Both the position numbers and the translations under genes were made by a program. From positions 1-32,266 of IMG/VR virus record IMGVR_UViG_3300035438_000114: a DNA stretch of 32,266 nucleotides; one strand, given 5' to 3'. Shown one piece after another: positions 1-32,266 of the stretch. The DNA is from a virus. Below the pieces are notes generated by a model, which was not told the origin of the DNA, searched no databases, and saw only the letters and a list, made by a program, of their open reading frames with translations. Within the stretch, counting starts at the first letter, position 1. Each line of letters starts with the position of its first letter.

Positions 1-229
1 TCTTGTTATAGAACTGAAAATATAAACTTCTTAAAGTAAAATAAACATATCCTTTTCTTACGTTTCCAGTTGAATCTATAATTTTATCAGCATCTGCATA
101 TTTCCATAAAGCTATATAAGATTCTTGGACAATATCCTCTGCATAATCGTATTCACCAAATCCATTTATAATCTTTACCCATTCCTTATGATGTTCTGCT
201 ACTTTTTCGAGCCAGTTGTTGTTACCCAT
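1..229 (-). CDS. Sigma-70-like factor, partial (left-end copy)
   Basis: This is the N-terminal 76 codons of a sigma-like protein, running off the left edge of the window. The ATG is at 227-229 and the product begins MGNNNWLEKVAEHH. It includes the helix AEDIVQESYIALWKYAD, which resembles sigma-70 region 2. It is a diverged second copy of the complete gene at 30916-31455: the first 127 bases of the window are identical to 31230-31356, and the rest differs by substitutions and one codon. Its start overlaps the end of the upstream gene (199-420) by 31 bases. The two copies are best explained as one gene seen twice across the ends of a circular genome assembly. Confidence 0.8.
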   Translation of the reverse strand, partial: MGNNNWLEKVAEHHKEWVKIINGFGEYDYAEDIVQESYIALWKYADADKIIDSTGNVRKGYVYFTLRSLYFQFYNK

Positions 230-401
230 ATAAACGTTATTGATATAATTAAAAGCACTATTTGAATTGTGTGTTCTGTTTCTTTTCCTTCTATATCATC
301 GTTATATAAAGCACCAAGAATTAAACCTTTTATTGGTGCTATAATTACTTCTCCATCGTATTTAGCCATTAATTGCATTAAGAAATAAATAGTAAATAGT
401 A
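1..401. repeat. Contig-end repeat, left copy (no HNH insertion)
   Basis: Bases 1-401 match the right end of the window. Positions 1-127 are identical to 31230-31356. Positions 128-229 match the following bases with substitutions and a one-codon length difference. Positions about 219-401 match about 32085-32266. The right copy carries 636 extra bases holding an HNH gene. This is an end overlap of a circular or terminally redundant genome joined from two variants. Confidence 0.85.
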
Positions 402-420
402 CAAATGAAATTAGTATCAT
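199..420 (-). CDS. Small two-helix membrane protein
   Basis: 73 residues with a hydrophobic segment at about 2-19 and a second at about 51-67 (IVLLIISITFIWV), separated by a charged loop. Two membrane spans are likely. It overlaps the upstream gene by four bases (ATGA) and the downstream sigma-like gene by 31 bases, so it is translationally coupled in the same operon. I do not recognise a family. A diverged, 5'-truncated copy lies at 32067-32266, where the last residues (QNEKM instead of TTGSKK) have been changed by the HNH gene insertion. Confidence 0.7.
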   Translation of the reverse strand: MILISFVLFTIYFLMQLMAKYDGEVIIAPIKGLILGALYNDDIEGKETEHTIQIVLLIISITFIWVTTTGSKK

Positions 421-707
421 CTTTTAATTTTTAAAAAAGCATAATGCTTTTGTTGTTTTTCTCTTATTTGAAACTCTAAATTAATATGTGATAGTTGTTC
501 ATCTTGGTTTTTTAATAAATCCATAATGTTTTCTACTTCATTCCAATTGAACTTTGTTTCTATCATACTTAATTCTTTCAAATATAACAACTTTTCTTTT
601 AAGTCTTTGAAATAACTTATTAACACTTTATTATCCGAGTGCAATAATAACATTCTTTCAGCAGATAGCTGCAGTTCTTCTATGTGATTCTTAATTGTTG
701 TTTCCAT
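417..707 (-). CDS. Hypothetical protein, helical
   Basis: 96 residues, rich in Leu, Glu and Lys with heptad-like spacing (about residues 5-50), so probably helical or coiled coil. No signal peptide or membrane segment is visible. The ATG at 705-707 overlaps the stop codon of the ATPase gene by one base (TAATG), and its own stop overlaps the next start by four bases, so it sits in a coupled operon behind the ATPase. The family is not recognised. An accessory replication or recombination role is suggested by position only. Confidence 0.65.
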   Translation of the reverse strand: METTIKNHIEELQLSAERMLLLHSDNKVLISYFKDLKEKLLYLKELSMIETKFNWNEVENIMDLLKNQDEQLSHINLEFQIREKQQKHYAFLKIKR

Positions 708-1555
708 TAAAATACTCCTTTCATTACATCGTAAAAATCTCCTTCAACTTGTGGTAATCCTGATTTGTTTACTTTAAAACTAAAGTTTTCAAATCCTGCG
801 TTTCTGGAACGTTTACAACTTACGGTTACTAAATCTTTGTTTACTGTATTTAATTCTAATTGAATTTGTGTTTCTGCTTTCTTTTCTAATGCTGAACCTA
901 AATGCCCTGTAGGTTTATCAGTTCCGAAATTAGAATGTATTACTGTTATTATATGACAATTCAATTCTTTTGTCCATTTCATTAACTTTTGAACAACTAA
1001 ATTAGATTCTTCTATATTGTTTACATCTGAACATAAATCAGCAATACCATCTATAATTACTAATCCAATATCTTTTTTATCTAATGTATCGTATAAATAG
1101 AATTCTATTAAATCAACTCTATCTTTTGAAGAATATTGTCTTAAAGCCAATGTGTGATATTTATCAGTTATAGTTCCAGTCATTTCAATAGGTCGTTTAA
1201 AAACCATTTGTGCGTGAAAGTTACCCTGTTCAGTATCAAAATGTACTAAATGTTTGTTATCTCTATTACCTTTTAAATCTCCACTTATTCCGTTTAATTC
1301 TCCATTCAAATAAACTGCAGAAAGTAAACTAATAAAAAATGTTTTCTTTGACTTTGGTGGTGCTTGTACAAAACTAAAGTTACCGTATGTTCCTATTGGA
1401 ATAGGATAGTCTATTAATCCATCTTTAGTATCGTATGTTTTATAACCAAATGAAATAGCTGGTGTTGGATAATCTATTTTTTCTAAAGGATTGATAGTAG
1501 CTTCTTCTATCAAAACTTGCATTATAAGTCTGTGTTCGTCTTTGTCTATTGTCAT
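707..1555 (-). CDS. RecA/RepA-like P-loop ATPase (replication or repair)
   Basis: 282 residues. A Walker A-like loop, APPKSKKT, lies at 65-72; it departs from the GxxxxGK[ST] consensus because both glycines are replaced. A Walker B strand, IGLVIIDG, is at about 163-170 and is followed by a RecA-like segment HIITVIHSNFG. This is the layout of AAA_25/RepA-type and KaiC-like phage ATPases that act as helicases or recombination mediators on DNA. It follows the SSB and ERF annealing genes, which fits a replication-recombination module. A terminator-like hairpin lies just upstream, so expression probably depends on read-through. The exact reaction is inferred; the fold assignment is fairly secure. 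Confidence 0.75.
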   Translation of the reverse strand: MTIDKDEHRLIMQVLIEEATINPLEKIDYPTPAISFGYKTYDTKDGLIDYPIPIGTYGNFSFVQAPPKSKKTFFISLLSAVYLNGELNGISGDLKGNRDNKHLVHFDTEQGNFHAQMVFKRPIEMTGTITDKYHTLALRQYSSKDRVDLIEFYLYDTLDKKDIGLVIIDGIADLCSDVNNIEESNLVVQKLMKWTKELNCHIITVIHSNFGTDKPTGHLGSALEKKAETQIQLELNTVNKDLVTVSCKRSRNAGFENFSFKVNKSGLPQVEGDFYDVMKGVF

Positions 1556-1566
1556 TTGTTTTGTTT

Positions 1567-1590
1567 AAAAAAGGGAGCTTTTACACTCCC
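1567..1590 (-). terminator. Rho-independent terminator after ssb
   Basis: On the minus strand, GGGAG (1586-1590) pairs with CTCCC (1573-1577) around an 8-base loop and is followed by six T (1567-1572). It lies eight bases past the SSB stop and just before the ATPase start, so it probably lets SSB be made in excess of the downstream genes. Confidence 0.75.
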
Positions 1591-1598
1591 TGATTAAT

Positions 1599-1895
1599 TT
1601 AAAATGGTAAGCTATCTGATTCTATTAATTCAGCAACTTTTTCAGTCTTTGTAGCATTTGTGATTTTACCATCACTCCAAACTACTTTTCCATTTCCTAA
1701 ATAAGTTTTAGGTTTCTTTGCTTCTCTTTCTTCTTGTGTTTGAGAATCTGTAAATGAAACATTTTGTCCAAACTGATTTGTTTCATCGTTAATAGATATA
1801 GTTCCATTGTAGTAAACTGCTCCATCTTTACCAATTACAAATTTTTCTTTTGGTAATTTGTCAATTCTTAAACTAAAATTAATTAATGCACTCAT
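1599..1895 (-). CDS. ssb: Single-stranded DNA-binding protein
   Basis: 98 residues, shorter than a cellular SSB. The N-terminal half is beta-rich, as expected of an OB-like fold. The C-terminus is a short acidic tail ending in DSLPF, the hallmark SSB tip that binds partner proteins. It would coat single-stranded DNA in replication and in ERF-mediated annealing. It lies directly downstream of the ERF gene and upstream of the RecA-like ATPase, and has its own terminator. The call rests mainly on the C-terminal tip and the context. Confidence 0.75.
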   Translation of the reverse strand: MSALINFSLRIDKLPKEKFVIGKDGAVYYNGTISINDETNQFGQNVSFTDSQTQEEREAKKPKTYLGNGKVVWSDGKITNATKTEKVAELIESDSLPF

Positions 1896-1949
1896 ATTAT
1901 TTGTTTTTATTTATTGCCTACCTTATTTTACTGTTGTCGGCTATTCAGT

Positions 1950-2516
1950 TTATCCTAATAATTCATCTTTGACTTCTTTAGTCATTTTATATTTACTTTC
2001 AATAGTTGCAATATTACCACCATTTTTTAAATATTCAATAGCTTTTTTAAATTCAGGTGTATTTTTATTTAACCATTTTAATTCTTCTTTAGATGAAGTC
2101 TTTTCGTGCTTATTTGATGCATCAGCATCTTGTGTATCATCTATAAGTAATAAGTTACCTAATGCGTATTTCTTACCATAAGAAGAAGCAGAACCAAACT
2201 GTTGTGGAACTTGCATACCTTTTTGATTTAAATCTACTCCAACGATTGCTGTAGCTGATATTTCATTAATTCCATTGTTATCTAAAATCGTAGCTTTAGA
2301 TTCCATCATAGGAACTGTTGTTGTTTCTGAATATAATTGAATTATTGATTCTGTAATAATAAAACTTACTTGGTACTTTTCGTTAAAAGGTTTTAATGCT
2401 TCTAATATATCTTCAGCACTTCTAAAGTTATATTTACCAAAAGAGTTAAATTTTGATTTGTTTGCTTTAAATTCTTTTTGAATTAAAGATAGTTTTTGAT
2501 TTAATGTTTGTTCCAT
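1950..2516 (-). CDS. ERF-family single-strand annealing protein
   Basis: 188 residues with the signature of the ERF superfamily: an N-terminal segment FNSFGKYNFRSAEDILEALKP and the central motif GSASSYGKKYALGNLLLI followed by DDTQDAD. ERF proteins anneal complementary single strands in phage recombination and in circularising permuted genomes. The Lys-rich C-terminal region (about 130-188) is variable. It is one base downstream of a 59-residue gene and upstream of ssb. An ERF annealase fits a terminally redundant genome. Confidence 0.92.
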   Translation of the reverse strand: MEQTLNQKLSLIQKEFKANKSKFNSFGKYNFRSAEDILEALKPFNEKYQVSFIITESIIQLYSETTTVPMMESKATILDNNGINEISATAIVGVDLNQKGMQVPQQFGSASSYGKKYALGNLLLIDDTQDADASNKHEKTSSKEELKWLNKNTPEFKKAIEYLKNGGNIATIESKYKMTKEVKDELLG

Positions 2517-2517
2517 T

Positions 2518-2697
2518 TTAGTTTTCTGTTAAATTATAAATTTCTTTTTTTACCAATGTTTTGTATTCTTTTGGACAATCTTCATCCAGTACTTCAAAAC
2601 AAAAACTTTGTAGTTTTGATATTTTTCCTTCAAGTTCGCAAATATGTTTTTGCATAACTTCCATTCTAAATCTGTTGTAATCTAATAAGTCTTTCAT
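2518..2697 (-). CDS. Hypothetical protein, 59 aa
   Basis: An ATG at 2695-2697 opens a 59-residue frame starting MKDLLDYNRFRMEVMQKH and ending in TAA at 2518-2520, one base before the ERF start. The first 35 residues look helical and three Cys are present. The tight packing with ERF supports it being real. Family not recognised. Confidence 0.6.
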   Translation of the reverse strand: MKDLLDYNRFRMEVMQKHICELEGKISKLQSFCFEVLDEDCPKEYKTLVKKEIYNLTEN

Positions 2698-2700
2698 TGT

Positions 2701-2784
2701 TTAATTTGTTAAGGTTAAATAAATCATTCCAAATGCGAACATAAATAATAATGCTGCTGCGATGTCTTTTAAATTTTGTTTCAT
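2701..2784 (-). CDS. 27-aa membrane peptide
   Basis: A short frame from ATG (2782-2784) to TAA (2701-2703), starting MKQNLKDIAAALLFMFAFGM. It has a charged N-terminus and one hydrophobic segment at about 8-25. It ends three bases before the next gene. Small single-span peptides of this kind are common in phage early operons. Length alone keeps the confidence moderate. Confidence 0.5.
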   Translation of the reverse strand: MKQNLKDIAAALLFMFAFGMIYLTLTN

Positions 2785-2842
2785 TTTGTTTGTTTTAATT
2801 GTTAATGCAGTTTATAGTATGCTGCTCCACTTGTGTTTTTAT

Positions 2843-3016
2843 TTATAAATTTTTTATATTATATTTAAATATATTACAATAATTGATAGCGTTTTTTTTA
2901 TTTTCAAAACCATTAAATATAATATCATTATTATGTAACCAAATATTTTTTCTTTGATAACATTCTACTATTCTAAATTTTCCATTTAAATTTGATAACA
3001 CAAGTACATTTTTCAT
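2843..3016 (-). CDS. Hypothetical protein, 57 aa
   Basis: The frame runs from ATG (3014-3016) to TAA (2843-2845) and begins MKNVLVLSNLNGKFRIVECY. It has beta-like N-terminal strands and an Asn/Lys-rich C-terminus. It is the first gene after the promoter-like element at 3052-3112, with a leader of about 35 bases. No family recognised. A 58-base gap without a clear gene separates it from the 27-aa peptide gene. Confidence 0.55.
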   Translation of the reverse strand: MKNVLVLSNLNGKFRIVECYQRKNIWLHNNDIIFNGFENKKNAINYCNIFKYNIKNL

Positions 3017-3051
3017 AATTTCTATTTTTAAATTGTTATTGTTTGATGAAG

Positions 3052-3112
3052 CAAATGTATAATTTGTTTTTTAATTTTAAACTATTAATATTTTTTTTAA
3101 CAAAACTTTAAC
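3052..3112 (-). promoter_or_regulatory. Promoter-like region with GTTAAA-N5-GTTAAA box
   Basis: On the minus strand the region starts with GTTAAAGTTTTGTTAAAA (3095-3112) and ends with TACATTTG (3052-3059), which fits the Bacteroidetes -7 consensus TAnnTTTG. It lies just after a terminator and about 35 bases before the first ATG of the ERF/SSB operon. The 18-base box is identical to that at 29161-29178, but its distance to the -7 element is 11 bases longer. I see no properly spaced -33 TTG. Confidence 0.5.
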
Positions 3113-3119
3113 ACATAGC

Positions 3120-3148
3120 AAAAAAAAGGGCATCTAAAATAGATACCC
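3120..3148 (-). terminator. Rho-independent terminator after ninG
   Basis: On the minus strand GGGTATCTA (3140-3148) pairs with TAGATGCCC (3128-3136) around a 3-base loop, with one G-U pair, and is followed by eight T (3120-3127). This is a strong hairpin 30 bases past the NinG stop, and it separates the NinG unit from the ERF/SSB unit. Confidence 0.9.
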
Positions 3149-3177
3149 AATTTCAACAATGAACAAAAAACAGAAAC

Positions 3178-3567
3178 TTATATATTGTTTACCTTTTCGG
3201 TATAGTAGTTAATTAACTCTATTAAATCTGATTCTGTAAATTTAACTATCTTTTTAGATTCAATCATTAAATTTTCCGCAAAGTTATTACCATATTGTGA
3301 ACAAAGTTTTTTACCAAATTCAAATTGCATACCTTGATTACAAATATTACAGGAATAACATTGAACTTGTACGTTAAACTCATTCCAACGTGTTGAATAA
3401 TGCCTTCTTGATGCGAAATGCCCCGCCTGTTGTTTTTTATAATCATTTTTAACCCCACAAGTAAAACATTCAGATATATCATTTACAGCATATCTTCTTC
3501 TTATATATTGTGAAAATATAATATCAAGTTTTTTTATTAAAACACTTCTTTTTATTTTTTTCTGCAT
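3178..3567 (-). CDS. ninG: NinG/Rap-like recombination protein
   Basis: 129 residues. The central Cys/His-rich segment contains CFTCG (about 35-39), AGHFASRRH, and QCYSCNICNQG, matching the zinc-binding HNH-like core of lambda NinG (Rap), a structure-specific nuclease that acts on recombination intermediates. The order CxxC, GHF.SRRH, N..VQC..CN is the family pattern. The start overlaps the GIY-YIG gene's end by 16 bases. Its neighbours downstream are the ERF and SSB genes, consistent with a recombination role. Confidence 0.85.
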   Translation of the reverse strand: MQKKIKRSVLIKKLDIIFSQYIRRRYAVNDISECFTCGVKNDYKKQQAGHFASRRHYSTRWNEFNVQVQCYSCNICNQGMQFEFGKKLCSQYGNNFAENLMIESKKIVKFTESDLIELINYYTEKVNNI

Positions 3568-4106
3568 TTGTATTTTTGTTTTTCACCTACTAATTCAAAA
3601 CCTGTATAATTTGGTCTTTCACCATATAAGCATCTTTTAAAATGTCTTAATGAAATATTAGCTATATTACAAGCATCAATTATTGTATTATATACTATAC
3701 CTGTACTTGTATCTAATATATATTTGTTTCTTGTTTCTTTTTTTTTAGTTCCTCTTAAAATTATATTATTATTTTCCTTTCTATTGGAAACTGATAATTT
3801 CATTCTTGTTTCTAAATTTACAATTACATTGCTTCTACCATCACCACCGTCTGTTAAATTACAAAGAATACCTGTATTAATATCTTTTCTTCCGTATAAT
3901 TCAATTAAAAACACTTCTAATTCAAAAGCTTCTTCTTGCGTTAAATTTTTTTGTATTATTTCTACAGAATAATCTGTTTTATTAATTATATTATGCCAAA
4001 AAAAACTTCTATTTCTTTTTACAAAAGCTCTTTTATAATTTACACCAACTCCAACATAAAATATTTTATTGGTATCTAATCTCCTATGTCTGTAAACTAT
4101 AGCCAT
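3552..4106 (-). CDS. GIY-YIG homing endonuclease
   Basis: 184 residues from the ATG at 4104-4106. The N-terminal motif IVYRHRRLDTNKIFYVGVG is a variant of the GIY-YIG core. It is followed by a segment with Arg residues, an acidic LEVFLIELYG helix carrying the expected Glu, and NLTDGGDG. The C-terminal part (about 120-180) resembles NUMOD-type DNA-binding modules. Such freestanding enzymes cut DNA lacking the gene and spread by repair. It is inserted between the lysis genes and ninG, behind an AT-rich gap. A TATATTTG sequence lies four bases upstream of the ATG. Confidence 0.8.
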   Translation of the reverse strand: MAIVYRHRRLDTNKIFYVGVGVNYKRAFVKRNRSFFWHNIINKTDYSVEIIQKNLTQEEAFELEVFLIELYGRKDINTGILCNLTDGGDGRSNVIVNLETRMKLSVSNRKENNNIILRGTKKKETRNKYILDTSTGIVYNTIIDACNIANISLRHFKRCLYGERPNYTGFELVGEKQKYKCRKK

Positions 4107-4148
4107 ACACAAATATAAATATAAGATATTAACATTCTTGTTAAAAAG

Positions 4149-4176
4149 TAAATTTAAAACATTGCAATTTTGTCAA
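4149..4176 (-). promoter_or_regulatory. Candidate Bacteroidetes-type promoter
   Basis: The minus strand has TTG (4174-4176), a 17-base spacer, then TAAATTTA (4149-4156), seven of eight bases of TTG-N17-23-TAnnTTTG counting the -7 element. It lies in the 166-base gene-free, AT-rich stretch between the spanin terminator and the GIY-YIG gene, about 43 bases upstream of that ATG. In such AT-rich DNA a chance match is possible. Confidence 0.4.
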
Positions 4177-4272
4177 AAAAAAACTGTAAATTTGCTAAAT
4201 ACTTTTTTAAAATATGTTTATAAAAACAAAAAAAATATAAAAAAATAAATAAAAAAAGTTTAAATAAATAAC

Positions 4273-4293
4273 AAAAAAGCAAAGTGAGTTGCT
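4273..4293 (-). terminator. Likely terminator at end of the late operon
   Basis: On the minus strand AGCAA (4289-4293) pairs with TTGCT (4278-4282) around a 6-base loop and is followed by five T (4273-4277). The stem is short, but it sits six bases past the spanin stop, where the structural and lysis operon should end. Confidence 0.55.
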
Positions 4294-4298
4294 AATAG

Positions 4299-4781
4299 CT
4301 ATATCAAAAAAAATCTTTTATATTTATATATTAAATAAAGAATAATTAAACCTAATAAAAACCAAAAATAAATAAAGTAATTTGCTTTTTTATCTATAAT
4401 CTTTGACTTCTTATTTTCAACTTGTTTAGTTTGTACTTTAATTGATTCTTTTTGTTGTTTTAAAGCGTTTTCTAATACTTTTTCTTTCTTATTGTATAAA
4501 CTATTAACTTTAGTTTTTTTGTATCTTAAAACAACATTTTTATAAGTTTTACCATCTACAATAATTTCTTTTAAAGAATCTAATGGTTTAATAATAACTT
4601 CATCACTATCTATAAAAGTGTTTATATTAGTTTGTGAATCTGTATCTTTTTTAGTTTCTATTTTAGTATCAACTATTTTTTCAACTAAACTATCTTTTTT
4701 AACTTCTGAAATTTGTGTGTTTACTTTTCTACTTGCACAAGAAAATAAAACTAAACTAACTAAAATAAATATCGCTTTCAT
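4299..4781 (-). CDS. Putative unimolecular spanin (lipoprotein with C-terminal TM)
   Basis: 160 residues. The N-terminus is a lipoprotein signal with lipobox LFSC (Cys15, followed by Ala, so outer-membrane retention is expected). A long polar, Lys/Glu-rich periplasmic region (about 20-130) has a coiled-coil-like second half. A membrane span at about 135-154 (YFWFLLGLIILYLIYKY) and a basic tail end the protein. An outer-membrane anchor at one end and an inner-membrane anchor at the other is the design of a u-spanin, as in phage T1. The gene follows and overlaps the lysozyme by 26 bases, the classical spanin position. Function is inferred from architecture and place. Confidence 0.75.
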   Translation of the reverse strand: MKAIFILVSLVLFSCASRKVNTQISEVKKDSLVEKIVDTKIETKKDTDSQTNINTFIDSDEVIIKPLDSLKEIIVDGKTYKNVVLRYKKTKVNSLYNKKEKVLENALKQQKESIKVQTKQVENKKSKIIDKKANYFIYFWFLLGLIILYLIYKYKRFFLI

Positions 4782-5202
4782 ATTGTCTTCTTTTTGTTAA
4801 ACCATTTAATACTTTTCCGTTTGCTTTATTCCACTTTAAAAACTCATTTTTAATAGTTAAATCTGAAGCATTAAAATTAACTTTATTTAATAGTGTGCTA
4901 TTCTTAAAATTACTCATTCCAACATTATAAGCAAATGAAACACAAGCGTTAAATTGATTTTGATTTAAAGGATAGGTTATAAGTTTAGAAACCTTCTTTG
5001 CAAAGTCATCAGCTATTACTTTAAACATTTCAAAAGCTATATATTTTGATATTGGTTTATCGTTCATAGTTACTTTTGAACCATCAATATAAAAAGTATT
5101 TCCGTATCCAATTGTAGGAATATTAGCAGGACACAAATAAGGTTTTAAACTTAATCCTTCAAATTCACATATAAGCAAATAACCGCTATTATTCAGACGC
5201 AT
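4756..5202 (-). CDS. Endolysin, GH24 lysozyme
   Basis: 148 residues, the usual size. The catalytic signature is FEG (Glu15), then Cys24 eight residues on, then Thr30 after five more, in the CPANIPTIGYG segment: the E-8aa-C/D-5aa-T layout of phage lysozymes, here with Cys in place of Asp as in P22-type enzymes. Later motifs LNQNQFNACVSFAYNVG and GLTKRRQYE are also typical. It hydrolyses peptidoglycan. There is no signal peptide, so release should depend on a holin, for which the small membrane proteins just upstream are candidates. Confidence 0.93.
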   Translation of the reverse strand: MRLNNSGYLLICEFEGLSLKPYLCPANIPTIGYGNTFYIDGSKVTMNDKPISKYIAFEMFKVIADDFAKKVSKLITYPLNQNQFNACVSFAYNVGMSNFKNSTLLNKVNFNASDLTIKNEFLKWNKANGKVLNGLTKRRQYESDIYFS

Positions 5203-5362
5203 CTTTATTGTTTTTTTCTAATAAATACCATCTTCGAGCTGTGTAACCTGTTGCAATAATAAAAGCCAATACCTTCATTGTAGCATCTACATTTGAAAAA
5301 GTAAACACAAAGTACCCACCTGTCAATAATGAACTCTTTAAATCTAAAATCTTGTTAATCAT
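5189..5362 (-). CDS. Small membrane protein, holin candidate
   Basis: 57 residues from ATG (5360-5362) to TAA (5189-5191). It overlaps the upstream gene by four bases and the lysozyme by 14. A hydrophobic stretch at about 11-24 and a stronger one at about 29-40 (MKVLAFIIATGY) precede a charged C-terminus (RRWYLLEKNNKDASE). Size, topology and position immediately before the lysozyme make it a holin candidate, with the 60-aa gene before it as the alternative. Confidence 0.6.
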   Translation of the reverse strand: MINKILDLKSSLLTGGYFVFTFSNVDATMKVLAFIIATGYTARRWYLLEKNNKDASE

Positions 5363-5541
5363 CTTTTTAATCTTTCAACTATGTTAGTAACTCCTTCTAT
5401 TCCTATGTATGCTGTTGCAATAATAACCCAATCAGCACTGGTTAATGTTTGACTAAATAAACCACCACAAGCTATTAAAAAAACTAATAACTTGCGTGAA
5501 ATCCATTTACTTAATATTAAATCAAATTGCTCTTTACTCAT
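5359..5541 (-). CDS. Small membrane protein, holin candidate
   Basis: 60 residues. An amphipathic N-terminus (MSKEQFDLILSKWISRK) leads into hydrophobic segments at about 18-30 (LLVFLIACGGLF) and about 36-48 (ADWVIIATAYIGI), then a short basic tail. Four-base overlaps with both neighbours show translational coupling within the lysis cassette. It may be the holin or a partner of the 57-aa protein. No specific family is identified. Confidence 0.6.
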   Translation of the reverse strand: MSKEQFDLILSKWISRKLLVFLIACGGLFSQTLTSADWVIIATAYIGIEGVTNIVERLKR

Positions 5542-5753
5542 CCTAAATAATGTAATATGATTGATGGAATCATTGTTACTAATAAATCTTTGTAATCAAA
5601 ACCTTTATATACTATTTCATCTCTTATTTCTTTGCTTAAAGCGATTAAAAACACAATTCCAATACTACACAAGTCATTTAAAAAATAGTTGCTTAAAACG
5701 TATATAAAGAAACCATATATAAAATGATTTGCCTTGTCAATTGGAATTATCAT
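5538..5753 (-). CDS. Small membrane protein with KANHFIYGF and KEIRDE motifs
   Basis: 71 residues. The pattern is KANHFIYGFFIYVLSN at the start, a second hydrophobic segment (about 30-41), then KEIRDEIVYKGFDYKDLL and a last hydrophobic stretch. A His near a membrane helix followed by KE.RDE...GFD..D is a recurring pattern in phage and YfiM-like membrane proteins. The cellular role is unknown. It overlaps the preceding gene's stop by one base and starts the run of membrane proteins before the lysozyme. Confidence 0.6.
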   Translation of the reverse strand: MIIPIDKANHFIYGFFIYVLSNYFLNDLCSIGIVFLIALSKEIRDEIVYKGFDYKDLLVTMIPSIILHYLG

Positions 5754-6055
5754 TACGAAACAGAATATCCTAATTGTTCAAAAGCTAATTTAGAATACAA
5801 CTCCGCACTTGTTAAATCTTGCATTTGTCCTTTTTCTAATTCAACAGAAAATGCACCTTGTTGAACATCTGTAAAGATAGCTCCTGCCCCATCTTTGTAT
5901 GCTTCGTGACTTGCATAAGTAGCCGCTGCTATTTCTAACGTCACACCGTTTGCACGTCCAGCATATTCTAAACGAACGTATACGCTTGGTAACTCTATTT
6001 CAGTACCTTTAATCAAAATTTTTTTGCTAATTGTAGCACTTACTAATAATCCCAT
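5753..6055 (-). CDS. Putative tail-associated structural protein
   Basis: 100 residues, mostly beta-like, with the phrase IELPSVYVRLEYAGRANG and an alternating C-terminus ending QLGYSVS. No signal peptide or membrane segment. It follows the tail fibre gene by 11 bases and precedes the lysis cassette, so a virion or fibre-accessory role is likely but only inferred from position. Confidence 0.55.
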   Translation of the reverse strand: MGLLVSATISKKILIKGTEIELPSVYVRLEYAGRANGVTLEIAAATYASHEAYKDGAGAIFTDVQQGAFSVELEKGQMQDLTSAELYSKLAFEQLGYSVS

Positions 6056-6066
6056 AATTTATTTAT

Positions 6067-7668
6067 TTATATTGATGTTATCGTTTCCCAAGCTGCTGCA
6101 CCTCTTACACATAGTTTCCCTAATGTAGTGTCATAAACTACTAATCCACTTGCAGGAGTTGCTATTGCGTTCTTTTGTGTTGTTGTCATTCTTGGAGGAA
6201 GGAAACCTTTTGTTATTGAATTTGCCTGTAAAATAGCCGAAGAATTTGCAAGACCTCCATAATTTCCAGATTCTTCAATTAAAATACCGTTTGTATTTAA
6301 ATCAGTAAAATGAACACCTGCAGACCTAAATTGTAATAATGTTAATGCACTTCCTGTATCTGTTGCAGCTGCAATAGTAGCGGCACTATTATTTAAAAAA
6401 AGTATAGTGCCGTTTGTATTTGAATTTGTAGTTTTAAAAGCCGTATTACCACTTCCTGTTACACTCATCAAATCCCCCGTATCAGCACTATTCCTAACTC
6501 GTAAAGCTATATCTGTTGATAATGCTCCAGGTGCTTTGATCCCAACTCTAGCTGTATTTGAAGCAATTCCCCCTATGTTTAATCTTTTATTCGTATTATC
6601 CCAAAAGAAATTAGCGTTATCTTGTGCTATTGTCGTACCATTTGAGAACAATATTGAGCCTGAAGTCAGGGCAGGTAATTGAAAAGGTGTATAACCTAAA
6701 ATTGTGGCTATTGTTTTAGGCTTCCATAATAATGTTGGAGTGTCGTAAGTTAAAACCTCATTATTATTTGGAGCAATAGCACTAACATTATGTAATTCCT
6801 CTAATTCATAACCGTTATCGACCTTAACAAAAATTTTACCTTGTGTAATATGTGCATATTCTACAAATCCAATGATTACTGTGTGAATAGGTGCAACAGG
6901 TTTTATATTAGTAGCTTGACCTGCTACAGTACCGCTTAAATATAATACATCACCATCTGCCCAAGTTTCACCTTGCAAACTTCCCGTTGTATTTATCTGC
7001 TGTACTTGTCCGCTTGTAGTAATAAAACCCTCTTGATTGTTTAAAATTGTTTCAGTAACTAATCCTAAAGTTGTGGTACTATTTAAATCATTATTCGCTA
7101 AAGCTAAATCTACTTTTGGTCTTTGCCCTTGCGCTCCTGTAACCCTTACAATTTGATAATTAGCTTCTAATAAGGTTATATTTGTAGCTGTTTTATTTAC
7201 AACTCTTGCAACGGTTTCCTGTCCTATTTGTAAAGTTACTGCACCGCCTTTTAGTTTTAAATCTAAAGTTCCCGCTGTGTCATTCCAAACCATTGAGCCA
7301 ACTCCTGTCGGTGCATTTGTCGGTGTTAAATCAAATTCAATATTCCCCGTTTGCAATCCAAACTCTCCCAAATTTACATCTTGTGTTGCTCCAGTATATG
7401 GAACAAAACCAGTTACTGCCGGAATATCTTCTAATGTAATAAATGGATGAACACCATCCTCACCATCATTTATTAAATCGCTCGTTTTAGTAACAGGTGA
7501 ACCTGAAATACTATTAATGTTAACAGTAGTTAAATTTGGCGTTACATCAATTGTTACATTTTCAGTAGTAGAAGTAATATTAAAATCTATAACATCCGTA
7601 GAAATAGAAGGATTAATAACTATATTTTCAATAGTTTCATTAACGGTTATATTTATATTATCTGGCAT
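6067..7668 (-). CDS. Tail fibre or receptor-binding protein
   Basis: 533 residues, low in Cys and rich in Thr, Asn, Ala and Gly. The N-terminus (about 1-60) has repeated short strands alternating Asn, Ile, Thr and Val. The middle (about 190-300) has a repeat-like beta region (GEFGLQTG, GDVLYLSGTVAG, KIFVKVDNGYELEELHNV). The C-terminus contains KGFLPPRMTTTQKNAI and GLVVYDTTLGKLCVRG, common in the tail-fibre and collagen-like structural proteins of Bacteroidetes phages. It probably forms a trimer at the tail tip and binds the host. Host specificity cannot be read from sequence. Confidence 0.8.
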   Translation of the reverse strand: MPDNINITVNETIENIVINPSISTDVIDFNITSTTENVTIDVTPNLTTVNINSISGSPVTKTSDLINDGEDGVHPFITLEDIPAVTGFVPYTGATQDVNLGEFGLQTGNIEFDLTPTNAPTGVGSMVWNDTAGTLDLKLKGGAVTLQIGQETVARVVNKTATNITLLEANYQIVRVTGAQGQRPKVDLALANNDLNSTTTLGLVTETILNNQEGFITTSGQVQQINTTGSLQGETWADGDVLYLSGTVAGQATNIKPVAPIHTVIIGFVEYAHITQGKIFVKVDNGYELEELHNVSAIAPNNNEVLTYDTPTLLWKPKTIATILGYTPFQLPALTSGSILFSNGTTIAQDNANFFWDNTNKRLNIGGIASNTARVGIKAPGALSTDIALRVRNSADTGDLMSVTGSGNTAFKTTNSNTNGTILFLNNSAATIAAATDTGSALTLLQFRSAGVHFTDLNTNGILIEESGNYGGLANSSAILQANSITKGFLPPRMTTTQKNAIATPASGLVVYDTTLGKLCVRGAAAWETITSI

Positions 7669-7669
7669 A

Positions 7670-8005
7670 CTATCTTGTTATATCGCATTTAACAATAAAA
7701 TTACCTTCTACCCAAGTTTTAACAGTTCCATCAGCAAATGTTATTTGTATATCGTAAATATAATTAAATTCAGGAATATTTATAATCTGTTGGTTGATTT
7801 TAAATAAACCTCCCGCAGCGTTTGTAATAGTTAGTCCTGCAGAAGCTACAGAAGTCAATGCTAAAATAGCAACTCCGTTACATTCTTTTTTTAACTGCAT
7901 TTTAATAACAGCACCTGTTAAACTTAATGCAACCGTATTTTTTACAACTGCAAAATTAACCGCTTCAAATGTATCGCCTTTTATATGTGAAAAATTTAAA
8001 CTCAT
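7670..8005 (-). CDS. Putative tail or baseplate protein, 111 aa
   Basis: 111 residues, almost entirely beta-like (SFSHIKGDTFEAVNF-type start, then IKMQLKKEC, LTITNAAGGLFKI, YDIQITFADGTVKTWVEG). This resembles the small beta-sandwich N-terminal domains that attach fibres to siphophage baseplates (BppU-like). It lies one base from the tail fibre gene and overlaps a 30-aa frame by four bases. A role linking fibre to tail is inferred. Confidence 0.6.
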   Translation of the reverse strand: MSLNFSHIKGDTFEAVNFAVVKNTVALSLTGAVIKMQLKKECNGVAILALTSVASAGLTITNAAGGLFKINQQIINIPEFNYIYDIQITFADGTVKTWVEGNFIVKCDITR

Positions 8006-8094
8006 AACTCTTTTTGTTTTTCTAATTTATTTAAAAAGATTTCTAATTTTTTAACATTAGTTTCTTTTGGTTTATATGTTTCTTTTTCTTTCAT
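8002..8094 (-). CDS. 30-aa charged peptide
   Basis: A frame from ATG (8092-8094) to TGA (8002-8004), starting MKEKETYKPKETNVKKLEIF. It is highly Lys/Glu-rich and likely a single helix. It starts two bases after the connector stop and overlaps the next ATG by four bases (ATGA), the coupling seen throughout this operon, so it is probably translated. No family. Confidence 0.5.
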   Translation of the reverse strand: MKEKETYKPKETNVKKLEIFLNKLEKQKEL

Positions 8095-8096
8095 AA

Positions 8097-8594
8097 TTAT
8101 AAAACCCAACCTGCAAAAGAACTATCTTTATCTGGAAATACATCAGCGTTTGAATTCGTATTATATTCAGGAAATAAAGATTGATTAAAACTCATATAAT
8201 CTATAAATCTATTTGTATAACTTTGTGCAACATCACGCTCTTTTTCAATTAAAAAGTCTATTTCATTCTTTTCAACTGTAGTACTGTTTTCCGAGTTATG
8301 TTTAAATACTCCTTTGTTTGATACTTTATAAGCCGCATAAGGCAAAAACTCTACCATTGCCCAATGTATTACCATTGGTTTAATATATACGCTTAAAAGA
8401 GTCGTATATGGTGCTGCTAAATTACCTGCTACAATACCATCGTTAATCTTGTTATATAATTTTGTTCCTAAATAGTTTTGTATGTGTAATTGTTGCGCTT
8501 GAAAGATATACTGTGTATAAATATCAGGGTCTAAATTACCATTTAAAACAGTAAATTTAACTATGTCGTTTGTCGTAATAAATAATCCTTGCAT
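8097..8594 (-). CDS. Head-tail connector / head completion protein
   Basis: 165 residues, mainly helical. The N-terminal part (ITTNDIVKFTVLNGNLDPDIYTQYIFQAQQLHIQNYLG) resembles the gp6-like adaptor proteins of Bacteroidetes phages (DUF6712 type), with further helices around KPMVIHWAMVEFLPYAAYKV. It should bind under the portal ring and close the head after packaging. It lies downstream of the portal, separated from it only by the GIY-YIG gene, which supports the call. Confidence 0.7.
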   Translation of the reverse strand: MQGLFITTNDIVKFTVLNGNLDPDIYTQYIFQAQQLHIQNYLGTKLYNKINDGIVAGNLAAPYTTLLSVYIKPMVIHWAMVEFLPYAAYKVSNKGVFKHNSENSTTVEKNEIDFLIEKERDVAQSYTNRFIDYMSFNQSLFPEYNTNSNADVFPDKDSSFAGWVL

Positions 8595-8595
8595 A

Positions 8596-9114
8596 TTAAA
8601 TAATATTATATTTATTAATTATTTTTCCATTTAACTGCATAGATGCATATGCTTGTGAAATATTCAAATCTCTTGCACATTCAGAAATACTTTCATAATT
8701 TTTATTTGTATGTCCACAAAATACTTTTTTCATTCTTTTTTTTATAGCATTAATTGGTTCATATCCTTTCATTCTTTCTTTACTTTTTAAAATATTTTCT
8801 TCAGTATGTTTTTTTCCTGTAAAACCACTACCGCCACTTAATACATCAATATGATTTAATCCGTTTTCTATTGTATCATAATATTTAATATAAATACCTT
8901 CCATTCTATCCTTTTCATATTTATTTTCAGATAAAAATAAAACTTCTATTATGTGATTTTCAATACCATATTTTCTTAATGAAGAATATAATTTTAAATT
9001 TTTTGTTTTAGAACGATATTTATGTTCAATCATTCTTCTTTCTATGTTTGAAGATTGACCAATATATATTTTACCTGATGGACTTGTTATTTTATATATT
9101 CCTGATTGTGCCAT
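8596..9114 (-). CDS. GIY-YIG homing endonuclease with NUMOD-like tail
   Basis: 172 residues. GIYKITSPSGKIYIGQS at about 5-21 is a textbook GIY-YIG motif, followed by ERRMIEHK with the conserved Arg and His, and by MEGIYIKYYDTIENGLNHID containing the catalytic Glu. SGGSGFTGKKHTEE follows, then a C-terminal NUMOD1-like DNA-binding helix (SISECARDLNISQAYASMQL). It cuts specific DNA to promote its own transfer. It is wedged one base from both the portal and the connector, so it splits the head module. Confidence 0.93.
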   Translation of the reverse strand: MAQSGIYKITSPSGKIYIGQSSNIERRMIEHKYRSKTKNLKLYSSLRKYGIENHIIEVLFLSENKYEKDRMEGIYIKYYDTIENGLNHIDVLSGGSGFTGKKHTEENILKSKERMKGYEPINAIKKRMKKVFCGHTNKNYESISECARDLNISQAYASMQLNGKIINKYNII

Positions 9115-9115
9115 A

Positions 9116-10894
9116 TTATACGTCTTTAGGTAAATTTTTGTTATTAGGATGAAAACCTTTTAAAGGCATATCATTTGGCATCATCGCTACTTCTTTTTGA
9201 TTTCTAACTCTATAACCATATTTTTCAGCAGTTGCTACAGATATAGTTTTAGCATTTGGATTGTTTACATCAATTTTAACTCCTTCCATATTTACAAAAG
9301 TCTTTCTTAAAAACTTATGGTGGCAACGTGGTCCGCCTTTATATAAAAAGCAATTATAATTTTGACCATTATGTCCAAAGCCAGGATTTACAATATTTGT
9401 ATTTACATTTTCTAAATCTTCTTTTCTATAAACTCTACCATTATTTGAAGCAGTCATCATTTTTTGACAAAAGTCTCTTTCTGCATTTTGATTACCTGTA
9501 TAAGTGTATCTTGTAATAAATTTAAAACTATCTATTTCTTTATCTTGTTCAGATTTAGCATTTGGTCTAGCTGTAACAGTAGTTGCAAAACCCCATATTT
9601 TAGATAATGTACTTTTTTTATTTAGATTATTAATTTCAGAATCTAATTCTTCTTCTGTTTCATAATCAACTTCAGTTTCATCAACACAAACCCAATTGTC
9701 AGATAATATTTCTCCTTTAGAAGAAAGAAAATCATCAAGTTCTACATTAGTTTCAGCAGACATTTTAACTCCAGTTTCTTCTTCTGTGGTTTCAGCGTTC
9801 ATTCCTGATATATCTACAAATTCTAAAGGTTGAATAGTTTTAAAATAAAGTTTTAAAGAAATACCATTAATAGCTAATATCTCATCTAAAGCGTCTATAA
9901 TTTCAAGTTGGTAAGGTTTTATTACTATGTTGTCAAATAGTAGAGTAGCAGTCTTTATTTCGTCTGCATTGTTACCTAATCCACCATCACCAGTTCGTAT
10001 TCCTAATAACATAGGTGAAGTAACTCTATGTCCTACAATTAACTTATCAAAACATTCTTTACTTAAATACTCGTAATGTGCTGGTGCATCATTTAAAGGT
10101 AAATCTTCAACTGTAGTTTTAGATTCTGCATTAGCATTAAAAGCAATAATAACTTTTTCTCCTCTTGCACCTGTTAATTTACCAAGTACATCACGCTTCA
10201 TTTTATCACGCATTTCTTCAGTAGGAATACCATTGTTGAAATTGATTACTTTAGTTCCGCTAAATCCATTTTGACAATCATTAATTTGATAGTCTGCTAT
10301 GTTTTCTTCAAGCAAAGCATAAGGCAAAGAACCACTATAATCTATTGGAGAATAATAATCAAAACCACTAACGTAAGGATGTAAAATATATAATTCAACT
10401 TCGTTACCATTACCAAAACCAAAAGCAGGAATCTTTTTTAATTCTTCACTTGGTTTCTTTTTAGTCCAATCAGGATGATAATACCAATTCTCTATTTGTC
10501 CTTTATCATTACATTTTTCTGCTCTTAATGTGTGCATAGGAAAATGAAGTATTTGCTTTACTTGTTTCTTTTCCATTACAACTTGCATAGCAGCCATTCC
10601 TAAAAGTTTTCTTTCTAAAGCTATTTTCTTTAAATCAGAATCTTTTATAATAGATTTCATTTGTGCATATTCGTTTGGCTTTTTATTAGAATCTAAAGCA
10701 TCTAATCCTTTACCATAAATCATATTAGCAACTCCTGTTATAATAGCACCATTTGTAGCACTATATAAATATCTATCAATTAAATATTGAAAGTAATTAT
10801 TATCACTTCCGTATTCTATATAATCGTTCTTTTTATTTTCTTGTATTACAGGACTTGTATAAGCACTTAAATTTACTATTGATATATTACTCAT
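9116..10894 (-). CDS. Portal protein with C-terminal Cys/His module
   Basis: 592 residues. The region 1-380 looks like a phage portal (YLYSATNGAIITGVANMIYG, then ASPMLL-type segment RVTSPMLLGIRTGDGG and DNIVIKPYQLEIIDAL), forming the dodecameric DNA gate at the capsid vertex. A Glu-rich linker (about 395-430) leads to a C-terminal module (about 450-590) with ERDFCQKMM and CFLYKGGPRCHHKFLRKTF, resembling the tail end of SPP1 gp7-like head morphogenesis proteins. No separate morphogenesis gene is seen, so portal and morphogenesis functions may be fused. The portal call is strong; the fusion is inferred. Confidence 0.82.
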   Translation of the reverse strand: MSNISIVNLSAYTSPVIQENKKNDYIEYGSDNNYFQYLIDRYLYSATNGAIITGVANMIYGKGLDALDSNKKPNEYAQMKSIIKDSDLKKIALERKLLGMAAMQVVMEKKQVKQILHFPMHTLRAEKCNDKGQIENWYYHPDWTKKKPSEELKKIPAFGFGNGNEVELYILHPYVSGFDYYSPIDYSGSLPYALLEENIADYQINDCQNGFSGTKVINFNNGIPTEEMRDKMKRDVLGKLTGARGEKVIIAFNANAESKTTVEDLPLNDAPAHYEYLSKECFDKLIVGHRVTSPMLLGIRTGDGGLGNNADEIKTATLLFDNIVIKPYQLEIIDALDEILAINGISLKLYFKTIQPLEFVDISGMNAETTEEETGVKMSAETNVELDDFLSSKGEILSDNWVCVDETEVDYETEEELDSEINNLNKKSTLSKIWGFATTVTARPNAKSEQDKEIDSFKFITRYTYTGNQNAERDFCQKMMTASNNGRVYRKEDLENVNTNIVNPGFGHNGQNYNCFLYKGGPRCHHKFLRKTFVNMEGVKIDVNNPNAKTISVATAEKYGYRVRNQKEVAMMPNDMPLKGFHPNNKNLPKDV

Positions 10895-11216
10895 AAATTT
10901 TAAATTCGTTGTTTGTAACGTTTGCTACATATTGATTTTGATTAACTGTATAATCTTTTACTTCTTGATTTGTGCAAAATATTTTATCTTTATAAACTAT
11001 ATCAGAATTGTTTTTAATAGTCAAGTTATAAAATGTATTTTCTTTTAAAGCAAAAATAGTTGTAGCAGTTATATAATAATCTGACAAATAAAAATCAGCT
11101 GCTATATTAGTTTCGACATTTGTAGTTTCATTTCTTAAAACAATAGTTGTAGCGTTCATTTCACGAGGTATAAACGTTATGCTTTGTGCAGTATCTTGTT
11201 CTTTTAAAATTATCAT
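10887..11216 (-). CDS. Hypothetical head-region protein, 109 aa
   Basis: 109 residues, beta-rich, with the phrase SITFIPREMNATTIVLRNET and a C-terminus DKIFCTNQEV followed by short strands. It sits between the putative major tail protein and the portal, overlapping the portal start by eight bases. A small virion or head-tail component is plausible, but the family function is unknown. A terminator lies between it and the gene upstream. Confidence 0.6.
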   Translation of the reverse strand: MIILKEQDTAQSITFIPREMNATTIVLRNETTNVETNIAADFYLSDYYITATTIFALKENTFYNLTIKNNSDIVYKDKIFCTNQEVKDYTVNQNQYVANVTNNEFKIYE

Positions 11217-11264
11217 AAACTATTTTTATATATTAATAATTTAAAGTTAAAATTGTTTTAAAAC

Positions 11265-11295
11265 AAAAAAAAAGGATGCTAAATAAATAGCACCC
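11265..11295 (-). terminator. Terminator after putative major tail gene
   Basis: On the minus strand GGGTGCTA (11288-11295) pairs with TAGCATCC (11274-11281) around a 6-base loop, with one G-U pair, followed by nine T (11265-11273). It lies 25 bases past the stop of the putative tail protein and inside the virion operon. Confidence 0.88.
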
Positions 11296-11320
11296 TTCTT
11301 AAAAAAAACAAACAATAATA

Positions 11321-11863
11321 TTATGCTACAGTACCTTCAACAATAGAAGCTAAAATACCTGTAGTTAACGGTCCAGTTACAAAGTTTGCAGCAACAGGCT
11401 CCATTCCTTGAAATTCCATAGAATATCCACTTTTATCAGCCATTGCAGCACCATTTGAAATAGTTGCAGTCACTAAGTCCATTCCTTTTGTTAAACCAGC
11501 TAAAAAGAAATTACCATTGTTATCTTCAATAATAACTTGTGGTCTACCATAAGCTAGTAATTTCAATTGCTTGTGGTCAGCAATAGTCAATTTATTCATA
11601 CTTAAAGTTAGTTTTTGGTCTACAAATGTAGTTCCATTTTCTCTTGATGAAGTGACAGTTTGTTCAAATGTTGAAGTTCCTTTTAATTCATATTTATAAC
11701 CAACAGGAGTTCCTCCTAATGCAGTTATAACATCTTCTTGTCCTGCAGTTGCAGAATAAGTTACCGTTGTTGCATCACCCCAGTTAATGAAGTATGCAGC
11801 TCTTAATCCACCGATTGAATTTTTACATTGTTCGGCACGTCCTAAAGAAATATCGCAAGGCAT
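11321..11863 (-). CDS. Putative major tail (tube) protein
   Basis: 180 residues, mostly beta-like, starting MPCDISLGRAEQCKNSIGG and containing YKYELKGTSTFEQTVTSSRENGTTFVDQ-type strands, KLTLSMNKLT and GYSMEFQGMEP. A beta-sandwich profile and flanking strong terminators, as for an abundant virion protein, fit a tail tube subunit. It is directly downstream of the major capsid gene. An alternative is a head decoration protein. No sequence motif is decisive. Confidence 0.6.
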   Translation of the reverse strand: MPCDISLGRAEQCKNSIGGLRAAYFINWGDATTVTYSATAGQEDVITALGGTPVGYKYELKGTSTFEQTVTSSRENGTTFVDQKLTLSMNKLTIADHKQLKLLAYGRPQVIIEDNNGNFFLAGLTKGMDLVTATISNGAAMADKSGYSMEFQGMEPVAANFVTGPLTTGILASIVEGTVA

Positions 11864-11886
11864 AGTTTATATTTTTTAAAGTTAAT

Positions 11887-11913
11887 AAAAAAGGGCAGGT
11901 GCTTTACCTACCC
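11887..11913 (-). terminator. Terminator after major capsid gene
   Basis: On the minus strand GGGTAGGT (11906-11913) pairs with ACCTGCCC (11893-11900) around a 5-base loop, followed by six T (11887-11892). It is 24 bases past the capsid stop. Since no promoter is evident before the next gene, it is likely partial and tunes downstream expression. Confidence 0.88.
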
Positions 11914-11937
11914 TTATTTAATTATTATTTATAATGA

Positions 11938-12882
11938 TTATGCAGCTGGAGTGTAAAGAACAATTTCAGCACCAACACCATATTGAACAGCAGCTGTAAA
12001 TCTTGCTACAATTCTTACGTTTTCTGAACCATCAATGTCAGCCATATCAATTACTTTGATTTCGTTTTGGTCTGATAACAAACCTGTTCCAAAATATAAG
12101 TTAGATTTTTGTGCAGCCATCATATAATCGTTAGTCATTCCGTTACAAACAAAGATTTTAACACCATCAAAAGATAATGAACCATTGTTAAACCATTGAG
12201 TTCCCATTGTATTAGTACCATTAGCACCAAGTCCAGAAGCTCCGAATCCTCCTAAAGCACGTACATAATCACGAGCAACGGATTGAGAAATATATAAGTA
12301 TAAATCTTCTTTTCCGTAAAGTGAAGCAGGAATCAAGTCAACAACTTTTCCAAGTTCAGCAATTACGTTAGCAGCAGTAACTCCACCAGAAGCAGGAGAA
12401 GCTACATCAAGTACAGTAGCATCAGCAGTAGCAAGAGTTAAGAATCCGTCAAACTCACCAGCATTAGCTGTAACACCTTTCCAAATGTTTTGTTCTGTTT
12501 TTTCAGCAATTTTAGAAACAACGTGTGCTAATAAGAAATCTGCAAAAGCAGGAGGTAAATTATCAAATGAAGAATATCCCATTTGAACAGCTTCCCAATC
12601 AGATTTGAAATCTTTTTTACAAAGTTGTAAGTTTACTTGAAATTCTTCAGGAGTAATTACTCTTTCAGTTAATGTTACAGTAGAAGTAGCATCAAAATCA
12701 CAAGTAGCGTTTTTAACGATTGCATCTGTAGCAATTCTTTTAATAACCTCTTTGTATTTTACATTAGGTTTAACTTCGATTCCACCATTTGCAATAGTAG
12801 AACCTGACAATAAAGCAGCAGAAATGTATTTTCCTGCAAATTCTCCAGCATAGGAAGTTGTAATACTTGTAGTAGTAGCCAT
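11938..12882 (-). CDS. Major capsid protein
   Basis: 314 residues, a typical HK97-fold size. The N-terminus is polar (MATTTSITTSYAGEFAGKYI), followed by a long segment with KYKEVIKRIATDAIVK, then a helical spine (FADFLLAHVVSKIAEKTEQNIWKG), a glycine-rich loop, and a beta-rich end (VRIVARFTAAVQYGVGAEIVLY). It forms the icosahedral shell. The protease and scaffold-like genes precede it and the portal follows; a strong terminator lies just downstream, suiting a highly expressed gene. Codon use is less AT-extreme than in neighbours, another sign of high expression. Confidence 0.85.
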   Translation of the reverse strand: MATTTSITTSYAGEFAGKYISAALLSGSTIANGGIEVKPNVKYKEVIKRIATDAIVKNATCDFDATSTVTLTERVITPEEFQVNLQLCKKDFKSDWEAVQMGYSSFDNLPPAFADFLLAHVVSKIAEKTEQNIWKGVTANAGEFDGFLTLATADATVLDVASPASGGVTAANVIAELGKVVDLIPASLYGKEDLYLYISQSVARDYVRALGGFGASGLGANGTNTMGTQWFNNGSLSFDGVKIFVCNGMTNDYMMAAQKSNLYFGTGLLSDQNEIKVIDMADIDGSENVRIVARFTAAVQYGVGAEIVLYTPAA

Positions 12883-12888
12883 AATTTA

Positions 12889-13422
12889 TTAATTAAAAAG
12901 TTTTGCCATAACTATATCTTGTGTAGTCATTTGGCGGTTAGTTGATATTTTATTTAGTTTAACTTCGTTTTTAACTTCAGGAGAGTGTGTTAATGGTTCA
13001 ACAACAACTTCTGAACTTAATTCTTGTTTTACTGATTTTAATTCAGCAATTTGTGCTTGTAGTTTTTCAATTTCAGCAAAGAACATTTCTTTTGAAACTG
13101 ATTCTACAATTCTTTTAGGAGTAGCTGGTTCAGCTTGTGCTTCAACTTCAACTTCTACTTCAGCTTCTGGTGCTTCAACTTCAGCTACAGGTTCTTTAAT
13201 TTCAGCAATAACACCCTCAACGGTTACAACTAAAATCATTCCATCTTCTAATTCGTATTCTCCAACAGGCAAAGGAATTTTTTCCTCGCCATTGACAATA
13301 AAAACAGCATTATCCGTTTCAAAAGCATCAGCTTCTAAAACAGTAACTCCATCTTTAAGTTTCATTTGAGCAAGATTTACATCCATACCCAAAAGAGTTT
13401 TAATTTCATTAATTACATTCAT
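12889..13422 (-). CDS. Putative scaffolding protein
   Basis: 177 residues. A beta-like N-terminal half ends at about 80, followed by an acidic Glu/Val/Ala repeat region (about 78-100: EPVAEVEAPEAEVEVEVEA), a coiled-coil-like helix (FAEIEKLQAQIAELKSVKQELS) and a polar C-terminus. Acidic, helical proteins coded six bases before the major capsid are usually scaffolds that guide procapsid assembly and are then cut by the protease. Called by position and composition. Confidence 0.68.
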   Translation of the reverse strand: MNVINEIKTLLGMDVNLAQMKLKDGVTVLEADAFETDNAVFIVNGEEKIPLPVGEYELEDGMILVVTVEGVIAEIKEPVAEVEAPEAEVEVEVEAQAEPATPKRIVESVSKEMFFAEIEKLQAQIAELKSVKQELSSEVVVEPLTHSPEVKNEVKLNKISTNRQMTTQDIVMAKLFN

Positions 13423-13471
13423 ATCTAATTATTTTTTAGTATTAATTATTATTATTTATTTTTGTTATAAA

Positions 13472-13657
13472 TTACGAACTTACATTCGTTATAACTCTTG
13501 CATTATTGGTGTTTGTAATTGTACTTGTTTGTTGATTAAAAGTAGAACCTATTCCTTGTTCTTGTAATTCTCCATTGCAACACTTTTGAGAGTATTTACC
13601 ATCTTTACATAAACAACCTCTATTACCACCTTTTGGTGAACTTGTTTTATTTCCCAT
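13472..13657 (-). CDS. Cys-containing small protein, 61 aa
   Basis: The start is taken at MGNKTSSPKGG (ATG at 13655-13657), four bases after the protease stop; a longer reading from 13681 would overlap it. A cluster CLCKDGKYSQKCCNG at about 16-30 suggests metal binding or disulfides, followed by a Thr/Asn-rich tail. It lies between the protease and the scaffold genes, so a head-related role is possible. Function unknown. Confidence 0.6.
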   Translation of the reverse strand: MGNKTSSPKGGNRGCLCKDGKYSQKCCNGELQEQGIGSTFNQQTSTITNTNNARVITNVSS

Positions 13658-13661
13658 AATT

Positions 13662-14258
13662 TTATTTATTAATTTCAGCATTAGTTATTATTGATTTTAT
13701 TTTTTCTATTAATTTATCTTGTATTAATTGTGAAGATAATTTTTGCTCATCACTAAAATATCCTTCAACACTTATTCCTAAATAAGTTCCATCTTTAATT
13801 TCTTGCCAAACTTTATCGTTTTCAATACTCATAATAACAGCCCAAGAACCTTCTGCAGCGTTTAAATTATAAATAGCAGATTTATCCATTTTAGGATTTT
13901 CTACTATCCAAGATTCAACAACTGAAACGCCATCTACTTCTGTTTTATGTTCTAATGTAGCGTTATTATTATTTAATTTTTTTAAATATAATTGACCTGC
14001 TTTTTTTACAGTTTCTTTTGAAAACTTAATGTTGTATTCGTAATCGCCATTTCTTCTATAAATCAATTTATCAGGAACTAAAGCTAAACCTATAATGATT
14101 CTTTTTTCATCATCAATAGATTTAAATTCTATTCTATGATTATTTAAAGCAACCCAATTTTCTTCTGTAGCAGGAAACTTTACTAAACTTAATGCTTCTA
14201 TTCCATCGTTGTCAGCAGTTTCATCAATAAATAATTCTATCGTTTCTAAATTTTTCAT
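13662..14258 (-). CDS. Prohead serine protease (XkdF-like)
   Basis: 198 residues. Conserved features of phage prohead (S78/XkdF-type) proteases are visible: IIIGLALVPDK, the His in LEHKTEV, then VVESWIVENPKMDKS, and GSWAVIMSIENDKVWQEIKDG followed by GISVEGYF, with the Ser of GISVEG as candidate nucleophile. It would cleave scaffold and capsid N-termini during maturation. It lies downstream of the tape measure and upstream of the scaffold and capsid genes, so the head block begins here. Confidence 0.83.
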   Translation of the reverse strand: MKNLETIELFIDETADNDGIEALSLVKFPATEENWVALNNHRIEFKSIDDEKRIIIGLALVPDKLIYRRNGDYEYNIKFSKETVKKAGQLYLKKLNNNNATLEHKTEVDGVSVVESWIVENPKMDKSAIYNLNAAEGSWAVIMSIENDKVWQEIKDGTYLGISVEGYFSDEQKLSSQLIQDKLIEKIKSIITNAEINK

Positions 14259-14301
14259 ATTTTTTATTTATATTTTTATAATAAATTATTTAATAATTTG
14301 T

Positions 14302-16053
14302 TTATCCCAAACTTGCATTTGTAATTATATTTCTATTTAAAGATTGCCCTGTTGTAACATCACCTGCAGTAACATAGGCTTTAATAGGAGGTTGTTCTCT
14401 ACCTAATGTTTGTGCTAATTGATTTGCTCCTGAATTACCTACTACGTTAAATTGTGGTGCTGCACTTCCACCACCATTTGGAGCATTTCCTATTGAACCA
14501 CCTGAAGGAGTACCGCCACCACCTAAAGCAGATAAAGCTTTTGAAGTTGCTGCTATATTAGAAGCAATTCCAATTCCTGCCATAATATTATTTGTAGTAA
14601 CAAGTGCGGCTGCCGCAGCTACAGAAGCACCAGCAGTTGGTATAGCTAAAGCAGCACCTTCAGCAGTTGCAGTTACATTTGATGCATTAGTAGCAATTAT
14701 TGAACGAGCAATACCCATAGCAGATTCAGCTATAATGGCAGCTTTTTGTAATGTTTTATTTTTACCTGCTAAACTTGCTAATAATCCAATACCTGCCGAA
14801 ATAGTATCTAATTGCTGATTTTGTAATAATTTTTTTTGGTCTGCTATTCTTTGTTCTATTAAAATTTTTTCTTCTGCTGCTTTTTCTTCTATTTGAGTAG
14901 TTTTATTAGTGTATTCATTTAATGCTTCTAATTGTCCTTCTCTTTGTAATTTTAATTCAGCTTCTGCTTTGTCTGATTTTTCTTTTGCATTAGCAAAAAA
15001 AGCTTCTGCTTCTTTTGTAGAATCTTCTTTTTGTTTAGCTATTTTATCTAATCTTTCTTTTTCTATTTTATCAGAATCAACTTTTTCTTTGTCTTTTATT
15101 TCTTTAGCTTTTTTTTCTTTTTCTGCTTGTCTATCTGCATCTGCTTTAGCTAATTCTCTATTTAATCTTTTAGCTAATTCTATTTGATTTGCACCATCTT
15201 CTTTTAATGCTTCTGCATAGGCATTTTTTGCTTCTATTTTTCTTTTAGTATATTCGTCTAATTGGTCTCCGTGTTCAGTCATAAATTTCTTATTGACTTT
15301 TAACGTGTTATCAGCATCTGTTTTAAGTTTATCTAAAGCTCTTGTAGCATCTGAAGTAGCACCTACAAAATCAGTAACTGCATTCACTATTGAGCCAAAG
15401 AAATCACCAACAGATTTTAATCCTGGAATTAAATTCATAACTGCATCTTTAACTTTACCAAAGTTTGCAATTAATAAACCTAATCCAATAACTATTGCCC
15501 CAATTCCTGTAGAAACTAAAGCTAATCTAAATAATTTTAATCCACCCGTAGCAGCTTCTGTTACAAATGTATAAGCAGCAGTTGCAGCAGTCATAACTTT
15601 TTGAACTACCGTTGTATTTTTTAAAACTGCACCTAATTGCTTAAATGAATCTATACTTTCCCCAACAGATTGTAAACCTTGAGAAATAGCCATTGCAGAT
15701 TGTACTTTTAGAAGTTGTCTTTCTAAATCTTTACTTTCTATTCCAACTAATCCTAATGCACCTTGATAAGCAGCGAAACCACCTGCAACTCCACTTAATG
15801 AAGCAGTTAATGCTTTAAATTTAGCATCAGGATTAAATGCATCTGTTAATGCTTTTGCATCGCCTATTCTATCTTTTAACTCTCCTGCTTTTTTTGCTGC
15901 ATTTACAGCTTCTCTGGAAGTTGCTCCAAACTTTTCGGATAAAGCACTTACTTCATTTTGTGCTTGTCTTAATTGGCTTTTTAAACTGCCTACACTTTTT
16001 TCAGTAGCATCTAAATTACTTTGTACTTCTAAATTAACTACTTTATTTTCCAT
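14302..16053 (-). CDS. Tail tape-measure protein
   Basis: 583 residues, short for this family. The N-terminus (about 1-60) is a coiled coil. A region at about 85-200 is rich in Ala and Gly with a hydrophobic stretch (LVSTGIGAIVIGLGLLIANFG) near 178-198. A long Lys/Glu coiled coil follows (about 245-405), then an Ala-rich hydrophobic end (about 430-510) and a Gly/Ser/Pro linker. This is the usual tape-measure layout and would set tail length. At about 0.15 nm per residue the tail would be near 90 nm. Gene order is unusual: it comes after the tip-like proteins rather than before them. Confidence 0.88.
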   Translation of the reverse strand: MENKVVNLEVQSNLDATEKSVGSLKSQLRQAQNEVSALSEKFGATSREAVNAAKKAGELKDRIGDAKALTDAFNPDAKFKALTASLSGVAGGFAAYQGALGLVGIESKDLERQLLKVQSAMAISQGLQSVGESIDSFKQLGAVLKNTTVVQKVMTAATAAYTFVTEAATGGLKLFRLALVSTGIGAIVIGLGLLIANFGKVKDAVMNLIPGLKSVGDFFGSIVNAVTDFVGATSDATRALDKLKTDADNTLKVNKKFMTEHGDQLDEYTKRKIEAKNAYAEALKEDGANQIELAKRLNRELAKADADRQAEKEKKAKEIKDKEKVDSDKIEKERLDKIAKQKEDSTKEAEAFFANAKEKSDKAEAELKLQREGQLEALNEYTNKTTQIEEKAAEEKILIEQRIADQKKLLQNQQLDTISAGIGLLASLAGKNKTLQKAAIIAESAMGIARSIIATNASNVTATAEGAALAIPTAGASVAAAAALVTTNNIMAGIGIASNIAATSKALSALGGGGTPSGGSIGNAPNGGGSAAPQFNVVGNSGANQLAQTLGREQPPIKAYVTAGDVTTGQSLNRNIITNASLG

Positions 16054-16184
16054 TCTCTTTTTATTTTTTTAAATCCTTGTTTCCAAGTAGTTACTAATTG
16101 ATATTTTCCTTTTGCTATTTCTATTGTTTCGCTTTGATTATAGTGAGCATCTAAAGCTAACATATCTAAAATGTGTTTAAGCAT
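16038..16184 (-). CDS. Hypothetical protein, 48 aa
   Basis: The frame runs from ATG (16182-16184) to TAG (16038-16040), starting MLKHILDMLALDAHYNQSET and ending in a basic segment. It overlaps the upstream 771-aa gene by eight bases and the tape-measure start by 16. It fills the only gap between them, which supports it being real. A tail-assembly accessory is possible; no family recognised. Confidence 0.55.
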   Translation of the reverse strand: MLKHILDMLALDAHYNQSETIEIAKGKYQLVTTWKQGFKKIKREWKIK

Positions 16185-18492
16185 ATTGTAGTACGTTTAA
16201 ATAAATTGTTAATACTGATACTCCGTTTTTAAAATATTCTATTCCTATTGTTTCATTTCTATCTAATCCTGTAGCGTTTGCATCAACTGTAACTAATAAA
16301 TTAGTATCTGCAATGTTATCTGTAGAATCCGACCACCTTACAAATACTGTTCCTGTGTCTGGTAATATATCAAAGCTATCGTACTCATTTAAATAAATAA
16401 CATATTCAACTTCTTTAGCTGTATTATCAACCATAATAGTATCAGATGAACTGAATTTATAACCAATAGTTGAAGCGGCATCTGCACCTCTATAATCGTT
16501 TATTAATTCAAAGTCTGTTTCTCCTGTAGTTAAATCAGATGTGAATTGATTTATTATATATCTTTTATCTCTAATTATAAGTCTATCGTTTAATTTTAAA
16601 GTTGATAAAACCATATCAGGAATAACTGCTTTTATTTTTAATATTCTTGTTTTAGGATTGTATAGATTTGCTATATAGTTTTCGTAATGCCTTGCGTAAA
16701 GTCCTCTACTAGCATTTACACTATACCAAGGCGATTGATATTCTCCAAAATTTGAACTTATTAAATAATTTAAATCAGTTGGAACTGAACTATATTCATT
16801 TGAATATCTATTGTAATTATTTAAAGTTGTTGTTCCTGAAATAGTTGTAATATAAATAGGAAAACTTGAAACAGAAGTTAATCCATTTTCGTAAATAAAT
16901 ACTGGCTTTGGAGTGTATGGTTTTAAATCTTTATCTATAAAAGTTGCAGTTTCAAAATTATATCCTGTTGCTCTTTCAAATAATACATTCTCGAAAGGAA
17001 GTTTAATTTCATAACTTTGATTTTCATTTACGTTATCATTATTCAAAACTAAATCTCCATACTCTAAATTATTGATTCTGTAAAAAGCATTGTTTAAAAT
17101 ATTGCTTGATTTCTCATATTGAAAATTAATTGACTTAAATAATTTCGGTCTTTCAATATCTGCTTCTTCCGAGCTTATGTATTTCGTTACATCGTTTACG
17201 TTTCCTGATTGATAATATAATTCTAATGGTATTAATTCAAATGAAGTTTTAGACGTTGGAATTATCATTAAATTAAACATCTTAACTAATCCTATAACAA
17301 AATCAGATACAGTAATATCAGGTACAAAATTTTTAATTTCAATATTTCCAATTGTAATTAAAGTTGTTGTTTCAGCATAACTAATAGATGAAAAAATACT
17401 TCCAGAATTAAAACCCCCTCTTTTATATTTTAATTTAACAGCAGTAGTTATTGAATTTTCGCTATCAATTTTAAACGTATAAACATTATTTCCTTGACTC
17501 CAAGATTCTAAAACTAATACTGCGTTTACTGTTTGTATTCCTATTAAATCAGAAAAAGTAGATAATAAAACCCCATTTCTATAAACAAAAACCCTATACT
17601 TTGTAAGTAAAGAAGCTGAATTAGGAGTTATATCTAAACTAATAGATATATATTTATTTGTAGTTGTTGAAGTACCAAAGTTCCAATTTGTAGTAATACT
17701 TGAATTAGTATTATTGTATTCAGAAAACGGAGTAACTCCAGTTATTATAGGTAAATTAATTAATTTTTGTTCAGTAGGTACAAATAAATTTTCAGCATTT
17801 TTACAATACAATCGTAATTTAGTCCATTGCTTTAATGTCATAAAACTTCCTGTAAAAGTTATTCCATATTTGTTTTGAATAAATGTGATAATATCAGTTA
17901 ATTTTATAGCAGGAAATAACTCATTCCATTTAACTGCCCCTGTAGATAACGTAATATCTTCTAAAGCACTTGCGGTTTTATATTGATATTTCTTTGCGCT
18001 TCCTAACAATGGATACATTACAGAATAAGCAATAGCTGCTGATATTCTATTTCTAATTTCTATTGAACTATAAGTATGGTTTAAACTACTATAATCTAAA
18101 GTGTTTAATTTATCATCTTTGAATAGGTCTTTTAATTGCGTTAAATTTCCGTAAAACGTAATAGTGTAACTTTCTATTTGTCCATTCTTTCTATTTGCTT
18201 TTTCAAGTTGAAAGTTTCCTTTTTTAAATGTAACTGTGTTTATTTCAATATAACCATCATATCTTTTTCCGTGTTCAAATGAATTGTCTACTTCGCTTTC
18301 ATACCAATGTTTGAAAATTTTATTGTTATTTTTAGAAGCAGGAACAGTAAACGATTGAGAATAATCCGTAAATACTTTTCCTATATCATTTGCATTTTGA
18401 ATAGATGAAGTTACTGAAATCTTTTCATCGTTAAATAATTCAATCCTTTTAGAAACTGAATCGTCAATTATATATAATGCAACTACATTCAT
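16177..18492 (-). CDS. Large tail tip / baseplate protein
   Basis: 771 residues, beta-rich throughout, without membrane segments. The N-terminal region includes TDYSQSFTVPASKNNNKIFKHW and KANRKNGQIESYTITFYGN, then FIQNKYGITFTGSF (about 200-215) and DLVLNNDNVNENQSYEIKLP farther on. This resembles large minor tail proteins of Bacteroidetes siphophages that form the tail tip and carry adsorption functions. It shares a TAATG junction with the 361-aa gene. Exact role (hub, Tal-like or receptor interaction) is inferred from size and position. Confidence 0.65.
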   Translation of the reverse strand: MNVVALYIIDDSVSKRIELFNDEKISVTSSIQNANDIGKVFTDYSQSFTVPASKNNNKIFKHWYESEVDNSFEHGKRYDGYIEINTVTFKKGNFQLEKANRKNGQIESYTITFYGNLTQLKDLFKDDKLNTLDYSSLNHTYSSIEIRNRISAAIAYSVMYPLLGSAKKYQYKTASALEDITLSTGAVKWNELFPAIKLTDIITFIQNKYGITFTGSFMTLKQWTKLRLYCKNAENLFVPTEQKLINLPIITGVTPFSEYNNTNSSITTNWNFGTSTTTNKYISISLDITPNSASLLTKYRVFVYRNGVLLSTFSDLIGIQTVNAVLVLESWSQGNNVYTFKIDSENSITTAVKLKYKRGGFNSGSIFSSISYAETTTLITIGNIEIKNFVPDITVSDFVIGLVKMFNLMIIPTSKTSFELIPLELYYQSGNVNDVTKYISSEEADIERPKLFKSINFQYEKSSNILNNAFYRINNLEYGDLVLNNDNVNENQSYEIKLPFENVLFERATGYNFETATFIDKDLKPYTPKPVFIYENGLTSVSSFPIYITTISGTTTLNNYNRYSNEYSSVPTDLNYLISSNFGEYQSPWYSVNASRGLYARHYENYIANLYNPKTRILKIKAVIPDMVLSTLKLNDRLIIRDKRYIINQFTSDLTTGETDFELINDYRGADAASTIGYKFSSSDTIMVDNTAKEVEYVIYLNEYDSFDILPDTGTVFVRWSDSTDNIADTNLLVTVDANATGLDRNETIGIEYFKNGVSVLTIYLNVLQYA

Positions 18493-19577
18493 TATACTAC
18501 ATCGTTTATAAGGTTAAAAGCATAATCAAATTCTATTTCGTAGTTAATCATTTTATCTTTTAAACTTGTTTTTAAATCGGAACTTGTAGTTTTTAATTCA
18601 ACAGGTTTACCATCTAATAAAATAGTTTCTGATAATAATAAATCAGTTATCAAATCAGAATAGTTTTCATCAACCCATCCTGTGTTTAATTTAACAGATT
18701 GTTGTCCATTTATATTAAATGATTTTGTTTGTGCTTGATATATATTATAATCTAATTGTGAAGGCATCATTCTATAAGTCGAGCCTTTTGTACTTATAGT
18801 ATTAGTTTGTGCCTTAAAGAACGTTAAAAACTGCCACCCACCTCTACGATTAATATAAGAACAAACAACAGGAGAATATTTAGGTTCACATACAGGCATA
18901 ACTTTAAAACTATCTATTACCGTTATTCCATCTACATCAATTATTTTTAATAAATTACCAGGACTAAAGTCAGCTCCATCTTGAGTAACAGAAACATTTA
19001 TTTCATATAAATTTGCGGTAGTTGCTGTCTGTGTTGAATCATCTAAATAACTGCCATCTAATTCTTCCCATTGAAACTTAATTGTTTGACCTGTGTTTAA
19101 TTCAGCAAATACATTTATATAAGGATATTCTTGATTTCTATCGTAATATATTGTTTTTGATTTATCAGTTAATGAAATTATATTAGAATTTAAACTCGAG
19201 TTTAATCCATCTTCATATTTGGTAAATCCATTAGTAGCTGTATAAGTATTTGTATCTAATAAAGTATCTACTCCTGAAACGGTTTTATATCTTTTTACTT
19301 TTACATAGCAAGAAGATTTATTAGATTCTTGTGATATATAACTTGAGTGTGGTGGATAACTTGGATTTATATTATCTATAAACTCTCTTGCATAATTAGA
19401 TATATTAAAATTTAATTCTAATTGAGTTGTTGAAGGTATGTCTTTAGATAATGTATAAGTTGGAATTGTAGGTTCTGTATCTCCGAAATTCCAAATGTAT
19501 AGTTTTACTTTCGCCCCTGTTTGTCCTGTTTCATTTACTGAAATCATATATGGACTGCGTACAAATATTAAATTCAT
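18492..19577 (-). CDS. Minor tail protein (distal-tail or tip)
   Basis: 361 residues, beta-rich. It begins MNLIFVRSPYMISVNETGQ and contains a segment with Cys residues (VMPVCEPKYSPVVCSYINR) followed by RGGWQFLTFFKAQTN, a pattern I associate with distal-tail or tip proteins. It overlaps the preceding gene by four bases and the following by one. I infer a structural tail role; no catalytic motif is seen. Confidence 0.6.
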   Translation of the reverse strand: MNLIFVRSPYMISVNETGQTGAKVKLYIWNFGDTEPTIPTYTLSKDIPSTTQLELNFNISNYAREFIDNINPSYPPHSSYISQESNKSSCYVKVKRYKTVSGVDTLLDTNTYTATNGFTKYEDGLNSSLNSNIISLTDKSKTIYYDRNQEYPYINVFAELNTGQTIKFQWEELDGSYLDDSTQTATTANLYEINVSVTQDGADFSPGNLLKIIDVDGITVIDSFKVMPVCEPKYSPVVCSYINRRGGWQFLTFFKAQTNTISTKGSTYRMMPSQLDYNIYQAQTKSFNINGQQSVKLNTGWVDENYSDLITDLLLSETILLDGKPVELKTTSSDLKTSLKDKMINYEIEFDYAFNLINDVV

Positions 19578-20083
19578 TTTATATCTTTTAGTGTATATTT
19601 TAATAATTCTTCTACATCTAATGCGAAAGACTTTTCTAATTCTTGGTTTATATATTTATCATAACCTTCATTAAAAGGTTTTGTAAAAAATAAACTTGGT
19701 TTAATTCCATATAGAAATATCTTTCTTGCAATAGCAAATTTTAATCCTTCTCTTGATAGAAACTTTCCATCTTTTCCTCTTGGTGCTATTCCTTTTTTAA
19801 CTACCCATTTATCTAATGCTTTTGTTGGTGGCATTTTATTCTTAAAAGAGTATGGAGTAGTATAAACTGTTTTCTTTCCTGATACTCCTTTGTCTTGAAA
19901 CATTCCGTAAATAGGCATAGTAAAAGCCATTTCAAATCCATTCTTTGTAACTTTAACATAAGATTTGTCTAATTCTTTTGATAAATTACCACTTGTGTTT
20001 TTAGCTACAAGATTATATTTAGCTTTTTGAACTACATAATCTCGAAAGTCTTGTAAACTTTTGTATGTATTTAATTGATTCAT
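19574..20083 (-). CDS. HK97 gp10-like tail component
   Basis: 169 residues from the ATG at 20081-20083; a TTG six bases upstream would add two residues, but the ATG overlaps the previous stop in the common TAATG manner. Motifs YGMFQDKGVSGKK, LDKWVVKKGIAPRG, KFAIARKIFLYGIKPSLFFTKPF match the HK97 gp10-like family of head-tail or tail-completion proteins. Position between a putative tail terminator and the tip proteins agrees. Confidence 0.75.
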   Translation of the reverse strand: MNQLNTYKSLQDFRDYVVQKAKYNLVAKNTSGNLSKELDKSYVKVTKNGFEMAFTMPIYGMFQDKGVSGKKTVYTTPYSFKNKMPPTKALDKWVVKKGIAPRGKDGKFLSREGLKFAIARKIFLYGIKPSLFFTKPFNEGYDKYINQELEKSFALDVEELLKYTLKDIK

Positions 20084-20538
20084 TAACAAATAGTCATTTC
20101 ATTAGCTACTTGAATATCAAATGTAACTGTCCATCCTGCTATTTTGTTTTCAAATCTATCTATAAATGGTTCTACTGAAGGACTTCCTGTTAATTGATAA
20201 CCATTGTCGTACATATCTCCTCTACTAACTATTTCTAAAACTCTATTGATAACTGCTAATTGAGTATTTAACACATCTTGTTCATTATCATTACCTATAA
20301 ATATATCAATAGTTTCTTCTTTAGATTCGTCTACAATATCCATACATAGAACTGATAAATTAAACTGCCATAGGTTACCCAAATAGGTAGCATTATTTAC
20401 CATTATATGCGACAATGGAAATATAGTTTGTTTGTTTAAATCAACTTTAAATATATCACCTAATGTAACTGTGTTTACAAATACATCTAATTCTAATTGT
20501 TCTTTTATTGCAGTAGTAATATTATAATATCCTTTCAT
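20083..20538 (-). CDS. Putative tail terminator/completion protein
   Basis: 151 residues. An alpha/beta pattern, with a helix ITTAIKEQLELD at the start, a central strand FPLSHIMVNN, and a C-terminal strand WTVTFDIQVANEM, resembles small tail terminator (gpU-like) proteins. Its ATG overlaps the stop of the frameshifted tail chaperone reading (TAATG at 20536-20540), which is evidence that the extended chaperone frame is used. Functional call is by position and fold impression. Confidence 0.55.
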   Translation of the reverse strand: MKGYYNITTAIKEQLELDVFVNTVTLGDIFKVDLNKQTIFPLSHIMVNNATYLGNLWQFNLSVLCMDIVDESKEETIDIFIGNDNEQDVLNTQLAVINRVLEIVSRGDMYDNGYQLTGSPSVEPFIDRFENKIAGWTVTFDIQVANEMTIC

Positions 20539-20789
20539 TATTTTCTTTTTATCATATCCATTTCTAATTCATTCTTTTGTTTCTCAAATGTTAAATAAGT
20601 TAAACATTGATGTAAGGGAAGTTTGGTCGTTGTATCAAATTCTCTAACGTTTCCTTGAGCAATAGCATAGATTGATGAATACCAACCCCATCGTTTTCCA
20701 AATTGTGCTTGTTTAGAATAGTCTGTATCTCCTGATTGTTCTCCAAATAAGTCAGAGTAGATTTCAACAATTCGTTGCCTAAATTGTAA
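20538..20789 (-). CDS. -1 frameshift extension of tail assembly chaperone
   Basis: An open frame of 83 codons with no in-frame ATG, GTG or TTG usable as a start, lying in the -1 frame relative to 20600-21277 and beginning at the T9 run. It reads QFRQRIVEIYSDLFGEQSG then, farther on, WGWYSSIYAIAQGNVREFD and CLTYLTFEKQKNELEMD. It ends with TAA that overlaps the next gene's ATG (TAATG), so it leaves no gap. A fusion product would be 246 residues, of which 163 are shared. This is the gpG-gpGT design of siphophage tail chaperones, where the longer form binds the tape measure. Translational or transcriptional slippage are both possible. Confidence 0.78.
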   Translation of the reverse strand, partial: LQFRQRIVEIYSDLFGEQSGDTDYSKQAQFGKRWGWYSSIYAIAQGNVREFDTTTKLPLHQCLTYLTFEKQKNELEMDMIKRK

Positions 20790-21277
20790 AAAAAAACCGT
20801 AGCACCTAAAACTACATCTAAAGGAGCGTGTTTCATTACATCCGAATAAGTTATACTTCCGTTGTATTCTTCTATTGAATAAGTATGTTTAAACTTTTGA
20901 TTAATTGGTCTATAAAGTACTGCCATTGCTTTATGTATATTATCCCAATCACTAATATAAGTATCTAAATCTACATATTCTCCAAATGATATTTCTTCAA
21001 GGTTAGGTATAAAACCGAACTCTACTCCACCTAATGTAAATCTTTGAACTAATTTGTGTTCTTTAGAAAACATTGCACCAAGTCTATTAGTGATTTCATT
21101 TACTTCAGAATATTTAATTTGTGCTACATCTTTTAAGTCTATACCACAAAATAATTGCACCATCTTTTGTTGTAAAAACTCTCCTTCAGGATTATCTTTT
21201 GCAATAGATAAAAACTTTTGATATTGAACTAATTTAATTTCGTTTAATTCAGTTGGTATTTGAATCTCTAACTTCAT
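20600..21277 (-). CDS. Tail assembly chaperone, short form
   Basis: 225 residues, starting MKLEIQIPTELNEIKLVQYQ. The body (about 1-163) is helical with KLVQRFTLGGVEFGFIPNLE and DLDTYISDWDNIHKAMAVLY, including APLDVVLGATVFFYNLG at about 150-165, where the T9 run codes for the Phe pair. It is the first gene after a strong terminator and starts the tail block. It is the zero-frame product; a -1 shift at 20788-20796 yields the longer form ending at 20538. The region 20600-20789 is thus coding in two frames. I infer a gpG-like chaperone role from the frameshift design and position. Confidence 0.75.
   Translation of the reverse strand: MKLEIQIPTELNEIKLVQYQKFLSIAKDNPEGEFLQQKMVQLFCGIDLKDVAQIKYSEVNEITNRLGAMFSKEHKLVQRFTLGGVEFGFIPNLEEISFGEYVDLDTYISDWDNIHKAMAVLYRPINQKFKHTYSIEEYNGSITYSDVMKHAPLDVVLGATVFFYNLGNELLKSTLTYLENNQEIQTILNKHNLENDGVGIHQSMLLLKETLENLIQRPNFPYINV
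20788..20797 (-). promoter_or_regulatory. Slippery site: G then nine T
   Basis: In the minus strand the sequence GTT TTT TTT TAC (zero frame) contains nine consecutive T, which permits a -1 realignment (TTT TTA in the new frame). The downstream -1 frame is open for 83 codons. Runs of nine T in the sense strand can also cause RNA polymerase slippage, so the mechanism may be transcriptional or translational. Confidence 0.7.
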
Positions 21278-21332
21278 ACAAATTTTTTATTAATAATAAA
21301 ATAAAGTCATAATTGTATTAAACGTGTTAAAC

Positions 21333-21361
21333 AAAAAAAAGACCTACATTTCTGTAAGTCT
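21333..21361 (-). terminator. Rho-independent terminator ending the structured RNA unit
   Basis: On the minus strand AGACTTACA (21353-21361) pairs with TGTAGGTCT (21340-21348) around a GAAA-type loop (21349-21352), with one G-U pair, followed by a run of T (21333-21340). It ends transcription from upstream before the tail operon. Confidence 0.9.
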
Positions 21362-21490
21362 AATTTTAGTATAGATTTGTTATTGGTACTATACCACGCA
21401 AGGAAGTCCTTATCTTGCACCTTCATTCGTGAGTTATCAGATACCCCAATGAATTTACGTGTACTATCTGAGTCAACGCAACGCTATCTT
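21362..21490 (-). ncRNA. Candidate structured RNA with H-type pseudoknot
   Basis: A 129-base gene-free stretch between the 40-aa Cys-rich gene and the terminator. On the minus strand TCAGATA (21465-21471) pairs with TATCTGA (21437-21443), seven base pairs. TTCATT (21448-21453), lying inside that loop, pairs with AATGAA (21422-21427) outside it, six pairs, which is a pseudoknot. Farther 3', GCAAG and CTTGC (about 21399-21419) can close another hairpin, and GGTA-TAG-TACC a small one. Base composition is clearly richer in G and C than the neighbourhood. It matches no RNA family I can name; tRNA features are absent. The TATATTTG element at 21639-21646 may drive it. Confidence 0.5.
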
Positions 21491-21493
21491 TAT

Positions 21494-21616
21494 TTAATCT
21501 TCTTCATTTGCTATTAAACAATCTTTACTACAAAATTCATCTTCACAAGCGTTACCACAAAAACCACATTCGTTTTCTGGTGCTTCATCAGGGTTTAAAA
21601 AATCTAAATGTTCCAT
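21494..21616 (-). CDS. Cys-rich zinc-ribbon-like peptide, 40 aa
   Basis: The start is taken at the ATG 21614-21616 (MEHLDFLNPDEAPENECGFC) because a promoter-like -7 element lies at 21639-21646, inside the longer reading that would begin at 21679. Five Cys in the pattern C-x2-C-x3-C-x4-C-x3-C (CGFCGNACEDEFCSKDC) suggest a small zinc-binding fold. It is followed by the candidate RNA and the terminator. Function unknown. Confidence 0.6.
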   Translation of the reverse strand: MEHLDFLNPDEAPENECGFCGNACEDEFCSKDCLIANEED

Positions 21617-21638
21617 ATCTTTTGTTTTAAATGTTATA

Positions 21639-21688
21639 CAAATATAATATTTATATTTTAAATAAAATACATTTAACAAATATTTAAC
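21639..21688 (-). promoter_or_regulatory. Promoter-like region with GTTAAA-N5-GTTAAA box
   Basis: The minus strand begins GTTAAATATTTGTTAAAT (21671-21688) and ends TATATTTG (21639-21646), a perfect TAnnTTTG match. The layout, direct repeat GTTAAA with an 11-base period and a -7 element, spans exactly 50 bases, the same as at 29129-29178. It lies between the 49-aa gene and the 40-aa gene and could drive the latter and the structured RNA. Confidence 0.55.
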
Positions 21689-21833
21689 TATTCAAATAAG
21701 CAGAAGCTATTAAATACATTTGTTGCATCTTTTTAATTTCACCTACATTTCTTGGTAAGTTTATAGCTACTTCTACATTCTTCTTGTGATGTATGTAACA
21801 TTGTATTGTTGCAATCATTTGTCCGTATGTCAT
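21684..21833 (-). CDS. Hypothetical protein, 49 aa
   Basis: The frame runs from ATG (21831-21833) to TAA (21684-21686), starting MTYGQMIATIQCYIHHKKNV, helical by composition. It lies three bases from the terminase large-subunit stop, which supports coupled expression. No family recognised. Confidence 0.55.
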   Translation of the reverse strand: MTYGQMIATIQCYIHHKKNVEVAINLPRNVGEIKKMQQMYLIASAYLNS

Positions 21834-21836
21834 AAT

Positions 21837-23852
21837 CTAATATATAAAATAGTTTCCTTTATTTGGATTCTCTAATTGATAACCTACTGCATAACGTAAC
21901 GCATCTATACAATTATGAACCAATATACCATTTGCAAAATATTCGTGGCAATCTTCCACCATTAAATCATAAACTTGAGCCTTGTAACTTTCTCCTTGCT
22001 CGAAGTGCTTTAGCTTTGCAGTTATTATGGCAGTATTTAGAAACTCCTCCGTGTCTTGTTTCATATTCTTTATTACATACTTCGCAATTATGTTTTTTAT
22101 ATTCTCTATTATGCCAAGTCTTTTTACCTTGTTCTTTATGCCATTGCAATCCAACTTCTGATTTATGCCATTCTTTTGCTGCTTCAATTCCTTTTGAATG
22201 AAATTCTTTAAACCATTCTGGATTGTCTTTAATTCTTTTTTTACCTGTAAACCTTTGATGTAAAGATTCAAGAACCATATTGAGATTTGATATGTTATTA
22301 TTTTGTGTGTTACCATCAACGTGGTGAATATGGTATCCTTTAGGAATATCCCCTTTATAGTGTTTCCAAACTTCAGTATGTAGTCTTGTTGTTCCTCTAC
22401 TAAAATATTTTTCGTTTTTGTAAAGTTTAAAATCTTTTCCGTTAAACCATTGTACAGGAATATTCTGTCCTGATTCTGTAATTGTGAAATTTGTTTCCAT
22501 TTATTAATAGTTTTAATTTTATGTTCTTTAGTTGAACACAAAGATAACGCCAAAGTATCGAATTGCATCGAGTACTTATTAACATTTTTTACACCATTAT
22601 TAAAATTTACTAATACCTTTTTATATCCTTTACTTGTTAAAACTAAATCACCTACTTTTATTTTATCTATTCTAACTTGACCTTTAATTGTTGTTATTAA
22701 AGTATCTCCTGTAAAACAGTGGTTATGATTATCTATTGGTGTATTTGATTTCTTTTCTAACCAACTGTAATTATTTAACTCTTTAATTAGATTAATTGAT
22801 TCAGGTGATATTATTAAATCATAATCTTGTAATAAAGATATACCATAAGTAACTGAACCTTGACCTTTAATTGCAGGAACTATATTTAATCCTGCCGAAT
22901 GTAATTCAGATATTAGTCTCGGTTCAGCACTATCGGCTACTATTAAACTATCTAAACAATGTTGCTTATTTAAAGCGTATATTTGAGACGTTGTTAATGC
23001 TTGTAAATAGAAACGTTCATTTATATAAATTCGTTTGTTAGATGTATCTATATTGCATTCTACTAATGTTGTTGGGTCATTACTAAAACCAAAATCTTGT
23101 CCAAATACAGATTTACTTACTTGTTCGTATTTCCCAATAGTCCAGTTATTAAATATAACTCCTTCTGCTTTATCTAACCAGCCACCAAGTATTTGATGTT
23201 TGTACTTTTCAGGTCTACGTAATTTTATATTCTCTATTTGATTTATAAATGATTCAGAAAGATTATTTATATTATCTAAATATGTTGTGTGAATATATGT
23301 AGTATCTCCTTTTATTAAATTGCTTCCATCTTGTACTCCTTTATCTTCAAAGAATTTCTTATAAATAAAATGTTCTTTTGTTGCTGGATTTAAAACTAAT
23401 AAAACTCTATTGTGAATTCCTTTTGTTCTTATACTAAAATCTATCTTTTCAAATGTTTCTTCATCTGTTAATTCTTCTGCTTCATCTAATACCCAAGTAG
23501 TAACTCCTGCTAAAGATTTTAAATTTGCTGTTTGTGTCCCACTACTTGTTTTAATACCTTTAAATAAGATTTTAGACCCTGTTTTAAGATTTACTATTTC
23601 ATCTTTAGTTATATAAAAATCGTGGCTTAAATCAGCTGTTTCAATCTTATCTATAAATTCAGGAATAATAGAAACGTTTGCAGATGTTAAAGTATAACGA
23701 GTAAATAGAATAACGTGTCCTGCTTCGTATGTTAAAGTAAGTAGAAAAGAGTTCAAAGAATATGATTTCCCTGAACCTCTACCACCTGTAATTACAAAGT
23801 ATCTACTTTCAGAACCTAATAGATTAAATTTCGGATTGATTAATATTCCCAA
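21837..23852 (-). CDS. terL: Terminase large subunit interrupted by an intein
   Basis: 671 codons as read, of which residues 379-647 are an intein; the mature terminase would be 402 residues. The ATPase part has Walker A GGRGSGKS (23-30) and Walker B TTWVLDEAEE (118-127); the nuclease part has GQDFGFSND (251-259) with the first catalytic Asp, ADSAEP (306-311), and, after the intein, CIDALRYAVG with the last catalytic Asp. It packages DNA into the prohead. The intein splits this last motif between His378 and Cys648. Only a TTG start (23850-23852) is available, since an in-frame stop lies 15 bases upstream and no ATG follows until deep in the gene. It overlaps the small subunit by 29 bases. Confidence 0.92.
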   Translation of the reverse strand: MGILINPKFNLLGSESRYFVITGGRGSGKSYSLNSFLLTLTYEAGHVILFTRYTLTSANVSIIPEFIDKIETADLSHDFYITKDEIVNLKTGSKILFKGIKTSSGTQTANLKSLAGVTTWVLDEAEELTDEETFEKIDFSIRTKGIHNRVLLVLNPATKEHFIYKKFFEDKGVQDGSNLIKGDTTYIHTTYLDNINNLSESFINQIENIKLRRPEKYKHQILGGWLDKAEGVIFNNWTIGKYEQVSKSVFGQDFGFSNDPTTLVECNIDTSNKRIYINERFYLQALTTSQIYALNKQHCLDSLIVADSAEPRLISELHSAGLNIVPAIKGQGSVTYGISLLQDYDLIISPESINLIKELNNYSWLEKKSNTPIDNHNHCFTGDTLITTIKGQVRIDKIKVGDLVLTSKGYKKVLVNFNNGVKNVNKYSMQFDTLALSLCSTKEHKIKTINKWKQISQLQNQDRIFLYNGLTEKILNFTKTKNILVEEQQDYILKFGNTIKGIFLKDTIFTTLMVTHKIITYQISIWFLNLYIKGLQVKKELKTIQNGLKNFIQKELKQQKNGINQKLDCNGIKNKVKRLGIIENIKNIIAKYVIKNMKQDTEEFLNTAIITAKLKHFEQGESYKAQVYDLMVEDCHEYFANGILVHNCIDALRYAVGYQLENPNKGNYFIY
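21912..22718 (-). mobile_element. Intein in terL (269 aa)
   Basis: Splicing motifs are complete: block A CFTGDTLITTIKG with Cys1 (residue 379), block B CSTKEHKI with the T-xx-H pattern, then KWKQISQLQNQDRI, block F VYDLMVEDCHEYFANGILV, and block G ending HN before Cys+1 (Cys648). Cys1, the penultimate His and last Asn, and the +1 Cys are the residues needed for self-splicing. The flanking N-extein ends DNHNH and the C-extein starts CIDALRY. Between blocks B and F the frame reads through low-complexity sequence that is the out-of-frame shadow of an HNH gene (21967-22500). Confidence 0.9.
21967..22500 (-). CDS. HNH homing endonuclease nested in the intein, other frame
   Basis: 177 residues. 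The HNH core is GYHIHHVDGNTQNNNISNLN, followed by VLESLHQRF, typical of HNH_3-type homing enzymes; a C-terminal Cys cluster (CEVCNKEYETRHGGVSKYCHNNC) is likely a zinc ribbon. The ATG (22498-22500) lies inside the intein and the frame is shifted by +2 (or -1) from terL. Both frames stay open for 178 codons. It overlaps block F by about 14 bases at its end. It probably drives homing of the intein. Real coding is supported by the intact HNH motif. Confidence 0.88.
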   Translation of the reverse strand: METNFTITESGQNIPVQWFNGKDFKLYKNEKYFSRGTTRLHTEVWKHYKGDIPKGYHIHHVDGNTQNNNISNLNMVLESLHQRFTGKKRIKDNPEWFKEFHSKGIEAAKEWHKSEVGLQWHKEQGKKTWHNREYKKHNCEVCNKEYETRHGGVSKYCHNNCKAKALRARRKLQGSSL

Positions 23853-24129
23853 CTTTAAATATGTCTTTTATATTAAAATCATTTAGATTATGCGTTGTTT
23901 CAATAATATCTTTTGGTTTACCAAATATATGTTCAGCTATAAATAACTGACCTCTTTGTGAATCCATTAAAGTATTTTTAACAAATGCTATCTTTGTTTC
24001 TTCTTCTGTATCTTTATTATAAAGTTCTCCTAATGCTTTTAAGAATATGTTATTTACTTTTTCTTCTTCTACTTTAGGTTTTCTTCCAGCATTTTTATTT
24101 CCACCATTATATTTTCTTTTATCTTCCAT
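23824..24129 (-). CDS. terS: Terminase small subunit
   Basis: 101 residues. A basic, Gly-rich N-terminus (YNGGNKNAGRKPKVEEEKV) is typical of small terminase DNA-recognition arms, followed by a helical region (FLKALGELYNKDTEEETKIA) and a C-terminal end that could contact TerL. It would recognise the packaging site. It immediately precedes and overlaps terL by 29 bases, the usual arrangement. Confidence 0.78.
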   Translation of the reverse strand: MEDKRKYNGGNKNAGRKPKVEEEKVNNIFLKALGELYNKDTEEETKIAFVKNTLMDSQRGQLFIAEHIFGKPKDIIETTHNLNDFNIKDIFKVGNINQSEI

Positions 24130-24173
24130 ATCAAATAAGTAATTATTATTGATTTAAAAATAAACATTTTTGT

Positions 24174-24269
24174 TTATTGTTTATCAGACTTACTAATTAA
24201 GTAATACCAAAACCAAATTATCTTTGGTCTTATAAACTCATACGATAATAATATTAATAGATATTTCAT
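24174..24269 (-). CDS. 31-aa hydrophobic peptide
   Basis: The frame runs from ATG (24267-24269), directly after the upstream stop TAA (24270-24272), to TAA (24174-24176). It begins MKYLLILLSYEFIRPKIIWF and has two hydrophobic stretches around a charged turn (EFIRPK), so a membrane hairpin is possible. Adjacent stop and start suggest coupling. Function unknown. Confidence 0.5.
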   Translation of the reverse strand: MKYLLILLSYEFIRPKIIWFWYYLISKSDKQ

Positions 24270-24500
24270 TTATAATAATTCATCAATAGTTATATTATGA
24301 TATTCTAATAGTTCTTGAATTCTTTCAAATACTATTTCTATTCCATCTTGTTCTCCATCGTTTACTTCCAATGTATTGATTAATCCTTTCTTTGTATTAT
24401 AAACTAATTCAAATATAAAGTTAGCCATATCTAATGCTTTAACTGTTGCGAGATATTCTGTGTTATCTTCTGGAAGATTAAATTCTAATATTGCTTTCAT
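24270..24500 (-). CDS. Hypothetical protein, 76 aa (MKAILEFNLPE type)
   Basis: The start is taken at the ATG 24498-24500 (MKAILEFNLPEDNTEYLATV); a TTG 12 bases upstream would overlap the preceding gene. The opening strand followed by helices is a recurrent small-phage-protein pattern (K-A-x-L-E-F-N-L-P-E). The C-terminus is acidic. Part of a run of short accessory genes before the terminase. Function unknown. Confidence 0.62.
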   Translation of the reverse strand: MKAILEFNLPEDNTEYLATVKALDMANFIFELVYNTKKGLINTLEVNDGEQDGIEIVFERIQELLEYHNITIDELL

Positions 24501-24501
24501 C

Positions 24502-24708
24502 TTATTTATCAATATGAATTAAAAAACTAATCTTTCTTTTTATTGTAGAATAAGTTTCAATTAACCATAATGATAACTCATCTTTTTCAGATTCATCAAT
24601 ATGAAACTCTGCATAAGTATGCAATTTATGTCCGTTAAATACTTCGTCATTTTGTAATTGCTCAGGTAGTTCTGATAACTTAATTACTGATTTTGTTATT
24701 GTTTTCAT
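24502..24708 (-). CDS. Hypothetical protein, 68 aa
   Basis: 68 residues, starting MKTITKSVIKLSELPEQLQN, with alternating strand and helix character and an acidic middle (DESEKDELS). It ends one base before the next start at 24500. Function unknown; a member of a tightly packed accessory cluster. Confidence 0.6.
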   Translation of the reverse strand: MKTITKSVIKLSELPEQLQNDEVFNGHKLHTYAEFHIDESEKDELSLWLIETYSTIKRKISFLIHIDK

Positions 24709-24722
24709 AATATTATTTGTTT

Positions 24723-24917
24723 TTAAATTGTTTTATATCCTGATTTTAATTTCATATAGTTTTTTGCTCTTTCTCTTGCTTGGTATAACATTCCAAGTTC
24801 AATAGATATTTCTTTCCATCCTTCTATTTCTTGTTTGATATATCCTGCTACTGTGAATCTATTATATTCTTTTGAATATTTATTAAATAGTATTGTTGCT
24901 CTTTCTTTGTGTGTCAT
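24723..24917 (-). CDS. Hypothetical protein, 64 aa
   Basis: 64 residues, helical and basic, starting MTHKERATILFNKYSKEYNR. The ATG overlaps the preceding stop by four bases (24914-24917). The C-terminus is Lys/Tyr-rich. No family recognised; a small nucleic-acid-binding role is possible but unsupported. Confidence 0.58.
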   Translation of the reverse strand: MTHKERATILFNKYSKEYNRFTVAGYIKQEIEGWKEISIELGMLYQARERAKNYMKLKSGYKTI

Positions 24918-25123
24918 AATCCTTTTTCTTTTTTATAGATTTCTAATAGTTCTTTTACTGATAATATTCCCATATCTTCAGTCGTTAAACTGTCTAAATA
25001 TTCTCCAAAATCAATCGCAAAATCATCTGCTATTGCTTCACATTTTTCAGATTGATAAAATGGTCTATTTAAAGTTGGCGTTGCAGTATCTAATTGCTTT
25101 TTAAACTTTTCTTTTAGTGTCAT
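24914..25123 (-). CDS. Hypothetical protein, 69 aa
   Basis: 69 residues, starting MTLKEKFKKQLDTATPTLNR, with a helical centre (CEAIADDFAIDFGEYLDSL) and an acidic-to-basic tail. It overlaps both neighbours by four bases, so translation is coupled. Function unknown. Confidence 0.6.
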   Translation of the reverse strand: MTLKEKFKKQLDTATPTLNRPFYQSEKCEAIADDFAIDFGEYLDSLTTEDMGILSVKELLEIYKKEKGL

Positions 25124-25344
25124 AAGTTTATTTGTATTTTATTTGTTGGACAACTTATTTTATGTACTCCTTTTTTTAAGTGACAATATTCACATTCTAA
25201 TTCCCAATAGTAATCACATTCTAATCCATTGTTTGGTTCTTTACAAAAATATGATTGTCTATACTTACTTGGTTCTGCTTTATATCTGTAACAAGTTGAA
25301 CTTAATTCGCAGTTGTTACCATTGCACATTGTTATATCTGGCAT
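25120..25344 (-). CDS. Cys-rich protein with two Cys clusters, 74 aa
   Basis: 74 residues with eight Cys: two near the N-terminus (MPDITMCNGNNCELSSTCYR), others at YFCKEP, LECDYYWELECEYCHLKKG and ISCPTN. Likely a small zinc-binding or disulfide-rich protein. It overlaps the downstream gene by four bases and starts two bases after the DnaA-like gene's stop. Function unknown. Confidence 0.62.
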   Translation of the reverse strand: MPDITMCNGNNCELSSTCYRYKAEPSKYRQSYFCKEPNNGLECDYYWELECEYCHLKKGVHKISCPTNKIQINL

Positions 25345-25346
25345 AA

Positions 25347-25853
25347 TTATAGTTTTATGTTGTTATTCATTCTATGAAATGCTTCTAATCTATCTGTTAT
25401 TATTTGTTTTTGTTCTGTTCCTTCGTATTGTTCCATTAGTTTATTTAGTTTATCTATTGTTTTGTTTTCGTATTGTGGTGTTTCTTTTATTTCTTTTAGT
25501 TCTTTAGTTAGTTTTAATACTTCAAATCTTAAATTGTATAGTTCGTTTTCTTCTTGTGTTTCTTCTAAAACATTTACTTGGATGAAGTTACTTAATACTT
25601 TGTTTCTAATCTTCTTTAGTTCTGGATTTGATTTCTCGTATACGTTATACATTTTTAAAGAGTGTATTACTGTTGCGTGGTCTAAATTTAATTCTTCTCC
25701 TATTTTGTTTAATGTCTTATTAGGTTTTAATTGTTTTAGTATTGAACAGTATAAACTTCTTGCTTCTACTACTTCTCTTTTGCGTGTTCTTACATCTATG
25801 TTTGTATCTGTTTCTGTTTGTATTATTTCTTTTAATCTTTCTGTTATTTCCAT
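25347..25853 (-). CDS. DnaA domain IV-like DNA-binding protein
   Basis: 168 residues. Residues about 26-72 match the DnaA C-terminal (domain IV) helix-turn-helix: REVVEARSLYCSILKQL, then LNKIGEELNLDHATVIHSL, in which DHATVIH corresponds to the signature that contacts the DnaA box. The AAA+ ATPase domain of DnaA is absent. A coiled-coil-like segment follows (about 100-130, NELYNLRFEVLKLTKELKEI). It may bind phage or host DnaA boxes, as an initiator adaptor, a decoy or a regulator. Confidence 0.72.
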   Translation of the reverse strand: MEITERLKEIIQTETDTNIDVRTRKREVVEARSLYCSILKQLKPNKTLNKIGEELNLDHATVIHSLKMYNVYEKSNPELKKIRNKVLSNFIQVNVLEETQEENELYNLRFEVLKLTKELKEIKETPQYENKTIDKLNKLMEQYEGTEQKQIITDRLEAFHRMNNNIKL

Positions 25854-26059
25854 TTTATTTTTATTTTTTGTTTGTTTTTAATTAAATCTGTTAGTACATT
25901 AAAACTTATTATTTCTAATGCTAAATGTATTCCTTGACATTCTTCATATAATTCTAAATCTTCATAGTGTTTTAGTATGTCTCTTACTTGTTTTAAAGTT
26001 GTTCCTTGTTCTATTTCATATAAAGTTAGATTATAATGGTCTATTGCTTTATCATTCAT
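25844..26059 (-). CDS. Hypothetical protein, 71 aa
   Basis: 71 residues, helical, starting MNDKAIDHYNLTLYEIEQGT. It overlaps the glycosyltransferase stop by one base and the DnaA-like start by ten, so it belongs to the same operon. The C-terminus is basic (NKQKIKIKWK). Function unknown. Confidence 0.6.
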   Translation of the reverse strand: MNDKAIDHYNLTLYEIEQGTTLKQVRDILKHYEDLELYEECQGIHLALEIISFNVLTDLIKNKQKIKIKWK

Positions 26060-26823
26060 TAGAATAATTCTATTTGATTTGTATTTATTTTATTCCACAT
26101 AATTTTAATATCATTTCTATCGTTTTCTTTTATTATTGGTATACAAATATTTTCACCCCATATTTCAATCATTCTTTGGACACAAATTTTTTCCTTTCCT
26201 AAATCATAAAATATTTCTTTTAAGCCACCTGCATTGCTTCCATTAGCAGGGGCTGAAAAAGCATATAAAGTAGTACGACCTGTTTTTTTACCAAGTTTAA
26301 TTACCTGCATAGCAAAATCTCTATCTTCTTTGCCTTCTACATATTCTTTATAACGTAAACCGAAAAGATTAGTATTATCTACAAATACACAAGAATCACA
26401 AAAACTATTTAAAACTATATTTTTATTAGCTGACCAAGCAAATTGTCTATATTCTAAAGAACCTAATGATATACTATTATTTATAAATTGTTCTTGAGCT
26501 TGTTTTAAAGCGTCGAAATCTGTTCTTATTAGCTTTGTTCCTTCTCTATAAAATAAACCCGTTAAATCATCGTCTAATTGCCAATAATTTTGTATTGAAT
26601 TGTTTTCAGTATATTCTTTAATATAATTTCTTACGTAAGTTATACCCCCATTATTAATTGGTAAAACTAAATAATTAAAGTTAGGGTATTTAATTTTATA
26701 TTTTTCATAATCTTGTGGCTCAACAACTGCTGTAATTTGTTGATTATTATCTTGTGCAAACTTTAATAAAGTTGAATTATCTACTCTGTTTTTTGTTGGT
26801 ATAAATATATTTAATTTTTCCAT
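26059..26823 (-). CDS. Glycosyltransferase, likely TET/JBP-associated
   Basis: 254 residues. The N-terminus IFIPTKNRVDNSTLL and the acidic motif YWQLDDDLTGLFYR (Asp84-86) match GT-A type sugar transferases, where the acidic residues hold the metal and nucleotide sugar. EGKEDRDFAMQVIKLGKKTG (about 163-182) is a likely catalytic-acid segment. It lies three bases after the oxygenase stop. Phage oxygenases of the TET/JBP family often come with such transferases that add sugars to hydroxymethyl bases in DNA. Function is by motif and context; the sugar is unknown. Confidence 0.75.
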   Translation of the reverse strand: MEKLNIFIPTKNRVDNSTLLKFAQDNNQQITAVVEPQDYEKYKIKYPNFNYLVLPINNGGITYVRNYIKEYTENNSIQNYWQLDDDLTGLFYREGTKLIRTDFDALKQAQEQFINNSISLGSLEYRQFAWSANKNIVLNSFCDSCVFVDNTNLFGLRYKEYVEGKEDRDFAMQVIKLGKKTGRTTLYAFSAPANGSNAGGLKEIFYDLGKEKICVQRMIEIWGENICIPIIKENDRNDIKIMWNKINTNQIELF

Positions 26824-26825
26824 TT

Positions 26826-27691
26826 TTATAAATTTAAGTATCCTGTTTTATCCATTTTCATTTTTAATAATTCTTCTGCAGGTTGTTTACATTTATACAT
26901 ATATTCCCTGTAGTAAACTACAAAACTAATCCTCAACCAGTTTTCTTCAGTATTAATAAAATCTGTATTTCCGTGCCATTTATGTACATCAACAAAAGAA
27001 TATCGGTATTTTGTAAATCTATTGCTACTTTATATTGTGGTAAACAAAAATATCCACCTGTCCAATCGCCTTCTCGATATGCAATTAAATTTCCAAATCC
27101 TTCAGGATAATCTCCAGCATCTTGATGTACTGCTGTTCTAAAGTTTTTATTAACTGTTACGGTTGTAAAAGCCGTATCATCTATAATATAATTTTGATTT
27201 GTACCTTGTGCTATTGCTTTTTGTTTTTCATAATGAGTTGGGCAAAGTTCTTTATATTTATTATCAATAAATTTTACAAATGGTATTCCGTTTTTATATT
27301 TATCGAAATAATTTTTTGCAAATGCTGTCTTTCTACAATATTTAACCATTGCACCTGAATCCATAAAACCTACACTACCTGATTCAACTTTATTACCTAC
27401 AGTTATATTACTAACTGAACCATCTTTGCGTATACGTTTGTGACTACTTCCAGAAGCATAACCTCTACTTTCAGTTACTTCAATGCTATCTTTAAATGAA
27501 TTAACCCCTAACATTAAAGTTTCTAATGGTATTGCATTTTTTCTAAATCTAAATAATAATTTTCCATTAATATCATAACCATCAGCATCTTCAGTTATTA
27601 ATAAATCAAAATTATCATTATTTAAATATTTACCTTTTAATTTTTCTGTTTGTTCGTCAGTTAATTGTTTTTTTAATTTATAAGTTTCCAT
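26826..27691 (-). pseudogene. TET/JBP-type 2OG-Fe(II) oxygenase, frame broken by one base
   Basis: In the zero frame 252 residues are read, ending at 26933 with a spurious tail. A -1 reading from about 26994-26997 restores a family-like ending, giving 288 residues and a stop at 26826-26828 just before the next ATG. Conserved parts: TVTVNKNFRTAVHQDAGDYP with HxD (His189, Asp191), GGYFCLPQYKVAIDL, then in the restored frame DVHKWHGNTD (distal His240) and NWLRISFVVYYRE with the 2-oxoglutarate-binding Arg (254). A missing T in a T-run (CTTTTG where CTTTTTG would keep the frame) explains it. It may be a sequencing or assembly error, or real inactivation. The enzyme would hydroxylate thymine or 5-methylcytosine in DNA. 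Confidence 0.78.
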
Positions 27692-27896
27692 ATTTTTCTT
27701 TTAAAATAATTAATAATAAATCGCTTAAATTTCCTTTTGTTTGATATTCATTGGCAAATTCTAATTTTATTCCTTTTTTACATAATGCTTTAAATAATTT
27801 TAATTCATCAGTACTAAAATATAACATTGTAGTTGTTATTTCTGTATTATCTAATGGAGAATTATCTGTTCCCCAATCATCTTCAAATAATTTCAT
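27678..27896 (-). CDS. Hypothetical protein, 72 aa
   Basis: 72 residues: acidic N-terminus MKLFEDDWGTDNSPLDN, then a helical section (STDELKLFKALCKKGIKLEF) and a hydrophobic C-terminal helix. The stop overlaps the oxygenase start by 14 bases, and the start lies three bases after the exonuclease stop. Its position next to the oxygenase and transferase genes suggests a link to DNA modification, but nothing in the sequence proves it. Confidence 0.6.
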   Translation of the reverse strand: MKLFEDDWGTDNSPLDNTEITTTMLYFSTDELKLFKALCKKGIKLEFANEYQTKGNLSDLLLIILKEKYGNL

Positions 27897-27899
27897 AAT

Positions 27900-28613
27900 T
27901 TAATTTGTTTTTAGTTTTAATAAATTCCAACATTCAATATATCTTTGCTTTGCTTTTCCTTTGTGGATTTCTTTAAAAAGTTGGTATATCTTTTTAGTAT
28001 ATTGATAATTACTTTTGCAATCAACTAAATACTTTTCTGCAAACTTCTTTCCATATCCTTTACAATAGTTTACATTATCAGCAGTATCTCCAATAATCAT
28101 TTGTTCATAGAAATTATATCTTGCTTCTTCTTCTGATATATCATAAACACATTTATGTTTAATATGATAGTTATACATCAAGCAAGGAAATTGTTTATAG
28201 TCTTTATCTATGCTTACTATTATAACGTTATTCCTTCCTATTTCATCTGATATAGTTTTCCAGTATTTAGCTACTACATCATCTGTTTCACATCCATAAC
28301 CCCAAATAGAATTATATTGTTCTTTAACGTATTCGTGCATCTTATTTAATAATGGTGGAAGATTATTGTAATCTCTGTTTGCTTTATACTTTGGTGTTAT
28401 ATACTTTCTAAAATTACCTTTAGAACCTGAAAATGTTTTTACTTCATTTATTTCGTAAACATCTTCCAAATGATTTATAATAGACATAAATACTTCATCA
28501 AATTTATTGGTTGCATCTTCTAAATTATAATGAAATCCATCGTCTTCTATTGTTTCTCTTTTCTTATAGCAGCTTGAAAATATCAAACTGTCTGCATCAA
28601 ATAATACTATCAT
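27900..28613 (-). CDS. FEN/5'-3' exonuclease (RNase H-like)
   Basis: 237 residues. Acidic metal-binding motifs of the FEN/T7 gp6-T4 RNase H family are visible: LFDADS (Asp6, Asp8), GCETDDVVA (about 111-119), SIDKDYKQFP (about 138-147), and GDTADNVNYCKGYGKKFAEKY (about 180-200), the helix-hairpin-like DNA contact. KGNFRKYITPKYKANR is the typical arch region. It removes RNA primers and flaps during replication. It starts the block that includes the modification genes; its start overlaps the 70-aa gene's end by 17 bases. Confidence 0.85.
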   Translation of the reverse strand: MIVLFDADSLIFSSCYKKRETIEDDGFHYNLEDATNKFDEVFMSIINHLEDVYEINEVKTFSGSKGNFRKYITPKYKANRDYNNLPPLLNKMHEYVKEQYNSIWGYGCETDDVVAKYWKTISDEIGRNNVIIVSIDKDYKQFPCLMYNYHIKHKCVYDISEEEARYNFYEQMIIGDTADNVNYCKGYGKKFAEKYLVDCKSNYQYTKKIYQLFKEIHKGKAKQRYIECWNLLKLKTN

Positions 28614-28809
28614 CGTTTCTTATTAAAGTTAGCATATATTCCCATACTTTCATTTCTCTATTAGTAGCGTTAATCATTTTATATAAAATGTCTTCTTCTA
28701 AATCAGTTTTACCTGTTGTTATTTGATAGATTAAATCTTGTTCTTCTCTATTTAAAGCATTTATTTTACATCTTACTTTGATGTATGCTCTTTCTTTTAT
28801 TTCTTCCAT
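28597..28809 (-). CDS. Hypothetical protein, 70 aa
   Basis: 70 residues, helical and acidic, starting MEEIKERAYIKVRCKINALN. It overlaps the gene upstream by 13 bases and the exonuclease by 17. No motif; function unknown. Tight overlaps favour a genuine gene. Confidence 0.6.
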   Translation of the reverse strand: MEEIKERAYIKVRCKINALNREEQDLIYQITTGKTDLEEDILYKMINATNREMKVWEYMLTLIRNDDSII

Positions 28810-29012
28810 ATTTGTATATTGTTTAAGTTTTCCATTGTTTCATCGTAATTTAATACTTTTTTTATTTGTTCATAGTGATAATTTGATTCCTCCCATTCTT
28901 TTATTAAAGCATCTTTAATTAATTGAAGTTCATTTCTTACATAAGCATTATCTACTGAATTCATTAAATAGATTAGATTATTAAATTTAGTTAGCATTTC
29001 TGTTTTGTTCAT
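28797..29012 (-). CDS. Hypothetical protein, 71 aa
   Basis: 71 residues, helical, starting MNKTEMLTKFNNLIYLMNSV, with an acidic/aromatic middle (EWEESNYHYEQI). It overlaps the 40-aa gene by 26 bases and the next gene by 13. Function unknown. Confidence 0.6.
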   Translation of the reverse strand: MNKTEMLTKFNNLIYLMNSVDNAYVRNELQLIKDALIKEWEESNYHYEQIKKVLNYDETMENLNNIQIWKK

Positions 29013-29109
29013 CTTGTTTGATTTTAATTAATAATGTTTTTGCTTCTTGTTTTAATCTGTATTGGTATTCCCAGATTGTTTCTCTTTTTTCTGATTGTTT
29101 CTTTTTCAT
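28987..29109 (-). CDS. 40-aa basic peptide
   Basis: The frame runs from ATG (29107-29109) to TAA (28987-28989), starting MKKKQSEKRETIWEYQYRLK, strongly basic and helical. It is the first gene after the promoter-like element at 29129-29178. Its length keeps confidence moderate. Confidence 0.52.
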   Translation of the reverse strand: MKKKQSEKRETIWEYQYRLKQEAKTLLIKIKQDEQNRNAN

Positions 29110-29128
29110 ATTGTTTTTTATTGTTTAG

Positions 29129-29178
29129 CAAATATAAACAAGTTATTAATACAAAATACATTTTAACAAAACTTTAAC
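29129..29178 (-). promoter_or_regulatory. Promoter-like region with GTTAAA-N5-GTTAAA box
   Basis: The minus strand begins GTTAAAGTTTTGTTAAAA (29161-29178) and ends TATATTTG (29129-29136), a perfect TAnnTTTG match. It comes right after the terminator at 29181 and 20 bases before the first ATG (29107-29109). The span of 50 bases equals that at 21639-21688, and the 18-base box is identical to that at 3095-3112. It likely starts the exonuclease/modification operon. A TTG at 15 bases is too close for a standard -33. Confidence 0.6.
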
Positions 29179-29180
29179 AT

Positions 29181-29207
29181 AAAAAAAAACTACCTCTTTT
29201 GAGATAG
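29181..29207 (-). terminator. Rho-independent terminator at end of the sigma operon
   Basis: On the minus strand CTATCTC (29201-29207) pairs with GAGGTAG (29190-29196) around an AAAA loop, followed by nine T (29181-29189). The hairpin overlaps the last codons of the 45-aa gene (29190-29327), whose stop is within the stem. Confidence 0.9.
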
Positions 29208-29327
29208 CTTTTCAATTATAATTTTTCTATAAACTTCGTTAACTGATTCTTTATTGTTTCCCCGTTTCCATAAGAAATCCATTATCCTATTTATTCTTTG
29301 CAGTGGTGATTGTTTACTCTTTGCCAT
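29190..29327 (-). CDS. 45-aa basic protein
   Basis: The frame runs from ATG (29325-29327) to TAG (29190-29192), starting MAKSKQSPLQRINRIMDFLW with many Lys and Arg. It overlaps the MazG-like gene by 14 bases. The stop lies inside the terminator stem, a compact arrangement. Probable small DNA- or RNA-binding protein, not recognised. Confidence 0.55.
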   Translation of the reverse strand: MAKSKQSPLQRINRIMDFLWKRGNNKESVNEVYRKIIIEKLSQKR

Positions 29328-29520
29328 TTTCTATTAAATATATTTTTCGTTTAAGTTTTTCTAAATACAATGTTAAATCCATCGTTTCTTCTATTGCGTG
29401 TTCTATCCATTCTGCTGTAGTTAAATCTTCTCTATCTAATGTAACTCCATATTTTTTTATTCCTACGTTAGAACGTTGTTTAAATTTGTTTACTATTGCT
29501 TTTACTACTGTATCTTCCAT
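29314..29520 (-). CDS. Possible MazG-like/NTP-pyrophosphatase-type small protein
   Basis: 68 residues. NVGIKKYGVTLDREDLTTAE then WIEHAIEETMDLTLYLEKL matches the helical core of small MazG-like phage proteins, where EExxD coordinates a metal. The known family cleaves nucleoside triphosphates or alarmones. It is shorter than the full enzyme, so this is a likely but not firm assignment. It overlaps the 91-aa gene by one base. Confidence 0.55.
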   Translation of the reverse strand: MEDTVVKAIVNKFKQRSNVGIKKYGVTLDREDLTTAEWIEHAIEETMDLTLYLEKLKRKIYLIENGKE

Positions 29521-29795
29521 TAAAATCTTTTTGAGTGTTCTTTATATAATTCCATTACTTTTTTTATTCCTTCGTATTCTGTAAACGTTTGCCTGTTTCC
29601 TGGAGTAGCTTCCTGCATTTTATCTATTGGTAAATAATTTATTACTTTATAGTTTGATGGTCTATACTTTATTATCCAAAACTTTTTATCTTTTGCTAAT
29701 TGTATATAATAAGCTAAATCATTATCCAAGCAAATTTTCATTGCTTTACTTTCTTCATCTGAAGGTAAATATTGAATTGATTGTTTCTTTGCCAT
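29520..29795 (-). CDS. Hypothetical protein, 91 aa
   Basis: 91 residues, with IQYLPSDEESKAMKICLDND and IQLAKDKKFWIIKYRPSNY, mixed alpha/beta. It shares stop-start overlaps with both neighbours (TAATG). Function unknown; part of the short-gene run downstream of the sigma-like factor. Confidence 0.6.
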   Translation of the reverse strand: MAKKQSIQYLPSDEESKAMKICLDNDLAYYIQLAKDKKFWIIKYRPSNYKVINYLPIDKMQEATPGNRQTFTEYEGIKKVMELYKEHSKRF

Positions 29796-30151
29796 TACTC
29801 AAGTCTTAAAAACTCTGTTTCAGCGTGTTTAACAAACCATTCTTTATTTTCTTTGTATTTATCTATTACTGCATTTATCATTACTAATTCGTCAATAGAT
29901 GATGTTTGAAGTTTACTTATTATGTCTTCTATACTTCTTAATATATTAGTTGTTGTTTCTGCATCTGTATTGTAGATAATTTTATATTCATCTCTTACAA
30001 TTTCTTCCAAGTCTTTATTTAAACTATTTACTTTGTGTTTAATTTGCTGCTTGTATTGTTTTGTAAAAAATAAACTTTCATTTGCTTCTAAAAGTAATTG
30101 ACTTAATAAAACTGATTTTAAGTATTCTAATTGTATTACATTGTTTTCCAT
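29795..30151 (-). CDS. Hypothetical helical protein, 118 aa
   Basis: 118 residues, helical, with a heptad-rich middle (KVNSLNKDLEEIVRDEYKI) and an acidic C-terminus. No motif. It overlaps the possible nuclease gene by 16 bases. Function unknown. Confidence 0.6.
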   Translation of the reverse strand: MENNVIQLEYLKSVLLSQLLLEANESLFFTKQYKQQIKHKVNSLNKDLEEIVRDEYKIIYNTDAETTTNILRSIEDIISKLQTSSIDELVMINAVIDKYKENKEWFVKHAETEFLRLE

Positions 30152-30537
30152 TGTTTTGCTTTTGTTATTTCTAAATATGCTACTTCTTTTTCTATTCTTT
30201 GTGTATTATAAAATTGTGTTGTTGCTGGATTCTTATCGTTTATTTCCCATTCAGGTATAATAAGATTAAGATTAAAACTATAAATTCCTTTAGGAGTAGA
30301 ATTATAATACATTGGCGTATCTAAATGCTTTTCACATTCTTGTTTCATTGCATCATATTTCTTCTTTTCTAATAGTAATGTAGGATAATGTGCTTTTCTA
30401 CATTTTAGTTCCAATCTATGTCCTGTAGTGGGACTGTAGCAATCCCACCTTGACATTTGATTCTTTGCTTTGACTAAATCAGGATATATATTTTCCTTTA
30501 GCCAATTAAATAAATCTTCTTCTTTCCAATTAATCAT
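30136..30537 (-). CDS. Possible PD-(D/E)XK-like nuclease
   Basis: 133 residues. MSRWDCYSPTTGHRLELKCR (about 28-47) places an Asp, then Glu-Leu-Lys at the spacing of the PD-(D/E)XK core, followed by a helix with LLLEKKKYDAMKQ. Such folds are found in Holliday-junction resolvases and recombination nucleases. Identification rests on this one motif. It overlaps the upstream gene by eight bases. Confidence 0.45.
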   Translation of the reverse strand: MINWKEEDLFNWLKENIYPDLVKAKNQMSRWDCYSPTTGHRLELKCRKAHYPTLLLEKKKYDAMKQECEKHLDTPMYYNSTPKGIYSFNLNLIIPEWEINDKNPATTQFYNTQRIEKEVAYLEITKAKQWKTM

Positions 30538-30907
30538 TAATTTTATATTCGTTGTAAACTTTTCTTAATTCATCAATCTTACCTTTCCAACAACTTGCAC
30601 AAGAACTTATCTGTAACCTATAATTAAATACGTTAAAATAGATGTCTGATACTTCTTGTTGTTCTATTGCAGTTAAAGTAGTTTGACTTGCAGATAAATA
30701 CTTTGTTAAAGCGTTATAGTCTTTTTCATTTAAACAATTAATGTTTGAATTGTAAGAAAATAACTTATTTAACTTTGCTTTGCGTTCATCACATCCACAA
30801 TCAATACCTGTTATTTCACTAAAAGTATCTACAATACCTTTAATTCCTGTAACTGTAGTAATTTGTTCAATAGTGTCTCCTAATCCTTGTGCTTTCTTTT
30901 TAGCCAT
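30530..30907 (-). CDS. Hypothetical protein with Cys pairs, 125 aa
   Basis: 125 residues. An N-terminus MAKKKAQGLGDTIEQITTVT leads to ITGIDCGCDERKAKLNKLF and, near the end, SSCASCWKGKIDELRK, so two Cys pairs may bind a metal. No enzyme motif is recognised. It lies directly downstream of the sigma-like factor, so a transcription-related role is conceivable. Confidence 0.62.
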   Translation of the reverse strand: MAKKKAQGLGDTIEQITTVTGIKGIVDTFSEITGIDCGCDERKAKLNKLFSYNSNINCLNEKDYNALTKYLSASQTTLTAIEQQEVSDIYFNVFNYRLQISSCASCWKGKIDELRKVYNEYKIND

Positions 30908-30915
30908 AATTTTAA

Positions 30916-31455
30916 TTAATAAATGTTATTGTAATCGTTTTCTATATAATCAGTATAATCCTTCTGAAACTTGTTTTTAAGTATTTCTTTATAGTTTTTA
31001 ATTGAGTGAAAAATTGAAATCAAACTGATGTTTGTTTCTTTTGCTATATCTCTCATAGACATATCTGAATCTCTATAAAGTTTAAATAACTTTCTGTCAT
31101 ACCAACTCCAATTTTCAAGTTCTTTATCTATCATTAAACATATATCGTTATATGCTTTATGTTCTTCTATATTAGAATCATCAAATAAGTTCCATTGGTC
31201 ATCTATTCCAACTTTATTTACTTTCATTTTCTTGTTATAGAACTGAAAATATAAACTTCTTAAAGTAAAATAAACATATCCTTTTCTTACGTTTCCAGTT
31301 GAATCTATAATTTTATCAGCATCTGCATATTTCCATAAAGCTATATAAGATTCTTGTACTATATCCTCTGCTACTTCAAATTCTCCAAAAGAGTGAATTA
31401 TTTTAATCCATTCCTTATGGTGTTCTGCTACTTTTGCTAACCAAGAATTATCCAT
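30916..31455 (-). CDS. Sigma-70-like transcription factor (complete copy)
   Basis: 179 residues. The N-terminal part VAEHHKEWIKIIHSFGEFEV and AEDIVQESYIALWKYADADK resembles sigma region 2; the C-terminal part MSMRDIAKETNISLISIFHSIKNYKEIL (about 133-160) is a region-4-like helix-turn-helix. This could direct host RNA polymerase to phage promoters such as the 50-base GTTAAA/TATATTTG sites. The partial copy at 1-229 has MGNNNW for the start here MDNSW. It starts five bases after the HNH gene. Confidence 0.75.
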   Translation of the reverse strand: MDNSWLAKVAEHHKEWIKIIHSFGEFEVAEDIVQESYIALWKYADADKIIDSTGNVRKGYVYFTLRSLYFQFYNKKMKVNKVGIDDQWNLFDDSNIEEHKAYNDICLMIDKELENWSWYDRKLFKLYRDSDMSMRDIAKETNISLISIFHSIKNYKEILKNKFQKDYTDYIENDYNNIY

Positions 31456-31459
31456 ATAT

Positions 31460-32080
31460 TTAAATTATTTTATTTCCTTTTCTAATATTATCTTCTGCCC
31501 ATAAAGGTTGAAAATTTGTATAATGATTTAATTTTATTAATTCATTTTCATCTTTAGAAAGAGATACAGGATATATATGGTCTAAATGCCATTTACCAGC
31601 ATTATTCCAAGTCATTCCTTCAGTAAATTGTAATTCTAAATGTTGTTTAAATTCTTTAAATGAACAACCTAATATTTCATTAGTTTTAGATTTTTTTGTA
31701 TATCCTTTTCCTTTAATTGACATACCTATTAATGTTCTTAAATTGCAACTTAATTTAAATAACTTATCATTTTCTTTTCTATTTTTTGTATAAACTCTAT
31801 AATAATTATTTATTTTTTCTCTATTTTTTTTACAATATTCTTTTTGTTTTTCTTTAATTTTTTCTTTATTATTTAAACCATATTCTTTTTTCTTTAACAA
31901 AAAACTTTCTCTATTTTTATTATAATAAATGCTTTTATTTTCTTTTATTTTTTCTTTATTATTATTTATATAAATTTTATTACAATAAATACAAGTATTT
32001 TGAAAACCATCTTTTCTTGTTTTATTCTTACTAAATTCAATAAAATCTTTTTCTATTTTGCAAGTACTACATTTTTTCAT
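31460..32080 (-). CDS. HNH homing endonuclease (freestanding)
   Basis: 206 residues. The N-terminus has a Cys pair pattern (CSTCKIEKDFIEF, then CIYCNK), likely a zinc ribbon. A Lys/Asn/Glu-rich middle (about 40-105) is low complexity. The C-terminus has the HNH core WHLDHIYPVSLSKDE and NHYTNFQPLWAEDNIRKGNK, typical of phage HNH enzymes. It is inserted between the small membrane protein gene and the sigma-like gene and is absent from the same locus at the left end. The ATG overlaps the preceding gene's end by 14 bases. Confidence 0.92.
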   Translation of the reverse strand: MKKCSTCKIEKDFIEFSKNKTRKDGFQNTCIYCNKIYINNNKEKIKENKSIYYNKNRESFLLKKKEYGLNNKEKIKEKQKEYCKKNREKINNYYRVYTKNRKENDKLFKLSCNLRTLIGMSIKGKGYTKKSKTNEILGCSFKEFKQHLELQFTEGMTWNNAGKWHLDHIYPVSLSKDENELIKLNHYTNFQPLWAEDNIRKGNKII

Positions 32081-32266
32081 TTTGAGTTACCCATATAAAC
32101 GTTATTGATATAATTAAAAGCACTATTTGAATTGTATGTTCTGTTTCTTCTTCTTCTATATCATCATTATATAAAGCACCAAGCATTAAACCTTTTATTG
32201 GTGCTATAATTACTTCTCCATCGTATTTAGCCATTAATTGCATTAAGAAATAAATAGTAAATAGTA
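32067..32266 (-). CDS. Small membrane protein, partial (right-end copy)
   Basis: A 5'-truncated copy of the gene at 199-420, cut by the window end. It keeps the membrane segment and KGLMLGALYNDD-type region with substitutions, but ends WVTQNEKM then TAG (32067-32069) instead of WVTTTGSKK. The changed C-terminus lies at the HNH insertion junction. Confidence 0.75.
   Translation of the reverse strand, partial: LFTIYFLMQLMAKYDGEVIIAPIKGLMLGALYNDDIEEEETEHTIQIVLLIISITFIWVTQNEKM

Follow-up and report, generated by a model that had tools for sequence, protein, structure and literature searches.

Inteins have been described as single-frame elements in which the endonuclease is a domain of the intein itself. 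Fractured genes, in which a free-standing endonuclease lies between the halves of a split intein, were reportedly described by Dassa and colleagues in 2009.

The inteins of mycobacteriophage large terminases (TerL) have the usual in-frame architecture and are located in the ATPase domain (PMC5050341). An HNH gene lying out of frame within a large-terminase intein, without an intron signature, was noted in passing in brucellaphages in 2015 (PMC4422536). A hidden out-of-frame HNH, the ShiLan domain, was reported in a mycobacteriophage DNA methylase in 2025; its authors found no intein or intron, and the host protein is considered to be tolerant of the insert (PMC11855218).

We analysed a 32,266-nucleotide stretch of viral DNA from IMG/VR (hereafter the window), in which a complete HNH endonuclease gene occupies a second reading frame inside the intein of a terL gene. 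The features concerned are as follows.

21837–23852, minus strand: terL ORF, 671 aa, listed with a TTG start, comprising N-extein, intein and C-extein
21912–22718, minus strand: intein, 269 codons (807 bp), terL residues 379–647
22446–22718, minus strand: N-terminal part of the predicted Hint fold, intein residues 1–91, pLDDT about 86–97
22035–22445, minus strand: middle of the intein frame, residues 92–228, mostly predicted to be disordered or modelled with low confidence
21912–22034, minus strand: C-terminal part of the predicted Hint fold, intein residues 229–269, modelled confidently
21967–22500, minus strand: HNH endonuclease gene, 177 aa, Pfam HNH_3 match with E=3.3e-12
22501–22503, minus strand: TAA in the HNH frame, abutting the HNH ATG on its upstream side
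22498–22500, minus strand: HNH start ATG, made up of the final A of an AAA codon and the TG of the intein Trp74 codon that follows it
21967–21969, minus strand: HNH stop TGA, lying across the conserved intein Tyr250-Asp251 codons (TAT GAT)

The terL ORF matches the Pfam families Terminase_3 (E=1.5e-29), Terminase_3C and Intein_splicing (E=1.1e-10). The initial annotation had claimed a mini-intein with all splicing blocks intact, breaking the last nuclease motif of TerL, and both points are borne out: Cys1, the block B TxxH (here TKEH), the terminal HN and the +1 Cys are all present, and the intein is inserted directly before C-I-D-A-L-R-Y, the last acidic motif of the nuclease. It had also anticipated a TerL of about 402 residues after removal of the intein. 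The computed length is exactly 402 aa (671−269), equal to that of the intein-less TerL of Nonlabens phage P12024S, with which the window's TerL minus its intein aligns without a gap at the junction (DNHNH/CIDALRYAV versus DDYNH/LIDGIRYNV). This empty-site alignment makes protein splicing likely, but no more than that. The model of the intein qualifies as a Hint fold, its Foldseek matches being the RecA, DnaB, gp41-1 and GyrA inteins, and the gp41-1 intein is also its best PDB sequence match. In residues 92–228 the intein frame merely reads through the HNH gene, and the resulting stretch of protein is a by-product.

Codons of terL begin one base after those of the HNH gene, and terL is open throughout the HNH ORF, so that the separate 177-residue gene previously claimed for another frame is indeed there. 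The sequence has the HNH motif and zinc-binding cysteines expected of an HNH homing endonuclease; HH59/60, N68, H81 and the four zinc cysteines (CxxC/CxxxC) are invariant in 50 relatives, and the structure model is well folded (mean pLDDT 90.6). The best PDB sequence match, I-HmuI (1u3e), is weak (profile E=0.007, ∼50 residues covered), and Foldseek searches with the model likewise gave only weak matches, with I-HmuI first. I-HmuI shares the HNH core but differs in being encoded by a phage group I intron.

The brucellaphage TerL intein resembles that of the window in having its HNH gene out of frame inside the intein, which tempers the novelty implied by the initial annotation. However, that passage (PMC4422536) concerns a single phage group and does not analyse reading frames, start and stop positions, related loci or selection, and kinship between its intein and the window's family has not been shown. 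The ShiLan arrangement is similar in that a second-frame HNH lies in an insertion which keeps the host frame open, and in that similar HNH genes are found beside a methylase gene in other phages. It differs in that the window contains a complete splicing domain that should remove the insert, and the window is thus not of the ShiLan type. We found no literature on the window's HNH-intein family, nor on the bias in register, the overlapping start and stop, or the split and free-standing relatives of this family; most subscription papers were outside our search.

Relatives were gathered from IMG/VR and named phages by searching with the HNH protein, an approach that is neutral with respect to frame, and distinct loci were classed by the position of the two intein halves. 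Both halves flank the HNH gene in 114 loci. A continuous TerL-intein ORF with the HNH gene out of frame is found in 109 of these, 103 having the register of the window and six the other register (L094, L095, L124, L127, L133 and L134). The remaining five (L108, L109, L115, L163 and L164) have a split intein with the HNH gene between two ORFs, and are thus fractured genes built around an HNH of the same family. In these, the ORF carrying the N-half stops close to where the HNH gene starts, and a short ORF of its own encodes the C-half; in those that were read, a Met immediately precedes the C-half. The window and the other 108 nested loci share with fractured genes an endonuclease outside the intein polypeptide, but differ from them in that host and intein form one ORF. 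With classical in-frame inteins, including those of mycobacteriophage TerL, they have in common the insertion at an active site and a splicing domain interrupted by an endonuclease-coding stretch; in the classical form, however, the endonuclease is an intein domain in the same frame, and in none of the 114 loci is the HNH gene fused in frame with the intein. Class-1 residues are well kept across the set, with Cys1 in 112 of 114, HN in 104 and C, S or T at +1 in all, and C1, T63, H66, H268 and N269 are invariant in 44 intein sequences. Many nested inteins are exactly 807 bp long despite widely differing sequences, suggesting a constraint on length.

In a further 14 loci the HNH gene has no adjoining intein, and an intact terL is adjacent in those that were read closely. 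The HNH gene lies downstream of the intact terL in L082, L084, L085, L090 and phages PAE1, SN1 and Poludnitsa, before it in L117 and BP10, and on the opposite strand in Shemara.

The nested form also occurs in Rhodobacteraceae phage LS06-2018-MD07, Acinetobacter phage Highwayman and Tetrasphaera phage TJE1. In these three phages only terL is annotated, and the nested HNH gene is missing from the annotation of the named phage genomes L031, L033 and L034. A scan of genome contigs with a gut relative as query found the same nested arrangement in two bacterial genome bins (L175 and L176), while the same scan with the window's HNH protein as query found no relative. An indel in the assembly can be excluded, because identical frames recur in six near-identical contigs (L001–L006), ∼100 diverged contigs, the three named phages and the two bins, in all over 100 other loci. 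Frame errors and in-frame homologues were the two observations that had been proposed as refuting the arrangement, and neither materialised. We conclude that the nested nuclease is no sequencing accident but represents a genuine type of mobile element that is widespread.

The initial annotation further held that so long an open second frame was unlikely by chance and implied selection on both frames. We estimated the expected number of stops from redraws in which the HNH protein sequence was left unchanged and its codons were sampled afresh according to the usage of the locus in question. The window's terL frame should contain 5.1 stops and has none; not one of 400 redraws was open, and chance openness is rejected. 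Over the 103 loci with the window's register, 488 host-frame stops are expected and none is observed, and the six loci with the other register lack stops altogether where ∼14 are expected in each. It is important to note that the nested class is open by definition, and the comparison to be made is therefore of 109 open loci out of 114, five being split, with a mean chance of an open host frame of about 0.04; nor are these counts corrected for shared ancestry. No avoidance of stops is detectable in the free-standing relatives (5.9 seen versus 5.3 expected) or in the split forms (about 5 seen versus about 4 expected).

Selection on the two frames is, however, unequal. Third codon positions of the HNH gene change fastest in the window's register, and dN/dS is about 0.06–0.23 for the HNH frame and about 1 or more for the host frame in the middle of the intein; in close pairs, over HNH codons 26–150, the values are 0.06 and 1.8. 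Comparison of the window with L003–L005 gives 5–13 synonymous and 0–1 nonsynonymous changes in the HNH gene. The HNH frame is under strong purifying selection, whereas the host frame in the middle of the intein is kept merely stop-free, with constraint at its two ends, where roughly 40 codons encode both ordered parts of the intein and HNH protein. Given that the intein model is confident only at the ends and that the host-frame dN/dS is about 1 or more, the middle need only be open. The claim of selection on both frames thus survives, with the qualification that it is the HNH gene that is purified.

The boundaries of the HNH gene fall on conserved intein residues. Trp74, whose codon overlaps the HNH ATG, is invariant, and the codon preceding this Trp ends in A in 61 of 74 thinned loci, versus 29.8 expected from each locus's own codon usage (tail probability about 1e-15, ignoring shared ancestry); as a consequence, ATG, GTG or TTG is formed at the Trp in 71 of the 74. 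The HNH stop lies on Tyr-Asp or Phe-Asp in 44 of 74. The start codon at the Trp appears to be under selection, with the reservation that the count is uncorrected for shared ancestry. Stops expected per gene number 4.7 in the window's register and 19.6 in the other; that the Trp start and Tyr-Asp stop lie in the same register, and that fewer stops arise there, offers a reason for the 103:6 bias. In the window and L001–L006 a TAA directly precedes the ATG, so that ribosomes slipping out of the terL frame upstream of it are barred from the HNH frame. The HNH protein is most simply explained by internal initiation, although no ribosome-binding site has been demonstrated: at normal spacing upstream of the window's HNH ATG we saw nothing that clearly resembles a Shine-Dalgarno site, and the AAGG found upstream of the ATG in many relatives doubles as intein coding sequence.

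We interpret the locus as a dual-coded homing intein, and put the probability of this reading at roughly 0.82. A class-1 mini-intein interrupts the last nuclease motif of TerL, with a complete HNH gene filling the endonuclease slot in the second frame. The entire terL frame would be translated, and the two ends of the intein would form the Hint domain, splice and restore TerL, the out-of-frame middle being carried as a floppy loop. The HNH protein would be made separately, by internal initiation at the ATG overlapping the invariant Trp codon and termination at the stop overlapping Tyr-Asp; it would cut intein-less terL near the insertion site, and repair of the cut would copy intein and nuclease together. 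The anatomy, the conserved arrangement, selection in both frames and spread among unrelated TerLs are what the sequences themselves can establish. Splicing, as well as translation of the HNH protein, cleavage and homing, is inferred; we have no expression or cleavage data, and the target of the nuclease is undetermined.

A self-splicing RNA intron in place of the intein would readily account for an HNH gene in any frame, such genes being common in introns, but we regard it as virtually ruled out, given that an Rfam search of the window gave no match to a group I intron or other known RNA, that the host frame is open in 109 loci, and that the residues of the intein are kept. Scarcely more credible is that the HNH gene is a decaying, unexpressed leftover that is open by accident. 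The absence of expression data leaves room for it; the low dN/dS, the catalytic and zinc residues invariant in 50 relatives and the conserved start do not. Programmed frameshifting from the terL frame, which would yield a fusion of IntN to HNH rather than a free protein, gains some support from the relation of the frames: in 103 loci the HNH gene is −1 relative to terL, and programmed slips most often go in that direction. We nevertheless think it improbable, since the TAA abutting the ATG in the window and L001–L006 would block it, 56 of 74 loci have a stop no more than six codons upstream of the start at the Trp, this start is apparently selected for, and the other register is used both by six loci and by a second HNH family (see below).

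Harder to set aside, though still unlikely in our judgement, is that the protein is not a homing nuclease but aids DNA packaging in the manner of the HK97-type HNH proteins encoded beside terminases. Relatives of the window's HNH gene do adjoin terL in intein-less phages, and HNH proteins that cooperate with terminases have been discussed (PMC10448857, PMC4422536). Nesting within an intein, spread with that intein among unrelated TerLs, the several different gene arrangements and the profile-level match to I-HmuI, a homing enzyme encoded in an intron, all fit homing better. A packaging role is not excluded, and the two roles could coexist.

Evidence for mobility of the dual-coded intein comes from the discordance between insert and host. 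The window and L042 share 71% identity in the HNH protein and 74% in the N-part of the intein, versus only 34% in TerL, and in 942 of 3081 pairs the margin of HNH over TerL identity is greater than 20 points. The inteins are inserted at most a few codons away from one shared motif, in TerLs of both the Terminase_3 and the Terminase_6 type. As far as sequence comparison can show it, intein and HNH gene have spread together among unrelated TerLs. In a tree of HNH proteins, free-standing members are scattered among nested ones (for example, L082, L084 and L085 beside nested L073), with at least four changes of arrangement forced by well-supported branches. Judging from this tree, the arrangements interconvert, but it was built by a quick method, many forks are weak and the root is unresolved, and we cannot establish the direction of change. 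The initial annotation had proposed an intermediate between in-frame inteins and fractured genes; such a link is supported by the relatives in which the intein is split or the HNH gene stands alone, but its direction remains unestablished.

A second family of nested HNH genes was found through L087 (1288–4161), a TerL with two inteins, one at Walker A and one at the nuclease motif. Both inteins hold an HNH gene out of frame, and the two genes differ in family and in register. The HNH gene of the Walker A intein is of the NUMOD4 + HNH_3 kind, in the other register than the window's. All nine distinct relatives of this family that were checked, one being the L087 contig, are host-open in that register; their inteins end before SGKT, and the five tested lack stops where 16–23 are expected. 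Second-frame nesting thus occurs in at least two HNH families. Three further NUMOD4-query matches in annotated phages (L206–L208) lie on or beside other genes and show no nesting, as judged from annotation only. We lean, on balance, towards the broader proposal that inteins have repeatedly hosted overlapping homing genes, the events being independent in no fewer than two HNH families and involving two TerL sites and either register, with the start and stop sites on the fixed Trp and Tyr-Asp codons and the lower stop burden of one register fixing the phase, and loss of continuity giving rise to split inteins.

A separate nuclease gene encoded on the DNA of a splicing protein, in a widespread family, means that the same nucleotides have to serve two proteins at once. 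The arrangement provides a concrete path, open to testing, between homing nucleases that stand alone, inteins and split inteins, and how fractured genes originate can be tested directly on the relatives of split and free-standing form. It also explains why such nucleases escape annotation, as in the three named phages with an unannotated HNH gene inside terL, and supplies naturally occurring inteins of TerL in which an unstructured insert of about 140 residues is apparently tolerated.

Several other features of the window were observed. Some 210 bp between two genes (21280–21493) contain no ORF of at least 60 aa; the minus strand here folds somewhat better than shuffled sequences (z −2.0) and ends in a terminator-like hairpin followed by a U-run, without an Rfam match. 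The minus-strand gene at 26059–26823 matches PHROG 842 (beta-glucosyl-HMC-alpha-glucosyltransferase), possibly indicating modification of phage DNA bases. The window carries a second nuclease gene at 31460–32080 (minus strand), encoding an Endonuclease VII-like protein with weaker HNH matches.
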